This document shows, in pieces, positions 1 to 64,000 of a stretch of DNA of 64,000 nt; position 1 is the stretch's first letter, and each line of letters begins with the position of its first letter. The notes beneath the pieces are model-generated. The model worked only from the letters and a program-made list of their open reading frames with translations. It was not told where the DNA came from and searched no databases. A program made the translations under genes and the position numbers. The DNA is from Bdellovibrio bacteriovorus str. Tiberius. GTDB lineage: Bacteria; Bdellovibrionota; Bdellovibrionia; Bdellovibrionales; Bdellovibrionaceae. Location of the stretch: positions 3,720,001 through 3,784,000 of the forward strand of contig NC_019567.1 of NCBI RefSeq assembly GCF_000317895.1. Direction: 5' to 3'.

Positions 1-1
1 A

Positions 2-1300
2 GGCCCTGACGGTAAACCTTTGTACCAGCCCGGAGTCACTCCAAAAATCATCGTCGCAACAAAACCCACCGAACTTTTGCAATCCACCGGTGAACCCAAG
101 TATTCGGCAGTCGAGGGCACGGCTTTGCTTTATATGTCGAATTCGCCCAATTCCATCTTCATAGATTCCAAAGATCAGAATTACTATACTCTTGTATCCG
201 GGCGATGGTTCCGTTCTGCCAGCCTTCAGGGAACGTGGAGCTATGTCAGCGGCAAACAACTGCCAAAAGACTTTGCAAAGATCCCGGTGAAAAGCCCCGT
301 GGCCGAGGTGCTGGTCTCTGTTCCCGGCACCCCTCAGGCAAAAGAAGCAGTTGTTGTCAGCCAGATTCCCCAGACCGCACAAGTAAAAAGAGACCTTAAA
401 CCCAAAGACATATCCTGTGACGGCAAGGTAAAGTGGCAATCCATCCCGGGAACTAATTTGAAGTTCGCGCAAAACTGCAACAGTCCGCTGATTGAAGTCA
501 CTGCGGAATCATTCTATCTGGTTCAGGATGGCGTGTGGTTCACGGCGACCTCGGCAAAAGGCCCTTGGCAAGTGGCTTTGGCAGTCCCGGAAGAAATCTA
601 TAAAATTCCCGCATCATCCCCGCTTTACTATGTCACTTATGTTCACGTCTATGGCTCCACATCAGACATGGTCACAGTGGGATATACGCCGGGCTATCAC
701 GGAACCTTTGTATCTGCCGATGGCACAATCGTTTATGGAACCGGCTACAACTATGACTCTTACACCTCAGGCAATCAGTGGTATCCCGCCCCAAGCACAT
801 ATGGCTTTGGTGTCGGCTATGGCTGGGGCTATGAGGCCGGATTCTTTATGGGGTTTTCAATGGGTTCGCTGATGTATCCCTGGGGTTGGGGATACTGCTG
901 CTACGGCCCCACCTTTGTTAACATCAATATCAACAACACCTACACCAACTGGGGTCGCCACACCGTCATCTCTGGACCGGCTGGCCACGGAATCACCACC
1001 AACACCATAGGACAAACAAAATTCATCCGCGGCAACGACAGTTCCAACATCTATGCCACACATGATGGTCAGGTCTATCGCCGCACGGATTCCGGCTGGC
1101 AAAAAAATATCGGCCCGGGATCCTGGGAAAATGTCGATCGCAAGAACACCGCGGATCTGGATCACATGCACGGTTCCCGGGATATCAACCGAGATGTGGC
1201 CCGACCACCCACAGGACGTGACTTTTCAGGGCGCCCCCAACTGCAAGGAGGAGGAGGCTTCCGCGCAGGTGGTTTCCATGGCGGTGGTTTCCGCAGATAA
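2..1300 (+). CDS. Secreted Gly/Tyr-rich protein with two aromatic repeats (5' end outside window)
   Basis: The reading frame is open to the left edge, so the start lies upstream and the N-terminus is missing. Two copies of a module can be seen: 'YYTLVSGRWFRS..LQGTW' followed about 110 residues later by 'FYLVQDGVWFTA..AKGPW', each then leading to a 'KIP..SP' segment. The middle is rich in Gly, Tyr and Trp (GYGWGYEAGFFMGFSMGS), and the C-terminal tail is Gly/Arg/Phe-rich (GGGGFRAGGFHGGGFRR). The composition suggests an exported or surface protein, but no catalytic motif is visible and I assign no function. It heads, or lies inside, a plus-strand run of envelope genes with short gaps (25 bp to the next start). 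Confidence 0.8.
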   Translation, partial: GPDGKPLYQPGVTPKIIVATKPTELLQSTGEPKYSAVEGTALLYMSNSPNSIFIDSKDQNYYTLVSGRWFRSASLQGTWSYVSGKQLPKDFAKIPVKSPVAEVLVSVPGTPQAKEAVVVSQIPQTAQVKRDLKPKDISCDGKVKWQSIPGTNLKFAQNCNSPLIEVTAESFYLVQDGVWFTATSAKGPWQVALAVPEEIYKIPASSPLYYVTYVHVYGSTSDMVTVGYTPGYHGTFVSADGTIVYGTGYNYDSYTSGNQWYPAPSTYGFGVGYGWGYEAGFFMGFSMGSLMYPWGWGYCCYGPTFVNININNTYTNWGRHTVISGPAGHGITTNTIGQTKFIRGNDSSNIYATHDGQVYRRTDSGWQKNIGPGSWENVDRKNTADLDHMHGSRDINRDVARPPTGRDFSGRPQLQGGGGFRAGGFHGGGFRR

Positions 1301-1325
1301 ATAAAATAATAAAAAGGAGTGCACC

Positions 1326-1895
1326 ATGAATATGAAAAGGATTTTCTGCTATCTGGCTTTGACTCTGTTTGCTTCCAACTCGATGGCGGCCATGGACTGG
1401 GGTATTGAACTGGGTGCCCGTCAACAGGCGGGCGATGTGGGTGGCTTGAATTTTTCGGCCAACTCCCAGGTCGGATTCCAGGGCGGTGTCTTTGTCCATG
1501 TGCCGATGGAACAGGGCCCGGTTCATTTCCGCACGGGTCTTTTATACACCCAAAGACCGCTGCAATCGGAAAGTGATATCACCGGGCAAACCATTGACTA
1601 TCACCTGGATTATCTGGATATCCCCGTGGATATTCTGATCAAGTCCGGTGAAAACTTTGGTATGTACATGGGCTTTCATACCAGCATCAACATTTCCAAA
1701 TCCTGTTCCGGCAATGATTCCTGCCAGGTGCAGGATGTGGACACGCCAACTTTTCCGATTATCTTTGGTGTGCTGTTTAAAGCCACGCCTAAGTTCGGAT
1801 TCAATTTCTATATCGACGGTGCGAATGGTGCCATGGCCAAGGGTCTTGGCAACTATAAAGCCGTGGGTCTTAATCTGACCTATTCGATGGACTGA
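1326..1895 (+). CDS. Small outer-membrane beta-barrel protein (PorT/OmpW-like size)
   Basis: 189 residues with a signal peptide (MNMKRIFCYLALTLFASNSMAA). The mature part alternates polar and hydrophobic residues, as expected for an 8-stranded barrel, with strand-like segments such as GVFVHVPMEQGPVHFRTGLLYT and FGMYMGFHTSINIS. A Cys pair (KSCSGNDSCQV) sits in what would be an external loop. The start is supported by an AAGGAG-type site (aaaaaggagtgcacc) just before the ATG. The gap to the next gene is only 6 bp, so the two are probably cotranscribed. The specific function is unknown. Confidence 0.75.
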   Translation: MNMKRIFCYLALTLFASNSMAAMDWGIELGARQQAGDVGGLNFSANSQVGFQGGVFVHVPMEQGPVHFRTGLLYTQRPLQSESDITGQTIDYHLDYLDIPVDILIKSGENFGMYMGFHTSINISKSCSGNDSCQVQDVDTPTFPIIFGVLFKATPKFGFNFYIDGANGAMAKGLGNYKAVGLNLTYSMD

Positions 1896-1901
1896 TTCCT
1901 T

Positions 1902-3083
1902 ATGATCAGCAGAATCGGATTCGCTATGCTGACGATTCTTTTTTCCTGTTCGGTGCGGGGACAAGAGCCTGCCACCGAACAGGAACCCGCTATTCAATGG
2001 AATGAAAGTTCAGATCTGCTGGACGACGAAAAAGCACTGCCGGTGAACGCTGCCCAGCCCACACCTTTCACCGCCATTCATAAAAAGGACAAAAACGAAT
2101 TCGTCATCGCTCCGATTCCATTTCTGAATCCCAGTCAGGGCTGGGGTCTGGCGCTGGTGGGACAATACATCTTCACATTGAAAGACGATGAAAGCCCGCC
2201 GTCCATTGTCGGGGGCGGGGCGTTTTACACCGAAAAGCATTCCTATGGCGGAGGCCTGGCCTATTCAGGAAAGCTTGCAAACGATCAGTGGCGCGTGGGC
2301 CTGGCCGTGGGCAAGGCCACAGTTTTCTATGACTTTTACGGCATTGGCTATGACCAGAATAAAGAGGACATTTCCATTCCTCTGAAACAACAGGTCGAAT
2401 TTGCCGGACTGAGATTAATGAAACAGGTCACAAACAAATTGTTTCTGGGTTTAGAGCTGATTGGCGCCGAAATTACCACCAACATCGAAACCGAAAGCAT
2501 TCCCGGAAACCTTACCAACGAAATCGTTGCCAAGACCGATTTCGTTGCCCCCAACCTGAAAGCCGAGCGCGACACCCGCAATGACAGCTTTTACCCCACG
2601 CAAGGATCGCTGTTTGATCTGCAGGCCGAATTTCACAGCGAGGAACTTCACGACAACACGACTTACCAAACATATAAAATTTCATGGAACCAGTATTTGG
2701 ATCTGGCACCTTTTTCCGTACTGGCCTATCGCCTGATGGCCCGCTTTGCCTATGGGGATGTCCCCTTTTACAGTCTGAGTATGTTCGGTCAGGGCGGTGA
2801 CCTGCGGGGATATGAAACCGGCAAATACCGTGACAAAATGATGTGGGCGGCACAAACCGAATATCGTTATCGCTTTACCGACCGCTGGGGCGGTGTCGCC
2901 TTTGCCGGCGCCGGACAACTTGCACCCAAAGTTTCCGAATTTGACGGCGCGGCTTTTCTAGGCAGCGGTGGACTGGGTTTGCGATTTCGCCTTGCTCAGA
3001 AAAACCCGGTCGACTTCCGTTTTGACACGGCCTATGGCGACCAAAAAATCAGTTATTACTTCAGTGTCGGACAATCATTTTAG
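1902..3083 (+). CDS. Omp85-superfamily barrel without POTRA domains (surface antigen D15-like)
   Basis: 393 residues with a signal peptide (cleavage near SVRGQ). After a short linker comes a barrel ending in Phe (YYFSVGQSF), as in outer-membrane proteins. The C-terminal half resembles the Omp85/bacterial surface antigen domain and carries the loop-6 type motif LRGY in 'GGDLRGYETGKYRD', followed by 'WAAQTEYRYRF'. The length leaves no room for POTRA domains, so this resembles the short barrel-only members rather than BamA or TamA. A second barrel-only relative is encoded at 4848-5957 in the same gene run. Role in secretion, lipid handling or adhesion is unknown. Confidence 0.75.
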   Translation: MISRIGFAMLTILFSCSVRGQEPATEQEPAIQWNESSDLLDDEKALPVNAAQPTPFTAIHKKDKNEFVIAPIPFLNPSQGWGLALVGQYIFTLKDDESPPSIVGGGAFYTEKHSYGGGLAYSGKLANDQWRVGLAVGKATVFYDFYGIGYDQNKEDISIPLKQQVEFAGLRLMKQVTNKLFLGLELIGAEITTNIETESIPGNLTNEIVAKTDFVAPNLKAERDTRNDSFYPTQGSLFDLQAEFHSEELHDNTTYQTYKISWNQYLDLAPFSVLAYRLMARFAYGDVPFYSLSMFGQGGDLRGYETGKYRDKMMWAAQTEYRYRFTDRWGGVAFAGAGQLAPKVSEFDGAAFLGSGGLGLRFRLAQKNPVDFRFDTAYGDQKISYYFSVGQSF

Positions 3084-3103
3084 TAAACTTCCGGAGGCTT
3101 GAC

Positions 3104-4105
3104 GTGAATTACATCATCTGGATCATGGCCATTGCATCACTTCTGATCTGCGTTCGCAGTCAGGCAGAACCGCCAACCGAAGAAAGTCCGCGCGTTCTGG
3201 AGCCCGGCAACACCATTCAGGGGAAACCCTATCCTGCCTATCACCCCGACAACAACCGTGAAAAAACCTGGGACCATGCGCTGCCTTTTTTAGGCCAACG
3301 GGTTATCGACAAAGGCTTCAGCCTGCCTTTGCCTTACGGGGTCAGTCTGATCTTCTTTCATCAAAACCAGGGGTTCAGCATTGAATCCATGGAAGTCGCA
3401 TTTCGACCGGATGTTCCTTATAAAAATATCGATTTCATCGACTTTTCAGGATCAAAAGTCGACAACACCAGCTGGCAAACCAAATTGGATGCGTGGATCT
3501 TTCCTTTTTTGAATGCCTTTGTCACTTTGGGTTCCGTCAAAGGAACCGGAACAGTTCCCATTTCAATTGCCAAAGCAGACCTGTATGACTTTTTCACCCC
3601 GAACCTTTGTTCTGGCGGGTCTCCGCCCGCCTTTTGTGAAGGTTATTTTTCAGCGACCGCACCCATTGACTATAACGGCTTCAACTATGGCGTGGGTCTT
3701 TTACTGGCTGGTGGATATCAGGACTGGTTCTTTGCAGCCCCCATGACCTATGTCATCACCAACGTGAACGTTTCCGATGATGACATCACAGCGTTCAGCT
3801 TTATCCCGCGGGTTGGTTACAACTATCGCACACCCCGCAGTGGCAAATTCGGTTTCTATGTCGGCGCAAATTATCTGAATACGAAAGTGAATCTGACCGG
3901 CCACTATTCACTGCCCTTGGCCGGGGATCCGAACGTGGGAGAAGACGTGACCGTCCGCTATCGTATGAGCCAGCAGCCTTTGGACAAATGGAATGCCCTG
4001 GCCGGAGTCAACTGGGAGCTCAGCGCTGAATGGTCCGCAGTTCTGGAGCTGGGCTTTTCAGACAACAAAGAGAATCAGACCCTGAACGTCAACTATCGCT
4101 TTTAA
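3104..4105 (+). CDS. Predicted outer-membrane beta-barrel protein (GTG start)
   Basis: 333 residues. The start is a GTG placed 6 bp after a strong CCGGAGG site; no ATG gives a better signal peptide (MNYIIWIMAIASLLICVRSQA). The mature region has long amphipathic strands and ends in '...NQTLNVNYRF', an aromatic C-terminus typical of barrels recognised by BAM. Two Cys (NLCSGG, AFCEGY) 13 residues apart could form a loop disulfide. No family is recognised with certainty. It lies in an operon-like series, 20 bp after the Omp85-type gene and 9 bp before the next gene. Confidence 0.7.
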   Translation: MNYIIWIMAIASLLICVRSQAEPPTEESPRVLEPGNTIQGKPYPAYHPDNNREKTWDHALPFLGQRVIDKGFSLPLPYGVSLIFFHQNQGFSIESMEVAFRPDVPYKNIDFIDFSGSKVDNTSWQTKLDAWIFPFLNAFVTLGSVKGTGTVPISIAKADLYDFFTPNLCSGGSPPAFCEGYFSATAPIDYNGFNYGVGLLLAGGYQDWFFAAPMTYVITNVNVSDDDITAFSFIPRVGYNYRTPRSGKFGFYVGANYLNTKVNLTGHYSLPLAGDPNVGEDVTVRYRMSQQPLDKWNALAGVNWELSAEWSAVLELGFSDNKENQTLNVNYRF

Positions 4106-4114
4106 GGAAATAAA

Positions 4115-4834
4115 ATGCTGATTCTTTTTCTGGCCATCGCTTCTTTGTTTGGCGCATCTTCGAAAGACACTCTGCATACGCCCAGTCCTTTTCATGTGAC
4201 ACTGGAAATGAGCCTGCTGGAAATGCGCGGGGGCAGTGATTCGGATTCTTACGCCGCCAGCCTTGATGCCGGCTACGACCTGGATGCAGGAAAGATCTCA
4301 TTGTACGGACATTTTCTGCGCACCAAAGACAATGGCATCGAAAATAACAGAAACTGGCTGGGTGGTTTTCGTCTGGAAAGAAATTTGAACCTGACTGAAA
4401 CCCGGGGCTATTATTTTCACCAGATGGAATCTGATCCCTATGCTGGCATCATTCAACGTGACAGTGACGAAGTCGGCGTTCAGCAAAGACTTGTCGAAAA
4501 CGGACAAAACCTGTGGCTGGTGGAAGCCGGAATTCGGTATATGAAGGTCAATCCCTTGAATACATCCAACCGCTTTCAGACCGCCGCGCGTCTGCATTCC
4601 TTTTACCAAAGAAAACTGACAGCCCGGCTGAGCGCCGAAGTCTGGGCCGAATATATTCCCAATTTTACTGATGCAGGAATGGATCTTGCCAATGCCGAGA
4701 TCGGATTGGGTTCGTCTTTAAGTCCGCAGCTTTTTGTAAAGCTGGGTTATCTTTTGCAGTACCAGCGCCAGCCTTTTGCCAGTCTTGAAAACACGAGTTC
4801 CCTGACAACCTTGAATCTTATTGCCAGCTACTAG
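4115..4834 (+). CDS. DUF481-like outer-membrane barrel
   Basis: 239 residues starting with a short signal peptide (MLILFLAIASLFGASS). The pattern 'YAASLDAGYDLDAGKISLYGHFLRTKD' followed by 'RNWLGGFRLERNLNLTETRGYYF' and 'QRLVENGQNLWLVEAGIRY' is characteristic of the DUF481 (YdiY-like, salt-induced outer-membrane protein) family. The C-terminus is LNLIASY, aromatic as expected for a barrel. It is the fifth gene of the plus-strand envelope run, with 9 bp before it and 13 bp after it. Family membership is judged by eye. Confidence 0.7.
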   Translation: MLILFLAIASLFGASSKDTLHTPSPFHVTLEMSLLEMRGGSDSDSYAASLDAGYDLDAGKISLYGHFLRTKDNGIENNRNWLGGFRLERNLNLTETRGYYFHQMESDPYAGIIQRDSDEVGVQQRLVENGQNLWLVEAGIRYMKVNPLNTSNRFQTAARLHSFYQRKLTARLSAEVWAEYIPNFTDAGMDLANAEIGLGSSLSPQLFVKLGYLLQYQRQPFASLENTSSLTTLNLIASY

Positions 4835-4847
4835 ACGGAGGACAGAA

Positions 4848-5957
4848 ATGAAAAAAAACCTGCTCTTCATTGCCGCGACGCTGATTGTTTTCGCCGGGCC
4901 CCGCTCCTGGGGAAATGTGTTCGTTGATCCCGAGGACGGCTATCTGGATGCCAGCCGTTGGCTGCTGGAACACAGTGGATTTTTGCCGGTGCCGATTATC
5001 ATCACTGAACCAGCCGTGGGTTTTGGCGGTGGGCTGGCTTTGATTTTCATGGATAAAAGTTCCGAAGCCGCACGACCGGGTCATTTTGCTCCGCCCACGA
5101 TCAAAGGGGTTGCCGCTTTTGCCACAGACAACGGCAGCGCCGGGGGCGCTGGCTTCTATGTGCGAAACTGGGACAAAGACCGCTGGAGATACATGGGCGC
5201 GCTTGGCACGGCCGGAATGAATTTGAACTTTTATGGTTCCGGAGGATTTCCAGGATCGGAAGACTTAAAAATGGAATACAGTCTGGATGGTTTTTTTCTG
5301 TTGCAGGATCTGCGTCACCGACTTGGTGAAAGCAACTGGTTTCTGGGCGCGCGCTACATGTATTCAGATCTGAAAGCGACCTTTGAAGGCGGCAACCTGC
5401 CTTTGCCCGAAACCGAAAATCGCAATGGGGGCTTGGCGGTTCTGATCAATTACGACAGTCGCGACAACACCCTGTCGCCTTTGACCGGCCTGCAGGGCGA
5501 GCTGCGCTATTACATGTTTTCGGAAAATCTGGGTGGAAATCTGAACTATAACCTTTCTGCGGCCGACATTCAGGGATTTTGGAAGTGGAACGAAAACTGG
5601 GGCGGGGCCGCCCGTCTGTTGACCCGATGGACTGACGGCAGCGCCCCTTTCTATGCAAAGCCCTATATCGATCTGCGTGGTATTGCAAAACAACGTTATC
5701 AGGGTGACGTCGCCGGATCTGCAGAACTGGAACTGCGCTGGCGCCCTCAACCACGGTGGCAGTACAGTGTCTTTGGCGGCGGGGGCAAAGCCAGCACCGA
5801 CACAGACCTTTTTGAAAGTTCAGAATCCGCTGGGACTTATGGCGCAGGTCTGCGCTATTTAATGGCCCGGCTGGTGGGCTTTCAGATGGGATTTGATGTC
5901 GCCCGCGGACCAGAGGAAACTGTCTTCTATATCCAGGCCGGATCAGCCTGGTTCTAA
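4848..5957 (+). CDS. Second POTRA-less Omp85-type barrel
   Basis: 369 residues from the ATG at 4848, which follows a GGAGGA site and gives a clean signal peptide (MKKNLLFIAATLIVFAGPRSWG). The frame is open further upstream, but that would overlap the previous gene. The C-terminal region has an LRG motif (YIDLRGIAKQRYQG) at the place where Omp85 proteins carry their conserved RGF/RGY, then 'AELELRWRP' and a terminal 'YIQAGSAWF'. It resembles the 1902-3083 product in layout but not closely in sequence. It is the last gene of the envelope run; the next gene converges with only 1 bp between the stop codons. Confidence 0.75.
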   Translation: MKKNLLFIAATLIVFAGPRSWGNVFVDPEDGYLDASRWLLEHSGFLPVPIIITEPAVGFGGGLALIFMDKSSEAARPGHFAPPTIKGVAAFATDNGSAGGAGFYVRNWDKDRWRYMGALGTAGMNLNFYGSGGFPGSEDLKMEYSLDGFFLLQDLRHRLGESNWFLGARYMYSDLKATFEGGNLPLPETENRNGGLAVLINYDSRDNTLSPLTGLQGELRYYMFSENLGGNLNYNLSAADIQGFWKWNENWGGAARLLTRWTDGSAPFYAKPYIDLRGIAKQRYQGDVAGSAELELRWRPQPRWQYSVFGGGGKASTDTDLFESSESAGTYGAGLRYLMARLVGFQMGFDVARGPEETVFYIQAGSAWF

Positions 5958-5958
5958 T

Positions 5959-7089
5959 TCAGTATTCGATATACGACGAAAACAGAAAGCCCAGTGTGCT
6001 TGACGACAAACCACCATCGCGAGAATCGGTGGTGTATTTATAAAATCCACCCACGCTTCCATCATAGTTGCGGTTTTTAAATCCCAATCCCCCGGTTAAT
6101 AAATAAAAATTCTGAGCCCCCACCTCGGTCAGCGAAAGACCACTTAAAATATCCGCCCGGGGCAATACCGGCGCCTGCCATCCCATGGAAATATTTTTTG
6201 AAACCGTCGGATCTGCACGCCCCGCCATCTGGCGATAACCGGAATAAGGCGCATAGGAAAGATCCATCAAAAGCCGGTGTCCGCCAATATTCCACACCTG
6301 CCCAAAAGTAAAACCCAACAAAGACTCAGAGGCTGGAGTGTACCTGGAAAAATCCTCGCGCGGGCGTGTGTCCCCGGTGCTGAATTCGTTGATGTACTGA
6401 TCCCCTTCCGAATAAACATTCAGGGCTTTCCACTGTGCACTGATACCAAACGAATAAGTCCCATGAACCTGCCACATATATCCCGGCGTCAACACCAGCG
6501 ATGTCTGTTGTTCAACGTTTCGTTGCGTGCGCACGGTGGATGATCCGGAAGAAAGCGACTGGCGCAGAACAAGGCCGTCCAGCTCCCGATAGACAATATT
6601 GATACCCACGCCCCAGCTCTGTTCCGCGTTGATCAGTCCGGCATAGGCAATCCCAGCCACTGCGGACTGGCGTTGCAGTTCAGAAGTGTCGATGATTTCT
6701 GATCCACTATCGCCAGAGGTTGAGCGCAGGTAATCCTGAATATTGCCGGGGTCGGAATAAAAGACTCCCATCCGCAAACCTGCTTCAATCGGAAATATGG
6801 CCGTCCCCAGCAAAGTCTCGGACTTCAGCTGCCCGGTTTCGCGGGTCAAAGTCGTTCCCGAAAATTCCTGATAACTAACAGCAGATCCGGAAAGGGACAA
6901 AGCCGGGTGATCCGTGAAGTAAGCTATGCCGGCCGGATTAAAAAGCACAGCTCCTGGTGACTGCGCCAGTCCCGCCCCGGTATTTCCCAAAAAAGCCTCG
7001 CGGTGACCAACCGGTGAAAGAAACAAAGAGGCCTCGGCCCCGCCAGTCACAAGGAATATTAGAAGCAATATCCAGCCTGCTGATTTCAT
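5959..7089 (-). CDS. FadL/OmpP1-like outer-membrane protein
   Basis: About 376 residues from the ATG at 7089, chosen because the signal peptide MKSAGWILLLIFLVTGGAEA begins there; a TTG start 33 bp upstream is possible. Near the mature N-terminus it has 'AFLGNTGAGLAQSPGAVLFNPAGIAYF', the NPAG signature seen in FadL/Toluene_X-type barrels that import hydrophobic compounds. The remainder is strand-rich and ends in an aromatic residue (SSYIEY). It converges on the upstream envelope run and is divergent from the 7244 gene. The transported substrate cannot be inferred. Confidence 0.7.
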   Translation of the reverse strand: MKSAGWILLLIFLVTGGAEASLFLSPVGHREAFLGNTGAGLAQSPGAVLFNPAGIAYFTDHPALSLSGSAVSYQEFSGTTLTRETGQLKSETLLGTAIFPIEAGLRMGVFYSDPGNIQDYLRSTSGDSGSEIIDTSELQRQSAVAGIAYAGLINAEQSWGVGINIVYRELDGLVLRQSLSSGSSTVRTQRNVEQQTSLVLTPGYMWQVHGTYSFGISAQWKALNVYSEGDQYINEFSTGDTRPREDFSRYTPASESLLGFTFGQVWNIGGHRLLMDLSYAPYSGYRQMAGRADPTVSKNISMGWQAPVLPRADILSGLSLTEVGAQNFYLLTGGLGFKNRNYDGSVGGFYKYTTDSRDGGLSSSTLGFLFSSYIEY

Positions 7090-7243
7090 CACATTTATTT
7101 TATGACACTCATCACGACACAAGAACTCTTAAGGGCGAATTACACAGAATAAAGGAATTTTGTTTTTTCCTGTCTTTCTTCACTTCAGTATCTTGATCCT
7201 GTCAGTCAGGGAATAATGAACCTTCATGCTTGATGGAGGATCC

Positions 7244-8041
7244 ATGAATTTCAGATTCAGAAATGTTCTTACTGCTCTGGCATTCGCAACGACAGCCTGG
7301 AACGCAAATGCAGAAGTGTCATCCGATGACATGAACAAATCCAACAATCCCCTGACTCCGATGGTCGCTTTGAATCTGCATGACTATATAACCTCATCCA
7401 TCTTTGGCACGGATGAAACTTCCAACAGCTTCAATCTGCGCGGGGCTTTACCCCATTTGCTGGGCGGAATGCCGCAGCTTGCCCGCATGACCGTACCCTA
7501 TCAGACGATGCCGGGACCCGACGGCGATCAGGTTTCGGGCCTGGGTGACATCAATCTTTTTGATATCTTTCTGGTAAAGGGTATTGAAAGTGTCGAATTT
7601 GGTGTTGGGCCCTATTTTGTTTTCCCCACGGCAAGCGAAGATGAAACCGGAGCAGGCAAATGGCAAGTCGGCGCCTCCGTCATGGCGATGAGTCCACACC
7701 CTTGGGGGCTTTTAGGAGGTCTGCTGACGTATCAACATGACGTCGCCGGCGACGAGGACCGTCCGACCCAGAACATCGCCACTTTGCAGCCGTTTGTGAT
7801 CTATAATCTTCCGTCATCTGTTTACCTGCGCTCTACCGGGATTTGGTACTTCAACTGGGAAACCGGCGACTATTACATCCCCATCGGCCTGGGCATCGGC
7901 AAAGTGTGGAAGCTTGAAAGCGGCACCACCATGAATCTGTTCGCCGAACCCCAGTGGACCGTCGCTCACGAAGGCGTTGGAGTTCCGAACTATCAGACTT
8001 TTGTGGGTCTGAATCTCCAGTTCCCCATCACCAGACATTAA
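7244..8041 (+). CDS. Outer-membrane protein resembling the MetA-pathway phenol degradation family
   Basis: 265 residues from the ATG at 7244; a GGAGG motif lies 5-9 bp upstream and the signal peptide ends at ANAEV. Segments such as 'GLGDINLFDIFLV', 'FGVGPYFVFPTA' and 'KWQVGASVMAMS' match the pattern of the barrel family annotated as 'MetA-pathway of phenol degradation', a name based on context rather than shown function. Likely an outer-membrane channel. A strong hairpin follows at 8083-8113. The gene is a single transcription unit. Confidence 0.65.
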   Translation: MNFRFRNVLTALAFATTAWNANAEVSSDDMNKSNNPLTPMVALNLHDYITSSIFGTDETSNSFNLRGALPHLLGGMPQLARMTVPYQTMPGPDGDQVSGLGDINLFDIFLVKGIESVEFGVGPYFVFPTASEDETGAGKWQVGASVMAMSPHPWGLLGGLLTYQHDVAGDEDRPTQNIATLQPFVIYNLPSSVYLRSTGIWYFNWETGDYYIPIGLGIGKVWKLESGTTMNLFAEPQWTVAHEGVGVPNYQTFVGLNLQFPITRH

Positions 8042-8082
8042 AAACGAACGTGGATCTTTAGGAATGAAGATTCTGTGAGTTG

Positions 8083-8120
8083 AAAGTCCGCCCTCAGAAT
8101 GAAGGCGGACTTTCTTTTTA
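8083..8120 (+). terminator. Rho-independent terminator after the 7244 gene
   Basis: A perfect 10-bp stem (AAAGTCCGCC at 8083-8092, GGCGGACTTT at 8104-8113) is followed by a T-rich run (tctttttattt). It lies 42 bp after the plus-strand stop and directly beyond the stop codon of the converging minus-strand gene, whose own direction has only a weak T-tract. Confidence 0.85.
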
Positions 8121-9482
8121 TTTCAAACTGCCACTGCGATCTGATTTCGCCAGTGAACCGCTGGCTTTCACCAGAGGTGGCGGAAAGTATTTTCCATTTT
8201 CAAGATCCGCAGAAGGACCATAGAAACGCATGGTCAGGTGATAGTTTTTACCGGCGGGTGTCGGCAACCAGTTGCTTTGCGGATAACCCGACGGCAGCTT
8301 GTTCGCAAAGACCACGGTCAGCGACCCATCGGCGTTGGTCTTCAGACCGGACTGATTATTCAGGTTGTAGCGTTTCAAAGAATTCGGGACCACCTGGAAC
8401 TTTTCACCATCCACCACAATGACGGACCAGAAATAGCGCACCAATGACTGCGGCTGACGATCTTTAGGGAAGGTCATCGTATATACATTTGTCCCATTCA
8501 GATCAGCTCCCTGCCCGTCAGTGTTGGTTTTATAATAGACAGCCTCTTTACTGTTATTGGCCCAGATCCCACCCAGATTCACCGATGAACGGGCACGATA
8601 ATCTGAACCATAGTTACCCACGGTGGTCGGATGATGCCAACCATTGCCCGCGGTTCCCAGTTTCAAAAACTGCGCACCAAAATCAGGAATCGCCCGCGTG
8701 CGAATCAGCTCGTTCAGACGGGTTCTTTCAGACCCCTTGGCGGCGCTTTGAATGCCCCGCACTTTGGCCTGCATTTCTTCCATTCCGGGATTGATATCCG
8801 CTTCACTGGCCAGAACAGCCGAGGCATTGTCAAAAGCGGTAATTCCCGGCAGATTTTTATTGGTGAAAATCTGAATCGCAACGGGCTTGGCAATGACAGG
8901 TGTGCCGGTTGAATACAGTTTGATTTGCTTTTGCAAAGCCACCGCCTGCGACGGGTCGGCCCCCAGCTCGATTCGCGCCAGAATTCGCGACTTCGCACTT
9001 GGCAAGATCACTTTTTGGACATCAGGACCCAACGCCACTGTACTGTCTTTCAAACAATAGGCAAATTTCCCTGAAGCATGACGCGGAAAAGTTCTTTCAT
9101 TCACGTTCGATGTGGTTTCGCCCCAGCCATTCAAAGTCTGAATGGTATAATAGCGGCCCGTGATCTTAGGAACTTCCAGCATGGTGCAGGAATTTTTATC
9201 AAGCCCCACCCACGCCTCACTGTATGCCACATCCAGATTGGGATTGGCCCATTTCACTCCGCCGACAGAACGATGTATGATTTTATTCCAGCGAAAACCT
9301 TCATCCCGGAAATCCAGGTGCTCCTGGCGCAGAACCAGCAGACGACCCAAATAGTAAGCGTAGGCATCCACCACGTCCTTGTCACTGATGCGTTCGGTTT
9401 TTTCAGCGGCCCCCGCTGCAGAACCCGCCAGCAGCAAAACCGTCATCACGGAAGCAACAACACCCTTTGACCACTGCCACAT
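8118..9482 (-). CDS. DUF1254/DUF1214 domain protein, exported
   Basis: 454 residues, start supported by AAGGAGG 6 bp upstream, with a signal peptide (ending near SAAGAAEKT). The N-terminal part contains 'NPNLDVAYSEAWVGLDKNSC', 'YYTIQTLNGWGETTSNVN' and similar stretches typical of DUF1254; the C-terminal 110 residues ('TNVYTMTFPKD', 'FWSVIVVDGEKFQVVPNSLKRYNLNNQ', 'NWLPTPAGKNYHLTMRFYGP') are typical of DUF1214. The two domains together make up a widespread family of unknown biochemical role, probably periplasmic here. The Trp-Leu-Pro-Thr-Pro stretch near the end is the most conserved part of the family. Confidence 0.85.
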   Translation of the reverse strand: MWQWSKGVVASVMTVLLLAGSAAGAAEKTERISDKDVVDAYAYYLGRLLVLRQEHLDFRDEGFRWNKIIHRSVGGVKWANPNLDVAYSEAWVGLDKNSCTMLEVPKITGRYYTIQTLNGWGETTSNVNERTFPRHASGKFAYCLKDSTVALGPDVQKVILPSAKSRILARIELGADPSQAVALQKQIKLYSTGTPVIAKPVAIQIFTNKNLPGITAFDNASAVLASEADINPGMEEMQAKVRGIQSAAKGSERTRLNELIRTRAIPDFGAQFLKLGTAGNGWHHPTTVGNYGSDYRARSSVNLGGIWANNSKEAVYYKTNTDGQGADLNGTNVYTMTFPKDRQPQSLVRYFWSVIVVDGEKFQVVPNSLKRYNLNNQSGLKTNADGSLTVVFANKLPSGYPQSNWLPTPAGKNYHLTMRFYGPSADLENGKYFPPPLVKASGSLAKSDRSGSLK

Positions 9483-9586
9483 AAAGACCTCCTTGTCTTT
9501 TAAGGAACGATCTTTATGTTAGCCCTGACTAAACATGAAATCAGATTCATTCAAAGGCTGGTGCCGACAAACATTCAGCCCCGACT

Positions 9587-10900
9587 TCAGTTGGAGGTGT
9601 AAGCCCAGAAATGTCCGGTGTTCTTTTTCATTTCAGAATAAAGAACCTTGGGAATTGGCAGACCTTTCACGGCGTAATCAAAGATCTGCAACTGATGTGG
9701 ATTTTCGTACAGGATCAATTCCAGATTGGGATTGTGGCCACCACGAACTAAAATCGCCATCTGCTTGAAGCCCACTGGAACTTTTTTATAATGACGAACA
9801 CCTTCCGGTGCCGCGGTTGCCCCATCATCAGATCCCTGGAAGTAAGTGACCGGAACTTTCACCGGATAATTTTCCGCTCGATAAATTCTGTCACCCTTGG
9901 CGCGAAGGCGCGCACACTGTTTGATCGAATCCGTATCCACCTTGCGCACCAGCTGACCCTTGATGAATGAATCCTCGATGCTAAGCTCGGGTGCCGCCAT
10001 TCCCAGCTCCTGACAGGAAATCATCATGTAAGCGATGTCGTTGGATGCAAACAGAACATGCGGAGTATATGTGATGGGCTCATAGCTTTTGCGAACTTCA
10101 GTAAGAAATTCTTTAAACACTTTGTCGTCAGTTAAAAGCTCCAGACGCTCTTTCAGTTTTTTCACGCCGTCATTGTACATCAACTGCGTGCGCGCCTGAC
10201 GTGACATCCAGGTGTCCGGGATGCCATGAACTGTCGACACACTTTCAAGCCTTGCCATCAGGGACTGCGACAAAGAGTTCAGCATCTTCTGCACCAGCTT
10301 GCGGCGATGAGGCGCATCCCACAACTGAAGGCCGCCATCATAGACGACACCTTCCAAAATGGCAGCACGGGTGTTTTGCGGAAACAGTGATGCATACATC
10401 GTCGCCGGAACTGTGCCGTAAGAAATTCCGTACACGGTCCACTGATTGATCATCAAATGCTGACGAACCACTTCGGCGTCACGCGCGACATTTTCAGAGG
10501 AATAATAAGACGGATCCAGAAACATCGCGCGGGTGTCCGGGCGCGAACAGCCAATCCCCCGGTGCTCCATGATCAAAACATTGTAAGGCATCGGGTTGCG
10601 GAACAAGCCCCAATGCGAGGTTTGCCCGGGTCCGCCGGTGAAATAGATCATGGTTTCTTTGCTGACATCAAACCCACGGTGGAAATAAGAGTAAACCTCG
10701 GTCATGCCCCGTTCCGGGCGGGAATAGTCCACCGGGACGCGGACATAGAATCCTTTTTCGTGGGCGATCAAAGAAGCATAGGTTTTCTGACAAAGGGATT
10801 TGCCTGATTCATAAGTCGATTCAGAGGGAATATTCAAAGAAATTTGGGCCTGCGAAGCCACGCCCGCAGCCATGATCAGAACAAACAACAGTGTTTTCAT
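9587..10900 (-). CDS. Exported alpha/beta hydrolase, peptidase S33 (tripeptidyl/prolyl aminopeptidase) type
   Basis: 437 residues with a signal peptide (MKTLLFVLIMAAGVASQAQ). The fold is marked by the oxyanion-hole segment 'YFTGGPGQTS', the conserved 'MEHRGIGCSRPD', the nucleophile elbow GISYGT (Gly-x-Ser-x-Gly), an Asp in 'FQGSDDGATAAPEG' and the His in 'RGGHNPNLE'. This order and spacing fit the S33 family, whose members release N-terminal residues or tripeptides from peptides. Export would place it in the periplasm or outside, in keeping with the use of prey peptides by a predator (inference). It is downstream of rnpB on the same strand, separated by about 90 bp. Confidence 0.8.
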   Translation of the reverse strand: MKTLLFVLIMAAGVASQAQISLNIPSESTYESGKSLCQKTYASLIAHEKGFYVRVPVDYSRPERGMTEVYSYFHRGFDVSKETMIYFTGGPGQTSHWGLFRNPMPYNVLIMEHRGIGCSRPDTRAMFLDPSYYSSENVARDAEVVRQHLMINQWTVYGISYGTVPATMYASLFPQNTRAAILEGVVYDGGLQLWDAPHRRKLVQKMLNSLSQSLMARLESVSTVHGIPDTWMSRQARTQLMYNDGVKKLKERLELLTDDKVFKEFLTEVRKSYEPITYTPHVLFASNDIAYMMISCQELGMAAPELSIEDSFIKGQLVRKVDTDSIKQCARLRAKGDRIYRAENYPVKVPVTYFQGSDDGATAAPEGVRHYKKVPVGFKQMAILVRGGHNPNLELILYENPHQLQIFDYAVKGLPIPKVLYSEMKKNTGHFWAYTSN

Positions 10901-10992
10901 GAGCGGGAATTTAGCCCAAAGAGATATCCTAAGGGCACGAAAACTCTCAAGTTTTGCAAAACTTGCAGAGTCGTCGAAAAAGAAGGCGGGAT

Positions 10993-11375
10993 CTCGGTTT
11001 TGCTATAAGCCGGATTCTGTCCAAACTACCAGGTCCCATAATTTGCCCCGATAATCGTGGATGATCATTCCTCTGGGAGTGGCATTACTGACACCCTCAA
11101 GCGATCTTACCCGGTGACTACGGGCTGGCCGCCCTACTAGTGTCACCCTATTTGATCTTGCTCCGCGCAGAGTTTGGCTGTTTTCACTCCAGCAGCTCCC
11201 CAGACCCTCCCGTTCCCGGTGTCTGGCTCAATGCCCTGGACATTCTCTCTGTTCCACTGTTCCTTACATTACTGTAGAGGGGCGTTACCCCTTGCGCTGC
11301 CATATGGAGTCCGGACTTTCCTCTCTAATTTCAGGAATTTAGAGTATTATTAGAGCAATCATCCGCAAAACCGTG
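10993..11375 (-). ncRNA. rnpB: RNase P RNA (rnpB)
   Basis: The catalytic RNA of RNase P, which processes tRNA 5' ends. Read on the minus strand, the 5' part has the universal P4 stretch 'GAGGAAAGTCCGGACTCC' (around 11310-11330) and the 3' part has 'ACAGAATCCGGCTTATAGC' (11002-11022), both diagnostic of bacterial RNase P. The ends were set by helix P1: CGGTTTTGC at the 5' end pairs perfectly with GCAAAACCG at the 3' end (plus-strand positions 11365-11373 and 10995-11003). Length is about 380 nt, normal for type A RNA. Exact ends are uncertain by a few bases. Confidence 0.95.
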
Positions 11376-11471
11376 GGGATTTCTAACACCGTCCGGCATT
11401 TCGTGCAAGAAGGTTTTCTTAATCCCGGTTTTATTTTACTTTCTAAGCATCGTTTACAAAAGGATTAAATC

Positions 11472-11948
11472 ATGAAGATCTTGGTATCTCTATTCGCGTT
11501 CGCTATGACTTTGACTCTTGCTTCTGCTTCTTTGGCTGAAGAGGCTCATGGTGGTGGTGGTCACGACGGCGGCCACGGTGGTTTGACTGAAAAGATGAAC
11601 TCCCTGTTCCCGAAGCCAAAAGCTGATCCTGCGAAAAACGAAGTTCCGGCAAAACCAGAGCTTGTAAGCCCGGCTTATTACACTTCCATCAAAGCTGACA
11701 AAACAACTTTGACTTGGAAATCCGTTACTGGCGCGGACGAGTACCACGTTCAAGTGGCTACAGATGCTAACTTCAAATGGCTGGTGGCAAACGAGTACGC
11801 GGTAAAAGGCACTACCTTCGAAGCTACTGGTTTGGAAGCTGGCAAACACTACTTCTGGAGAGTCGCGGCTGTGAAATCCACAAACTGGAGCACATTCCGC
11901 AAGAGCTTCTTTGCAATGTCCATGTTCGAAACACCGGCTGCAAAGTAA
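11472..11948 (+). CDS. Secreted single-domain fibronectin type III-like protein with His/Gly-rich N-terminus
   Basis: 158 residues. The signal peptide ends near ASLAEEA. The mature N-terminus is HGGGGHDGGHGG, which could bind metal ions, followed by a Lys/Pro linker (FPKPKADPAKNEVPAKPE). The C-terminal ~90 residues look like one FN3 domain: 'LVSPAYYTSIKADKTTLTWKS', 'EYHVQVATDANF', 'GTTFEATGLEAGKHYFWRVAAV'. Codon use is strongly biased and even, which suggests high expression. A GGATTAAATC ribosome site precedes the ATG. The function is unknown; it may be an abundant envelope protein. Confidence 0.75.
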   Translation: MKILVSLFAFAMTLTLASASLAEEAHGGGGHDGGHGGLTEKMNSLFPKPKADPAKNEVPAKPELVSPAYYTSIKADKTTLTWKSVTGADEYHVQVATDANFKWLVANEYAVKGTTFEATGLEAGKHYFWRVAAVKSTNWSTFRKSFFAMSMFETPAAK

Positions 11949-11980
11949 CACGTCCTTAGGTTTCTCGTTCTCAGTTTCTC

Positions 11981-12016
11981 AAGAGCCCTCCATACTTTCT
12001 TTCAGAGAGGGCTCTT
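11981..12016 (+). terminator. Terminator-like hairpin after the FN3 protein gene
   Basis: A perfect 10-bp stem (AAGAGCCCTC at 11981-11990 with GAGGGCTCTT at 12007-12016). The following bases are ctaaaaaaatcccccttt, so a good plus-strand T-tract is missing; it may still end transcription or stabilise the 3' end. Confidence 0.6.
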
Positions 12017-12088
12017 CTAAAAAAATCCCCCTTTCAAAACTGAATACAACTTCACTGGATGGCTTTGATCAATCCGGAGGTTTCGCCT

Positions 12089-12511
12089 ATGGAAAATCGT
12101 TTCATCGTCGGCGTGCTGACCCTGATCTTTACGCTGATTTTCATATTCTCTATTGAAGCCCTGGCTCAGACGGAAAAAACCGCGCTGGATCCCTGTCGCG
12201 CGGATCTAAGCCGCTATTGCCAGGATGTGGAACCCGGCGGTGGCAACTTTTTAAAATGTCTGGATGATCACAAAGACAAACTGACCAGCGACTGCCGCCT
12301 ACGCAGTCAGAAAGTGCATCAGCTGATGGTGGAGCTTCGCCGCGCCTGCAACAACGATCTGCTGCAGTTTTGCGACATGCTTAAGCCCGGCGAAGGACGC
12401 ATCCTGCGCTGTTTGAAGGACAACAGTCGTCAGCTTTCCAATTCTTGTACCGTGGGGATTCGCAACGCCATGGAAGCGCGCAAGTCTTTGCTGGAAAATC
12501 AGTGGCCATAA
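12089..12511 (+). CDS. Small exported Cys-rich GLG1-repeat protein
   Basis: 140 residues from the ATG at 12089, which follows GGAGG by 8 bp; the signal peptide runs to IEALAQ. The mature part contains two copies of a Cys-rich module: 'DPCRADLSRYCQDVEPGGGNFLKCLDDHKDKLTSDC' type and 'ACNNDLLQFCDMLKPGEGRILRCLKDNSRQLSNSC', matching the cysteine-rich repeat first described in Golgi protein GLG1 and common as a short exported protein in proteobacteria. Each module keeps four Cys that could form two disulfides. The binding partner is unknown. Confidence 0.8.
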   Translation: MENRFIVGVLTLIFTLIFIFSIEALAQTEKTALDPCRADLSRYCQDVEPGGGNFLKCLDDHKDKLTSDCRLRSQKVHQLMVELRRACNNDLLQFCDMLKPGEGRILRCLKDNSRQLSNSCTVGIRNAMEARKSLLENQWP

Positions 12512-12608
12512 AATTTAGAAAGAAAACTGATTGTTAAGCCGCAGTGAAGTTCAATGATTCATCCACATTCTGAAAATTATGTCTGTCGAAGTGCAGGACT
12601 CATAGCGT

Positions 12609-12645
12609 AATTACAAAACTTTAATCCCCAGGGAGTTTTGTAATT
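12609..12645 (+). repeat. 12-bp perfect inverted repeat upstream of the hybrid kinase gene
   Basis: Arms AATTACAAAACT (12609-12620) and AGTTTTGTAATT (12634-12645) are exact reverse complements separated by 13 nt. The right arm runs into TTATT, so the element could act as a terminator about 100 bp after the GLG1-repeat gene. It also lies 36 bp before the kinase start and could be an operator. Confidence 0.6.
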
Positions 12646-12680
12646 TTATTAATAAACATGACTGTAGATACACTTATGTC

Positions 12681-15111
<2,431 letters not shown>

Positions 15112-15133
15112 CTAAATTGTCTAAAAAGCCCCC

Positions 15134-16051
15134 ATGGACATGATCAAAAACCGCCTTGAGAAAAACTACAAAAAACTGAAAAGCTGGGCTGAACGCGCCC
15201 AGATCGAGGCGTACCGTCTGTATGACCGGGATATCCCTGAATACCCCTACATCGTCGACATCTACAAGGATCACTTCCTGATCCACGACAAGAGCGACCT
15301 GCGCGATCTTGAGAAAAACCACCTGCCCCATGTGCAAGAGGCCCTGAAGGCCCTTTTCAAATGCGACGACAGCAAGATCGTCGTCAAAAAACGTGAACGT
15401 CAGGAAGGTCTGAAGCAATACGAAAAGCTCGACGCCAAAGAAGACACCTTTGTCGTGCGTGAATCCCAGGCTCTGTTGAAGGTGAACCTTTACGACTATC
15501 TGGACACCGGCCTGTTCCTGGATCACCGCCCGATGCGCCAGAAAGTGTTTAAATCTGTCAAAGACAAGAAGTTCCTGAATTTGTTCTGCTATACCGGTTC
15601 GGTCAGCGTGTTTGCGGCCCTGGGTGGCGCCACCACAACCAGCGTGGACATGTCCCAGACGTACCTGCGCTGGGCTCAGGAAAACTTCCAACTGAACAAT
15701 CTGGATCCGGCCAAACACAACTTTATCAACGCCGACGTTCTGGAATGGATGCGCATCACAAAATTACCGAACACTTTCGACGTGATCTTCCTGGATCCGC
15801 CGACGTTTTCGAACTCCAAAAAAATGGACGAAAGCTTCGAGGTTGAAAGGGACCAGGAGTTCCTGGTGGAAAGCTGCATGAACATGCTGCGACCAGAGGG
15901 AATACTCTATTTCTCGAATAATAAACGAAAGTTTAAAATTTCTCCGGCGGTGCTGTCCAAATACAAGGTGAAAGAAATTACCACCGAGAGCATCCCCCAG
16001 GACTTCCACGACAAAAAAATACACAACTGTTTCGAGATCAGAAGCAACTAG
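15134..16051 (+). CDS. Class I SAM-dependent rRNA methyltransferase, RlmK/RlmI-like
   Basis: 305 residues. The N-terminal ~140 residues form the RNA-recognition part seen in the RlmK half of E. coli RlmKL ('FVVRESQALLKVNLYDYLDTGLFLDHRPMR'). The catalytic domain has SAM-binding motif I 'FLNLFCYTGSVSVFAALGGA', the acidic residue in 'TSVDMS', 'INADVLEWM', and motif IV 'DVIFLDPPTFSNSKKM'. This matches the enzymes that methylate 23S rRNA, the closest being RlmK (m7G2069). Here it is a separate protein without the RlmL half and without a THUMP domain. Start ATG at 15134; a second in-frame ATG is two codons further in. Confidence 0.8.
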   Translation: MDMIKNRLEKNYKKLKSWAERAQIEAYRLYDRDIPEYPYIVDIYKDHFLIHDKSDLRDLEKNHLPHVQEALKALFKCDDSKIVVKKRERQEGLKQYEKLDAKEDTFVVRESQALLKVNLYDYLDTGLFLDHRPMRQKVFKSVKDKKFLNLFCYTGSVSVFAALGGATTTSVDMSQTYLRWAQENFQLNNLDPAKHNFINADVLEWMRITKLPNTFDVIFLDPPTFSNSKKMDESFEVERDQEFLVESCMNMLRPEGILYFSNNKRKFKISPAVLSKYKVKEITTESIPQDFHDKKIHNCFEIRSN

Positions 16052-16076
16052 GGGCCCAACCAGCCCCTTTTCCCTT
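16050..16076 (+). terminator. Terminator after the rRNA methyltransferase gene
   Basis: Short GC-rich stem AGGGGC (16050-16055) with GCCCCT (16063-16068), then TTTCCCTTTT. It begins at the stop codon of the methyltransferase gene and separates it from the polyamine gene. Confidence 0.65.
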
Positions 16077-16177
16077 TTGGGGACAAAAATACCTTGCCCC
16101 ACAGGTAAAAACGCCCTAGAACCCCCTAAATTTTACTTATTAAGGCCACTTTGCATGGGCCGTTGGAGGACAGGGAA

Positions 16178-17464
16178 TTGAAAGCTTTAGGTCGTCATAT
16201 TTTGGTTGAGTTCAGTGGATGTAACGCAGAAGTTCTGAACGACGTTTCCATCATCGAAAGAAGCATGGTCGAAGCGGCGCAGATTGCTGGTGCGACAGTC
16301 ATCAACTCCACTTTCCACCACTTCTCCCCATGGGGCGTAAGCGGTGTGGTTGTTATTCAGGAAAGCCATTTGGCTATTCATACTTGGCCTGAATACCGTT
16401 ATGCGGCCGTGGATCTGTTCACCTGCGGTGATTCAGTGGATCCTTGGGTTTCTTTCGAGCACCTGAAAAAAGCTTTCCAGGCGAACTATTCGGCGATTGA
16501 GATGAACCGTGGTTCTTTGCACGTCATCCAAAAATCCGACTTCCAGCCTAAAATCATGCGTGAAAAGCCGTCTTTCGATCTTTCCAAAGGTCACCAGATC
16601 GACCGCAACGTATGGTTCACTGACAAAGACGAAAACCAGGCGCTATCTTTACGCTATACGGGCGATGTTTTGTTTGATGAAACAAATCAGTTCCAGCGCG
16701 TGCGCGTTTTGGATTCTTATTCTCACGGCAAATTCCTGGCGATCAACAACATGGTTATGTGCACCGAGCGTGATGAATACCATTATCACGAAATGATCAC
16801 TCACCCGGTGATGCAGACTCATGGCAGTGCGAAAAACGTACTGGTTATCGGTGGCGGCGATGGCGGCACCATCCGTGAATTGTTCAAATATAACGTGGAC
16901 AATGTGACCATGGTTGAAATCGACGAGGCAGTAGTTCGTGCTTCCAAAGAGCACCTTCCAAAAATCGCCAGCGAATTCAACAACCCGAAATTGAATCTTA
17001 TTATCGGTGACGGCATCCAGTTTGTTAAAGACGCGCCTGCGAACTCTTACGACGTGATCATCGTGGACGGATCTGATCCTGTAGGTCCGGCAAAAGGCCT
17101 TTTCACTGCGGAATTCTATAACAACTGTAAAAACGCATTGAAAGACGGCGGCTTGGTGATCACTCAAGGTGAATCCCCAATGTTCCATGAAGGCACTTTC
17201 GTTGAATTGAACCATTGCCTAAAAGGCATCTTCGGCAAACAAAGTGTTCACACCATGCTGTTCCACGCAACGACTTACCCGTCTGGCATGTGGAGCTTGC
17301 AGGTTGCAGTCAAAGGATCCAAACATCCGGCGAAGGACTTCAATAAAGACCAAGCGGCCAAGTTCGCTCAGGACAAAGGTCTTAAGTACTACAATGAAGA
17401 CCTGCACACTGCGGCCTTCAGCCTTCCTACTTTCGTCAAAACAATGCTTGGCGATAATGCTTAA
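16178..17464 (+). CDS. Fused S-adenosylmethionine decarboxylase-spermidine synthase
   Basis: 428 residues. Makes decarboxylated AdoMet and uses it to convert putrescine to spermidine in one polypeptide. The start is TTG at 16178, 7 bp after GGAGGA, giving [12 protein letters not shown], which aligns with the usual N-terminus of SpeH. Residues 1-~120 are a class 1b AdoMet decarboxylase: '[23 protein letters not shown]' and the self-cleavage site Glu-Ser in '[11 protein letters not shown]', whose Ser becomes the pyruvoyl cofactor; '[12 protein letters not shown]' follows. After a linker, residues ~145-428 are spermidine synthase with '[14 protein letters not shown]', 'VEIDEAVV' and '[12 protein letters not shown]'. 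Such fusions are known in some bacteria. The sodB gene follows 65 bp downstream. Confidence 0.93.
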
Positions 17465-17495
17465 TTGATAGACCGCCTCCTGTTTTCATTATAGT
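17465..17495 (+). promoter_or_regulatory. Candidate sodB promoter
   Basis: TTGATA at 17465-17470 and TATAGT at 17490-17495, spaced 19 bp (18 if the -10 is read as TTATAG). The start of transcription would be near 17502, inside the loop of the inverted repeat at 17474-17527. The spacing is longer than ideal, so this is tentative. Confidence 0.45.
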
Positions 17496-17527
17496 TTCAT
17501 TTAGAAAACTAAACAAAACAGGAGGCG
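17474..17527 (+). repeat. Perfect 13-bp inverted repeat enclosing the sodB -10 box and covering its RBS
   Basis: CGCCTCCTGTTTT (17474-17486) and AAAACAGGAGGCG (17515-17527) are exact reverse complements, 28 nt apart. The right arm contains the GGAGG ribosome binding site of sodB, whose ATG is at 17530. In RNA read through from the spermidine gene, the arms would pair and hide the site; RNA started at the internal promoter would lack the left arm. Confidence 0.85.
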
Positions 17528-17529
17528 TA

Positions 17530-18150
17530 ATGTTCAAACTTCCAAATCTTCCCTACGCAAAAACCGGTATTGCTCCCTTGTTCAACGAAGAACAAATGAC
17601 TTACCACTACGACAAGCACCACAAAGCTTACATCGACAATCTGAACAAGTTCATGGAAACAGATGCATCCCTGAAAGGTAAATCCCTTGAAGAGATCACT
17701 TTGACTTCCACGGGTGGCATCTTCAACAACGCCGCTCAGGCCTGGAACCACACATTCTTCTGGTTCGGCATGAGCCCTGCTGGTCAAGGTGGCCAACCAT
17801 CTGCAGAACTCACTGCTGCGATCACTCGCGATTTCGGTTCTATGGATGAATTGAAAGCGAAGTTCGTTGACGGTGGTGTAAAAACCTTCGGTTCCGGCTG
17901 GATCTGGTTGTGCATGGACGCTGCTGGCAAATTGTCTTTGGTTTCCACTTCCAACGCAGCGGTTCCTTTCACTAACAACGGCCCGACTCCATTGTTGGTT
18001 GCTGACGTTTGGGAACACGCTTACTACGTTGATTACAGAAATCTTCGTGCAAAGTATCTTGAGACTTTCTGGGCGCAGGTAAACTGGAACTTCGTTTCCG
18101 AAAACTTCGCTTCCAAAAAAGTCCGCGACCTGACAAAGTCCATGACGTAA
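17530..18150 (+). CDS. sodB: Iron superoxide dismutase
   Basis: 206 residues. Converts superoxide to oxygen and hydrogen peroxide. The metal ligands are visible: His26 in 'MTYHYDKHHKAYID', His74 in 'AWNHTFFW', and Asp and His in 'DVWEHAYYVDY'. The Gln in 'FNNAAQAWNH' and the 'FFWFGMSP' segment are typical of the iron type. There is no signal peptide, so it is cytoplasmic. The ribosome site is GGAGG 4-8 bp before ATG and forms one arm of a perfect inverted repeat. A strong terminator follows at once. Confidence 0.93.
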   Translation: MFKLPNLPYAKTGIAPLFNEEQMTYHYDKHHKAYIDNLNKFMETDASLKGKSLEEITLTSTGGIFNNAAQAWNHTFFWFGMSPAGQGGQPSAELTAAITRDFGSMDELKAKFVDGGVKTFGSGWIWLCMDAAGKLSLVSTSNAAVPFTNNGPTPLLVADVWEHAYYVDYRNLRAKYLETFWAQVNWNFVSENFASKKVRDLTKSMT

Positions 18151-18170
18151 CAAAAAAGTACCTGAAAAAT

Positions 18171-18209
18171 AAAAAGGAACTGCCTTCATCAGCAGTTCCT
18201 TTTTTTTTT
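18171..18209 (+). terminator. Bidirectional terminator between sodB and the converging barrel gene
   Basis: Stem AAGGAACTGC / GCAGTTCCTT with an 8-nt loop, followed by an unbroken T run on the plus strand (18201-18209). On the minus strand the stem is followed by CCTTTTTATTTTTC, so it can end transcription in both directions. Confidence 0.92.
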
Positions 18210-18981
18210 AGAGTTCGAAGAAGGTTGTGGAAAGAAGGAACAGGGTGTCTTGTGTGTCTGGGGTGTAGTACACGCCGACGGAGGGGCGCGAGAACATTTC
18301 TTTCGGACGAAGCTGGGACCAGGCCACACCCACACCGGTGTTCATCTGCTCGTAAGGGGAAAGACCCGCTTCTCGCAGGTGACCATAAGCCAAAGTCACC
18401 CATTCACGATCCTTGATCTGATACTGAATATCCAGACCGTACTCAGCTTCACACTTCAAAGAATAGACAAAGACCAAACCGTTGGTGGAATCAATGTGCC
18501 CACACACCTGGGTCACGAACGGCGACATCGTCACGTTTTCATTCCAGTCGGGACGATAGTTAAAACCCAACTGGGTTGAACGCAAAACCAAATCCGGTCT
18601 TTCGACAACCTTGCCCTCTTTTTTCACTTCAGATCTAAAACGTGTTTCGGTGAATGAAGCAGCCCAGTCAAAGTTTTCCCCACGATAGAAATTTCCCTTG
18701 AGGGTGTAGTTGCGGCTGCCGGAAGCTGTTGCATAGAACATCGGAACCGTTCCGATCTCCAGACGAGGCAACACACCCATACTTAAAGCATTCGTCAGCA
18801 TGTGGGAATTGACATTGGCGCCGCCAGCACGCTGATAGCCGAACTGCCACTGCGGCAAAGTGCGAGCAGAAGTACTGACCACCGGATTGAACACCACCCG
18901 TTTTTCAGGAATGACGTCGTCAAACCCCGCCAGGGATTGAACACTGAAAGCCAAAATGATGAGTGAAATCAACGCACGCAT
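18208..18981 (-). CDS. Predicted outer-membrane beta-barrel protein
   Basis: 257 residues with signal peptide MRALISLIILAFSVQSLAG. The mature region alternates in strand-like fashion ('ALSMGVLPRLEIGTVPMFYATA', 'DLVLRSTQLGFNYRP', 'GLDIQYQIKDREWVTLAYGHLREAGLS') and ends in 'LFLLSTTFFEL'. Two Cys (TQVCGH, SLKCEAEY) may form a loop disulfide. No named family is recognised. It converges with sodB and shares its bidirectional terminator. Confidence 0.7.
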   Translation of the reverse strand: MRALISLIILAFSVQSLAGFDDVIPEKRVVFNPVVSTSARTLPQWQFGYQRAGGANVNSHMLTNALSMGVLPRLEIGTVPMFYATASGSRNYTLKGNFYRGENFDWAASFTETRFRSEVKKEGKVVERPDLVLRSTQLGFNYRPDWNENVTMSPFVTQVCGHIDSTNGLVFVYSLKCEAEYGLDIQYQIKDREWVTLAYGHLREAGLSPYEQMNTGVGVAWSQLRPKEMFSRPSVGVYYTPDTQDTLFLLSTTFFEL

Positions 18982-19010
18982 ACCCGCACGCGATACAAGA
19001 TAAGTGCCAA

Positions 19011-19036
19011 TACAAAGGGGCCCGAAAGCCCCTCAT
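19011..19036 (-). terminator. Probable terminator after the flavodoxin-fold gene
   Basis: On the minus strand AGGGGC and GCCCCT form a 6-bp stem with a loop containing TTTC, followed by TTTGTATT. It lies about 70 bp after the stop of the 19105 gene and before the 18981 start. The T-tract is weak. Confidence 0.45.
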
Positions 19037-19104
19037 TTCCCTCTGAGCGCCGCCATCCCCCGCTGACCGGGTAAATAGTTCACGGCGACCAAAAGCTGAT
19101 CAGA

Positions 19105-19674
19105 TTATTTCAACCATTTGCGACGGGGGTCTTTTTTGTCGACGGGCCACGTGGTCCACGTCACCTGCAGATCACAGGCTTTCAGGAAATTTTCCACAAT
19201 CAGCTCGGCGTCCTCTTTTTGCCAGAAGTCCTTGGCGTGGGAGCTCGGGTTTTTCAGGGCGATATCCGAGACCAGTGAATAGACCATGCCGCTCATCGGA
19301 GGAATCAAAAAGCCCATAGTGGACAGAGCCCCCTGAAGTCGGGACAGCACCCCTTTACCACCCACCGAATGCATCAGCACAAAGACCGCCGCAGGTTTTC
19401 CCATAAAGGCGGCCGAGCCCTCAAGTTCCGTCATATCTTCCATCAACTTCTGCAGCGGGCTTCCCCATGAATCCCAGTAAGTTCCCGTCACAAAGAACAG
19501 GCCTGAAGCAGATTCAAGTTTCTTGCGCAGTACCGGCCCGTAAGAGGTCTTTGCCAAATGCACAACTTCCACTTCGGCTTGCTTACCAAATATTTTCACC
19601 AGCCCCTTGATCCACTGAGCACAGTTGCCTTTGTCCCCCGTGGGACTGCCATTTAAGATCAAAACTTTTTTCAT
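19105..19674 (-). CDS. NAD(P)H-dependent FMN reductase / flavodoxin-fold protein
   Basis: 189 residues from the ATG at 19674 (MKKVLILNGSPTGDKGN); a GGAAG site precedes it. The N-terminal 'LNGSPTGDKGNCAQW' loop is the phosphate-binding loop for FMN, and 'FFVTGTYWDSWGSPLQKLMEDM' fits the second flavin-binding loop of the WrbA/NADPH-dependent FMN reductase superfamily. Residues 'MGKPAAVFVLMHSVGGKGVLSRLQGALSTMGF' complete the fold. Probably a soluble flavoenzyme; the electron acceptor is unknown. The start is divergent from the 19762 gene. Confidence 0.8.
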   Translation of the reverse strand: MKKVLILNGSPTGDKGNCAQWIKGLVKIFGKQAEVEVVHLAKTSYGPVLRKKLESASGLFFVTGTYWDSWGSPLQKLMEDMTELEGSAAFMGKPAAVFVLMHSVGGKGVLSRLQGALSTMGFLIPPMSGMVYSLVSDIALKNPSSHAKDFWQKEDAELIVENFLKACDLQVTWTTWPVDKKDPRRKWLK

Positions 19675-19761
19675 GCTTCCACTTCCCTGTTTCACTCGAA
19701 AGCAGGATTTCTTTGCCCCGTGCCCATGGTGGTGTTACCTCTGTGGCGCGAGGGGCTTTTC

Positions 19762-20337
19762 ATGGTTCAATTCCTGCTTTCCACATTATTGTCTGTTTCC
19801 GCGGCTCAGGCCAAGGACATCCGTCCACTTTTTGATGCTTTGGCGGATTCCGGCGCCCGCTATGAAATTGTCGGTACCGTTTGCGAACAGGTGGCCAAGC
19901 TGAATCTGGAACAGGACTATCCAGCCCCGGACTATTATGTGGTGACCGGCATCTATTATGGAAACAAGAAACACGTCATCGGCGAACTGGATGTCGTGGT
20001 GTTCAAGTCCAGCGACAACAAGGCCGTACTGGTGGGCGAAGTGAAATGCTGGACAAATCTTTCCAGTGCCCGCTCCAAAGCCATGGATCAGCGCCAAAGA
20101 TTCAAGGCCGCTTTGTCAAACGGCGGTGGCCTGATCATGGGCTGCACTTCTCAACAAACGGGATGCAGCTTCAGTAAAAAGAACTTCAAGGCTGTGGAAA
20201 AGTTTGTGTCCATCTCTCAGGATGGTGGCGAGAAGCGCGGTTTTGACATGACTCTGGGTTATTCTCTGGAAGAAATGATGGTCCTGCGTGAACAGCTGAT
20301 GCAATGCCAGCAACGCGGTGAATGCGAACGCCCATAA
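19762..20337 (+). CDS. Exported protein with a PD-(D/E)XK nuclease-like motif
   Basis: 191 residues from the ATG at 19762 with a signal peptide (MVQFLLSTLLSVSAAQAKD). A second ATG upstream would spoil the signal peptide. The core reads: Glu in 'VGTVCEQVAKLNLEQDY', then 'VIGELDVVVFKSSDNKAVLVGEVKCW'. Glu, Asp, about 15 residues, then Glu-x-Lys on a beta strand is the arrangement of the PD-(D/E)XK phosphodiesterase fold (compare YraN and RecB-like nucleases). Three Cys follow (GCTSQQTGCSF; CQQRGEC). If right, this is a periplasmic or secreted nuclease, perhaps for prey DNA. No known family is recognised and activity is not shown. Confidence 0.6.
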   Translation: MVQFLLSTLLSVSAAQAKDIRPLFDALADSGARYEIVGTVCEQVAKLNLEQDYPAPDYYVVTGIYYGNKKHVIGELDVVVFKSSDNKAVLVGEVKCWTNLSSARSKAMDQRQRFKAALSNGGGLIMGCTSQQTGCSFSKKNFKAVEKFVSISQDGGEKRGFDMTLGYSLEEMMVLREQLMQCQQRGECERP

Positions 20338-20398
20338 ACATTTGTCTGTACACTGAGGTCCGCCGAGGGCCACAATGAAGGCAAATGAAAGGACGTTC

Positions 20399-21274
20399 AT
20401 GAAACACCTGATTCTTCTGCTTTCACTGCTGCCTTGCTCCGCCTTTGCGGTCACCGAAACCCTGCAAACTCTGGCACCCAAAGCGGGTCAGAATGAATTC
20501 AAAGGTGGCATCGCCTACTCTCACGTGTCGGCCGAGGCTGATCTGGGCGGATCCGCCACTTCCAATCAGTTTGTTGTTCCAGTTTCTTATTTCTACGGCA
20601 TCACCACGCATCATGCGGTGGGTGTTGAAACTTACTATCTTAAAAATGATTCCAACTTTTCCAAAGCCGGCCTTTCCGGCAGCGGTGAAACTCAAGACTT
20701 CGGCAATATCGACATCACCTATAAAGGAAATCTGGATACCGAAAGCGGAACAGTTTACCTGGAAGCCGGCGTTTCATTCCCCAGCGAAAAGTATGAGTTC
20801 AATTCCAACGATGCCCAATTCAGCGCCAGCACCGGACAGACAACTGTGACTTTGGCAGCGGGGTACGTGCAAAAACTTGTCGACTTCACTCTGGGCGGTA
20901 TCGCCGCTTATGACATTGCCATGGAAGGGGATGCCGATATTGACGTGGGTGTTTTTTCTGACTCGGGCAAAGTCAAAGGTGGCAGCCAGGTGCGATTCTC
21001 GTTCTTTGGTGAAGTTGAAGGGGAAAACCATCCCAACTTCAGCCTGACTTATGCCCGCACGTACAGCCGCAGCTTCAGCTCGGACACTGTTTCCGGCACG
21101 ATCGACGAGGACCTTGAAATGTTCTATGCAAATTTCAGCGCGCGCATGCCGGTGGCTGAAAGACTGGAATTCATCCCGACCGCAGGACTTGCCACGGTGA
21201 TGAATCAAAGCGATCGCAATCTGGAAAAATATAACATGTTCACAGCAGCAGCCCAGCTGCGCTACCTGTTCTAA
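20399..21274 (+). CDS. Predicted outer-membrane beta-barrel protein
   Basis: 291 residues from the ATG at 20399 (MKHLILLLSLLPCSAFA signal peptide), after an AAAGGA site. The frame is open upstream but the earlier Met would place charged residues in front of the signal. Strand-like segments ('NQFVVPVSYFYGITTHHAVGVETYYLK', 'GTVYLEAGVSFP', 'QTTVTLAAGYVQKL', 'LEMFYANFSARMP') and a terminal 'AQLRYLF' indicate a barrel. Family and role are unknown. The spacing of 61 bp after the PD-(D/E)XK-like gene permits an operon. Confidence 0.7.
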   Translation: MKHLILLLSLLPCSAFAVTETLQTLAPKAGQNEFKGGIAYSHVSAEADLGGSATSNQFVVPVSYFYGITTHHAVGVETYYLKNDSNFSKAGLSGSGETQDFGNIDITYKGNLDTESGTVYLEAGVSFPSEKYEFNSNDAQFSASTGQTTVTLAAGYVQKLVDFTLGGIAAYDIAMEGDADIDVGVFSDSGKVKGGSQVRFSFFGEVEGENHPNFSLTYARTYSRSFSSDTVSGTIDEDLEMFYANFSARMPVAERLEFIPTAGLATVMNQSDRNLEKYNMFTAAAQLRYLF

Positions 21275-21295
21275 CAGGCATTCCTAAAAAAATGA

Positions 21296-21318
21296 CAGGC
21301 GTCTGAATCAGACGCCTG
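21296..21318 (+). terminator. Perfect 11-bp hairpin after the barrel gene
   Basis: CAGGCGTCTGA (21296-21306) and TCAGACGCCTG (21308-21318) form a near-continuous palindrome 22 bp after the 20399 gene's stop. No T-tract follows on the plus strand (cacatggagg), so termination may be factor-dependent. Confidence 0.5.
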
Positions 21319-21368
21319 CACATGGAGGGATGGGAAAAGGACCGCACATTATGTTGTGTCTACTTTCA

Positions 21369-21926
21369 TCAAGAGACCTCCTTTAGTTTGTCTTCGAGGA
21401 TCTCTGTCCCCTTGTTCAAAGGGGACAGAACTTCAAATTGAAAACCTACAGTCATGGGAACCCGTCTTGGCGGCTCTTTGATTTCAATGGCGTTAACGAC
21501 GTCATGAACTCCAGAAAGCTCCCAGGCAGCACCAACTGCTGTCGCTTTCAGACGTGGACGGAATACCTCCCCTTCCAGTCTGACGACGGCGTCTTTGACG
21601 ACCACCTCAATATGCTCTCCGCCGATTTTGATCATGTCTTCGATCTGAGCCTGCAGGATATTCTGGATTTCTTCATCCGAGCGGTAATAGTCCGCCGGCA
21701 CAACGATGCGATCTTCGATCGTCCAAACACCCTCCGTTTCAGAGATGACCTCCAAAGCGGCATTTTTTTTATAACAAGTGTCGACGAATCCACTGACCAC
21801 AATCACGCCGTCACGAATGACGATATCCAGATCAGCCAAGCTCACTCTTTTGTCCCATTTAATGCGGTCCCGGATCTTGCGACCCAGTTCGCCGTCACTT
21901 TGGTTTTTCAGAAGATGAGTTTTCAT
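21369..21926 (-). CDS. BON-domain protein
   Basis: 185 residues from the ATG at 21926, after an AAGGAG site. Two BON-type domains can be seen: residues ~12-77 ('IRDRIKWDKRVSLADLDIVIRDGVIVVSGFVDTCYKKNAALEVI...VWTIEDRIVV') and ~90-145 ('IEDMIKIGGEHIEVVVKDAVVRLEGEVFRP...LSGVHDVVNAIEI'). BON domains occur in OsmY and are linked with membrane or phospholipid contact under osmotic stress. There is no signal peptide, so unlike OsmY it seems cytoplasmic. It follows the HPF-like gene by 40 bp on the same strand, suggesting a stress operon. Confidence 0.8.
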   Translation of the reverse strand: MKTHLLKNQSDGELGRKIRDRIKWDKRVSLADLDIVIRDGVIVVSGFVDTCYKKNAALEVISETEGVWTIEDRIVVPADYYRSDEEIQNILQAQIEDMIKIGGEHIEVVVKDAVVRLEGEVFRPRLKATAVGAAWELSGVHDVVNAIEIKEPPRRVPMTVGFQFEVLSPLNKGTEILEDKLKEVS

Positions 21927-21966
21927 AAAGCTGCTCCTTGCCTTTGACGGGTCTTTGTCTTTTGGG

Positions 21967-22344
21967 TTATGCCACCCCTTCGAGTGGCATAGGTTGGAAT
22001 TCCAGCATAGGGTCATTACGACGGTGCTGGGATTTGCGAGAGGAACGTTTACTTAGAACGCCCTTCAAAGCAGATACCGTTTTAGCTACACATCGCTTGA
22101 AGTTCTCGTCTCGTTTGACCACTTTGATCACGGTTTTCGAGCGAGATGGCTTCAAGATGACCTCACACACATAACTGGGTTTGCGAGTCTGCGATCGATG
22201 TCGATCGGTTTCCACACGCACTGTGAGGTGAGCACCACTGTCATACTTGAAGAATTCTCCAACAGCCCCTTCGACTGTTTCCAACAAGTAAGATTCGAGA
22301 TTTTCAGTTTTAGTGATGTCTCTGTAGTAGATGTCTGTTTGCAT
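21967..22344 (-). CDS. Ribosome hibernation-promoting factor / RaiA family protein
   Basis: 125 residues from the ATG at 22344, preceded by AAGGAGGT. 'MQTDIYYRDITKTENLESYLLETVEGAVGEFFKY', 'AHLTVRVETDRH', 'PSYVCEVILKP' and 'DENFKRCVAKTVSALKGVLSK' follow the beta-alpha-beta-beta-beta-alpha layout of HPF/RaiA proteins, which bind the 30S decoding site in resting cells. It is longer than short HPF because of a basic tail (SKRSSRKSQHRR) but lacks the dimerisation domain of long HPF. Organised with the BON gene downstream; divergent from the LysR gene. Confidence 0.8.
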   Translation of the reverse strand: MQTDIYYRDITKTENLESYLLETVEGAVGEFFKYDSGAHLTVRVETDRHRSQTRKPSYVCEVILKPSRSKTVIKVVKRDENFKRCVAKTVSALKGVLSKRSSRKSQHRRNDPMLEFQPMPLEGVA

Positions 22345-22390
22345 ATCTACCTCCTTCTTGAGTCTATTATCGTTCATATCGACAATTTCG

Positions 22391-22438
22391 TTAAATATAT
22401 AATTTAGAAGACATAATTAGGTTAAAATTATATATTAA
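22391..22438. promoter_or_regulatory. AT-rich inverted repeat between the HPF-like and LysR genes
   Basis: TTAAATATATAATTT (22391-22405) is mirrored by AAAATTATATATTAA (22424-22438); 11 bp (ATATATAATTT) match exactly as reverse complements across an 18-nt centre. It lies in the 204-bp region between divergent genes and could hold both promoters or an operator for the LysR protein. Confidence 0.55.
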
Positions 22439-22548
22439 GAGGGTCCTGTTTAGAAATTCGCTGTAAAGGTCATCACTTACAGAGTCGCAGCGAAAGACCA
22501 GTTCCAAAAGGGCTCCAAAAAAGCCATGTTATTAGGAGGTCTAGTATC

Positions 22549-23469
22549 ATGTTTAACTACAATCACCTGTACTATTTTTATGTGACCGCCCGGCTGGGTG
22601 GAGTCAGTAACGCTGCCAAATACCTGCATATCAGTCAGCCGTCGCTGAGCTCTCAGATCAAAGTGCTTGAATCCAGCATCGATCAGAAGCTCTTTGAAAA
22701 GCGCGGAAGAAATCTTCATCTGACTCCGGAAGGTGAACGCACGTTTGCCTACTGCAAAAAGATGTTTGATGTTGCGGCGGACTTTGCTGAATCACTGAAA
22801 AGCCCGACAGAAAAACAAAGTCAGCGCATCCGCATCGGAGTCAGCGATCAGGTGGAACGTCCTTTCATCGCCGACTTGCTGGCACCGTTGATTCGCGAAC
22901 AAAAGCGTGGAGTGGAAAAGATCTTCTTCGTCAGTTCAGCCCCTTCCGATGTTCTGGTTACGCAACTGCGAAGCCGTGAAATTGATTTATTGCTGACGAA
23001 CAAGCCGATCTATGCCGACGACGTGACCGAACTTGCCACCGCCGAAATGCCGGTGAATCTGATGGTGTCCACGAAGAACCTGAAGGAAAGAAAGATCCGC
23101 ACTTCACGAAACACCTCGGCCCTGGAATTTCTGAATGCCGTTCCATGGGGCCTGATTATTCCGTCTTACAAGATGAAGCTGCGCCATGAAACGGACTTGT
23201 TCTTTCAGGAAATCCGCGCGCGCAAAAAAGTGGTCTTTGAATCCGACATCATGTCTGTCGTAGGACGAGCCATCGTTGATGGCGCCGGTGTGGGCTTCCT
23301 GCCAGTGCCTTACGTGATGGACGAAGTCCAATCCGGCATCCTGACCCTGCTGGGCCCCAAAGCCGGCTACTGGAAACACACGTTGTATTTGTTAGGAAGA
23401 AAAGACGAAAAAGAAGACGAAACAATTCAAGATCTAAGAAAAACCGTCAAACGCCTGGAGAAAATTTAG
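22549..23469 (+). CDS. LysR-family transcriptional regulator (NhaR-like)
   Basis: 306 residues. The start follows TTAGGAGG. The N-terminal winged helix is clear: 'MFNYNHLYYFYVTARLGGVSNAAKYLHISQPSLSSQIKVLE', a form closest to NhaR within the LysR family. The rest is the periplasmic-binding-protein-like effector domain ('IRIGVSDQVERPFIADLLAPLI', 'DLLLTNKP', 'GAGVGFLPVPYV'). NhaR responds to sodium in enterobacteria, but the effector here is unknown. It is divergent from the HPF-BON pair, the most likely local targets along with its own gene. Confidence 0.88.
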   Translation: MFNYNHLYYFYVTARLGGVSNAAKYLHISQPSLSSQIKVLESSIDQKLFEKRGRNLHLTPEGERTFAYCKKMFDVAADFAESLKSPTEKQSQRIRIGVSDQVERPFIADLLAPLIREQKRGVEKIFFVSSAPSDVLVTQLRSREIDLLLTNKPIYADDVTELATAEMPVNLMVSTKNLKERKIRTSRNTSALEFLNAVPWGLIIPSYKMKLRHETDLFFQEIRARKKVVFESDIMSVVGRAIVDGAGVGFLPVPYVMDEVQSGILTLLGPKAGYWKHTLYLLGRKDEKEDETIQDLRKTVKRLEKI

Positions 23470-23495
23470 CAGATCGAATCAAAACAGGGTCGATC

Positions 23496-23602
23496 AAAAA
23501 GGTCCAAATGCAAGGCGGAGGGTTTTTTCCGAAACGGAGGCGTGCTCCAAGCACGTCGAAGAGAAGGAAAAGGCCCGACAACGCAGTCAGTTGGGCCTTT
23601 TT
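23496..23602. repeat. Structured intergenic element of 107 bp with nested inverted repeats and a terminator
   Basis: The outer arms AAAAAGGTCCAA (23496-23507) and TTGGGCCTTTTT (23591-23602) are inverted with one wobble-type difference. Inside are 'GCAAGGCGGAGGG', a hairpin GCGTGCT..AGCACGT (23540-23556) and 'CCCGACAACGCAG'. The right end doubles as a terminator (AAAAGGCCC 23568-23576 with GGGCCTTTT 23593-23601, then TT) for the LysR gene. Confidence 0.6.
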
Positions 23603-23616
23603 CATCGAGCCCTACC

Positions 23617-24852
23617 CTAGTAAGGCTGGCGGGCTGTGGAGTTGGCCAGATCCATTCCCATCACCAGGGCAATTTTCGTGTAAGCTGCCGAGTGCTTGAA
23701 GTTGGATTCTGGAGAAATCACATCACGCGTGGTGTGGATGTTCTTGTTGCTTTTGCTGAAGGTCGCTTCAAACGGCATCACCGCTGGATAACCCTGACGA
23801 TTCCATGAAGCATGGTCACTGCAGCCGTATCCGCACTTGTCATCAACGATGCGTGCGTGGATGTAGGTTTCATTCGCGGCCTTCAGATAGTCACGCAACC
23901 AAGAGCTGGTGAAATCCGTCATGCTGCCAATAACCAGCTCGCCGGACCCCGCGAACAAAGTCATATCCAGTTGCAGAACTGCGACCACGTCTTTTTTCTC
24001 AGCTTTGTATTGTTTGGCAATTTCAGCTGAACCCAAAAGACCGGACTCTTCACCGGCGTACCAGAAGAACTCCACCGTGCGTTTTGGCTGAGCTTTGGTC
24101 ATCATGATACGCAAAGCTTCAATCAGATTCGCAGAGCCTGAAGCATTGTCGTCAGCGCCCGGCGCCGTCTTGCCACCGCCCCAGCTTTGATTGATGGAAT
24201 CAAGGTGACCACCAAGGACCACGATCTCGCCAGGGCGCTCGCTGCCGACCAGACGAACTTTCAAAGTTCTTTGCTTGGTCGAGGTGTGGTTGATCTCGGA
24301 AATCTCGTAAGGGATTGTGGATTCAGCCAGCATCGCTTCCAGGCGGGTTTTCATTTCCACCACGTGACGGTTTGGATCCGCATCACGGTTGCTGCGGCTT
24401 GGGAAAGAAGAAAGCCAGGTCACATAACTGCGCAGGTTGTCTTCACTGACTTCGGTCATCGCAGATTCGATGATTCCGTTTTTTTCCAAAGCCAACGCTG
24501 CAAATGGAGCACGCTCATAAAGGGCGTTCTTTTCCTGAATAGCCGCAAGACTATCCAAAATGCCGTTAAAGCCTGTGCCCTGGATATGCATATCCAAAGT
24601 CAGATCTTCAAAGCCGCCGCATTTACCGACGGCGTGAGAACGTTCCTGAATTCTTTGTTGCATCAACGGGGTCACGATTGCGTAACCGACTTCGATGCGT
24701 TCATCTTTTGCCAATACCGGGATGTTCAGGGCACGCAAGTCCTTAAGATCCGCCAGAATAGGTTTAGTCTCGAAATTCTCTAGCGTAGGCACATGCGCAG
24801 TTGCCGTCACAGCAACCAACGTCACAAAAGCCATCGTGGCAGTTTTCATCAT
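23617..24852 (-). CDS. Exported M28 zinc aminopeptidase
   Basis: 411 residues from the ATG at 24852, 6 bp after AAAGGA; a further ATG is next to it. Signal peptide up to TATAH. The M28 motifs are in order: 'LGGHLDSIN' (zinc His, Asp), 'APGADDNASGSANLIEALR' (bridging Asp), 'FFWYAGEESGLLGS' (catalytic Glu-Glu), 'LQLDMTLF' (zinc Asp), and 'CGYGCSDHASWNRQGYPAV' (last zinc His, with a Cys pair that can form a disulfide). This matches the leucyl aminopeptidase of Vibrio/Aeromonas type, which removes N-terminal hydrophobic residues from peptides. Export suggests digestion of external or prey peptides. Confidence 0.9.
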   Translation of the reverse strand: MMKTATMAFVTLVAVTATAHVPTLENFETKPILADLKDLRALNIPVLAKDERIEVGYAIVTPLMQQRIQERSHAVGKCGGFEDLTLDMHIQGTGFNGILDSLAAIQEKNALYERAPFAALALEKNGIIESAMTEVSEDNLRSYVTWLSSFPSRSNRDADPNRHVVEMKTRLEAMLAESTIPYEISEINHTSTKQRTLKVRLVGSERPGEIVVLGGHLDSINQSWGGGKTAPGADDNASGSANLIEALRIMMTKAQPKRTVEFFWYAGEESGLLGSAEIAKQYKAEKKDVVAVLQLDMTLFAGSGELVIGSMTDFTSSWLRDYLKAANETYIHARIVDDKCGYGCSDHASWNRQGYPAVMPFEATFSKSNKNIHTTRDVISPESNFKHSAAYTKIALVMGMDLANSTARQPY

Positions 24853-24961
24853 TTTCAATCCTTTGAAAAAAGCATTACCGCAAAGTAATGGTAGCTAAAT
24901 TGTCCTCATGTTGGCAAAGACAATTCGCTTATTTTTTCAACATGCATTAGGATAGCCCCCT

Positions 24962-26533
24962 ATGACGACTGACATTTTGCTTGTAACCCTGAACTCCACC
25001 TATCAACACAGTTCGTTCGGACTGCGTTATCTGTACGCCAATCTTGAAGAGTTGCAAAACCGCGCTCAAATCATGGAGTTCACCATTGCAAGGGATCCCC
25101 GCGATATCGCCGAAACCCTTCTGCGTCAGAAACCAAAAATTATTGGTTTGGGTGTGTATATCTGGAATGCCCAGGAGTCTTTGGAACTGATGTCCCTGCT
25201 AAAACGAATCAGCCCCGAAACCCTGGTGGTTCTGGGCGGGCCCGAGGTCAGCCACGAAGCCGAAAGCAATCCGATTTGTCAGATCGCAGATTTCACCATT
25301 AAGGGCGAGGCGGACTTCCTGTTCCGCGACTTCTGCAAAAACTTCCTGACTGACGGAACACTGCCGGCCCAAAAGTTTGTCACCAACATCCTGCCGGATA
25401 TTAAAACCATCAGAACCCCGTACGAGTTTTACTCTGACGAAGACATTCAGAACCGGGTTTTGTATGTCGAGGTTTCCCGCGGCTGTCCTTATCGCTGCGA
25501 ATACTGCCTGTCGTCTTTGGATAAAGCCGTTCGAAACTTTGACGTCCCGGCATTTTTGGCCGACATGCAAAAGCTGATGGACCGCGGGGCCCGTCAGTTT
25601 AAATTCATCGATCGCACTTTCAATTTAAGCCCCACCACCTGCACCCAGATTCTGGAATTCTTCCTGGAGCGTGTGCATCTGGGGCTTTTCCTGCACTTTG
25701 AAATGGTGCCCGACCGTCTGCCGACCGAAATCAGAGAATTAATCAAAAAATTCCCAGCCGGAGCCCTGCAGTTTGAAATCGGCATTCAGACCTGGAACAC
25801 CGATGTGGCTCGTCTGGTCAGCCGCAGAAATGATCTGGAAAAAGTAAAAGACAACTTCCGTTTCCTGGCTTCAGAAACCGGCGTGCACACTCATGCCGAT
25901 CTGATCGTGGGTCTGCCGGGTGAAGACATCCATAGCTTTGCGCGTGGGTTTGATACTTTGGCGGAACTTCGCCCGGACGAAATTCAGGTCGGTATTTTGA
26001 AACGCCTGAAAGGCGCCCCGATCGCCCGTCACGACAAGGAATGGGAGATGGTTTATTCCAATCACCCTCCGTTCCAGATCCTGCGCACCAAATCCATGGA
26101 CTTTGCGACCCTGCAGGTGATGAATCGTTTCGCCAAGTACTGGAACCTTTACGCCAACAGCGGAACTTTTAAAAAGTTCGTGGAAAGCATGAAAGAAAAA
26201 GCCCAGGATCAGGAACACAAGTCCTTCTTCTGGCAGTTCTATGACTTCAATGATTTTATGTCCAAACGCCATACTCAGTCCCACGGGATTTCCCAGCTGA
26301 ATCTGTTTGAATCAGCCCTGGTGTATCTGACTGAAAGTCAGCAGTGGCCGGAAGAGCAAGCCAAAGACCTTTTGGCTGAAGACTATTTGGCTACGGGGAA
26401 AAAAGAAGTTCCTCGCTTCCTGAAAAAGGGCGAAGACAAAAATCAGAAGTTATCCGGAGATAATTCAAACAAAATCAATCTGCCTAAGCGACAGCAAAGA
26501 CATCTTGCGGGGAAGCCGGAGACCGTTTCATAA
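24962..26533 (+). CDS. B12-binding domain radical SAM protein (DUF4080-like)
   Basis: 523 residues. N-terminal ~140 residues: cobalamin-binding Rossmann-like domain ('ILLVTLNSTYQHSSFGLRYLYANL', 'IIGLGVYIWNAQESLELM', 'TLVVLGGPEVSHEAE'). The radical SAM core follows, with the [4Fe-4S] motif Cys-x3-Cys-x2-Cys in 'SRGCPYRCEYCLSS', then 'FKFIDRTFNLS', 'GIQTWN' and 'ADLIVGLPGED'. A C-terminal extension is DUF4080-like. This group includes putative methyltransferases and methylthiolases, but the substrate is not known. The last 50 bp overlap the converging DUF1772 gene. Confidence 0.87.
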   Translation: MTTDILLVTLNSTYQHSSFGLRYLYANLEELQNRAQIMEFTIARDPRDIAETLLRQKPKIIGLGVYIWNAQESLELMSLLKRISPETLVVLGGPEVSHEAESNPICQIADFTIKGEADFLFRDFCKNFLTDGTLPAQKFVTNILPDIKTIRTPYEFYSDEDIQNRVLYVEVSRGCPYRCEYCLSSLDKAVRNFDVPAFLADMQKLMDRGARQFKFIDRTFNLSPTTCTQILEFFLERVHLGLFLHFEMVPDRLPTEIRELIKKFPAGALQFEIGIQTWNTDVARLVSRRNDLEKVKDNFRFLASETGVHTHADLIVGLPGEDIHSFARGFDTLAELRPDEIQVGILKRLKGAPIARHDKEWEMVYSNHPPFQILRTKSMDFATLQVMNRFAKYWNLYANSGTFKKFVESMKEKAQDQEHKSFFWQFYDFNDFMSKRHTQSHGISQLNLFESALVYLTESQQWPEEQAKDLLAEDYLATGKKEVPRFLKKGEDKNQKLSGDNSNKINLPKRQQRHLAGKPETVS

Positions 26534-26993
26534 AGAACGTTGACGCCAACAGCAGCGCAAATCCTGACACCAGCAAAGCGCTGCGGATGTACATGAATCT
26601 AAGCCACTGTGAACGGATCTCCATCCAATCCGGTGGCGGCGCAATCAAATCCCACTGGCTGATCACGTGATTCAAAGGCAAATTTCCAAAGCGAGTCATC
26701 AACAATTCGTCCACCACACACAGCAGGGCAAAAGCGATCAATAGAAATTCCATCGACTTCCACGACTGACGAATCTGATAAAGACTGGCCACCAAAGTCG
26801 CGATAGCCAGCAAATAAATCAAGGGACTGAAGATATTAAACGGAGTCTCCATAGAGCGGTGAAATTCCATGTAGGAAGTGATGGACAGTTGCTCCATCGC
26901 AGGGCCCATACCCAGAACGAAGGCGAAAGAGCTCCCCGCCATCATGCCCACCAAGAGCAAGCCGCAATATCTAAGAAGAGTGGAAACATTCAT
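26484..26993 (-). CDS. DUF1772 (anthrone oxygenase-like) membrane protein
   Basis: 169 residues from the ATG at 26993. Four membrane segments are evident: near residues 7-27, 50-70, 77-97 and 138-158. Features such as 'GMMAGSSFAFVLGMGPAM', 'YMEFHRSM' and 'NIFSPLIYLLAIATL' fit DUF1772, a family including anthrone-oxygenase-like proteins; the biochemical role in bacteria is unknown. Its 3' end overlaps the radical SAM gene by 50 bp on the opposite strand. Confidence 0.75.
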   Translation of the reverse strand: MNVSTLLRYCGLLLVGMMAGSSFAFVLGMGPAMEQLSITSYMEFHRSMETPFNIFSPLIYLLAIATLVASLYQIRQSWKSMEFLLIAFALLCVVDELLMTRFGNLPLNHVISQWDLIAPPPDWMEIRSQWLRFMYIRSALLVSGFALLLASTFFMKRSPASPQDVFAVA

Positions 26994-27044
26994 GTCGAAA
27001 TCTATATTCCTTTGTTTACCACTCCTCAAGTTGCTTTTTGTTAA

Positions 27045-27812
27045 TTAATTGAATCCCCGCGACTTCTTTGCAAAGCCTGTGTACGCAATTAAAGGGGCTC
27101 GCGAAAATGTGAATTTAAAATCTTTTGGCACTTCACCCGTGCGAATCAGCTGCCACAGTGCTTTTTGGGCGAACACCGGACGAATACCACGTATTTCATT
27201 GGTTTCCAGGCCAAAATCCTCCAGCCACAACTTCAGTTTTTTCGGTTCAATGAATAAAGAATACACATGATAGTCATTGGGTGTGTTCTTTACGAACCAT
27301 TCCATGCCTTTAATGACCACAAGCCAGGCTAAAGGATTTTTATTGAAGGTGTTGAAAAAGAAAAGTCCCCCCGGACGCAGCACCCGCGAAGCTTCCGCAA
27401 TCACCCGTTGAGGATCAGAAACATGTTCCAACAGATCCATCGCGGCAACGACATCGAAACTTTCATTCGGGAACGGCACTTGATAGACATCCCCCTGGCT
27501 ATAGTGCACTGAATGGGTGAGATCACGGGATTCCGCGACTTTCAAACTGGATGTGGAAAGATCAATCCCCGTCACCTTGTGACCTGCAGCCGCAAGATCA
27601 TTCGACAGAAAGCCCGCACCACAACCCATATCCAGAATTTCGGCTTTGTAACCAATATTGCGTCGGATGGCTTCCAGAATCCACGGCATTTCAACTTTGT
27701 GTTGGTTGCGCAAAAGAGCAATAGGATCATCCTGCGCTTCATACCATCGATCCGCGAGATGATCATAAGCTTCATTGTTCACAATCTCGCGATCCACCTT
27801 CGCCAATTCCAT
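27045..27812 (-). CDS. UbiG-like class I SAM methyltransferase
   Basis: 255 residues from the ATG at 27812, although GGGAGG lies 11 bp upstream and a GTG two codons earlier is also possible. SAM motif I is 'ILDMGCGAGFLSNDLAAAGHKVTGIDLS'; later 'GDVYQVPFPNESFDVVAAMDLLEHVSDP' and 'RVLRPGGLFFFNTFNKNPLAWLVVI' match UbiG, which O-methylates ring hydroxyls in ubiquinone synthesis. The DNA context does not show other quinone genes, so the true substrate is open. Confidence 0.75.
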   Translation of the reverse strand: MELAKVDREIVNNEAYDHLADRWYEAQDDPIALLRNQHKVEMPWILEAIRRNIGYKAEILDMGCGAGFLSNDLAAAGHKVTGIDLSTSSLKVAESRDLTHSVHYSQGDVYQVPFPNESFDVVAAMDLLEHVSDPQRVIAEASRVLRPGGLFFFNTFNKNPLAWLVVIKGMEWFVKNTPNDYHVYSLFIEPKKLKLWLEDFGLETNEIRGIRPVFAQKALWQLIRTGEVPKDFKFTFSRAPLIAYTGFAKKSRGFN

Positions 27813-27948
27813 ATCCACATCGACCTCCCTGTCTTTCCCAAAGCTATCAAGGGGTTCAGGGCAATTGGAGGTTTGGCGAAGTCCAGTGGTAAGAATCATG
27901 CACGAATCCCGCATTGATCTGACCTGGTCCTTCCGCTACACTGACGGC

Positions 27949-28323
27949 ATGATTGAATACATCGAGATTGTCTGCCGGTGGATTTTTGGACTGCAAATGT
28001 TTTTCTGGGGCCTGAACGGCTTCTTCCATTGGGTGAAGATTCCACCCTCTGATCCCAAGATCGATGCCTTTGTGAACGCCTGCTTTGAAACGCGCTTTAT
28101 CATGCCCACAGTTAAATTGATGGAAATCATCGGAGGCGCCGTTCTTTTGCTGAATTTCGCGGTGCCCGCGACCCTGGTGGTCTTTGCGCCGCTTATTTTT
28201 GTCATTTCAGGCCTGCACATCCTTCACAACCCAAAGCCCTGGGGCGTTTTGGTGACGACCACCGTGCCTTATCTGCTTTTGGTGTTCTTCCATAACATGT
28301 CTCTATTACGACTTGTTCACTAA
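27949..28323 (+). CDS. DoxX-like small membrane protein
   Basis: 124 residues, four predicted membrane helices. 'WIFGLQMFFWGLNGFFHWVKIPP' and 'KLMEIIGGAVLLLNFAVPATLVVFAPLIFVI' are the DoxX-type first and second helix pairs. A paralogue with the same motif order is encoded at 50445-50834. The start was set at ATG 27949 because the upstream reading frame lies in the region opposite the UbiG gene. Role unknown; DoxX proteins are associated with redox homeostasis in some bacteria. Confidence 0.75.
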   Translation: MIEYIEIVCRWIFGLQMFFWGLNGFFHWVKIPPSDPKIDAFVNACFETRFIMPTVKLMEIIGGAVLLLNFAVPATLVVFAPLIFVISGLHILHNPKPWGVLVTTTVPYLLLVFFHNMSLLRLVH

Positions 28324-28375
28324 GGGTTTCGTAACTTGAGGGCAGGGACTTCTTTTAAGTAGATAGTCCCCAGCC

Positions 28376-30190
28376 ATGAAAAACTCTCTGAAATCGAACG
28401 TATTCTTCGGCCTGGGCCTTGTCCTTTTCACTCTGGCAATGTGCTGGCTGTTTCTGCTGACTCCTCGTGCCCACAATATTGAAATCATCAAACCGGATCT
28501 AAATACCGTTCAGGATTCCCTGGCGACCTTTCAGTTTCAGGACATGAATCCGGAACGGGAGGGCCTTTATTGGGTGAAGTTCACCACCTCCCCGATGATC
28601 TATCCTTTGAAATATCTGAACCTGCGCACGATGAACTGCGTGCATGAGATGAGCACCCAGCACGGTGACTGGAATCTGCCCACGAATCTGAACACCCGCT
28701 GCGACAACTTTGCAGGATTCAAACTGAACAACACCGCCCCCAGCCTTGCCAAGGAAACCACCTGGCATTTTGCTGGCAGCACCAAGGGGGACAGCTACGG
28801 TGTCCTGCTTGAAAAGGACTGGAAAGATCTTCCCGTTGCACTGGGACTTTTGCTGGTTGCAGGCTCCCTGATGATGATGCTTTTTGCGAAGCTGCCGGCC
28901 ATGCCGTTACCCGAACGCACTTTTGTCGTCGCTGTTCTGGGTGGAGCCTTCTTGTTCCGCTTCTGGCTGGTGTTTATCAAAGCTCCGCCCGAGTTCAGTC
29001 TTTTTTCTGACATGGCCGGATACTTCCACCGCGGTGAAGAAATCATGCGCGGAGAATACACCTTAAGTCAGCTTTTCCAGCCCGCGGGATTTACTTTATG
29101 GAGTCTTTGGCTGCGCCAACTGGGAGGCTTTGAGCTTTTCAACTGGTCCCAGGTGTTCTTGTCATGGGGTACGGTCGTGTTGATCTATCTGATGGTGCGC
29201 GAACGTTTCGGTGCGCTGGCAGGGGCTTTTTCCGCGCTGATATCCGCAAGTTATATTCCGCTGGCGGGATTTGCGACGTTCCACATGGCTGAAAATGCTT
29301 ATGCTTTTTTGATCACACTGTTCTTGTGGCTGATGATGAAAACGCTCAAGCACGAAAAGCTGTCAGGCTATTTCGCGATGGGAATTTTGCTGGCCCTGGC
29401 ATTTTACTTTAAAGGCAATCACGCGTTCTTCATCCCGATTCTGGGGCTGTGGCTGCTTTATCGTGAACGCCATCACTTCACACGTGCAGTCTTAAAAGTG
29501 ACGGTCATGGCTATCGGCTGCCTGCTGATCGCCGTTCCTCATATGGCGTGGACGTGGAAACACTATGGCAAGCCTCAGCTGGGACCCACGGCCGGAGCTT
29601 TAAACTTTATCGAAGGCAAATGCCCATCCAAAGACAACGCCGATTCATCGGGTGCACGCTGGATGTCCCCGCTGTTTCACTTTACCAACGAACGAACATT
29701 CAAACAGTGGGATCAGCCTTTCACCAACCAGGCCTATTTCTGGAAAGAAGGTCTGAAGTGTGTCGCCGAAAATCCAGCCGTGCTGGTTTCAAGTCTGAGA
29801 TATATTTATTATCTGGCGTGGGGAAATCCACTGTGGCCGATCATTTCAAACCCCACCAAGGAACTTTATTATCCTTGGGAAAGTTTCTTTTATTATGCCA
29901 TGCTGCCACTGACCCTGCTGGGTCTGTTGGTGCTGCGAAAGTCAGAAGAACCCTTTAACAAAGCGACGATTCTTCTGATGCTTTCGCTGTTTTTGACCGT
30001 GTGGTTCTTTAAGTCGGAAAACCGTTTCCGCGTTCCCTTTGATGCGCTTTTGATCAGCTGGGGGTCGCTGGGGGCCGCGTGGTTAAGCCGTCTCGCGGTT
30101 CACGTCGGAAATCTGCTCATTCAAAGTCCAATAGTCATACAGGTAACCGATCAGGAAAAGACCGCCGGTACAAAGCCAGATCAAACCTGA
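28376..30190 (+). CDS. GT39/ArnT-like membrane glycosyltransferase
   Basis: 604 residues with about 11 membrane helices. After the first helix (residues 9-28) there is a periplasmic insert of about 110 residues with three Cys. The core has 'FSLFSDMAGYFHRGEEIM', whose Asp fits the catalytic acidic residue in the first external loop of GT-C enzymes, and many Trp- and Leu-rich helices ('NWSQVFLSWGTVVLIYLMV'). This family moves sugars from lipid-linked donors to lipid A, proteins or glycans. The target is unknown. The last 108 bp overlap the converging TM2 gene, so the C-terminal 35 residues (soluble tail) share DNA with it. Confidence 0.75.
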   Translation: MKNSLKSNVFFGLGLVLFTLAMCWLFLLTPRAHNIEIIKPDLNTVQDSLATFQFQDMNPEREGLYWVKFTTSPMIYPLKYLNLRTMNCVHEMSTQHGDWNLPTNLNTRCDNFAGFKLNNTAPSLAKETTWHFAGSTKGDSYGVLLEKDWKDLPVALGLLLVAGSLMMMLFAKLPAMPLPERTFVVAVLGGAFLFRFWLVFIKAPPEFSLFSDMAGYFHRGEEIMRGEYTLSQLFQPAGFTLWSLWLRQLGGFELFNWSQVFLSWGTVVLIYLMVRERFGALAGAFSALISASYIPLAGFATFHMAENAYAFLITLFLWLMMKTLKHEKLSGYFAMGILLALAFYFKGNHAFFIPILGLWLLYRERHHFTRAVLKVTVMAIGCLLIAVPHMAWTWKHYGKPQLGPTAGALNFIEGKCPSKDNADSSGARWMSPLFHFTNERTFKQWDQPFTNQAYFWKEGLKCVAENPAVLVSSLRYIYYLAWGNPLWPIISNPTKELYYPWESFFYYAMLPLTLLGLLVLRKSEEPFNKATILLMLSLFLTVWFFKSENRFRVPFDALLISWGSLGAAWLSRLAVHVGNLLIQSPIVIQVTDQEKTAGTKPDQT

Positions 30191-30478
30191 CAGCCATTTG
30201 CCCATATAGAACCGGTGCACACCAAAGATCCCTAAGAACGTCAGCAGAATCCAGCTGACGTTGTAGTCCACACGCCCACTGCGATAGCTGCGCTGGGCGC
30301 TGCGATTCATGCTCGGAATAAGGAAGATATCAATCAGCCAGCCAATGCCCGCCAGACCAAACGTGAAAAACCAGATGGTCCCGGTGATGGACTTCCCGAA
30401 ATAAAAGCGGTGCGCCCCCATGAAACCAAAAATCCAAAGAATATAACCGATAAAGCTGGAATGATCTGACTTGGCCAT
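30083..30478 (-). CDS. Protein with two TM2 domains
   Basis: 131 residues, strong AAGGAGG site before ATG. Two copies of a TM2 domain: 'SFIGYILWIFGFMGAHRFYFGKSITGTIWFFTFGLAGIGWLIDIFLIP' type and 'SWILLTFLGIFGVHRFYMGKWLSGLIWLCTGGLFLIGYLYDYWTL'. Each has the signature G-x-H-R-F-Y-x-G-K between two membrane helices, so four helices in total. The second helix pair ends in a DxW motif variant. The function of TM2 proteins in bacteria is not known. Converges on and overlaps the glycosyltransferase gene by 108 bp. Confidence 0.85.
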   Translation of the reverse strand: MAKSDHSSFIGYILWIFGFMGAHRFYFGKSITGTIWFFTFGLAGIGWLIDIFLIPSMNRSAQRSYRSGRVDYNVSWILLTFLGIFGVHRFYMGKWLSGLIWLCTGGLFLIGYLYDYWTLNEQISDVNRETA

Positions 30479-30501
30479 GCGGGCCTCCTTGCACTAAAAG
30501 A

Positions 30502-31872
30502 CTATCGCGCAGACTTGGGCCGATTCAAGTAAAGTCCGAACTGACGCATAACCCAGATATGAAACAACGCCTGAGTCCAGCGATACAAGAACCACGGCAT
30601 GCGGGGTTTGAACTCGTGAATAGCGGCAATGACCGCCTTGCCACCCAGAGTTTCGCGAAACTCAAGGCGCCCCCGCACGGTTTTTTGCGCCAGCAGACCA
30701 CCACGCACGTAAAACAACTGACGATGGGACCAGCTTCTTTCCGGAGAATATTCCAGAATCAACAGACGTACATACGGAAAGCTCCAGCAGAAGTTCACCC
30801 AGCGTCCACTGACTTCCACCTTCATCAGACCCGGACGCATGCTGGGTAAGAATTCCATGTAAGCATGGGCCACTTCATCCGCCGTAACACCTTCCGGGAT
30901 CAACAGGCGCTGCACCGAGCGCACTTCATAGCTGCCCAAGGGACTTTTTTGAAAGGCCAGCGGAGTTTTCTTTTCCGTGAAATCGGCCAGGGCTTCTTTC
31001 AGCGCTTGCTCCACCGGCATGAACTTGTATCCAGGTATATCCAGTCGGCGCTTGTCACTGACCAGCAATGTAGATCTTAGGCCTTCCACCAAAGGTGCAA
31101 CCAAAGCCTTTGGGGCCCCCGTAACCATGCACACCCATAAGGTAGAAAGTCCTGGCGTTAAAAAGGGCACCGGCAACAACGTGCGCTCCAGCCCCTGCAT
31201 GTGGGCAATCATCTTCATCATGTCCAGATAGCTGATCACATCCGGCCCACCGATATCATAAATATGATTCTGGGTTTCAGCGGTCTCAATGCAATAGCGC
31301 AGACTGCGCACCACATCTTTTAAAGCCACGGGCTGACTCTGCGTACTCGTCCACTTTGGGCAGACCATCACCGGCAGGCGATCCACCAACCGAGTCATAA
31401 TATGAAAGGATGAACCTTCAGACCCCAGAATCACTGCCGCGCGCAGTATGGTTGCAGGAATACGACTGGTTTTAAAAACACCTTCGACCTCGTGACGGCT
31501 GTGCAGATGGCGGGACATCCCTTGGGAATTTTCAGGGCACATGCCTCCCAGATAGAAAATTCTTTTTACTCCGCATTTTTCCGCCGCGCGAACAAAGTTA
31601 TCGGCCACGATCAGATCAAAATCTTCAAAAGTCCCCTGGGTCAGTTGCGCTGAAGGTCGCATGGAATGCACCAGATAAACGGCGACATCACAGCCCTGCA
31701 AAGCCTTTTCAGAATCCAGCAGACTGAATAAATCACAGGAACGCCATTCGACGCCGTCTGCCGAATCCTTTTTACCGGACCGACTGAGCGCAACGATTTC
31801 ATGATGTCCTTGCAGTTCCCTGATCAGTGCCTTGCCAACAAAACCGCTGGCTCCGGCAATTGCCACCTTCAC
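30502..31872 (-). CDS. NAD(P)-binding SDR protein with C-terminal DUF2867
   Basis: 456 residues starting at GTG 31872, chosen because GAGG lies 7 bp upstream and the product starts MKVAIAGASGFVGKALIREL, the normal start of such proteins; a longer frame exists upstream but has no ribosome site. Residues 1-~290 form an atypical SDR/NmrA-like Rossmann domain (GxSGFVG motif, 'DVAVYLVHSM', 'IFYLGGMCPE', 'TILRAAVILG'). Residues ~310-456 fit DUF2867 ('VRSVQRLLIPEGVTADEVAHAYMEFLPSMRP', 'MPWFLYRWTQ'). The substrate is unknown. It precedes the TM2 gene on the same strand by 23 bp. Confidence 0.8.
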   Translation of the reverse strand: MKVAIAGASGFVGKALIRELQGHHEIVALSRSGKKDSADGVEWRSCDLFSLLDSEKALQGCDVAVYLVHSMRPSAQLTQGTFEDFDLIVADNFVRAAEKCGVKRIFYLGGMCPENSQGMSRHLHSRHEVEGVFKTSRIPATILRAAVILGSEGSSFHIMTRLVDRLPVMVCPKWTSTQSQPVALKDVVRSLRYCIETAETQNHIYDIGGPDVISYLDMMKMIAHMQGLERTLLPVPFLTPGLSTLWVCMVTGAPKALVAPLVEGLRSTLLVSDKRRLDIPGYKFMPVEQALKEALADFTEKKTPLAFQKSPLGSYEVRSVQRLLIPEGVTADEVAHAYMEFLPSMRPGLMKVEVSGRWVNFCWSFPYVRLLILEYSPERSWSHRQLFYVRGGLLAQKTVRGRLEFRETLGGKAVIAAIHEFKPRMPWFLYRWTQALFHIWVMRQFGLYLNRPKSAR

Positions 31873-32044
31873 ATTCGACCTCGCAGATAGACCCATCCTA
31901 ACACGTTCATCCAGAGTCCTAAAATTATTGGTAAATAACAAGCACTTGCACGCAGCTTGACAACAAAAATATCGTACACAGATTTAAGGCAACAAACTGA
32001 TTTTTTGGTTCCTCTTTTTGACCCACGAAAGGAGGTTGTCGGTC

Positions 32045-32221
32045 ATGAGACGAACAGATTCTTTTTCCATCAAACATCTTATTAAAGAACTGCTTCTTGC
32101 ACTTTATTTAACGGCTTTGATTTTGGTTGGCGCAAAAATTTTTAATCCACCCAACTTGACAGTCGCACAAGCAACCACATCGTTAGAGTGTAAGAACGAA
32201 ACCTGCAAAGGAGGTTTTTAA
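32045..32221 (+). CDS. Small membrane protein coupled to hsp20
   Basis: 58 residues, start ATG at 32045 after AAGGAGG with 9 bp spacing. One membrane helix ('LIKELLLALYLTALILVGAKIF') is followed by an external tail with two Cys ('LECKNETCKGGF'). The stop codon overlaps the hsp20 ATG by one base (TAATG), and the last codons contain the AAAGGAGG site of hsp20. Translation of this ORF should therefore affect hsp20. A TTGACA box at 31957-31962 may be the -35 of their promoter, but no convincing -10 follows. No family is recognised. Confidence 0.65.
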   Translation: MRRTDSFSIKHLIKELLLALYLTALILVGAKIFNPPNLTVAQATTSLECKNETCKGGF

Positions 32222-32694
32222 TGAGACTGACTACAACACCTTATTGGCCCGCTCGCAGAATGAACTCCAATTTCTTTGAAGAGATGGATCGCATATTCGA
32301 AAGTTTCGCTGCGACCCCGGATCAGGAAAAACGGGAACAACTGTTCACGCCCGCCTGCGAAGTGGCTGAATCTGCAGAACATTACCTGCTAAGCATGGAT
32401 GTTCCGGGATTCAAAAAAGAAGGTATTAAAATCGAGGTGAACGGAAAACTTCTGACCATCTCGGGCGAACGCAAGCGCGACGAAAAGGTGTTAAGCACCT
32501 TCACCCGCAGCTTCACCGTTCCAGACACTGTGGATGGTTCAAAAGTTGAAGCCCACCACGAAGACGGAGTCCTCAGCATTTATTTGCCGAAAGCTCCGAT
32601 AGCAAAAGCACAAAAAATTGAAATTCAAACTCAAAAAGGGGGTTTCTTCGAAAAGCTGAATGCCACTCAAGGCACCGGCACCGAAGGCAACTAA
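32221..32694 (+). CDS. Hsp20 / alpha-crystallin family small heat-shock protein
   Basis: 157 residues. ATP-independent holdase that keeps unfolded proteins soluble. The alpha-crystallin domain covers about residues 45-140: 'ESAEHYLLSMDVPGFKKEGIKIEVNGKLLTISGERK' and 'FTRSFTVPDTVDGSKVEAHHEDGVLSIYLPKA', the latter including the family signature G-V-L-x-I-x-L-P-K. The C-terminus has an IEI-like motif (QKIEIQTQ) for oligomer contacts. The start overlaps the stop of the small membrane ORF, with AAAGGAGG in front. Confidence 0.92.
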   Translation: MRLTTTPYWPARRMNSNFFEEMDRIFESFAATPDQEKREQLFTPACEVAESAEHYLLSMDVPGFKKEGIKIEVNGKLLTISGERKRDEKVLSTFTRSFTVPDTVDGSKVEAHHEDGVLSIYLPKAPIAKAQKIEIQTQKGGFFEKLNATQGTGTEGN

Positions 32695-32734
32695 TCTACA
32701 TTCCTTCCCTCCACCTTTCCTTGTCCCTTCCCTC

Positions 32735-32770
32735 AGAGGGCTTGATTCCCCGTCAAGCCCTCTTCTATTT
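32735..32770 (+). terminator. Terminator after hsp20
   Basis: Perfect 11-bp stem AGAGGGCTTGA (32735-32745) and TCAAGCCCTCT (32753-32763) with a 7-nt loop, followed by TCTATTTTCTT. Positioned 40 bp after the hsp20 stop. Confidence 0.85.
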
Positions 32771-32856
32771 TCTTCACATGTGAAGTCTGTCAGCCACTGG
32801 GCATAATCGATTGCCTGAGTTCACACAAACGGCGATACTGACGGTCGAGGTGTCCC

Positions 32857-33336
32857 TTGGATAAAAAGAAACTGATCGAAGCTATTCGCACGCAACTTGT
32901 CGCAGACATGACGGCTCTTAAAGAAGCCGTCAAAGCCACTATCGATGCGGCCACCAACGAGGAAAGCAAAGCTGAAAACGAATACGACACCCGTGGGCTG
33001 GAAGCGTCTTACCTGGCACGCGGTCAGGCCAAGCGCATTGCTGATATCGAGGAAGTTTTGCTTTTGCTAAAACACCTGAGTGTCCGAGACTTCGGCCCGA
33101 ATGACGGGATTTCTTCTTCCGCTGTTATTGAAGTGGAACACAACGGAAAAACCAGCTTCTTCTTTATTCTCGCCAAAGGCGGCGGCGTCAGTGTGCCGTT
33201 TGAAGGAAAAAGCATTCAGGTGGTCACACCCAACAGTCCTTTGGGCGAAGCGCTTTTGGATCAGAAGGTCGGCGGCGTCGCCGTTGTCGAAAATGGCCCT
33301 CAGGTTCGCGAATACGACATTATCAATATCTGGTAA
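32857..33336 (+). CDS. GreA/GreB-like transcription factor (TTG start)
   Basis: 159 residues. The start is TTG at 32857 with GAGGTG 5-10 bp upstream; no in-frame ATG precedes the conserved region. The N-terminal ~75 residues are a helical hairpin ('ALKEAVKATIDAATNEESKAENEYDTRGLEASYLARGQAKRIADIEEVLLLL' pattern). The C-terminal domain ends in 'QVVTPNSPLGEALLDQKVG', matching the GreA/GreB/Rnk C-terminal domain that binds the RNA polymerase secondary channel. The acidic tip residues of true GreA are not clearly conserved, so it may regulate polymerase rather than promote transcript cleavage. Confidence 0.75.
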   Translation: MDKKKLIEAIRTQLVADMTALKEAVKATIDAATNEESKAENEYDTRGLEASYLARGQAKRIADIEEVLLLLKHLSVRDFGPNDGISSSAVIEVEHNGKTSFFFILAKGGGVSVPFEGKSIQVVTPNSPLGEALLDQKVGGVAVVENGPQVREYDIINIW

Positions 33337-33348
33337 AAATGCAGCGGC

Positions 33349-33774
33349 CTAAGGCAGCTGCATTTCGCCTTTTTCATTCAGTGGCGCCATGGGGTTCCAC
33401 GCCACTTCCCACAGAAATCGATCCGGATCTTCAAAGTACCCGCTGTGGCCTCCCCAGAAAACATCCTGGGCAGGCTTAATGATGCGGCCTCCGGCTTTTT
33501 CGGCCTGCGCCAGAACTTGGGCCACTTCTTCTTTGCTGTTCACATTGTGCGCGATGGTAAAATCTCTGAAACCACTGCCCTGCGGGTCCACGCCGGCATC
33601 TTTCGCCAGTTCCTCTGAAGGAAACAACGACAAAGCCACCCCGCCAGTTCGCAGGAAGACCACGTTTTCATTGCTTGCGGGCGACACAGGCCACTTCAGA
33701 CCTTTTTCATAGAATTCTCTGGATACTGCCAGATTTTGAACGCCCAGCGTGATCATCGTCAGTCGTGCTTCCAT
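33349..33774 (-). CDS. VOC-family (glyoxalase-like) protein
   Basis: 141 residues from the ATG at 33774, after GTGAGGTGAG. The domain is a single VOC module pair: 'MITLGVQNLAVSREFYEKGLKWPVSP' and 'GYFEDPDRFLWEVAWNPM'. The 'F-E-D-P-D' to 'W-E-V' segment carries the usual metal-ligand Glu near the end. Substrate unknown. It converges on the Gre-like gene with 12 bp between the stops. Confidence 0.85.
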   Translation of the reverse strand: MEARLTMITLGVQNLAVSREFYEKGLKWPVSPASNENVVFLRTGGVALSLFPSEELAKDAGVDPQGSGFRDFTIAHNVNSKEEVAQVLAQAEKAGGRIIKPAQDVFWGGHSGYFEDPDRFLWEVAWNPMAPLNEKGEMQLP

Positions 33775-33879
33775 ACTCACCTCACTTGCCAACATATGCT
33801 ACCATGGGGGCTTTTCCACGAGCATCCGCTTTCTTGCTTTTCTTGCCAGCTTCCGAAAGTTGACATAGGATCTCGAACC

Positions 33880-34398
33880 ATGGGCACAGCTATTCAAGAC
33901 GTCATCATTATCACCACCGGTGGTACCATCGAAAAAACTTACAATGAGTTCGATGGATCCCTGGAAAACAGAGGCACCAGCATTAAAAACCGCATTCTTT
34001 CCAAGATGCGATTGCCGTACACCAATATCATGGTGTACCCGCTGTTAAGCAAAGACTCGCTGTATATGACAGACGAAGACCGTGCCCTGATTTCTGCCAC
34101 CGTCAAAGATCAAATGCAGCGTGGAAGCCCGATCGTTGTTCTGCACGGAACCGACACCATGCACATTTCTGCCGAACACTGCTTTAAGGACATCGGCACA
34201 CCTAAAGTTCCAGTGGTGTTCACCGGCGCGATGATCCCTATGGGTTTTGATGACAGCGATGCCGCCCAGAATGTTACCGAAGCTTTGTTGTCTGCGAAGC
34301 TTCTGCAACCGGGGTTCTATATTTCCTTCCACAACCAGGTGTTCAACGTGCCTCAAGTGCGCAAGAACCGCGAAAAAGGCACCTTCGAAAGTTTTTAA
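33880..34398 (+). CDS. Stand-alone asparaginase N-terminal domain protein
   Basis: 172 residues from the ATG at 33880 (AGGA upstream). It has both active-site regions of type I/II L-asparaginases: 'IIITTGGTIEKTY' (first catalytic Thr) and 'VVLHGTDTMHISAE' (second Thr and Asp), as well as 'PVVFTGAMIPMGFDDSDAAQNVTEAL'. It stops after about half of the normal ~330 residues; the C-terminal domain is missing, and the downstream gene is unrelated. It is clearly an intact short gene rather than a broken one, as no asparaginase C-domain follows in any frame. Activity is uncertain. Confidence 0.8.
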   Translation: MGTAIQDVIIITTGGTIEKTYNEFDGSLENRGTSIKNRILSKMRLPYTNIMVYPLLSKDSLYMTDEDRALISATVKDQMQRGSPIVVLHGTDTMHISAEHCFKDIGTPKVPVVFTGAMIPMGFDDSDAAQNVTEALLSAKLLQPGFYISFHNQVFNVPQVRKNREKGTFESF

Positions 34399-34513
34399 TC
34401 GCGAATTCCTCTCTGAAAGTCCTGTGTTAATTTGAGATTTCCCAACGGCGCCATTAAGCCCATTGAGCCTTCTCCGAAAAGACAATATTGGATCTATTTC
34501 TGAGGAGTTACGC

Positions 34514-36268
34514 TTGTTTTTATCCCGTTTTATTCTGGCAGCTGTTTTTGTACTTTCCGCCTGCACTCATCTGCCCAAAACAACGGTGAATGAAAGCCCG
34601 CACGTAACCGATCACGTGGTGCCTCTTCCGCCCAACAAACGCACCCCGGCCGCAGAGGAACTTGACTGGTGGGCCGCCAACGAACGCCAGGTTAAATCTG
34701 CCGTCTGTCGTTTGCGACTGCCGGTCACCACCGAAGAAATCCAGCGCCACTATAAAAATCTTCCGATTGAAAACGGCTATGAAGCGGGAACTCATGAAGT
34801 TCTTGGCGTGGTTATGACCAATGAACGCCCCCGTCTGGTGCTGGCGCTCAGCCGCCTGCTGACTTTAGGACGCGAAGGTGCGGCGCCAGAAAAAGTTATC
34901 AGGGATTTCCAGAAAGAATTTAAAATCGGTCCCGCCTGCGACAAAGCTCTGTGTGCGGCGCAAAAGATCTTCGGTTCCGATGTCGGACCTCAGATGCTTT
35001 ATCTGATGGATCAGTTTGATGTGAACACATCACCTTATTCTTTTTCCAGCGCTTCGCTTTTCACCGCCAGCGAAATCGCCGATGTCATTCGCACCTTTGA
35101 ACTGGTTAAACCCGGGCAGCTGCCATTTGGATTCAACAAACAGCTGATCAAATTCAAACGCGGCTACACCCGCGCCTCTTACGGTGACGACGGCGGAAAA
35201 GTTCTGGCCAATGCCGCCATTGAACTTTTTGATTCGTGGTCAGAGCAATCCTCGATCATGCGCCAATACACGCTTTATCACGAAATCGCCCACAACCATT
35301 CTGACAATCAATTTTCGGACTATGACCGCTCGGCGGCCTGGCTGCAGCTAAGCAACTGGAAAGAAGCCAAAGCCGGTGGATTTGAAGTTGAAAAGAAAAA
35401 AGCCCTGCAAGGGCATCCTTTCGTGTCCCGCTATGGTCAATCCAATCCCTTTGAGGATTTTGCAGAAAGTGTGACTGCTTACCGCTTTAATCCAAATCTG
35501 CTTAAGAAGAAATCCGCCGAAAAATACAATCTGATCAAATACCTGGTGCACGACGGGCTGGAATACACCTCCAGCAAAAACTGCAATGACACTGGCGTTT
35601 CAAAGAAATTCCAAAAAGAGATCGACCGCGACGACGGCCTGACCAGCACCGAGAAAGACCGTGTGCTGAAGGCCTGCCGTCAGCCGTTCTATCAAACGCT
35701 GCTGGGTCATATGCCGGTGTCGTTCTTTGATTCCTGCGTGAACTATGAAGCAACTCAGATCTGGGCCACACAAAATGGCGAACGCTATCCGGATTTGCTG
35801 CCTCAGGCCCTGTTCGATCCGAAACTTCGCGTCAGTACGCTGAAATTCACAAAGCTAAGATCCGACCTGGCCACGACTCTGCAGCCCGAAGTGGCGGATT
35901 GGATTCTGGATTCCGTACAAACCTTCGCTTACCAACTGCGTTCGGACATGACTAATGCCGAATACTGCGAAGTATGGGCGCAGCTGAATCGCAAGGTCTA
36001 TCCGGACATCGATCGTGATAATAAATGGCGCTACAAGGGGATCTTTGTTTCCCACGACTATTCACCGAAGGCCGGTGCTGCTCGCGGCATCTGTCTGGAT
36101 CTGGCCGCCGGATTTGTTCCGACATCAAAGTCGACACTTTCAACTGTGAAAAGCTGGATCAAAGAAACCGGTCACATCGGCACACAGGGTCCTTTGAAAG
36201 AACGCGGCATCAGTCGTGAAACTCTGTTGAAATTTATTATTGATCGCACGAACGTCGGCGGTCGTTAG
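34514..36268 (+). CDS. Lipoprotein with a zincin (HEXXH) metallopeptidase motif (TTG start)
   Basis: 584 residues from TTG 34514, 7 bp after TGAGGAG; the signal peptide ends in the lipobox Leu-Ser-Ala-Cys (FVLSACTHLP), so it is a lipoprotein. About residue 275 is 'YTLYHEIAHNHSDNQFSDYDRSAAW', an HEXXH zinc motif, and some 65 residues later 'NPFEDFAESVTAYRFNP', where Glu-Asp-Phe-Ala-Glu fits the third zinc ligand of gluzincins. Several Cys (CDKALC, KNCND, KACRQ, FDSCVN) suggest disulfides in the periplasm. No named family is recognised. Substrate could be prey or self envelope proteins. Confidence 0.75.
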   Translation: MFLSRFILAAVFVLSACTHLPKTTVNESPHVTDHVVPLPPNKRTPAAEELDWWAANERQVKSAVCRLRLPVTTEEIQRHYKNLPIENGYEAGTHEVLGVVMTNERPRLVLALSRLLTLGREGAAPEKVIRDFQKEFKIGPACDKALCAAQKIFGSDVGPQMLYLMDQFDVNTSPYSFSSASLFTASEIADVIRTFELVKPGQLPFGFNKQLIKFKRGYTRASYGDDGGKVLANAAIELFDSWSEQSSIMRQYTLYHEIAHNHSDNQFSDYDRSAAWLQLSNWKEAKAGGFEVEKKKALQGHPFVSRYGQSNPFEDFAESVTAYRFNPNLLKKKSAEKYNLIKYLVHDGLEYTSSKNCNDTGVSKKFQKEIDRDDGLTSTEKDRVLKACRQPFYQTLLGHMPVSFFDSCVNYEATQIWATQNGERYPDLLPQALFDPKLRVSTLKFTKLRSDLATTLQPEVADWILDSVQTFAYQLRSDMTNAEYCEVWAQLNRKVYPDIDRDNKWRYKGIFVSHDYSPKAGAARGICLDLAAGFVPTSKSTLSTVKSWIKETGHIGTQGPLKERGISRETLLKFIIDRTNVGGR

Positions 36269-36927
36269 GATTTTTTCTTTCGTACCGGAGCCGCCGGAGT
36301 CATTTCCACAAGGGCGTTGATGGCTTCGGTCCAGCGGTCGCGAATCGCCGCTTTTGAACGGGTGTCTTTGATTCCATCGTGCATGAACGCCAGCATGGAT
36401 TTGCCAGGAACCCGGCCCATCACATAAATCTGCACAATCGTGGGCTTGTGCCATTCCGGATCCTGCCAGCTCATGCGCAGGCGCTCGCCTTCTTTCATGG
36501 TGCGGATTTCTCCGAAGTAGCCATCTTCGGTTTCAAAAACATTCTTGGGCTTAAACTTGAAACGAGACAAAGGCTTCAGCCACACGGCCTGACCTTCCGG
36601 GGATTCCAGCAGTTTCCAAAGTTTATCCGCGCTGATATAAAAGGTTCGTGTCACCGTGGCGGAAAGCTCGCCTTTTTGATTGCGGCCTTCCTGACGACGG
36701 CCGATGTGAACCTCATAACCTGAAGTCACAATCTGACGCCACCATTCCTTCAACTTGAAAGGTTTCTTTCCCAGCAAAGCCACGATCTCTTTGTGGGAAA
36801 GATTTTTTGCCCCTTGGTCATTCAGAATTCTGACCCACTGATCCCAGTTCTTGCCCGTGTGTTTTTCCACGGAAACTGCAGTGACCCTGTTTAAAACCTC
36901 AATGACGACAGGTGCTTTTTTGGTCAT
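36265..36927 (-). CDS. SRPBCC protein with N-terminal DUF4287-like region
   Basis: 220 residues from ATG 36927. Residues ~10-75 ('VEKHTGKNWDQWVRILNDQGAKNLSHKEIVALLG') fit the DUF4287 helical region; residues ~90-205 are an AHSA1-type SRPBCC fold ('TRTFYISADKLWKLLESPEGQAVWL', 'GEIRTMKEGERLRMSWQDPEW'). SRPBCC domains bind hydrophobic ligands in a deep pocket. It follows the DUF4097 gene by 6 bp on the minus strand and overlaps the 3' end of the lipoprotein gene by 4 bp. Confidence 0.8.
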   Translation of the reverse strand: MTKKAPVVIEVLNRVTAVSVEKHTGKNWDQWVRILNDQGAKNLSHKEIVALLGKKPFKLKEWWRQIVTSGYEVHIGRRQEGRNQKGELSATVTRTFYISADKLWKLLESPEGQAVWLKPLSRFKFKPKNVFETEDGYFGEIRTMKEGERLRMSWQDPEWHKPTIVQIYVMGRVPGKSMLAFMHDGIKDTRSKAAIRDRWTEAINALVEMTPAAPVRKKKS

Positions 36928-36933
36928 GCGCAA

Positions 36934-37656
36934 TTACGGAGCTTTCTTAATATGCAGGTTCGCGGCACCAGACTGCAATTTCACTTTGAATCCGGCATTT
37001 TTCGTATCGCCCAGTTCATTGGTCATTTTTCCACCCACAGAAATAAAGCTGGTCTGAATTTTCGCATCAGCCGGCAGGGTCAGTTCTACGTTGCCGCTGC
37101 CGGATTTGATCTCGAACTCACCCGTGGCTGGCAAGGCGGCATATGCAGCCTTCACCGTGCCGGAACCCATTTTCAGCTCGGATTTGCCCGTCAGGGATTT
37201 CACGCTGATTTCCGCATTTCCAGCAGAACCATCCAGTTCGTGCACGTCAGCGTCGATCGTCACTTGGCCATTGCCGATTTTAAAGTCAATGTCCCCTTTG
37301 GTTCCGGTGACAGCGATGTTCCCAGAGCCCGTTTTCACATCCAGCTCGACCACTTTGGGCAGAAGCACGGTGAAATGGGTGGTGCAGTCTGATTTTTTAA
37401 AGACACCTTTGCGGGACACTTCCACATCCAGATCCGTGCCCTTTTGTTTGAATTCCAGGCGGCAGGACTTGGTGAAGTCGGTTTTTTCAGCCGTGATCAC
37501 GATTTTATCCTCATGAGCCCCTTCAATTTTGATGTTTCCGTTCAGATTTTCGATATCGAAACTATGAATGGTTTTCGCATCAAACTCTTTTACTTCCGTC
37601 TCGGCCGCCAAAGCCAAGGGACTGATAAACAGGGCCAGTAGTGCTGTAAATTTCAT
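36934..37656 (-). CDS. Exported DUF4097 beta-strand repeat protein
   Basis: 240 residues from ATG 37656 (GGAGG 5 bp upstream), signal peptide MKFTALLALFISPLALAA. The mature part is a repeating beta-helix-like series: 'IHSFDIENLNGNIKIEGAHED', 'LDVKTGSGNIAVTGTKGDIDFKIGNGQVTI', 'ELDGSAGNAEISVKSLTGKSELKMGSGTVKA', 'FEIKSGSGNVELTLPADAKIQT'. This is the DUF4097/DUF4098 family of putative surface or adhesin-like proteins. Two Cys are present. Shares an operon with the SRPBCC gene downstream. Confidence 0.8.
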   Translation of the reverse strand: MKFTALLALFISPLALAAETEVKEFDAKTIHSFDIENLNGNIKIEGAHEDKIVITAEKTDFTKSCRLEFKQKGTDLDVEVSRKGVFKKSDCTTHFTVLLPKVVELDVKTGSGNIAVTGTKGDIDFKIGNGQVTIDADVHELDGSAGNAEISVKSLTGKSELKMGSGTVKAAYAALPATGEFEIKSGSGNVELTLPADAKIQTSFISVGGKMTNELGDTKNAGFKVKLQSGAANLHIKKAP

Positions 37657-37836
37657 AAGTCCTCCTACAAACATAATTCATTTATTAAGCCGCCAAGCCC
37701 CCCTATTTTCAAGCCAAGAGCACACGGCCAGGCCTTTTCACCGGGAGTTTTTTCCAAGGCCCCCTTTCAGATGGGGAAAGGGTTGCGTTTCCCGCCTGAA
37801 ACACGTAAAAAAACAGCTTTCAAAAGGACCCTTCCG

Positions 37837-39432
37837 ATGATCAGCACGAACAATGTAAGTTTGCGTTTTGGCGGCAAAAAACTCTTCGAAGAAGTGAATG
37901 TAAAGTTCACCCCAGGCAACTGCTATGGCCTGATTGGCGCCAACGGGGCTGGCAAGTCCACGTTCCTGAAAGTTCTTTCCAAAGAAATCGAGCCCAACAC
38001 CGGCGAAGTGATCATCGGCTCTGATCAGCGTCTGTCTATCCTGAAGCAGGATCACTATGCCTATGACGAATTCCCGGTACTGAAGACCGTTCTGATGGGG
38101 AATGACCGCCTGTACAAGGTGATGGAAGAAAAAGACGCTCTTTATGCAAAGGCGGACTTTTCGGAAGCGGACGGCGTTCGTGCTTCTGACCTGGAAACCG
38201 AATTTGCGGAACTGAACGGCTGGGAAGCAGAATCCGAAGCGGCCGTGATGCTGGCTGGCCTGGCAATCCCGGAAGAACTGCACGGCAAACTGATGAAAGA
38301 GCTTACCGGCGGCGAAAAAGTAAAAGTGCTTCTGGCGCAGGCCCTGTTTGGCCGCCCGGACATTCTGCTGCTGGATGAGCCGACGAATCACTTGGACATC
38401 TATGCGATCCAGTGGCTGGAAGAATTCCTGCTGAACTTTGAAAACACCGTCATCGTGATTTCGCACGATCGTCACTTCCTGAACAAAGTCTGCTCGCACA
38501 TTGCTGACATCGACTTTGGCAAAGTGACCACTTACACCGGGAACTATGATTTCTGGAGACAGGCCAGCGAACTGAATCAGCGCCTGCGCGAAGATCAGAA
38601 CAAGAAAAGCTCTGACAAGGCCGAAGAACTGAAGGCCTTCATTGCCCGCTTTAGCGCCAATGCCTCGAAATCCCGTCAGGCCTCTTCCCGTCAAAAACAA
38701 CTGGAAAAACTGGAGTTCGTGGATCTGCCGGCATCTTCCCGCAAAAAGCCGTTCATCGGCTTTGATATCAAACGCGAACTGGGGAACGATGTCCTGGTCG
38801 TTGATAAGCTGACCAAAACCTGGGAAGGCGAAACTCTGCTGAAAAACCTGAGCTTCACCCTGAAAAAAGGCGACAAAGTCGCTCTTCTGGGTCGCAATGA
38901 CCTGGCAAAGACACTTCTTTTGGAAATCATCTCTGGCGAAATGCAGGCTGATTCCGGAACTTACAACTGGGGTATTACCACTTCTGTCGGCTATTTCCCG
39001 ACGGACAACTCCCGTTACTTCAATGGCGAAGAAGAAACTCTGGTGGACTGGCTGCGCCCTTACTCCACAGAAAAAGACGAAACCTTCCTGCGTGGATTCC
39101 TGGGTAAAATGCTTTTCGGCGGCACTGATGCTCTGAAACAGCCCAAGGTTCTTTCCGGAGGCGAAAAGGTTCGCTGCATGTTCTCTAAACTGATGTTGTC
39201 AGGTGCGAACATTCTGATTCTGGACGGACCAACGAGTCACTTGGATCTGGAAAGCATCACGGCCGTGAATGAAGGCTTAAGCCGCTTTAAGGGCACTGTG
39301 ATCTTCACGTCCCACGACCATGAACTGATTCAAACCGTGGCCAACAGAATTATCGAAATTGATCAGGGTGTGGTTTACGACAATCACATCACTTACGAAG
39401 AGTACCTTGCTTCCAAGCAAGTGACTCACTAA
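37837..39432 (+). CDS. ABC-F ATPase with degenerate second nucleotide site
   Basis: 531 residues from ATG 37837 (AAAAGGA upstream). No membrane domain; ABC-F proteins act on ribosomes. The first cassette is complete: Walker A 'GANGAGKST' (34-42), signature 'LTGGEKVKVLLAQAL', Walker B plus Glu 'ILLLDEPTNHLD'. A charged linker follows. In the second cassette the Walker A is 'GRNDLAKT', with Ala in place of the last Gly, and the Walker B is 'ILILDGPTSHLD', lacking the catalytic Glu; its signature 'LSGGEKVRCMF' and 'TSHDHEL' are intact. It resembles the YbiT-like branch. The two ATP sites are therefore likely unequal. Confidence 0.88.
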   Translation: MISTNNVSLRFGGKKLFEEVNVKFTPGNCYGLIGANGAGKSTFLKVLSKEIEPNTGEVIIGSDQRLSILKQDHYAYDEFPVLKTVLMGNDRLYKVMEEKDALYAKADFSEADGVRASDLETEFAELNGWEAESEAAVMLAGLAIPEELHGKLMKELTGGEKVKVLLAQALFGRPDILLLDEPTNHLDIYAIQWLEEFLLNFENTVIVISHDRHFLNKVCSHIADIDFGKVTTYTGNYDFWRQASELNQRLREDQNKKSSDKAEELKAFIARFSANASKSRQASSRQKQLEKLEFVDLPASSRKKPFIGFDIKRELGNDVLVVDKLTKTWEGETLLKNLSFTLKKGDKVALLGRNDLAKTLLLEIISGEMQADSGTYNWGITTSVGYFPTDNSRYFNGEEETLVDWLRPYSTEKDETFLRGFLGKMLFGGTDALKQPKVLSGGEKVRCMFSKLMLSGANILILDGPTSHLDLESITAVNEGLSRFKGTVIFTSHDHELIQTVANRIIEIDQGVVYDNHITYEEYLASKQVTH

Positions 39433-40157
39433 CGACTGTCACGGGCCTTAAGATCACGTGAATTAAAAGGCCCGTGAATTTCCTCTGCATGGCGCAGGTG
39501 AAGCAGCTGACGCTCCACCATCAGATCAAAGACCTCCAGAAGGTTGTCATGCGGGCGCTGTTTCAGATTCAGCCCCAGATCCCCACCCAACAATTCAATC
39601 GTCTGATGAACCGCTTCGATGGTGGAATAGCAGAATTCCTTCGGCTGTTTGCGAACTCGAAACGCTGACGGTTTTTCAGGAGAAAAACAGATCTTGGGAA
39701 GGGCGTGAAGGTTATGGCTTTCACGCATCATCTTTTTTGCTGTGGCCCACGTGCCATCAATCACAAACACGGTCAGTCTTTTTCCCGCGGGCACCAGACT
39801 TTGCCGCGCCAGCGGGTTCATCAACGACAGGTCACTGGAATCCCGCCCCGGATAAAGAATCACGCAGTGATTCGCCGGATCCCTGATCAAGGCATTGACC
39901 TGCGGGTTCTCGCTGAAATTCTGTCCAGAGATTAAATAAGACTTTTCCAGACACAAAGACGTCATGCGCCCGGTGGCGATGCGCCGGCGCACCTCAATGG
40001 GATGAATCAACAGAACAAAACTGATTTGGGGATCAAACCTTTCAATAGCGTGGCAATAACAGGCTTTTCCCGGCTGCATGCAGGAATAACACAGCGGCCG
40101 GCCCAACTGAAAGCCCTGCTGTTGTGTTTTGCGCTCCTGATATTTTTTTAAATCCAA
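39429..40157 (-). CDS. DTW-domain protein (tRNA aminocarboxypropyltransferase-like)
   Basis: 242 residues if started at TTG 40157, 8 bp after GGGAG; a longer frame to 40289 would run into the divergent DUF1993 start, so I prefer the shorter one. The DTW domain has an N-terminal Cys cluster ('LCYSCMQPGKACYCHAI') and the name-giving Asp-x-Thr-Trp in 'VFVIDGTWATAKKMMRESHNL', followed by 'RVRKQPKEFCYSTIEAV'. In E. coli such enzymes (TapT and relatives) add an aminocarboxypropyl group from SAM to tRNA uridine. Converges with the ABC-F gene with a 4-bp overlap. Confidence 0.8.
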   Translation of the reverse strand: MDLKKYQERKTQQQGFQLGRPLCYSCMQPGKACYCHAIERFDPQISFVLLIHPIEVRRRIATGRMTSLCLEKSYLISGQNFSENPQVNALIRDPANHCVILYPGRDSSDLSLMNPLARQSLVPAGKRLTVFVIDGTWATAKKMMRESHNLHALPKICFSPEKPSAFRVRKQPKEFCYSTIEAVHQTIELLGGDLGLNLKQRPHDNLLEVFDLMVERQLLHLRHAEEIHGPFNSRDLKARDSR

Positions 40158-40261
40158 TGGCCTGACTCCCGCTGCAGGCAATGAGTCTAACCGCAACACA
40201 GAACTTGTCACTGGGAAAAGCCTCTGCTCTAATTCTTCTGCACTGTTCACCGGAGGTTTCC

Positions 40262-40768
40262 ATGCTTTACGAAATGACTGTTCCCCCATTTATCAAAACT
40301 CTTAAAAATCTTTCCGCACTTCTGGACAAGGGTGCTCACCTGGCCGAGACAAAAAAGTTTGATGTCGAGGTTCTGTTGAACTCCCGACTGGCACCGGATC
40401 AGTTCCCGCTGACTCGTCAGATTCAGATCGCCTGCGATACAGCGAAACTGGGTGTGGCACGTTTGACAGGCAAAGAAGCTCCTTCCCATCCAGACACCGA
40501 AAAAACTTTGCCGGAACTAAAAGCGCGTATCGAAAGCACGATTGCTTTCCTGGAATCAGTTTCTGCCAATGATTTTGCTGGCTCTGAAAAGAAGCACATC
40601 TCTCAGCCCCGCTGGGAAGGAAAGTACCTGACTGGAGAAGACTACGTTTTGCATCACGCGATTCCGAACATCTATTTCCATGTCACAACGGCTTACTCCA
40701 TCCTTCGCCACAACGGCGTGGAGGTTGGCAAAAAAGATTTCCTGGGCGCCCTGCCATTTAAGTCCTAG
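40262..40768 (+). CDS. DUF1993 family protein
   Basis: 168 residues from ATG 40262, after CCGGAGG. The pattern 'PPFIKTLKNLSALLDKGAHLAETKK' to 'LAPDQFPLTRQIQIACDTAKLGVARLTGKE' and 'YVLHHAIPNIYFHVTTAYSILRHNGVEVGKKDFLG' is the DUF1993 family, a DinB-like four-helix bundle. Three His (YVLHH, YFHV) could bind metal as in DinB proteins. Soluble and cytoplasmic; function unknown. Confidence 0.87.
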   Translation: MLYEMTVPPFIKTLKNLSALLDKGAHLAETKKFDVEVLLNSRLAPDQFPLTRQIQIACDTAKLGVARLTGKEAPSHPDTEKTLPELKARIESTIAFLESVSANDFAGSEKKHISQPRWEGKYLTGEDYVLHHAIPNIYFHVTTAYSILRHNGVEVGKKDFLGALPFKS

Positions 40769-40778
40769 TCAGCTGCTA

Positions 40779-40812
40779 GTGAGCATGTTGAAGAGAAATT
40801 CGACATGCTCAC
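40779..40812. repeat. Strong 12-bp hairpin after the DUF1993 gene
   Basis: GTGAGCATGTTG (40779-40790) pairs with CGACATGCTCAC (40801-40812), one G-T wobble, loop AAGAGAAATT. No T-tract follows. It lies 10 bp after the stop and may be an mRNA 3'-end or attenuator-like structure. The remaining 200 bp up to the transpeptidase gene hold no further clear element apart from a TACAAT box at 40969-40974. Confidence 0.55.
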
Positions 40813-41012
40813 ATTCTGTCCCCTGTCCCCAATCCTCACACCAGACTTCCGTGTCGTTCCCTTTCTGAACTTGCATGAAGGTTCCCTTCGTCGGTCTTCC
40901 TGTCTGAAAAATTCTCTGTCATCCGTCCAAGCTTGTACGGAAATTACCAAATTTTTGCCCCCACAAAGTACAATGAGGACAAATCCCAACTCTCTAACCA
41001 ATGAGGTGTGGC

Positions 41013-41660
41013 ATGAGAACTCTACAACAAATAACAGGAGCAATAGCCGCTCTGCTGTTTTTGACAGTGAATACTGCCCAGGCAGAGCCCACCGAAACAA
41101 TGCAAAAACGCAGTCCTACCGTGATCGACGAGATCAACCCCTTTGACCCGAACATCGAGCAAGTACTGGAACAATTCGATAAAATTTACGAAGAAGAAAC
41201 CGGACAGTCCGCTCACCTTCCAGAGACTTATCTGGATGACATCGTGAATATCTTTGGCGGTTGCACTCGCAACAGCTGCGCGGTCTGGGCTCAAGTGGTG
41301 AAATCAAGTCAACGCATGTATCTGTATGTGAACGGATCCCTGCGCGGTTCATGGCTGGTATCCACCGGCATGTCGGGATACGGCACCCCTAACTTTGACA
41401 AACATCCCAACGGCCGTATCTATGATCGCTACAGCTCCAGCAAATTCCCCGGTGGCGACTATAATGGCTTGGGCAACATGCCTTATGCTGTCTTTATTAG
41501 TGGAGGATTTGCCCTGCACGGCACACCTCAAGGCAACTGGTCTAAGTTAGGCACCCGCGCATCCCACGGTTGTATTCGCATGCACCCTGATAACGGATAT
41601 GTCTTCAACCGGCTGGTGCGCAGCTACGGAAAATCAAATGTGTGGATTACGGTTCAATAG
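41013..41660 (+). CDS. Exported L,D-transpeptidase (YkuD domain)
   Basis: 215 residues from ATG 41013 (GAGG 6 bp upstream); signal peptide to NTAQA. Makes or remodels 3-3 cross-links in peptidoglycan, or attaches or exchanges D-amino acids. The catalytic motif 'HGTPQ...SHGCIRMHPDNG' contains His and the nucleophilic Cys of the YkuD family, in the periplasm. A Cys pair ('GGCTRNSCAVW') lies before the domain. In Bdellovibrio such enzymes remodel prey and self walls during predation, so this copy is a candidate of that type (inference). Single gene with its own promoter region. Confidence 0.9.
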   Translation: MRTLQQITGAIAALLFLTVNTAQAEPTETMQKRSPTVIDEINPFDPNIEQVLEQFDKIYEEETGQSAHLPETYLDDIVNIFGGCTRNSCAVWAQVVKSSQRMYLYVNGSLRGSWLVSTGMSGYGTPNFDKHPNGRIYDRYSSSKFPGGDYNGLGNMPYAVFISGGFALHGTPQGNWSKLGTRASHGCIRMHPDNGYVFNRLVRSYGKSNVWITVQ

Positions 41661-41726
41661 AGCACGTTGTGATGGAGCGTTCCGGGCAAGGGCCCCGTTC
41701 AAACCAGGACGGGGCTATGCATTTAA

Positions 41727-42206
41727 TTAACGGCGGCCGATATAGTTCGTGGGAATGGCGCTGCCACTCCAAAGATGAGTCTGATAGGCCCCGGTGCGAA
41801 CTTTCCTGGAAGTGATCTCAACATCAATGATGGCATTGAATTTAGCCTGGACGGCAAAGAAAGCCAGACGCAGCAGAGTCTCTTCACGATCCTCGCAATC
41901 AACAACCTTGAAAGCTTTTTCCGTGCGTTTGAAATTGCGGGTTTCCTTGCTTTGATCCTTGAAAAAGACCGCGATGTTGCGAGCTGCTTCCAGATCGGCA
42001 TCATAAGCTTCGACTTCCGGCATGACTTTGAAATCAAAGCACGGCGTGCAATAAGCCCCGTGGGAAAGCAATTCCGGAACCTTCGTCATAAAGGAAAAGC
42101 GGCCCTCTTCCAGAAACTGCGCACAGTTCTTACAGACCGCTTCTTTGCAACAGCCACACTGAAGCGTGGCTTTGGGTTTTTGGCATACACAACAAGTTGA
42201 ACTCAT
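41727..42206 (-). CDS. Cys-rich zinc-binding hypothetical protein
   Basis: 159 residues, no signal peptide. The N-terminus has 'CCVCQKPKATLQCGCCKEAVCKNCAQF' and later 'GAYCTPCFDF', a Cys arrangement like a B-box or zinc ribbon that could bind two zinc ions. The C-terminal ~60 residues ('RLAFFAVQAKFNAIIDVEITSRKV', 'WSGSAIP') recall YbjQ-like sequences, but weakly. Probably cytoplasmic. It lies downstream of, and on the same strand as, the 42248 gene, with 41 bp between them. Confidence 0.6.
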   Translation of the reverse strand: MSSTCCVCQKPKATLQCGCCKEAVCKNCAQFLEEGRFSFMTKVPELLSHGAYCTPCFDFKVMPEVEAYDADLEAARNIAVFFKDQSKETRNFKRTEKAFKVVDCEDREETLLRLAFFAVQAKFNAIIDVEITSRKVRTGAYQTHLWSGSAIPTNYIGRR

Positions 42207-42247
42207 GCCCCAAAGCTATCACAGCTTCAGGGCAGATTCGACTGGAA

Positions 42248-42682
42248 CTATCGCAAACAATAACTTTCCACCGGGAATTTGAACTCGGCCGCCTCTTTTT
42301 TACACTGAGGCTGGATCTCGCCCAGGATTCCCGCCGGAGTCTGTTTGGAAAGACGGTTGAATTCATCAGAATCGGTCTCACGAATCAAAACCACAATGCT
42401 TTTGCCGTCTTCAGACAGCTTGGCGGACTGGGGTTTTACGTCACAAACAGACTCTTGATCCAGCACCGGCAGTTCCTGCCACGCCATGCGCCCACCCTGA
42501 CAATTCACGCGAAGCTCCATTGTATAAGGACGCCCCAGCTTGTCGCCCACTTTTCGGGTGGTGATCATGGCCTGACCGCCGCCTTTTAAATCCAGGGTTT
42601 TTTCACCCACCACGTCAGTCGCTGCCACCGCAGACAAAGAAGCCCCCGTCAAAATCATCAAAGTAAAAATAATTCTTTTCAT
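42248..42682 (-). CDS. Small exported hypothetical protein
   Basis: 144 residues with signal peptide MKRIIFTLMILTGASLSAVAA. Four Cys in the mature part (VNCQGG, SVCDVK, PQCKKE, SYCLR) could give two disulfides. The start lies 3 bp after the stop of the VanY/extensin-like lipoprotein gene, so the two are likely translated from one mRNA. I do not recognise the family. Confidence 0.65.
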   Translation of the reverse strand: MKRIIFTLMILTGASLSAVAATDVVGEKTLDLKGGGQAMITTRKVGDKLGRPYTMELRVNCQGGRMAWQELPVLDQESVCDVKPQSAKLSEDGKSIVVLIRETDSDEFNRLSKQTPAGILGEIQPQCKKEAAEFKFPVESYCLR

Positions 42683-42685
42683 AAG

Positions 42686-43504
42686 TTACCCCGCACAGAA
42701 TGGAAATGAGAGATGAATATGATCGTTATGCAAACTGTTTCCGCCAAGCTCTGAACCCGGAATACCAATCGAGCCGCTGTATTCCCGCTGACCCGGCCGG
42801 CATTTCGATGGCATCGTGTCCTTCCAGCACTGGCGGAAGGCATTGTAAAACTTGGCCGTCGTGCCCTTAAAGTCCCGCACATGGGTGCTGACCGAAGTCG
42901 CCTTGCCGGTGCGGTCGTAAATAATGAACTTCACAATATCAATCGCGCGGGCGTAAGCATGCATGCTCAAGCTTGAAGAATTTCGGGCATTGCGGTTCAC
43001 GTAAGTTCCCCAGTGACGGATGAAGACCCGCTCTGGTTGCGAATACCCTGCCGCCAACGAACCCTTTTCCACGCAGCCAAAGAAGTGCTTGTTCAAGTGC
43101 TCAGCATAGGCCGGCAGCACCGTGCCATTACCGCACTTGGTATCACTGTCATAACCACCGCGCACGATGGCCTCTTTGTCACAGCCATCCCAGGTTTTAC
43201 CCAAGCCATATGCCAGCGTCTGGGTGCCAGGCTTGAAAGAGAAAAACAGACCCGCCAAAGGTGGCGTTGTTGTTTCCACCTCTTCTTCCTCTTCCGGGAC
43301 ACTCGGTGTGGTCGGAACTTCAGGATCAGGGGTTGCACCACCTTGAGCGCTGTCCGGATTCCCTGAAGCCCACTCGCCGTCTCCACTGGCACCAGCACAT
43401 CCTACCACCAGGGACAGACCTGCCAAGACCAGCAAAAACCGAACTGAAATTTTATTTTTATTCGAGGACTCTAAGACACTTTTTAAGTTTGTGTGTTTTG
43501 CCAT
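42686..43504 (-). CDS. Lipoprotein with extensin-C/VanY-like (M15-type) domain
   Basis: 272 residues from ATG 43504. The signal has a long n-region and ends in the lipobox 'LVVGCAG'. A low-complexity linker follows (PEVPTTPSVPEEEEEVETTTP). The C-terminal ~150 residues contain 'SLSMHAYARAIDI', which fits the Ser-x-His-x6-Asp zinc motif, and 'HNDHIHLS', the second His pair: the signature of the M15/VanY and extensin-like C-terminal folds. Eight or more Cys suggest disulfides. A role in cutting peptidoglycan peptides is likely by fold, not shown. Probable operon with the 42248 gene. Confidence 0.8.
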   Translation of the reverse strand: MAKHTNLKSVLESSNKNKISVRFLLVLAGLSLVVGCAGASGDGEWASGNPDSAQGGATPDPEVPTTPSVPEEEEEVETTTPPLAGLFFSFKPGTQTLAYGLGKTWDGCDKEAIVRGGYDSDTKCGNGTVLPAYAEHLNKHFFGCVEKGSLAAGYSQPERVFIRHWGTYVNRNARNSSSLSMHAYARAIDIVKFIIYDRTGKATSVSTHVRDFKGTTAKFYNAFRQCWKDTMPSKCRPGQREYSGSIGIPGSELGGNSLHNDHIHLSFPFCAG

Positions 43505-43584
43505 TGCCTGAGTCTTCTTTAACAACTCTGTAACTGAAAAGACCCTTAGACCAGTTTCCAGACCTATTTAAGACCAAAGAAGCG

Positions 43585-43624
43585 CAAACAAACAAACTTA
43601 AAACCCGCTACTGCAGCAGGTTTT
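43585..43624 (-). terminator. Terminator after the ATL gene
   Basis: On the minus strand a 10-bp stem (AAAACCTGCT / AGCGGGTTTT, one wobble, loop GCAGT; plus-strand 43600-43624) is followed by AAGTTTGTTTGTTTG. It is about 20 bp after the 43645 stop. Confidence 0.75.
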
Positions 43625-43644
43625 ACGAGGATACTCAGAACCGG

Positions 43645-44004
43645 TTAAGAAAACATGCGTGGCTTTTGCGAAGCGCGCTTCACCGGCGCCACTTTTTTCT
43701 TCCACTGAAAAACTGACATATCAATCACATCGCCTTCACCGAACTGCACACCTTCAGAAATTAAAAGCTTCTTTTGCTGACGATAGGATTTCGTCCCGGG
43801 CGGAAAAGAAATCTTTCCTTTCGAATTCAAAACCCGCTGCCACGGAAGCTTATGACTTTCAGAACAGGAATGCAGCAGCCACGCCACCCCGCGGGATCCT
43901 TGAGGCTTCCCCGCCAAGGCCGCGATCTGCCCATAGGTGGCCACTTTCCCTTCCGGGATCTTTTTGATCAGCTTAAGAACCTTCTCGGAAAATACTTCGC
44001 TCAT
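43645..44004 (-). CDS. Alkyltransferase-like (ATL) DNA-binding protein
   Basis: 119 residues. Related to the DNA-binding half of O6-alkylguanine-DNA alkyltransferase: 'KIPEGKVATYGQIAALAGKPQGSRGVAWLLHS' includes the HTH and Arg finger. The active-site PCHR is replaced by 'LPWQRVLNSKGKIS', so the Cys that accepts the alkyl group is a Trp, as in ATL/YbaZ proteins. These bind O6-alkylguanine and hand it to nucleotide excision repair. The C-terminal tail (residues 90-119) is basic. Divergent from the AbgT gene, 79 bp apart. Confidence 0.92.
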   Translation of the reverse strand: MSEVFSEKVLKLIKKIPEGKVATYGQIAALAGKPQGSRGVAWLLHSCSESHKLPWQRVLNSKGKISFPPGTKSYRQQKKLLISEGVQFGEGDVIDMSVFQWKKKVAPVKRASQKPRMFS

Positions 44005-44083
44005 AACTCATCTTACTTTGTCTTTAATATGTGACAAGTACTTACAAATATTAAAAGATATTCGCTTGAGGGGGAATTTCCAC

Positions 44084-45628
44084 ATGTCGAGCACTGATAA
44101 TTCTGTAGAGTCCGGACCGTTGTATCGCTTTCTGCTAAAGGTGGAACGCGCGGGGAATGCCCTGCCGCAACCGGCTCTGATGTTCTTGTTGTTAACCATT
44201 TTGGTGGTTCTGCTGTCTGCGGTCATCAGTGGTTTGGGTGTTGAGGCCGTTCATCCGGTCAAAAAAGAAACCATCACGGCTGCGAATCTGCTGTCGGTGA
44301 CGGGTTTGCACATGGTTTTGACCGACATGCTGAAAAACTTCACCGGCTTTGCTCCCCTGGGAACAGTTCTTGTGGCGATGCTGGGTTTCAGTCTGACGGA
44401 AAAAAGTGGACTTCTTGGCGCCCTGCTACGATTGCTGGTGATCAAGTCCCCGCGTCAGCTTCTGGTTCCGGCTGTGTTATTGGCGGGAATCATGTCCCAC
44501 ACCGCGGGTGATATCGGTTACGTGTTACTGATTCCTCTTTCCGCAATGGCCTTCCATAGCGCCGGTTTGAATCCATTGGCGGGTCTGGCCATCTGTTTTG
44601 CCGGTGTGTCCGGGGGCTTTGCCGCCAACTTCATGCTCAGCGTGGCCGATCCTGTTTTGTCCGGTCTTTCTCAAGAGGCTGCTCGCATTATTGATCCGGC
44701 TTACACGGTCACCCCGGTGGTGAACTGGTACTTCATGTCGGTTTCATCTGTTTTGATTATTGCTATCGGAACTTTGGTGGCAAAAAAGATCACCCTGCCA
44801 TTTTTGGGCGAATACAAAGGTTCTGCCGAGCGCACCGCGCCTGAACCACTGAATGCTTATGAAAAAAAAGGCCTGCTATGGGCCGGTGTGGTCTTTGCGA
44901 TCTTCGTTCTGCTGGTTTTGTGGGGCACAGTTCCTGACTCAGGATTCCTCAGAAATCCTGCCAATGGTTCTTTGCTGGATTCCCCATTCTTGAAGGGCAT
45001 CATCCCGATGGTGTTCTTCCTGGCGGCCTTCACCGGTGTGGCTTATGGATTTGCGGCAAAGACTTTCAAATCCCAAAGTGATGTGACCAATGCCATGCAA
45101 GACGCCATGGTGACAATGGCACCGTACCTGGTCATGGTTTTCTTTGCGGCGCAGTTTATTTCTTTATTCAATTCGTCTAACGTCGGATTAATTCTGGCAG
45201 TGAAGGGTTCTGAGCTTCTGAAGGACATGCACCTGAGCGCCATCCCGCTGATGATTGGCTTTATCATTCTAACTTGTGTGGTGGATCTGTTCTTAGGAAG
45301 TGCTTCGGCAAAGTGGGCATTGATGGCCCCGGTGTTTGTGCCGATGTTCATGCTTTTGGGAATTGCGCCGGAACTGACACAAGCTTCTTATCGCGTGGCG
45401 GATTCCGTGGTGAATATTATTTCGCCATTGATGCCGTACTTCCCGCTGATTCTGGCGTTTGCGAATAAATATGATCAGAAAGCCCGCCTGGGAACGTTGA
45501 TCGCCCTGATGCTGCCATATTCAATTGCCTTCACGATCTTCTGGTCGCTGTTGCTGTTTGTATGGATCTGGCTGGGTCTGCCTCTGGGACCGGGGGCAAA
45601 TTTGCTCTATGTGATGCCAGGACAATAA
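44084..45628 (+). CDS. AbgT-family transporter
   Basis: 514 residues from ATG 44084, after GAGGGGGA. About 11-13 membrane helices: 'NALPQPALMFLLLTILVVLLSAVIS', 'GILL..SHTAGDIGYVLLIPLSAMAFHSAG', 'FMLSVADPVLSGLSQ', 'MAPYLVMVFFAAQFISLFNSSNVG' and 'KWALMAPVFVPMFMLLGI'. This is the p-aminobenzoyl-glutamate transporter family, whose members take up p-aminobenzoyl-glutamate or export sulfonamides. The substrate here is not settled by sequence. Single gene ending in a bidirectional terminator. Confidence 0.92.
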   Translation: MSSTDNSVESGPLYRFLLKVERAGNALPQPALMFLLLTILVVLLSAVISGLGVEAVHPVKKETITAANLLSVTGLHMVLTDMLKNFTGFAPLGTVLVAMLGFSLTEKSGLLGALLRLLVIKSPRQLLVPAVLLAGIMSHTAGDIGYVLLIPLSAMAFHSAGLNPLAGLAICFAGVSGGFAANFMLSVADPVLSGLSQEAARIIDPAYTVTPVVNWYFMSVSSVLIIAIGTLVAKKITLPFLGEYKGSAERTAPEPLNAYEKKGLLWAGVVFAIFVLLVLWGTVPDSGFLRNPANGSLLDSPFLKGIIPMVFFLAAFTGVAYGFAAKTFKSQSDVTNAMQDAMVTMAPYLVMVFFAAQFISLFNSSNVGLILAVKGSELLKDMHLSAIPLMIGFIILTCVVDLFLGSASAKWALMAPVFVPMFMLLGIAPELTQASYRVADSVVNIISPLMPYFPLILAFANKYDQKARLGTLIALMLPYSIAFTIFWSLLLFVWIWLGLPLGPGANLLYVMPGQ

Positions 45629-45630
45629 AT

Positions 45631-45667
45631 AAAAAAGCCGGGTCGCAAAACCCGGCTTTTTTATTTT
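45631..45667 (+). terminator. Bidirectional terminator between the AbgT gene and the lectin-like gene
   Basis: Stem AAAAAAGCCGGGT (45631-45643) and ACCCGGCTTTTTT (45650-45662), followed by ATTTTT; on the minus strand the same stem is followed by TTTATTTATT. It sits 2 bp after the AbgT stop and next to the stop of the minus-strand gene. Confidence 0.92.
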
Positions 45668-46590
45668 TACTGTTTCCAGGACCGATACCAAATCGCATTG
45701 TCGTTGCCTTTCACGAACACCAGCGTTCGACCGCGCGCAGACGACGTGGCATCCGGGCCGGAGCTTAAACCACCGCCCAACGATTCCCACGCGGACCAGC
45801 CGCCGCTGTACCACTTGTGCCAGAGGGCATTGTCAGTGCCTCGCACATAGACATCAAGACGTCCATTGCCCCAGGAAGACACCCCCGGCGATGACGTTAG
45901 AACTCCACCCAGTGATTCCCAACCGGACCAGCCTCCCCAATACCAGATGTGCCAAAGAGCGTTGTCGGTTCCTCGCACGAACACATCGATGCGACCACTT
46001 GACCAGGACACTGCCGCAGGATCTGAAGTCAGCACTCCTCCGAGCGATTCCCAGCCGGACCAAGCTCCTCCAGTGAACCACTTGTGCCAGAGGGCATTGT
46101 CGCCACCGCGAACAAAGACATCAAGACGTCCCCCCGTCCAAGATGCTGCCGCCGGACCTGATGTCAGGAAGCCACCCAGTGACACCCAAGGCTGCCACAC
46201 ACCGTGACGGAAGGTACGCTGCCAGAGAGCGTTGTCTCCGCCTCGCACGAAGACATCGATGCGATTAGGGCCCCAACAAGCGGCCGCGGGTGAAGAGGTC
46301 AGGAATCCGCCCAGCGAAGTCCAAGAACCCCAGCTTGATCCATTCCAGTGACGATACCAAAGAGCATTGTCAGTTCCGCGAACGAACAAATCTGTGCGGA
46401 AGTTGCTGCGTGAACAGGTGGCCGGATCTGAAGTGCCAACTCCGCCAACGCTGGTCCAGGCGGACCACCCAGGGGGTTGTGGATCATCATGCAGTGGCCC
46501 GTAGGGCGCATCTGTCATCACAAAGCCTTTTGCTGTCAGCGATGTGGCTGTGACTAAAAACAAAATCAGAACTAATTTCGAGAAACGCAT
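45667..46590 (-). CDS. Exported six-repeat beta-propeller lectin-like protein (DUF346/PLL type)
   Basis: 307 residues from ATG 46590, with AAGGAGG upstream and a signal peptide up to LTAKG. The mature protein consists of six tandem repeats of about 46 residues, each with 'W.xWxSLGGxLTSxPAA..W..GRxDVFVRGxDNALWxxxxxGGW'. The DxFVRGxDNALW segment is present six times (the last as LVFVKGNDNAIW). This is the DUF346/PLL-like repeat of sugar-binding propellers. A six-bladed toroid is predicted, with multiple fucose-like sugar sites. Secreted or surface location suggests prey glycan recognition (inference). Repeats are also close at DNA level. Confidence 0.87.
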   Translation of the reverse strand: MRFSKLVLILFLVTATSLTAKGFVMTDAPYGPLHDDPQPPGWSAWTSVGGVGTSDPATCSRSNFRTDLFVRGTDNALWYRHWNGSSWGSWTSLGGFLTSSPAAACWGPNRIDVFVRGGDNALWQRTFRHGVWQPWVSLGGFLTSGPAAASWTGGRLDVFVRGGDNALWHKWFTGGAWSGWESLGGVLTSDPAAVSWSSGRIDVFVRGTDNALWHIWYWGGWSGWESLGGVLTSSPGVSSWGNGRLDVYVRGTDNALWHKWYSGGWSAWESLGGGLSSGPDATSSARGRTLVFVKGNDNAIWYRSWKQ

Positions 46591-46809
46591 ACCATCCTCC
46601 TTGATTCCTGCGTTGGTGAAAATTCTTTCACAGCCAGAAGGTAGCGAAATTAAAGGAAAGAGAAAGTTGATTCGCGTGCTTTGCCAAAATGAACTGCTAA
46701 GTGGTGCTAAAGAAAATCCGGTTGTGAAGACACACCTGTGATCAAACATATTGCGTCCGGAATTTTGCGTAAACAAACTAAAATTGTGCGTAGGAATAAA
46801 GGGGGATCT

Positions 46810-47943
46810 GTGGAAACTGTAGCCTTCGAGCATGAGAACCGGTTCAAAACCATTATCGAGTCTTTGCCAACAGGAATCGTCATGGTGAACAAAGCCGGCT
46901 TCGTGGTCCTGTGCAATGGTGAAATGGAAAAGATGTTTGGATACAATCCCGGCGAACTGAAAGGTTCTCCGATAGAACGACTTGTTCCCATGGGGTCACG
47001 CCCGCACCATCCCCAACACCGCGAAAGCTTCATGCAAAATCCGACCAAGCGCCAAATGGGTGCCGGCCGCGATCTGTCCGGTCTTTGCAAAGACGGCAAA
47101 GAAATCCCGGTCGAGATCGGCCTGAATCACATTGTCATCGACAACAGCAGCTATGCCATTGCTTCCATCGTCGATATCACTGAAAGAAAAACCATCGAAA
47201 CACGGCTGAAGCACGCCTATGATGAACTTCAGCAAAAGAATCAGGAAATGGAACAGTTCGTTTACACCGTTTCCCACGATCTGAAGTCCCCACTGGTGAC
47301 GAGTTCATCTTTTATTGAGTTTATCAAAGAGGACATCAAAAGCGGCAACATGGATGATGTCGCCGATTCCATCGACCGCCTGGAAAAGGCGCACAAGCGC
47401 ATGCAGGAACTTATCAATGATCTGCTGCAGTTAAGTCGCGCCGGCCGCATGGAATTAAACCTTAGCGATGTCAGCATGAGCGACATCATCAACGAGATTC
47501 TGGAAAACTTCTCCAATCGCTTTAAAGACCGCAACATCGACGTGCAAGTGCCGGCAGATCTGCCCAAAGTCATCGGCGACCGGCGCCGCCTTTACCAGGT
47601 TTTGGAAAATCTGGTGACCAATGCCCTGAAGTACGGAACGGACATGCCCCAGCCGCAAATCCAGATCCTGACCAAAGACGCCCCCACTGAAATGCTGGTG
47701 GGCGTGAAGGACAACGGCCCGGGCATTGCACCTGCTTATCACCGAAAAATCTTTGGTTTGTTCCAGCGCTTGGACAACACCAAAGAAGGAACCGGAGTGG
47801 GGCTGGCGATCGTGCAAAGAATCATGCAACTGCACGGAGGGCGTGCCTGGGTTGAATCCCGTGAAAACGAAGGCGCCACGTTCTGGCTGGCCTTCCCAAA
47901 ATTTTTCACCGAGCGAGGAGCCTTCGATGCAACCAAGTCATGA
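46810..47943 (+). CDS. PAS sensor histidine kinase (GTG start)
   Basis: 377 residues starting at GTG 46810, preceded by AAAGGGGGA; a GTG at 46738 has no ribosome site. PAS domain at residues ~10-125 ('IESLPTGIVMVNKAGFVVLCNGEMEKMFGYNPGELKG'), coiled coil, HisKA with His156 in 'FVYTVSHDLKSPLVTS', and HATPase with 'LENLVTNALKYG', 'DNGPGIAP' and 'GTGVGLAIVQRI'. Cytoplasmic. It opens a three-gene operon; its last 17 bp overlap the response regulator gene, suggesting coupled translation. Confidence 0.88.
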   Translation: METVAFEHENRFKTIIESLPTGIVMVNKAGFVVLCNGEMEKMFGYNPGELKGSPIERLVPMGSRPHHPQHRESFMQNPTKRQMGAGRDLSGLCKDGKEIPVEIGLNHIVIDNSSYAIASIVDITERKTIETRLKHAYDELQQKNQEMEQFVYTVSHDLKSPLVTSSSFIEFIKEDIKSGNMDDVADSIDRLEKAHKRMQELINDLLQLSRAGRMELNLSDVSMSDIINEILENFSNRFKDRNIDVQVPADLPKVIGDRRRLYQVLENLVTNALKYGTDMPQPQIQILTKDAPTEMLVGVKDNGPGIAPAYHRKIFGLFQRLDNTKEGTGVGLAIVQRIMQLHGGRAWVESRENEGATFWLAFPKFFTERGAFDATKS

Positions 47944-48403
47944 TGAAGAACATCCATTAAGAATTCTGCTGGTTGAAGACAATGACGATCACGCCCTGAT
48001 CGTCATGAGGAACCTCAAAAAAGAATCCTTTGTTCACAAAGTGGACCGGGTCAGCGACGGAGTTCAGGCCCTGCAGTATCTGCGAGGACTGACTCCCTAT
48101 CAAAGCCGGGAAAAGCCGGACATCATTCTGCTGGATCTGAAACTGCCCCGCCTTGACGGGCACGAAGTTCTTTCGGAAGTCAAAGATGACGCCAAACTTC
48201 GCAAGATCCCCATCATTGTACTGACCACCTCAGACGCGGAAGTCGACAAACTGAAGGCCTACGACCTGCACGCCAACAGCTATCTGGTAAAGCCATTGCA
48301 GGCCGAAGACTTAAAAAAAATGGTCGAAAGCATGGCGACCTACTGGGGTATCTGGAATCGCAATATCAGCAAGCCGGAAGCCTCCCCTGAAAAGGAGCAC
48401 TGA
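47927..48403 (+). CDS. Single-domain response regulator (Rcp1-like)
   Basis: 158 residues from ATG 47927 (GCGAGGAG upstream). Just a receiver domain: acidic pocket 'LLVEDNDDHALIV', phospho-acceptor Asp70 in 'PDIILLDLKLPRLDGHEVL', Thr in 'IIVLTTSDAE', Lys in 'YLVKPL'. It resembles Rcp1-type regulators that receive phosphate from bacteriophytochrome-like kinases and have no output domain. The gene lies between a histidine kinase and a hybrid kinase, overlapping the former by 17 bp and the latter by 1 bp. It may relay phosphate between them. Confidence 0.9.
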   Translation: MQPSHDEEHPLRILLVEDNDDHALIVMRNLKKESFVHKVDRVSDGVQALQYLRGLTPYQSREKPDIILLDLKLPRLDGHEVLSEVKDDAKLRKIPIIVLTTSDAEVDKLKAYDLHANSYLVKPLQAEDLKKMVESMATYWGIWNRNISKPEASPEKEH

Positions 48404-50472
48404 TGTCACCGCTGAAGCCACTGAATATTCTGCTGGTGGAGGACAACGACGAACACGCCTTCATCATTTCGCGCTATCTTCGCCGCATAAAGGATGTGCC
48501 TGAGATCACTCTGGACCGGGCCGCGATGCTGAAGGCCGCCCTGCAGCTGATCGACGGCAAAAAATATGATCTGGTGCTGCTGGATCTGCGCCTGCCGGAC
48601 AGCGACCTGGATGAAACTCTGCCACGCATGCAGTCGATACTCCCCGACGCCCCGATCATTATTCTTTCCGCCTTGGAGGATCGGGAGTTCGCCCTGAGAA
48701 AAGTGCATGAGGGTGCCCAGGACTACCTGTGCAAGTCCGAACTGTCCTCTGAAACCCTGGTTCGGGGAATTTATGCCGCCATCGAAAGAAAATCCGCCGA
48801 AGTTCTGATGCGCCAGCAGTTTGAACAAATGCAGACGCTATTTGATTTTTCCAAATTCGTCATGACCGAACCTTATCCAGAGCAAATGATCGAACATCTG
48901 CGCCAAAGCGCTTTGAAGTGCCTGAAGCTTTCCGCCGTCGAACTGATCCGCAGGGACTCTGAAAAAATGTCAGAAGAATTCGCAAAATCCAGCTTCTGGG
49001 GTCTGCAGACTCCGAAACTGCTGCTGGATGGTGATTTGGCGATGAAGCTTTCCTCTTTCCGGGACTTGCGGGAAGAGGGTTTCAACACTTGCCTGCTCGT
49101 GCCCGTACAGGGACTTGAAAAAAATCAGCTGTTTGGTTTGTTACTTCTGATGAACAAGGCCATCCGTCATTTCTCTGAGGAAGAAGTCCGCTTTATTCAG
49201 TCTTTGGTGAACACTCTTTCCATCGCCATGAGCCGTAACGCCCTTCACAAAGAGCTTGAAGAGCGCATTCAGGAGCTTCATGCCGCCCACAGGAAAAAAG
49301 ACGACTTTCTGGCGACATTGTCCCATGAGCTGCGTACTCCGTTGAATATCATCAAAGGAGGCCTGGATCTTTTAAAGGGTTCTGATCCCAACTCGCGCGA
49401 ATATCATGATGCGCTGGACGCCATTGAACGAAACCTGAATCATGAAATCCGTCTGGTGTCAGACACCCTTGAGATTTCCCGCATCACCACCGGCAAAACA
49501 AGACTGAATCTGAAAAAGATCATCGTGCAGGAACTAATTCAATCGGTTACGGAGTCCTTGGAAAGTGCGGCGTATGCCAAGAATATTTCAGTTCAACTGA
49601 CTTGCAGCGAAGTGGCCACGCCAGCAGTGGTGGATCCGGATCGCTTCCGCCAGATTCTTTGGAATCTTTTGTCCAACGCAATCAAGTTCACCTCCAACGG
49701 CGGCCGTATCCAGGTCCGTTGTGAACGGCACGCTTCGCAGTTTAGCGTATCGGTTCAGGATTCCGGCCAGGGGATTGAAAGCGAAAACTTGCCGTATATA
49801 TTTGAAAAATTCTGGCAGGAGGATTCGGGCATAAACCGCAAACGCATGGGACTGGGTTTGGGGCTTTCCATCGCCAAACACCTGACTGAACTTCACGGTG
49901 GCAACATCGAAGTCAGCAGCCCCGGTAAAAATCAGGGCGCCACCTTCCGTTTCCAGTTGCCATTGGTGTCAGTTGAAACCACACAGGGAGCGGCCCTGAC
50001 CTTAAGCGGACAAAGTGAAAATCTTCAGTTTGTCGAAACCGAAACCCAGGGCTCCCTTTCAGGTTTGCATGTGTTTTTGGTGGATGATTCTGAAGATACA
50101 CTTGTTCTGATCAAGCGCCTGCTGCAAAGAGAGGGTGCTTTAGTCACGGATACTTCTTTACCCAAGCAGGCTTTGTCACTTTTGAAAGAGGGCAAGTTTG
50201 ATATTCTGATTTCGGACATCGGCATGCCCGAGATGGACGGCTATGAACTGATTCGTGCTTTACGGGACTGGGAAGGCCCGCGGAATCGCCACCTGCCGGC
50301 AATAGCCTTGTCGGCTTATACCAGCACTGAAGATATCAGAAAGGCGCTGGAGTCCGGATTCCAGCAGCACTTAAGCAAACCCAGTCCGATCAAAAACATT
50401 GTCAAAGAAGTCTTGCGGCTGACGGGGAAAACCCCGCCACGACCTCAGCCTCTTTTAAACAATGGCTTGTAA
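48403..50472 (+). CDS. Hybrid histidine kinase: REC-GAF-HisKA-HATPase-REC
   Basis: 689 residues; ATG overlaps the previous stop (TGATG). Domains: N-terminal receiver with Asp61 ('YDLVLLDLRLPDSDLDE'), GAF-like region (~145-290), HisKA with His in 'LATLSHELRTPLNIIKGG', HATPase ('LWNLLSNAIKFTSNG', 'DSGQGIES', 'GLGLGLSIAKHL'), and a C-terminal receiver with Asp605 ('DILISDIGMPEMDGYE') and 'HLSKPS'. Two receivers flank the kinase, so it can both receive and pass phosphate. Its last 28 bp overlap the converging DoxX gene. Confidence 0.9.
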   Translation: MSPLKPLNILLVEDNDEHAFIISRYLRRIKDVPEITLDRAAMLKAALQLIDGKKYDLVLLDLRLPDSDLDETLPRMQSILPDAPIIILSALEDREFALRKVHEGAQDYLCKSELSSETLVRGIYAAIERKSAEVLMRQQFEQMQTLFDFSKFVMTEPYPEQMIEHLRQSALKCLKLSAVELIRRDSEKMSEEFAKSSFWGLQTPKLLLDGDLAMKLSSFRDLREEGFNTCLLVPVQGLEKNQLFGLLLLMNKAIRHFSEEEVRFIQSLVNTLSIAMSRNALHKELEERIQELHAAHRKKDDFLATLSHELRTPLNIIKGGLDLLKGSDPNSREYHDALDAIERNLNHEIRLVSDTLEISRITTGKTRLNLKKIIVQELIQSVTESLESAAYAKNISVQLTCSEVATPAVVDPDRFRQILWNLLSNAIKFTSNGGRIQVRCERHASQFSVSVQDSGQGIESENLPYIFEKFWQEDSGINRKRMGLGLGLSIAKHLTELHGGNIEVSSPGKNQGATFRFQLPLVSVETTQGAALTLSGQSENLQFVETETQGSLSGLHVFLVDDSEDTLVLIKRLLQREGALVTDTSLPKQALSLLKEGKFDILISDIGMPEMDGYELIRALRDWEGPRNRHLPAIALSAYTSTEDIRKALESGFQQHLSKPSPIKNIVKEVLRLTGKTPPRPQPLLNNGL

Positions 50473-50834
50473 AGATGCCAGTATCCTGTGGCCGCCATTA
50501 CATGCAAAGCAATCATCACCACAGGCATAATGACGTTTTCAAGACCTGGTGTCAGGAACGAATGGAAAAGGAAGATCTGCAGTGTGATCGGCGCCAGAAC
50601 CACCAAAGCCAGAGGTGCTGCAAAGCCGCTCAACAACAAAGCCCCGCAGATGACTTCAGTCCCTTTAAGAACCGGAAAGAAATAAGGCGCTGCCATCATC
50701 CCACCCATGAAGGCCATCGCCCCTTCGGGCATAGTCGGTGGTGCCGGGATGAATTGCAAAAAGCCATTCAAACCAAAAACAAAGTAAATCAAACCCAGTA
50801 AATAACGGGAACCTGTTGCCAATTTAGATTGCAT
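50445..50834 (-). CDS. DoxX-like membrane protein
   Basis: 129 residues, four membrane helices. 'YLLGLIYFVFGLNGFLQFIPAPP', 'KGTEVICGALLLSGFAAPLALVVLAPITLQIFLFH' match the DoxX fold and align with the product at 27949-28323 (both have F-G-L-N-G-F and I-C/G-G-A-x-L-L). A downstream gene of a minus-strand run with the SRPBCC (11 bp away) and DUF1428 genes. Overlaps the hybrid kinase 3' end by 28 bp. Confidence 0.78.
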   Translation of the reverse strand: MQSKLATGSRYLLGLIYFVFGLNGFLQFIPAPPTMPEGAMAFMGGMMAAPYFFPVLKGTEVICGALLLSGFAAPLALVVLAPITLQIFLFHSFLTPGLENVIMPVVMIALHVMAATGYWHLYKPLFKRG

Positions 50835-50845
50835 AAACTCTCTCC

Positions 50846-51391
50846 TTATTTCTGCTCAAGCTGTGTTTTCAAATTTATCAGGCTCTGATCCATATCCCGG
50901 ATGATATGATCTTCGCCACCAAAGATCTTGTTAAAAAGGAAGCTCATCACGTTCATCGGAATGGACATTTCATCGTGCATGCCCATTGTCACTTTGGTCT
51001 GAGCAGCGTCCACTGATTCCGTGATCACGTAGGAATCAAAGCTGGCTTCCATCGGCACCTTAAAGCGAATTTCGGTGTCCACGCGGCTGTTGTCGACCAG
51101 ATTTTTAATCTCTTGCTCGCCCACACCCACGTCTTTGACGGCACTTTCCCAGGTCACGATAAAGCCCACAGTCCCGTCTTCGCCCTTGTAGTCCATTTTG
51201 ACTTTGGGATCTTTCAGAAACCACGCATTCCAAAGATTCTGGTGCTTTAACTGCTTCACATAAGCATAAACATCCGCTTGAGGCCGGTCGATGATGATAT
51301 CACGACTAACCTTGAAATCTTTGGGTGCAATCAGACCCAACACCAAAAACAAAGCCACCAAAGAGCCAACTATAATTCCAAATGTTTTCAT
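50846..51391 (-). CDS. Membrane-anchored SRPBCC protein
   Basis: 181 residues. An N-terminal helix (FGIIVGSLVALFLVLGLIA) probably anchors it, followed by an SRPBCC domain: 'KVSRDIIIDRPQADVYAYVKQLKHQNLWNAWFLKDPKV', 'GTVGFIVTWESAVKDVGVGEQEI', 'MHDEMSIPMNVMSFLF'. This type binds hydrophobic small molecules; the exact role is unknown. It stands between the DUF1428 gene (15 bp) and the DoxX gene on the minus strand. Confidence 0.8.
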   Translation of the reverse strand: MKTFGIIVGSLVALFLVLGLIAPKDFKVSRDIIIDRPQADVYAYVKQLKHQNLWNAWFLKDPKVKMDYKGEDGTVGFIVTWESAVKDVGVGEQEIKNLVDNSRVDTEIRFKVPMEASFDSYVITESVDAAQTKVTMGMHDEMSIPMNVMSFLFNKIFGGEDHIIRDMDQSLINLKTQLEQK

Positions 51392-51406
51392 AAACCGTCC
51401 TGAATC

Positions 51407-51766
51407 CTACTTATCCACGATCGTCTTGAAGCCGCCATAAGCCATGCGTTTCATATTGAATGGCATCTTGTCCGGGGTCATTTCCTTCATTTTTGGATCA
51501 TTCATCATCGCTTTGTTGGCACGATCGCGGGCCGCACGGGATTTATAGGTGATCCAGGAAAACACGATCACTTCATCGGATTTCGCTTTGGTCAACTTCG
51601 GAAATGGCAGGGCCCATTCAATATTCATGTCATCCCCGACACACTCTTTGTATTCCAAGGCCCCGTGCTTCAGAAAGATTTTGGAAGCCTGCATCGCCAT
51701 CTTGCGATACTGGGCCATGTTCTTTTTGGGAACAGTCAGTACAAATCCGTCAACGTATTTTGCCAT
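51407..51766 (-). CDS. DUF1428 family protein
   Basis: 119 residues. 'MAKYVDGFVLTVPKKNMAQYRKMAMQASKIFLKHGALEYKECVGDD' and 'DEVIVFSWITYKSRAARDRANKAMMNDPKM' are typical of DUF1428, a dimeric alpha-beta barrel-like fold. No function known. It is the first gene of a minus-strand run of three and is divergent from the VOC-SRPBCC pair. Confidence 0.9.
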   Translation of the reverse strand: MAKYVDGFVLTVPKKNMAQYRKMAMQASKIFLKHGALEYKECVGDDMNIEWALPFPKLTKAKSDEVIVFSWITYKSRAARDRANKAMMNDPKMKEMTPDKMPFNMKRMAYGGFKTIVDK

Positions 51767-51874
51767 GTGATTCCTCCTGCTTGTGTTTTTATGTATTCCT
51801 TCGCACTCACTTGAGACTTATTGCCACATTATTAACAATATATGGAATCTGCCCACTTCTGGAAGGAGAAATGC

Positions 51875-52291
51875 ATGGTAAACCAAATCTACGTGAATCT
51901 TCCTGTCAAGAATCTGAAAAGATCCATGGAGTTCTTCAGCAATCTGGGTTTTGAATACAACATGAAGTTCACCAACGACAGCGCCGCCTGCATGGTCATG
52001 GGTAAAGATATCTTTGCCATGCTGCTGGATGAAAACTTCTTCCAGACCTTCACCGACAAAAACATCATCGATGCCGGAAAAAACATCGAAGTCATCACCT
52101 GCTTTTCGGTGGATTCAAAAGAGCAGGTCGATGCGCTGATCGACAAAGCTAAAAAAGCCGGAGGCTCGTCCGCACGGCCGCCCACAGACTATGGTTTTAT
52201 GTACAGCCGCAGTTTTGAGGATCTGGACGGGCATGTTTGGGAAGTTGTCAGCTATTCTGGCGAAGAGCCACCAAAGCAGGAGGACGTATGA
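51875..52291 (+). CDS. VOC-family protein
   Basis: 138 residues from ATG 51875, after GGAAGGAG. Begins 'MVNQIYVNLPVKNLKRSMEFFSNLGF' and ends 'GFMYSRSFEDLDGHVWEVVSYS', the paired beta-alpha-beta-beta-beta units of the glyoxalase/bleomycin-resistance superfamily. Glu in 'HVWEV' and Asn/Gln near the N-terminus are in ligand positions, though metal-binding cannot be judged. The stop overlaps the next start (TATGA). Confidence 0.88.
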   Translation: MVNQIYVNLPVKNLKRSMEFFSNLGFEYNMKFTNDSAACMVMGKDIFAMLLDENFFQTFTDKNIIDAGKNIEVITCFSVDSKEQVDALIDKAKKAGGSSARPPTDYGFMYSRSFEDLDGHVWEVVSYSGEEPPKQEDV

Positions 52292-52761
52292 ACGATTTAA
52301 AAGTCGTACCCGCCGGGGATCGAAACATTGTTATCACACGCACCTTCAAAGCCTCGAAAGAAAAAATCTTTGATGCCTATACCAAGCCAGAACATCTGAA
52401 GCGCTGGCTCTTGGGGCCCAAAGGCTGGACGCTGCCAGTGTGCACACTGGATCCCAAACCGGGCGGCGAATATCACTATATGTGGCGCCATGAGGACGGC
52501 CGAGAAATGGGCATGCACGGAGTGGTCAAAGAAATCCATCGTCCCGATCACCTGCAGACCACAGAACTTTTCGATGAACCGTGGTATCCGGGCGAAGGCG
52601 TGAATGATCTGTCGCTGACCGAGGACGGCACCACCACTTTGCACACCGTGGTCTTGCGCTATGAATCCAAAACAGCGCGCGACATGGTATTACAATCCGG
52701 CATGCATCGCGGACTCAGCGAAAGCTACAATCGCCTGGAAGACCTTCTGCGGATCATGTAA
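52288..52761 (+). CDS. AHSA1-type SRPBCC protein
   Basis: 157 residues; ATG overlaps the VOC stop by four bases, so translation is coupled. 'VITRTFKASKEKIFDAYTKPEHLKRWLLGPKGW', 'GGEYHYMWRHEDG', 'TTLHTVVLRYESKTARDMVLQSGMHRGLSESYNRLEDLL' match the activator of Hsp90 ATPase 1-like (AHSA1) subfamily. Members of this type often occur beside ArsR or VOC genes. Function is not known; this one has Gly-rich loop 'KPGGEYHY'. Confidence 0.88.
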   Translation: MNDLKVVPAGDRNIVITRTFKASKEKIFDAYTKPEHLKRWLLGPKGWTLPVCTLDPKPGGEYHYMWRHEDGREMGMHGVVKEIHRPDHLQTTELFDEPWYPGEGVNDLSLTEDGTTTLHTVVLRYESKTARDMVLQSGMHRGLSESYNRLEDLLRIM

Positions 52762-52777
52762 GCAAACCTATCCTGAA

Positions 52778-53578
52778 TCAATCCCACTCGGGTGCAAACG
52801 GCGGATTGGCCAGTCGCCCCGCGGAATCCAGTCTGGCAATAAGTTCTTTTTCTTCCGCACTTAAAAGACCCCGACGCGCCTGCAGATTCTTTTGCAGGTT
52901 CTGTCTTTTGGTAGACGACGGGATCACAACCATATCCTGATCCATCAGCCAGGATAAAACCACGTCGGCCGCAGTCACACCATGACGGTCTGCGATCTTC
53001 AGCAGCACTTCATCTTTCATGACCTTCCCATAAGCCAGAGGCATATAGGCTGTGACCGTCACCCCTACTGACTTCAAATAATCCACCAGCCTGCGGTTTT
53101 GTAAATACGGGTGAACCTCGATCTGATTGGTAAAGATGTTTTTTGCGCCCACAATTTCTACGACTTTCTTCATTTCACTGACCGGGAAATTGGAAACCCC
53201 GATCTCTTTGGTCAGCCCCTGGGATTTGGCCTGCATCAAAGCTTCGAGAGTCTCCGCCAGCGGCACCTTTCCCTCCGGGGAAGGCCAGTGAATCAATACC
53301 AAATCCACATAATCGGTTTGCAGCTTCTGAAGACTTTCTTTCAGGCTGGGAATCAGACGTTCTTTGGACAAATTCTCTGTCCAGATTTTAGTGGTCAGAA
53401 AAACATCTGCACGAGAAATCTTACTTTCAGTCAGTACCTTTCCCACTTCGGCTTCATTATCATAGATCTGAGCGGTGTCGATATGGCGATAGCCCAGCTC
53501 AAGTCCCATTCTTACGGAATTTTCGGCGTCAGCTCCCTTAAGGCGAAAGGTTCCCAGTCCGATTTGTGGTATTTTCAT
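52778..53578 (-). CDS. Aldo/keto reductase
   Basis: 266 residues. NADPH-dependent oxidoreductase. Family marks: 'RHIDTAQIYDNEAEVGKVL' (catalytic Asp-Tyr-... in this order with Asp33, Tyr), 'VDLVLIHWPSP' (catalytic His), 'GVSNFPVSEM', and 'VVIPSSTKRQNLQKNLQ' (cofactor-binding). The length suits the short bacterial 2,5-diketogluconate reductase-like group. Substrate unknown. Separated by only 16 bp from the SRPBCC stop on the opposite strand. Confidence 0.9.
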   Translation of the reverse strand: MKIPQIGLGTFRLKGADAENSVRMGLELGYRHIDTAQIYDNEAEVGKVLTESKISRADVFLTTKIWTENLSKERLIPSLKESLQKLQTDYVDLVLIHWPSPEGKVPLAETLEALMQAKSQGLTKEIGVSNFPVSEMKKVVEIVGAKNIFTNQIEVHPYLQNRRLVDYLKSVGVTVTAYMPLAYGKVMKDEVLLKIADRHGVTAADVVLSWLMDQDMVVIPSSTKRQNLQKNLQARRGLLSAEEKELIARLDSAGRLANPPFAPEWD

Positions 53579-53775
53579 AAGGTTCTCCTGTTCAAAGATA
53601 CGTTTTGATAAGACTAATTTAGCACTTTCACTGTTGCTGATTCAGACCTAAAACCGCAATTGATCTTTGACTGCAGATCAATAATCCCTTTAGGAATCCT
53701 TAGCGAATACCGAGCCCAGGTCAGCTTTCATCACTGTGCTTGCGCAAACTCACCAGCAGGCGTAGCTTCGGGACT

Positions 53776-54966
53776 ATGAACACGGACACTGCACACCCTA
53801 CCTTAACTCGCGGCTTGGTCCTGCTTCTGATGGCTGCCGTCGGAATCATCGTTGCCAACTTATATTATGCTCAACCCATCACCGCCATGATCAGTCAGGC
53901 ACTGGGACTGGATCCCAGCGCTGCGGGTCTTGTCGTAACCCTTACTCAGATCGGATACGGACTGGGAGTTTTGCTGATTGTGCCTTTGGGTGACATCATC
54001 GAAAATCGCCGTCTGGTTCTGACCATGATGGGGATTGCAGTCCTGGGTGTTTTGGGATTGGCCTTTGCCTCGCAACTGACACCCTACTTTATCGCGGCTT
54101 TTGCCACGGGCCTTGGGGCTTCGACAGTGCAGATCCTTGTGCCCTACACGGCGCACTTTGCTCCGGAGATAAAACGCGGTCAGGTCGTCGGCAGTCTGAT
54201 GAGCGGGTTGATGATCGGGATTATGCTGTCGCGTCCGATTTCAAGTCTGTTAACGGATTTGTTTTCCTGGCATGCAGTGTTTGTTCTTTCCGCGGCGCTA
54301 ATGACCGTGCTGGCGGTCGTTCTTTACAAAGTCATGCCCGAGCGTCATCCCGAAAACAAGAATCTGCACTATTTTGATTTGCTAAAATCCATGGGGCGAC
54401 TGTTTGTAGAAACACCAGTGGTTCGTCGGCGCGGGGCTTATCAGGCCTGCATGTTCGGAGCATTCTGTCTGTTCTGGACGGCGAGTCCCCTGTTGCTGGC
54501 AGGGCCGAAATTCAATCTGTCCCAATCAGCGATTGCGATCTTTGCCCTGGTCGGAGTTTCCGGCGCCGTGATTGCACCAATTGCGGGGAAAGCCGCCGAC
54601 AAAGGTCACAGCCGTATTGCCACCATGATTGCTATGATCATCTCGGCCTTTTCATTCCTGCTAAGTCATTTCTTTGAAGGTGGCTCTACTGCAGCTTTGG
54701 CGGCACTGGTGGCTTCAGCCATCTTGCTGGATGCCGGAATCACCGCAAATCTGGTGATGGGCCAAAGGGCGATCTTTTCCTTAAAGGCAGAATACCGCAG
54801 CCGCTTGAATGGACTCTTTATCGCAACAATTTTTGTGGGAGGAGCAGTAGGCTCTACATTAGGTGCGTGGGCTTACGCCCGTGGCGGCTGGGAGCTGACA
54901 TCGTGGGTGGGGTTCCTGATGCCAGCCCTCGCCTTTGCTTACTTCCTTACTGAAAAGAAGTCCTAG
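53776..54966 (+). CDS. MFS transporter (YgaY/AraJ-like)
   Basis: 396 residues from ATG 53776. Twelve membrane helices, with the MFS motif 'PLGDIIENRRLVLTMM' between helices 2 and 3 and 'GKAADKGHSR' between 8 and 9. The start 'ANLYYAQPITAMISQALGLDPSAAGLVVTLTQIGYGLGVLLIVPLGD' is characteristic of a DHA1-type branch of drug or sugar-efflux proteins. Substrate unknown. Converges with the zinc-ribbon gene with 4 bp overlap. Confidence 0.88.
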   Translation: MNTDTAHPTLTRGLVLLLMAAVGIIVANLYYAQPITAMISQALGLDPSAAGLVVTLTQIGYGLGVLLIVPLGDIIENRRLVLTMMGIAVLGVLGLAFASQLTPYFIAAFATGLGASTVQILVPYTAHFAPEIKRGQVVGSLMSGLMIGIMLSRPISSLLTDLFSWHAVFVLSAALMTVLAVVLYKVMPERHPENKNLHYFDLLKSMGRLFVETPVVRRRGAYQACMFGAFCLFWTASPLLLAGPKFNLSQSAIAIFALVGVSGAVIAPIAGKAADKGHSRIATMIAMIISAFSFLLSHFFEGGSTAALAALVASAILLDAGITANLVMGQRAIFSLKAEYRSRLNGLFIATIFVGGAVGSTLGAWAYARGGWELTSWVGFLMPALAFAYFLTEKKS

Positions 54967-55229
54967 TCGAACAGCTCTTCCAGGAATGATTTTCTGCGCT
55001 TGTACGGCTTCTGATACTGATATGGCTGCTGCTGGTACTGAGGGGGTTGTTGATGTTGAACAACCTCTTCGCGTTTTGAAGCCGCATCATATTCTGCGGA
55101 TCTTTCGATGATCTTATCAAGCTCTCCGCGATCCAGCCAGATGCCGCGGCATTCAGGGCAATAGTCAATTTCGATCCCTTTGCGTTCAGAGATCACAAGA
55201 TTTGGTTCTTTGCAGTTTGGACATTTCAT
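54963..55229 (-). CDS. TFIIB-type zinc-ribbon protein
   Basis: 88 residues. N-terminal zinc ribbon 'MKCPNCKEPNLVISERKGIEIDYCPECRGIWLDRGELDKII', with two Cys-x2-Cys pairs, is the zf-TFIIB family. The C-terminal half is rich in Gln, Tyr and Pro (QHQQPPQYQQQPYQYQKPYK). Small bacterial proteins of this kind are common and of unknown role. It overlaps the MFS gene by 4 bp. Confidence 0.88.
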   Translation of the reverse strand: MKCPNCKEPNLVISERKGIEIDYCPECRGIWLDRGELDKIIERSAEYDAASKREEVVQHQQPPQYQQQPYQYQKPYKRRKSFLEELFD

Positions 55230-55421
55230 ATTTTCTGCCTCCTGATGAATTCAATGTAGCTCAGGGCAGTTCATTTTAAAAATCGATAAACTTAATCAAG
55301 ATGTTTGCTTAAAACAAAGTCTATGCAGGGATTTCATGCTGTCATTGTACTAAATTCCCGCTGAAAGCTTGAACTTAACCCGTCCCTCGTTGAACATGGA
55401 AATTCAAACTGAGGTGCCCTT

Positions 55422-55832
55422 ATGAATGTCAAAGACAGCGAATTCAAAGCCCTGCTGGAAAAGTACAAAAAATTCTCTGTGTACGGGCTAAGTCCTGACG
55501 CCACCAAAGCCAGTCACTATGTTCCCGCGTATATGCGAGATCACGGCTGGGATATGGTGGGCACTTACCCAAAAAAGCATGAAGCTGGTGGATTCAGAAT
55601 ATATGGCAGCCTTGCTGACGTTCCCGCTGAATATCGCAAGTTTGTGGATGTATTTCGCAGCTCTGACCGTATTGACGAAGTCGTGGATGAAGCCCTGGCC
55701 GTGGGTGGAGTGGAAGTGCTATGGCTGCAACTGGGCATTGCCAATCCCGAGGCTGAAGCCCGCGCCGAAAAGGCCGGGATCAAAGTTGTTTCCAACCGCT
55801 GCCTGATCATCGAACACAAGAAATACTTCTGA
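55422..55832 (+). CDS. CoA-binding domain protein (YccU-like)
   Basis: 136 residues from ATG 55422, after GAGGTG. 'FSVYGLSPDATKASHYVPAYMRDHGWDMVGTYPKKHEAGGFRIYGSLADVP' and 'WLQLGIANPEAEARAEKAGIKVVSNRCLIIEHKKY' match the stand-alone succinyl-CoA synthetase-like CoA-binding fold. Ligand CoA is expected by family. The stop is directly adjacent to the converging gene's stop. Confidence 0.9.
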   Translation: MNVKDSEFKALLEKYKKFSVYGLSPDATKASHYVPAYMRDHGWDMVGTYPKKHEAGGFRIYGSLADVPAEYRKFVDVFRSSDRIDEVVDEALAVGGVEVLWLQLGIANPEAEARAEKAGIKVVSNRCLIIEHKKYF

Positions 55833-56723
55833 TTAGGCCGCCTGCTTCACCGAAGCAGGCTGACGAAGGTGATTTTTCAGATCTTTCTTCAAGGCAATAA
55901 AAAGCTTTTCTTCAAGATTGTCCACCAAGGCATGAAGCTTTTTATCGTGCAGTCCAAACCGCTTGCGGGCCGGATCACTTAGAACACTGACTAACAGACT
56001 GCACACGGTCAGTAAGGTGCCGACCGCCAAGGTCGCCATCACCACCTGCGTATTTGTCGGGGCCGGTGGAAACACTCCGTAAAAAACCGAGCCCACTTTT
56101 TCACCCAGGAAGAAATTCGAAGAAGCTTTTTCCCGGGCCATCTTACCGGCGATGCGGCTGCCCAACCCCATGATTCCCAGGGACTTATCCCCAAAATAGA
56201 TCCAACCCGCAGCCAAGGTTAACAGGGAGCTGCAGATGTCATTGATCATAGCCTGACTGGACGTATACTTTTCAATTTCTTTCAGCACTTCACTGCGAAT
56301 CTTGCGCTGATTCAACTCCACAGTGCCCGAGGCCACCATGGGACCCAAGACGGGATCTTTGCGAACGTAGTCCATCAGGATACCTTCGCCCACAAGCTCT
56401 GTTGCAATCAGCTTTTCAATGTCTTTCTGATAGCCCGTCTTAAAACTTGCCGGAAGAATATCGATAATGGGATTCAGCGCGGGCCAGCCCATTTTATCAG
56501 ACGTCTCTACCGCCTTTTTTAACATCAAGTAAGGGATCGACCAAAGCGCATTCACCGGACTTAACAGCAGATCCAACGGCAAGTGCCTTTTCTGAATCTG
56601 AATGGATTCAGACACTGAGAAATGCTTTTCAATGAAGGGGGCGATATGCTGCTTTCTGTCCGCGGCGAATTTTTCAATGCAGTCGTCAATGGCGCCCAGA
56701 ACTGGCGCTGCTCTTTGATCCAT
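55833..56723 (-). CDS. DUF6635-like membrane-associated hypothetical protein
   Basis: 296 residues, AGGAG before ATG. N-terminal helix-rich region ('DDCIEKFAADRKQHIAPFIEKHFSVSESIQIQKRHLPLDLLLSPVNALWSIPYLMLKKAVETSDKMG') recalls DUF6635 (weak call). Two hydrophobic stretches near residues 165-185 and 225-250 may be membrane helices. A long C-terminal amphipathic region follows. Function unknown. Confidence 0.65.
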   Translation of the reverse strand: MDQRAAPVLGAIDDCIEKFAADRKQHIAPFIEKHFSVSESIQIQKRHLPLDLLLSPVNALWSIPYLMLKKAVETSDKMGWPALNPIIDILPASFKTGYQKDIEKLIATELVGEGILMDYVRKDPVLGPMVASGTVELNQRKIRSEVLKEIEKYTSSQAMINDICSSLLTLAAGWIYFGDKSLGIMGLGSRIAGKMAREKASSNFFLGEKVGSVFYGVFPPAPTNTQVVMATLAVGTLLTVCSLLVSVLSDPARKRFGLHDKKLHALVDNLEEKLFIALKKDLKNHLRQPASVKQAA

Positions 56724-56871
56724 GAGGAATCTCCTGAATCCATTCTGACAAATTTTCTGCAGGAAAAGGATTAATTCTCTGGCTTGTCGAGATCCCTGAT
56801 CCGAATCTCGTTTTAAAACAGGCCGTCCAGCAGGAAAGACAATGAATCTGTCGACCTTTCAGCCACTATCT

Positions 56872-57408
56872 TTAAAATAAATACTGAAGCGAGAATCCGG
56901 AAGACACATAGTATTGCAGATCGCGATTGGAATTGTTAAACAGCGCGATCACCCCGTTATCAAAGATACGGATGCGATAAGCCAGGCCAATCCGGCTGGG
57001 CATAAAGGTGTACGTTGTTCCAAATTCCAAACCATAACGAAGCGCGGTCCAGTCATAGTATTCCGGGTAAGGATATTTATCCGGAGACTTCATAAAGTAG
57101 TGGTCCTGATCCAAAGAGTACGCCGTGAAAAAGCCAAACTGCAAGGGCCGCCACATGTCTTCACCGACCGGACTATTCCAGCGGGAATAGCGATAGACGA
57201 AGTTTGTTTGATAATAGGTTTGATCATCCAGTGGGTAAGCCCCCACTGAAAAATCCACGGCATGCTCTGGTTCCCATTCGTAACTGACACCCGCGGCGAC
57301 CGTTCCCATGAAACCGGCACGCTCAACAAGTGCACGCCAGTCCCCGGCCTGCGCCGAAAGACCCAACAGCAACATCACGACGAAAAGACCTATTTGATGT
57401 TTTCGCAT
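56872..57408 (-). CDS. Predicted outer-membrane barrel
   Basis: 178 residues from ATG 57408 (AGGAG upstream). Signal peptide MRKHQIGLFVVMLLLGLSAQAG, then aromatic-rich strands ('HAVDFSVGAYPLDDQTYYQTNFVYRYSRW', 'WRPLQFGFFTAYSLDQDHYF', 'ALRYGLEFGTTYTFMP', 'YYVSSGFSLQYLF') ending in Phe. Likely an 8-stranded outer-membrane barrel. It is the third gene of a minus-strand operon, overlapping the metallophosphoesterase gene by 19 bp. Confidence 0.7.
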   Translation of the reverse strand: MRKHQIGLFVVMLLLGLSAQAGDWRALVERAGFMGTVAAGVSYEWEPEHAVDFSVGAYPLDDQTYYQTNFVYRYSRWNSPVGEDMWRPLQFGFFTAYSLDQDHYFMKSPDKYPYPEYYDWTALRYGLEFGTTYTFMPSRIGLAYRIRIFDNGVIALFNNSNRDLQYYVSSGFSLQYLF

Positions 57409-58202
57409 GTGGTTACTCCTGTATCCATACGTTTCACACAGAACTGCCCGGCTTGCACCGTGATCGTCAGCCAATGAGTGCCGTCATCACCCGCCACCCG
57501 TCCACATTGCATCATGATGGTGTCATGATCCTTCGAAAGATCATAAACGTGGTTGTGACCGTTAAAGATCACCTTCACCCTTGGATGTTCGATCACATAG
57601 CCCAGGATCGTGGCATCGTCATTGAAATAGCGCTCGTTATCGCGCAACTGCACGTGCGAAAAGATCATGATGTTTTTGCCGGTTTCATCCACGCGGTCCT
57701 TCAACCACTGCGGATCAAATTCACCGGGATTTTCAAGATTGTTCGAATTAAAGAAAATGTATCTATAGGTCACCGACTCGAAATAGAAATTCGATTTCCC
57801 GAAAGCCTTGCGATAAAGCTTTGGCCCCGCTCCGATGGAATCGTGATTTCCCACCGCATTGATGTTGATCTGATCCAGACGGCCGATGGCTTCGATAAAT
57901 TCATCGTATTCCAGATTGTAGGCCGAATTGGTGAAATCCCCCAAACCCGCAACAAAATCAAGATCGGTGGCCTGATTCATCTGATAAGCCATCTTGTCCG
58001 TGGCCTTGTAGTTTTGATGGGGATCAGAGAACACCCCAATACGAATCACACCGTCGCCTTCAATGTCCCCCAGACGACTGATGGCGATTTCGTTCAAATT
58101 GCGTTCGGGTCGCAGCAAGTTGTCTGAAAACGGCGAATCCACAAATGGCGCGCAGGAACTGGTCAGTACAAATGCCGAAAGATAGAAGGCCCACTTCATC
58201 AT
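57390..58202 (-). CDS. Lipoprotein metallophosphoesterase
   Basis: 270 residues; signal peptide ends in a lipobox-like 'VLTSSCAPF'. The calcineurin-like phosphoesterase motifs are in order: 'GVFSDPHQN' (Asp-x-His), 'VAGLGDFTN' (GD), 'NAVGNHDSIG' (GNHD), 'MIFSHVQL' (His), and 'VIFNGHNHVYDL' (GHNH). They bind two metal ions. Substrate could be nucleotides, phospholipids or phosphoproteins in the periplasm. Middle gene of a three-gene minus-strand operon with overlapping ends (4 bp and 19 bp). Confidence 0.9.
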   Translation of the reverse strand: MMKWAFYLSAFVLTSSCAPFVDSPFSDNLLRPERNLNEIAISRLGDIEGDGVIRIGVFSDPHQNYKATDKMAYQMNQATDLDFVAGLGDFTNSAYNLEYDEFIEAIGRLDQININAVGNHDSIGAGPKLYRKAFGKSNFYFESVTYRYIFFNSNNLENPGEFDPQWLKDRVDETGKNIMIFSHVQLRDNERYFNDDATILGYVIEHPRVKVIFNGHNHVYDLSKDHDTIMMQCGRVAGDDGTHWLTITVQAGQFCVKRMDTGVTTCENIK

Positions 58203-59164
58203 AGTCTGAACTCCACGCCCAAACGGCCATAGAAGTCGTTTTTGATTGTGGTCACTTTTGAGTTTGGAACATAAATGCGCTCAGATTCATACAATCGACG
58301 ATCCACGGCCGCTCCCAGAGCGAAAGACACTCCCGTTTCCGGGGTTACAAATTTCTTCAAAGCCCCTTCCGCGAAGATCTCTTGATAGTACAACCGGTCC
58401 GCGTCGTCTTTGCGCGTGTCAAACATGTAAGACCGTACGGTCAGCGCGGTTCTGGCCTGGAAGACGAAACCGTGATCCATATTCTTGCTTGTTGCCAACT
58501 TCACCCCAAATGGAGTCAGACTGAAATTCGTCACCCACTCTTCTGTAGCACCCCATTCCAGCATCAGGAATGGCAAACCGACACTGAAACGAAAACCGGG
58601 CCAGATATCCTGAATCACCCCGATGAACGGATACGGCAGACCGTTATAAATCCCACGATTGTCCGACTGATTCACCGCAAAGATCCAGTGATAATCATTG
58701 CCCGTCACCATTCGGTAAGAAATCGTCCCGTCGAAATAGTCATTGCGTGGCGCCCCCCAGGGAACGTCACTGGCGGTGGCGTAAGAGGCAAATACACTCA
58801 TCATACTGCCGCTGGCGAAAACTTTGCGCACCCCAAAACCCGCGCCCTGGTTCTGCAAAGCGGTTCCGATGAAGATGTTTTCCCCGCCAAGATTGAACTG
58901 CGCGCGTCCCAGCTGAAGATTTTCATCAAAGATCCGGGCCGAAGCACTCCAGGTTTCGCTTTTATAAATGGGAATCAGAATATCACCACTGAAAATTCGC
59001 ACGGGCGAATCCTTGTACGTGTATGGCGAAGACCAAAGATCCGAACGGAAATCAAAGATCAATCGCAGATTGTCTTCTTCAATCGTAGGGATATTTCCCA
59101 AAGGAGCGCCCCAACATGGTTGCAGCGCCAGCATCGTTAAAAGGGGTATCAGACGTTTAAGCAC
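58199..59164 (-). CDS. Predicted outer-membrane barrel (GTG start)
   Basis: 321 residues starting at GTG 59164, chosen because the signal peptide (MLKRLIPLLTMLALQPCWGAP) begins there; no clear ribosome site. Long strands: 'DNLRLIFDFRSDLWSS', 'SWSASARIFDENLQLGRAQFNLGG', 'FRFSVGLPFLMLEWGATEEW', 'GLGVEFRL' type end. It heads the operon that continues with the metallophosphoesterase lipoprotein. Role unknown. Confidence 0.68.
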   Translation of the reverse strand: MLKRLIPLLTMLALQPCWGAPLGNIPTIEEDNLRLIFDFRSDLWSSPYTYKDSPVRIFSGDILIPIYKSETWSASARIFDENLQLGRAQFNLGGENIFIGTALQNQGAGFGVRKVFASGSMMSVFASYATASDVPWGAPRNDYFDGTISYRMVTGNDYHWIFAVNQSDNRGIYNGLPYPFIGVIQDIWPGFRFSVGLPFLMLEWGATEEWVTNFSLTPFGVKLATSKNMDHGFVFQARTALTVRSYMFDTRKDDADRLYYQEIFAEGALKKFVTPETGVSFALGAAVDRRLYESERIYVPNSKVTTIKNDFYGRLGVEFRL

Positions 59165-59212
59165 ATATCAGTTTTAGAGTTGCTGTAAACATCAGTCAAT
59201 GGATAGAACCGA

Positions 59213-60568
59213 TTAAAACGCTGCTCTCTGACAGCCTGTCAGGCGGCGAAGTTGCGCCAGCTGGTAAGCTCCGAAGACTCCGTTGAACAGACAGCGAATC
59301 AGCGGATCTTCGACCACATCCACTTCAGCCACGGCAGAACTTAGTTCGGCGACAAAATCAAAATCATTAATCCGCATATACATGGATGTTAATGTCTCGC
59401 CTGCCTGCAAAGCCGCGTGCAGCTTGTAAAGGGCCACTTCGGTTGCCCATGCAATGTTGCCTCTGGCTTCCGTCAGCCTTTCGATCTCGGACCCGTGGAC
59501 CTGATAAAAGAATTCCTGTCCTTGACCTTCATGATCAAAGACGGAAAGCCGCCACAGACGAGGCTTTTCAAAGTAGACATCTTCAGGGGCCGCCATCGAG
59601 CGGTACTTTTCCAAAAGTCCTCGTTGGCAGTATTCAAGCACACTGCGGGTTTGTTCGGGCGTTAATGCCGGAAAGTGCTTAGCCATTTCAGAGGTTTTTG
59701 GCGGAACCAGGTTCGGCTGATAGTCATAATCGACATCCTGCGGACCCACAGGCGTTATCCACGGAAGCGATTCCGAGGATTGAACCCCGCCATGATCCAG
59801 CACAATGCTGCATGACGGATTCAGGCGCACCACTTGCGCTTGAGGCAATAATGCTTTGATCTGAGTTTGAAAACCCGCATAGGACACGGGAAAAAAGGCG
59901 TGATTGTACCAAGACCAGCTTTCCATGGAAAACTGGCAGGAACTTGGGATCACGAAACGAGGATTGAGCGCCTTTATCTGTTCGGCCCACTCTTCCGGGA
60001 TCAAGCCATCGGAAGGGACGGCATTTCTTGGAGCGATCACTTCAATTTCACGCATCGTCTGAAAAGGCCACATCACCAGATCCCACGGGGCCTGATCACG
60101 CAACAAATCCAAGGTGTCATAGTCAATCCAGGAATCCACGACATTCAGAATGTTTAAACCCTTGGCCTTGATCTGAAACAAGGAATCCACATCCGCATCC
60201 AAAGCCCGGCGCGGAATGACTTCAAATTCACCTATTCTAACTGGCGTATTCAACGCCAAAGAATTCACATTGGTAAATCCCAGCTGACGAATCCAATCAA
60301 AGATTTCGTCAAAAACACAGTACATGTAAATCGGAGTGGTTCGATCCAGCAGATTCAAACTGTCCAAGGAACAATGATCATCATGGTAATGGGAAATAAA
60401 AACAGCGGAAAACTTCAGCTCGCGAATCTGCTCTTGGTCAAACTCGACAGCAGGAAAAGCATGGCAGTTACGACTGAAGGGATTTTCAAAGATCGTATCA
60501 AAGGCTAAGCGCGTGCCCTCGCACTCAAAGACGTAACCGGCATGAAGGATTCGGGAAACTTTCACCAT
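59213..60568 (-). CDS. MBL-fold metallohydrolase with long C-terminal extension
   Basis: 451 residues. The N-terminal ~230 residues have a metallo-beta-lactamase fold: 'ILHAGYVFECEGTRLAFD' and the HxHxDH motif in 'VFISHYHDDHCSLDSL', with later 'DLVMWPFQTM' and 'FVIPSSCQFS'. The C-terminal 200 residues have no recognised domain ('FDHEGQGQEFFYQVHGSEIERLT' type) and may be SCP2-like. No signal peptide. Such proteins hydrolyse esters, thioesters or nucleic acids; the substrate is unknown. Confidence 0.8.
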   Translation of the reverse strand: MVKVSRILHAGYVFECEGTRLAFDTIFENPFSRNCHAFPAVEFDQEQIRELKFSAVFISHYHDDHCSLDSLNLLDRTTPIYMYCVFDEIFDWIRQLGFTNVNSLALNTPVRIGEFEVIPRRALDADVDSLFQIKAKGLNILNVVDSWIDYDTLDLLRDQAPWDLVMWPFQTMREIEVIAPRNAVPSDGLIPEEWAEQIKALNPRFVIPSSCQFSMESWSWYNHAFFPVSYAGFQTQIKALLPQAQVVRLNPSCSIVLDHGGVQSSESLPWITPVGPQDVDYDYQPNLVPPKTSEMAKHFPALTPEQTRSVLEYCQRGLLEKYRSMAAPEDVYFEKPRLWRLSVFDHEGQGQEFFYQVHGSEIERLTEARGNIAWATEVALYKLHAALQAGETLTSMYMRINDFDFVAELSSAVAEVDVVEDPLIRCLFNGVFGAYQLAQLRRLTGCQRAAF

Positions 60569-60655
60569 GGCAGTGTTCTATTACAGACCCGGGCCTTTGC
60601 CACGCGTTTTTGTGATATTTATAACTTATTGAAATTGCTTAATTTAATCGCAAAT

Positions 60656-60684
60656 TTGACAGATTCACCTAAGAGGTTTATATT
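60656..60684 (+). promoter_or_regulatory. Sigma-70-type promoter of the ArsR-SRPBCC operon
   Basis: TTGACA (60656-60661), spacer of 17 bp, TATATT (60679-60684): a near-consensus promoter. It is followed by overlapping palindromes TTAACT..AGTTAA (60684-60699) and GTTAATTAAC (60695-60704), good candidates for the ArsR operator. Confidence 0.75.
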
Positions 60685-60704
60685 TAACTTATTAGTTAAT
60701 TAAC
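60684..60704. promoter_or_regulatory. Putative ArsR operator
   Basis: TTAACT-TATT-AGTTAA is a perfect inverted repeat that touches the -10 box; GTTAATTAAC is a perfect 10-bp palindrome overlapping it. The position over the transcription start suits repression by the ArsR protein encoded just downstream. Confidence 0.6.
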
Positions 60705-60717
60705 CGATAGGTGTATT

Positions 60718-61083
60718 ATGCAAGACCATCTTAGCCTGACCTTTGCCGCTTTAGCAGACCCCACCCGCCGGGCGATGCTGGCTCAGCTTTCAAAAGGTGA
60801 AGCCAATGTGTCGGATCTGGCCAAGCCGTTTCTAAAAGAAATGAGCCTGCCTGCTGTCACCAAACATTTAAAGGTGCTGGAAAAAGCGGGCTTGATTACG
60901 AAATCCAAAGAAGCGCAGTGGCGCCCCTGCAAACTGAACGGCGATGGCTTGAAAGATGTCGCCGACTGGATGGAGCAATACCGCATCTTCTGGGAAGAAA
61001 GTCTTGATCGCTTAGATGCCTACTTAAAAACCGTCACTGTGAAAGAAAAACCGAAAGGGAAAAAACATGGCCGCAAAAAGTAA
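60718..61083 (+). CDS. ArsR-family transcriptional regulator
   Basis: 121 residues. Winged HTH: 'LSLTFAALADPTRRAMLAQLSKGEANVSDLAKPFLKEMSLPAVTKHLKVLEKAGLITKSKE'. No clear metal-binding Cys cluster, so it probably belongs to the metal-independent ArsR branch that is often coupled to AHSA1-type SRPBCC genes. Its 3' end overlaps the next gene by 17 bp, so the two proteins are coexpressed. The operator-like palindrome over its -10 box suggests autoregulation. Confidence 0.92.
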   Translation: MQDHLSLTFAALADPTRRAMLAQLSKGEANVSDLAKPFLKEMSLPAVTKHLKVLEKAGLITKSKEAQWRPCKLNGDGLKDVADWMEQYRIFWEESLDRLDAYLKTVTVKEKPKGKKHGRKK

Positions 61084-62020
61084 ATCCAACGAAATCAAAA
61101 TCACGCGAATTTACGATGCCCCGGTGAAAGCCGTATGGGATGCCTGGACGGATCCCGCCCAAGTTGCCAAATGGTGGGGTCCACGCGGATTCACAATCAC
61201 CACTCACAGCAAAGACCTGCGCCCCGGCGGCCATTGGGCTTACACCATGCATGGACCCGATGGAACCAACTGGGAAAATAAAACCATTTATCACGAAGTC
61301 GTAGAACGTTCGCGACTGGTGTACGATCACGGAGGCAACGATGACAGGCCTCCTCTGTTCCGTGTGACGGCCACATTCCAGGATGTTAAAGGCAAAACCA
61401 AGCTTGAAATGACCATGACTTTGCCAACTCCGGAAGCGGCACAGGAAACCAAAAAGTTTATCAAAGCTGCTGGCGGCAATTCCACTTGGGACCGTCTGGC
61501 GGAATATCTGGAAAAAGAATCTTCAGGCCACGAGACATTTGTGATCAACCGTTCGTTTGAAGCACCGATCAACACGGTATTTGAAATGTGGACGAATCCC
61601 GAACACTTTGCCAAATGGATTCCACCGACGGGGTTCACCATGAAATTCCTGCGTGCGGATATTAAAACTGGCGGCAGCACGCTTTGCATGATGACTAACG
61701 GACAGGGCGTCGAATTCTATAGTCGCGCTCATTATCTGGAAATCAATCGCCCGGATCGCATCGTGTACACGCAACAGTTCTGCGACAAGGATGAAAAACC
61801 ATCCCGTCACCCACTGGCGCCAACATGGCCCGAATCCATGAAAACCACGGTGCTTTTGACCGAGGAAGCTCCGGATGAAACCCGAGTCACAATCACCTGG
61901 GAAGCTCACGGGACTTGGACGAAAGAGGAACTGGCAACCTTTGTTCAGGGCCGCGCCGGAATGACGCAAGGATGGACTGGATCCTTCGACAAACTGGAAG
62001 ATTTACTGGCGAAAGAGTAA
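61067..62020 (+). CDS. Tandem AHSA1-type SRPBCC protein
   Basis: 317 residues; start overlaps the ArsR gene. Two AHSA1-like SRPBCC domains: residues ~5-145 ('EIKITRIYDAPVKAVWDAWTDPAQVAKWWGPRGFTIT', 'HWAYTMHGPDG') and ~160-310 ('FVINRSFEAPINTVFEMWTNPEHFAKWIPPTGFTMKF', 'TCMMTNGQGVEFYSRAHYLEI'-type region, 'RVTITWEAHGTW'). The duplication could give two ligand pockets. The link to ArsR suggests that its ligand regulates the repressor's operon. Confidence 0.88.
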   Translation: MAAKSKSNEIKITRIYDAPVKAVWDAWTDPAQVAKWWGPRGFTITTHSKDLRPGGHWAYTMHGPDGTNWENKTIYHEVVERSRLVYDHGGNDDRPPLFRVTATFQDVKGKTKLEMTMTLPTPEAAQETKKFIKAAGGNSTWDRLAEYLEKESSGHETFVINRSFEAPINTVFEMWTNPEHFAKWIPPTGFTMKFLRADIKTGGSTLCMMTNGQGVEFYSRAHYLEINRPDRIVYTQQFCDKDEKPSRHPLAPTWPESMKTTVLLTEEAPDETRVTITWEAHGTWTKEELATFVQGRAGMTQGWTGSFDKLEDLLAKE

Positions 62021-62027
62021 GAATGAG

Positions 62028-62056
62028 AAAGGCCGTGGAAAGCACGGCCTTTTTTT
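62028..62056 (+). terminator. Terminator after the SRPBCC gene
   Basis: AAAGGCCGTG (62028-62037) pairs with CACGGCCTTT (62043-62052), followed by TTTT, next to the stop of the converging gene at 62055. Confidence 0.88.
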
Positions 62057-63053
62057 ATTTCAGAAGCTGACGAAGCTCAGACTCGCTGAGTGTTTGTAAT
62101 CGCAAAAGCTCGTCATAAGGATTCCCGGACAGCCCCAAAGCCCTGGCAAAAGCCGGCTCGGTCTTATCCCCGGCTTTACGTAAAGCCAGAATCTTTTCAG
62201 CCAATGACGATCCACCCACATGCAACAGACGCTCTTCGACCAGGAAGTGCAGGTTTGCATTTTGTTTGGCTGTATCTTTCACTTGCGCAAAGACCTCAAA
62301 GGGCACGCCTTGAAAATCAAAAGAAGCTGTCACCGCAGCATACTGCGCGTGGGTTTCGATCTTAAAGTTTTCAAAGCCGGAGAAGTTCTTTCTAAACAAG
62401 GTCTCCGCCGCCGTCAGATCTGGAACGTTGATCAGAACATCCACATCAGATCCAGAAACATTCATACCCAGCGGGTAGGTTCCCACCAACAGGGGCTGAT
62501 GTACCTTCAGGGCTTTCAGAACACCTGAACTTTTCACAGCTGCATAAACGGCTTCGTTCTTTTCAAGTCGGATAACAGATTCCAAAGACAGCGGATGAAA
62601 TTTGATCGCCAGTTCATCCAATGAAATTTCAAGCTCGGGATTAAAATCTTTTTTTAAACCCGATTCACTGAAAACTGCTTTTGGATAACGAGCCTTGATT
62701 TCATCAAAGCCGCTATCTGCAACCACTTCAAAGTGCTCGAAACCTTCAACAGTGACTTTACCCGGCTTGGGCGCAGGAAGTTCGACCACCTGAATCGACC
62801 AGTCTCTAAAACGAATAGGTTCAGCAAACTTGTAAGTGGCAATAGGTCGACCATTCACGTCGCTTTCAATCAAAAGTTCGGCAAAGGACGCGAACTGCGT
62901 TTTGAAGACGTTATAGTTTTCCAAAGAAGAAACGCGATAACAAAGATGATCAATGAACCAGTGCTTATCCAGTTGGATATTCTGAGCATCCAACTTATTG
63001 AATACCCTCTGCAGAAAGTCCTGAGCCGCGATGTTAAATTCGTTCATATTCAT
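62055..63053 (-). CDS. YecM-DUF4269 fusion protein
   Basis: 332 residues from ATG 63053, after AGGAG (9 bp). N-terminal ~175 residues are YecM-like (VOC-fold): 'LDKHWFIDHLCYRVSSLENYNVFKTQF', 'GRPIATYKF', 'IQVVELPAPKPGKVTVEGFEHFEVV', with His and Glu ligands. C-terminal ~155 residues fit DUF4269: 'HQPLLVGTYPLGMNVSGSDVDVLINVPD', a nucleotidyltransferase-like Gly-x-x-x-x-x-x-x-x-Ser-Asp-x-Asp motif, and 'FEVFAQVKDTAKQNANLHFLVEERLL'. The fusion suggests a nucleotide- or small-molecule-modifying role; this is inferred only. Confidence 0.8.
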   Translation of the reverse strand: MNMNEFNIAAQDFLQRVFNKLDAQNIQLDKHWFIDHLCYRVSSLENYNVFKTQFASFAELLIESDVNGRPIATYKFAEPIRFRDWSIQVVELPAPKPGKVTVEGFEHFEVVADSGFDEIKARYPKAVFSESGLKKDFNPELEISLDELAIKFHPLSLESVIRLEKNEAVYAAVKSSGVLKALKVHQPLLVGTYPLGMNVSGSDVDVLINVPDLTAAETLFRKNFSGFENFKIETHAQYAAVTASFDFQGVPFEVFAQVKDTAKQNANLHFLVEERLLHVGGSSLAEKILALRKAGDKTEPAFARALGLSGNPYDELLRLQTLSESELRQLLK

Positions 63054-63160
63054 CTTTAAATGCTCCTGAAAGCTGAGCCTTTTATAGTATCAAAACCCGG
63101 GCGGCGGCAACCCTCGACCGGCCTTGACCTCCATCGGCAAAATCCCCTATTGTAGGGCTT

Positions 63161-63934
63161 ATGAAAATGATCTCTTGGAATGTTAATGGGTTGCGTTCGG
63201 TCCACCGCAAAAATTTCCGCGAATGGTTTGAAAAAGAAAAAGCCGACATCATCTGCCTGCAGGAAATTAAAATCACCGACGAAGCCATCAAAAAGGATGA
63301 AGAATTCTATCATCCCGCGAAATACCATTCTTCTTGGGCTTTTGCCGAAAAAGCTGGTTATTCCGGCCTGGCACTTTATTCCAAGAAAGAACCCGACGAC
63401 GTGCGCATCGGATTGGGCATCCCGAAGTTTGATATCGAAGGCCGCTGGCTGGAAGCGGATTTTGGCCCGATCACAGTTGTGAACAGCTACTGGCCCAACA
63501 GTCAGCGCGAACACACCCGCTTGCCGTTCAAGCTGGAATTCTGTGCGGCGGCGGAAAAGCGCCTGCAAGCCCTTCGCAAGAAAGGCCGCGAAGTCATCAT
63601 TTGCGGGGACTTTAATATCGCTCATAAAGAGATTGATCTTAGAAATCCCAAAACCAACATGAAGAACGCGGGCTTCCTTCCGGAAGAGCGCGCATGGATG
63701 ACCAAGTTCCTGGACAAGCTTGAATGGGTCGACAGCTTCAGAAAGTTTGAACAAGGGCCTGATCATTACACCTGGTGGAGCTATCGCCCCGGAGTTCGCG
63801 AAAAGAACATCGGATGGCGCTTGGATTATTTCCTGGTGAATAAAGAGGCTTCTGACCGCCTGAAGGCGGCGGCCCACTGCCCGGACGTGATGGGTTCAGA
63901 TCACTGCCCGGTGCGCCTGACCCTGAAGAAATAA
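63161..63934 (+). CDS. xthA: Exodeoxyribonuclease III (AP endonuclease)
   Basis: 257 residues. Removes abasic sites and 3' blocks in DNA base-excision repair, and degrades DNA 3' to 5'. Motifs: 'MKMISWNVNGLRS' (Asn7), 'IICLQEIKI' (catalytic Glu), 'GYSGLALYSKKEP', 'VNSYWPNSQRE', 'VIICGDFNIAHKEIDLRNPK' (Asp/Asn), 'TWWSYRPGVREKNIGWRLDYFLV' and 'SDHCPVRLTL' (catalytic Asp/His). Diverges from the YecM-DUF4269 gene by about 100 bp. Confidence 0.94.
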   Translation: MKMISWNVNGLRSVHRKNFREWFEKEKADIICLQEIKITDEAIKKDEEFYHPAKYHSSWAFAEKAGYSGLALYSKKEPDDVRIGLGIPKFDIEGRWLEADFGPITVVNSYWPNSQREHTRLPFKLEFCAAAEKRLQALRKKGREVIICGDFNIAHKEIDLRNPKTNMKNAGFLPEERAWMTKFLDKLEWVDSFRKFEQGPDHYTWWSYRPGVREKNIGWRLDYFLVNKEASDRLKAAAHCPDVMGSDHCPVRLTLKK

Positions 63935-63970
63935 AAAAAGCGGCTTTGTTACAAGCCGCTTTTTCTTTTT
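63935..63970 (+). terminator. Bidirectional terminator after exonuclease III
   Basis: AAAAAGCGGCTT (63936-63947) pairs with AAGCCGCTTTTT (63953-63964), followed by CTTTTT; on the minus strand it is followed by TTTATTT. The two-way design agrees with a converging gene beyond the edge. Confidence 0.88.
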
Positions 63971-64000
63971 TAAAGACTCTTCATCACTTTCACAAGCTGA
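63970..64000 (-). CDS. 3' end of a converging gene (partial)
   Basis: On the minus strand the last 31 bases give an open frame ending 'QLVKVMKSL' with TAA at 63970-63972. The stop lies at the minus-strand side of a bidirectional terminator. The fragment is too short to identify; the rest lies outside the window. Confidence 0.35.
   Translation of the reverse strand, partial: QLVKVMKSL

Follow-up and report, generated by a model that had tools for sequence, protein, structure and literature searches.

In Bdellovibrio bacteriovorus HD100, a published nuclease table lists Bd0934, Bd1244 and Bd3507 as Endonuclease_1 proteins and Bd1431 and Bd1934 as SNase proteins (PMC3593177, in the part cited here); together with Bd1501, these proteins have a signal peptide, and their presumed targets are nucleic acids beyond the predator's cytoplasm (PMC3593177 and PMC7925074, in the sections cited), two traits that they would share with the protein described here. 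According to the same sections of the two papers, none of the annotated secreted DNases examined to date is indispensable (PMC7925074, PMC3593177). When bd0934 and bd3507 were both deleted, nuclease activity was even higher, and the authors of that study allow for an “unidentified extracellular nuclease(s)” (PMC7925074). The breakdown of prey DNA by Bdellovibrio is unsettled, and a multi-copy family of predicted exported nucleases makes the missing activity directly testable.

The fold with which the protein was compared is that of the PD-(D/E)XK superfamily, whose core is defined as a four-stranded mixed sheet with a helix on each flank (PMC1913061, in the passage cited). With this superfamily our protein, P0001, shares an αβββαβ core, a Glu on the first core helix (αA), an Asp on strand β2, an E-x-K on strand β3 and a Gln and an Arg on the second core helix (αB); its family differs from the superfamily in being predicted to be exported, in having conserved cysteines and in comprising a circularly permuted form (form B, as opposed to form A, in which the core precedes the module and to which P0001 belongs). 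Other points of comparison are HamA (Pfam HamA, DUF1837), a D-E-x-K nuclease as P0001 is predicted to be and an effector held by the helicase HamB (PMC12278908, in the part cited); YraN/UPF0102, a small PD-(D/E)XK protein like P0001, with weak matches in few members of the family; and DUF6602 (PF20247), the most frequent weak Pfam match.

The window, i.e., the whole stretch of 64,000 nucleotides that was analysed, encodes P0001 on its + strand, from an ATG at position 19762 to a stop codon ending at 20337 (191 aa); we delimited this coding sequence of an exported PD-(D/E)XK protein of form A (19762..20337) from the ORF, its relatives and alignment A1. A1 comprises the window protein and 57 relatives that are 32–61% identical to it (58 rows). 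An earlier note, made from the letters alone, had described this ORF as a signal-peptide protein with a YraN/RecB-style PD-(D/E)XK core, pointing to the peptides CEQVAKLNL and VIGELDVVVFKSSDNKAVLVGEVKCW; the ORF is where it was said to be, and the two peptides lie at residues 41–49 and 72–97, respectively.

Twenty residues are invariant across the 58 rows, namely G38, C41, E42, Y66, G74, E75, L76, D77, E93, V94, K95 and C96, then K106, Q110, R113, G155, G160, C182, Q183 and C188. We then counted distinct form A rows, window protein included, after trimming sparse alignment columns; rows identical across their last 170 residues had been removed before the count of 103, and a seemingly broken gene of genome G073 and a fragment (G200:C108) were left out. 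E42, G74, E75, D77, E93, K95 and Q110 are kept in 79/79 of these rows, as are C41, beside the αA Glu, and C96, beside the putative catalytic Lys; L76 is found in 78/79 and R113 in 77/79. On the + strand of the window, αA spans residues 37–52 (19870..19917) and carries C41 and the predicted active-site Glu E42, as seen in A1 and in the model described below. The GELD motif follows at residues 74–77 (19981..19992; A1, model), with D77 as the predicted metal-binding Asp, and E93-V-K95-C96 (20038..20049; A1, model) provides the predicted catalytic E-x-K and a conserved Cys. Helix αB, residues 100–119 (20059..20118; model), bears Q110 and R113 in a QRxRF motif, both invariant in A1. The superfamily is marked by an acidic residue on β2 and a (D/E)-x-K on β3, and both are found here in every one of the 79 rows (D77, E93 and K95); the pattern proposed in the earlier note, with its preceding helical Glu, is thus recovered along the family, E42 included, and so is the conservation of the acidic and Lys residues among homologues that the note had named as a check, in the 58 rows as in the 79. 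Such conservation is far above chance.

The structural check, a prediction with an αβββαβ core, had likewise been set beforehand, and the AlphaFold model computed from A1 (mean pLDDT 92.8, pTM 0.87) has this core in terms of the order of its elements, which is what was compared, rather than the arrangement of the sheet: helix 37–52, strands 58–67, 72–82 and 88–95, helix 100–119, and strands 125–128 and 147–152. Among the best 50 of 274 Foldseek matches in the PDB, the restriction enzymes PfoI and BstEII come first (E 4.1e-3 each), and most of the entries that follow are nucleases (NucC, Card1 and Can2 among them), interspersed with a small number of unrelated proteins; no PDB match of the model reaches E <=0.001. 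VIA-align ranks first a Hachiman structure (8zue_A, Z 7.4, rmsd 4.2, 158 aligned) and second AF1548 (1y88, Z 7.3, rmsd 3.6, 96 aligned), values below 8 and thus in a range that, according to the tool, may reflect merely a common arrangement. Taken together, the listed structure matches have moderate scores and are mostly PD-(D/E)XK nucleases as judged from their titles. The viral structure library gave two matches below 0.001, both to uncharacterised proteins, and the sequence search of solved structures returned chance matches only (best E 1 for the single protein, 0.51 and 0.7 for two profiles).

No convincing model for P0001 was found in the four libraries searched (Pfam, NCBIfam, PHROGs and PADLOC), those of PHROGs and NCBIfam giving no match at all, so that the statement that no family name fits it holds for these libraries. 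Weak Pfam matches are nevertheless found among the 58 members, with DUF6602 in 33 (best E 0.0011), HamA in 11, NERD in 10, DUF1853 in 9 and HSDR_N_2 in 6, all of which we take to be PD-(D/E)XK families. One has to bear in mind that such matches are mixed with chance ones, as 25 Pfam families are listed for the 58 members and the best single NCBIfam E-value, 0.00017, is a chance match of one member to DeoR. P0001 itself does not match DUF6602 in the Pfam search. The comparison with YraN proved a fair hint rather than an assignment: NCBIfam YraN models match at most 6/58 members (best E 0.0083) and Pfam UPF0102 matches 1/58 (best E 0.0018), fewer than DUF6602, HamA or NERD, and P0001, having no match to these models in Pfam or NCBIfam, stays below the curated YraN/UPF0102 cut-offs. 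To our knowledge, YraN also has no signal peptide, no Cys tail and no counterpart of the C-terminal module of P0001. The links to HamA are of the same kind, the 11 members matching weakly in Pfam (E <=1, best 0.0047) and P0001 matching in PADLOC at E 0.0044; in Pfam, P0001 has no HamA match up to E 10 and thus none at the cut-off of that family. Unlike HamA, P0001 has a signal peptide, and no helicase-size ORF was seen in the flanks read (about 1.5 kb each way for the three paralogues): HamB is longer than 437 aa, the length of the longest ORF overlapping positions 17000–23500 of the window. What supports assigning P0001 to the PD-(D/E)XK superfamily is that its fold class, the weak matches in Pfam and the active-site residues all concur.

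The export signal was predicted computationally for the whole family. The signal peptide of P0001 would span residues 1–17 (19762..19812, +), ending in SAAQA before KD, and the model is less confident over residues 1–20. Our test was a crude one, asking for a hydrophobic stretch and small residues at -3/-1, with the start codons of relatives picked nearest to the start of the window protein in the alignment. It was passed by 58/58 rows of A1 and by 24/24 rows of A2, the alignment of form B, as against 1/58 and 2/24 in a control where the hydrophobic stretch was started at residue 41, in keeping with the export claimed in the earlier note. A Lys or Arg is found within the first six residues in 52/58 rows of A1 and 18/24 rows of A2; P0001, which starts with MVQFLL, has none there. 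The note had also spoken of Cys pairs. Four conserved Cys are indeed present in form A (C41, C96, C182 and C188), all invariant in A1; their pairing is what we would deduce. The last two belong to a C182-Q-x4-C188 tail (20305..20325, +), a possible disulphide, invariant in A1 and with each Cys kept in 78/79 rows. One of the 79 rows has just two Cys in total, which fits a joint loss of this C-terminal pair. Form B lacks both the Cys by the αA Glu and that by the catalytic Lys, and their being lost together fits a C41–C96 pair in form A. Form B has an invariant Cys pair of its own, C35/C173, in its 24 rows.

Fold, active-site conservation, export signal, paralogy and a permutation at the level of sequence were thus computed for the family. 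On this basis, P0001 is probably a Sec-exported, metal-dependent PD-(D/E)XK phosphodiesterase, likely stabilised by disulphides and acting outside the cytoplasm, where its most likely substrate would be nucleic acid of the prey or extracellular DNA, and a member of an undescribed family with two permuted forms. We infer its catalysis, its disulphides and prey as its target along the following lines. P0001 would leave the cytoplasm of the predator via its Sec signal peptide; once exported, it would probably be stabilised by its conserved Cys in the form of disulphides; E42, D77, E93 and K95 would make up a metal-dependent active site, with the helix of Q110 and R113 aiding substrate binding; and DNA or RNA would be cut outside the predator cytoplasm, the most likely target being the nucleic acid of the prey inside the bdelloplast, or extracellular DNA. 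The parts of this reading do not carry the same weight: the family very probably has nuclease activity, while for prey nucleic acid as its main target the chances look about even. The breakdown of prey DNA by such an exported protein, as suggested in the earlier note, is plausible.

The published nuclease table does not seem to list the family. Genome G005, which we take to be B. bacteriovorus HD100, holds copies at 1214197, 1489164 and 2070045, apart from its three Endonuclease_1 and two SNase genes. If these five nuclease genes are taken as the named ones in order, interpolation places the copies near Bd1282, Bd1573 and Bd2158; these tags differ from Bd1501, which is therefore probably another gene too. 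When expression data for HD100 were sought with such tags, which are approximate, none of those tried turned up in the main text of PMC2797640 and PMC12546842, and a literature search based on five tags found no paper. We regard the family as a candidate for the missing nuclease activity of HD100.

The first search found matches in 30/59 related genomes; when 368 genomes of the phylum were searched with a profile, 74 had matches, of which 48 have form A and 26 were reached solely via the distant form B. The 48 include G073, where the form A gene is seemingly broken (G073:C9:60942-61193), two overlapping pieces being matched separately and one of them having an internal stop. Within the genus, form A is present in 22/24 genomes, with one to four copies each, and in neither G003 nor G012. 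The latter genome (3.0 Mb) has four Endonuclease_1 genes, as against three in G000 and G005, and one kind of exported nuclease may possibly have been replaced there by another. The genome to which the window belongs holds four paralogues, the window copy being accompanied by three others, 37–45% identical to it and at unrelated loci. A single peptide pattern searched among the contigs of named genomes gave 22 loci, all with titles of groups taken as Bdellovibrionota, the only phylum in which the family has been seen so far.

Two close relatives, G005 and G023, have the flanks of the window gene and only 71 and 62 aligned bases, respectively, of its start (L167 2061-2131 in G005, L166 1416-1477 in G023); no remnant was found at the locus in G018. 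With such remnants left between the flanks, the window copy must have been deleted in both genomes, and close relatives can do without it; the different right-hand ends of the two remnants point to what are apparently two separate deletions. If the close relatives devoid of this copy are predators, it is not required for predation.

Around the window gene, the order is an FMN-reductase-like gene (19105..19695, −), the nuclease gene, a gene for a predicted outer-membrane protein (20375..21274, +) and a BON-domain-like gene (21369..22016, −), these three names being readings of the sequence. The FMN-reductase-like and BON-like genes are also near the orthologues in G020, G002 and G019, and the outer-membrane-protein-like gene was not found beside the orthologues in L006–L008. 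In one metagenome-assembled genome, the orthologous nuclease gene is separated from the FMN-reductase-like gene by another gene, whose small product is predicted to be exported (L007 2200-2658, −; L064 2404-2862, +).

A Sec signal alone leads to the periplasm, and P0001 could also be a nuclease that stays there and protects or feeds its own cell, acting on incoming phage or environmental DNA at the envelope, rather than an enzyme of predation. The presence/absence pattern and the turnover of paralogues do fit an accessory gene of defence or scavenging, and two defence nucleases, HamA (in Pfam, PADLOC and structure) and NucC, are among the closest matches. We nonetheless hold this explanation to be unlikely, as no immunity, delivery or defence gene was recognised in the flanks read for the window gene and its paralogues, no match to the family was found in phage and plasmid records at E 0.01, and HamA works with its helicase partner HamB, no export of HamA being described in the part of PMC12278908 that we cite. 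A search of viral contigs with A1 gave 7 pattern matches, none of them to a relative.

That the fold has been kept for binding or for a structural role, with the nuclease activity gone, is a more doubtful idea: the superfamily does include proteins that have become inactive, the nuclease-like domain of RecC being one (PMC1185551, in the part cited), but all four residues predicted to be catalytic are kept in 79/79 rows of form A and 24/24 of form B, and an inactive relative would not need them. Exported nuclease domains are common toxin warheads, and the earlier note had mentioned a toxin domain as an option; a toxin against prey or competitors nevertheless looks slightly more improbable still, since the model is that of a stand-alone domain with no further region for delivery and neither immunity nor delivery genes were recognised in the flanks, and several paralogues lie at unrelated loci.

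The exported phosphodiesterase that we favour comes with a second family, form B, also predicted to be exported and found in 29/368 genomes (A2 search, >=170 bits), that of the window not being one of them. It was first seen as distant matches of 38–70 bits with the core motifs of form A, and about 100 residues stand ahead of its core with little behind it. A2 gathers 24 form B proteins, the genes of five of the 29 genomes (G228, G233, G234, G235 and G260) having been left out; in all 24 rows the αA Glu, GE-D, E-x-K, Gln and Arg are kept. As far as the alignments tell, form B is a circular permutant of form A, in which the piece that follows the second core helix is N-terminal instead of C-terminal. 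In P0001 this piece is the C-terminal module, residues 125–184 (20134..20313, +; delimited from the model and the A–B comparison), with strands 125–128 and 147–152 and helix 169–184.

The homologous segments occur in opposite order in the two families, with a core match at E 1.9e-23 and a module match at E 3.8e-9. For the module, the profile–profile comparison has a probability of 96 and a score of 44.1, when the maximum in 200 column shuffles is 19.8 (none of the 200 as good) and reversed or unrelated segments score at most 13.6. At E <=1 and among 1,472 ORFs, additional copies of these genes not being counted, a module HMM built solely from form A matches 15/24 form B proteins and no other ORF, and one built solely from form B matches 66/79 form A proteins and a single ORF besides. 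Tightening the threshold to E 0.01 leaves 5/24 and 24/79, respectively. Once form B is rotated so as to begin with its core, the A–B alignment scores 183.3 over 155 columns instead of 148.7 over 100; when the module columns were shuffled, no score in 100 trials was higher than 158.9. The order is core–module in 79/79 form A and module–core in 24/24 form B proteins, a census whose profile was built from both families and which is thus not an independent count. The model of form B (pLDDT 92.9) has strands 21–24 and 49–55, helix 71–82, core helix 123–135, strands and helix 185–207, an order that is a rotation of that of form A, with an extra helix, 89–97, where the ends of form A would join. It is thus highly improbable that the permutation is an alignment artefact, with unrelated modules and the core alone in common: the single-protein match is weak, few module HMM matches persist at E 0.01, the module borders were set after the alignments had been seen and the models were compared by element order rather than superposed, yet the profile match, the one-family HMMs, the gain upon rotation and the shared order of the main elements all speak against it.

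In a tree of the core only, a branch with 100/100 support separates form B from the other rows, the tree having few columns and no known root; one permutation is therefore sufficient, and form B is probably the derived form, since form A has the canonical order. The form B model has nothing better than E 0.22 in Foldseek against the PDB and at most Z 4.2 in VIA, where Cdn1, Card1 and Can2 come first; as sequential aligners are expected to perform poorly on a permutant, we do not read these weak matches as a new fold. In Pfam and NCBIfam, no PD-(D/E)XK family is common to two members of form B, and one member matches RE_ApaLI at E 0.012; the fold class of form B rests on its core motifs and on its match to form A.

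A PD-(D/E)XK fold that was permuted in nature, and whose two forms are both exported and keep their active sites, would be a clean case for studying how a nuclease fold tolerates moved termini. A review of the superfamily published in 2012 by Steczkiewicz and colleagues may mention permutations, and we therefore do not claim priority. Among the matches listed in our literature search, we found no paper on circular permutation in this superfamily; the stem “permut” is absent from the main text of the superfamily papers PMC1913061, PMC551604 and PMC1189080, and a text search of PMC3874165 finds permutation for S subunits only. We hold with middling confidence a broader picture of a previously undescribed, exported and disulphide-stabilised family of Bdellovibrionota, permuted once with its termini moved between the second core helix and the next strand, both forms being exported with a full active site and occurring together in at least two genomes, and the canonical form, in up to four copies in Bdellovibrio, supplying part of the unidentified activity that degrades prey or extracellular nucleic acids.

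The idea that the two forms exclude each other beyond what lineage accounts for was rejected. With form A in 48 and form B in 29 of the 368 genomes, both would be expected together by chance in about 4 and are seen in 2, G348 and G354. These are draft genomes of 88–89% completeness, in which the presence of both forms may come from contamination. The loci concerned are L114 and L160 in G348 and L124 and L156 in G354, which would be useful to test a division of work between the two forms.
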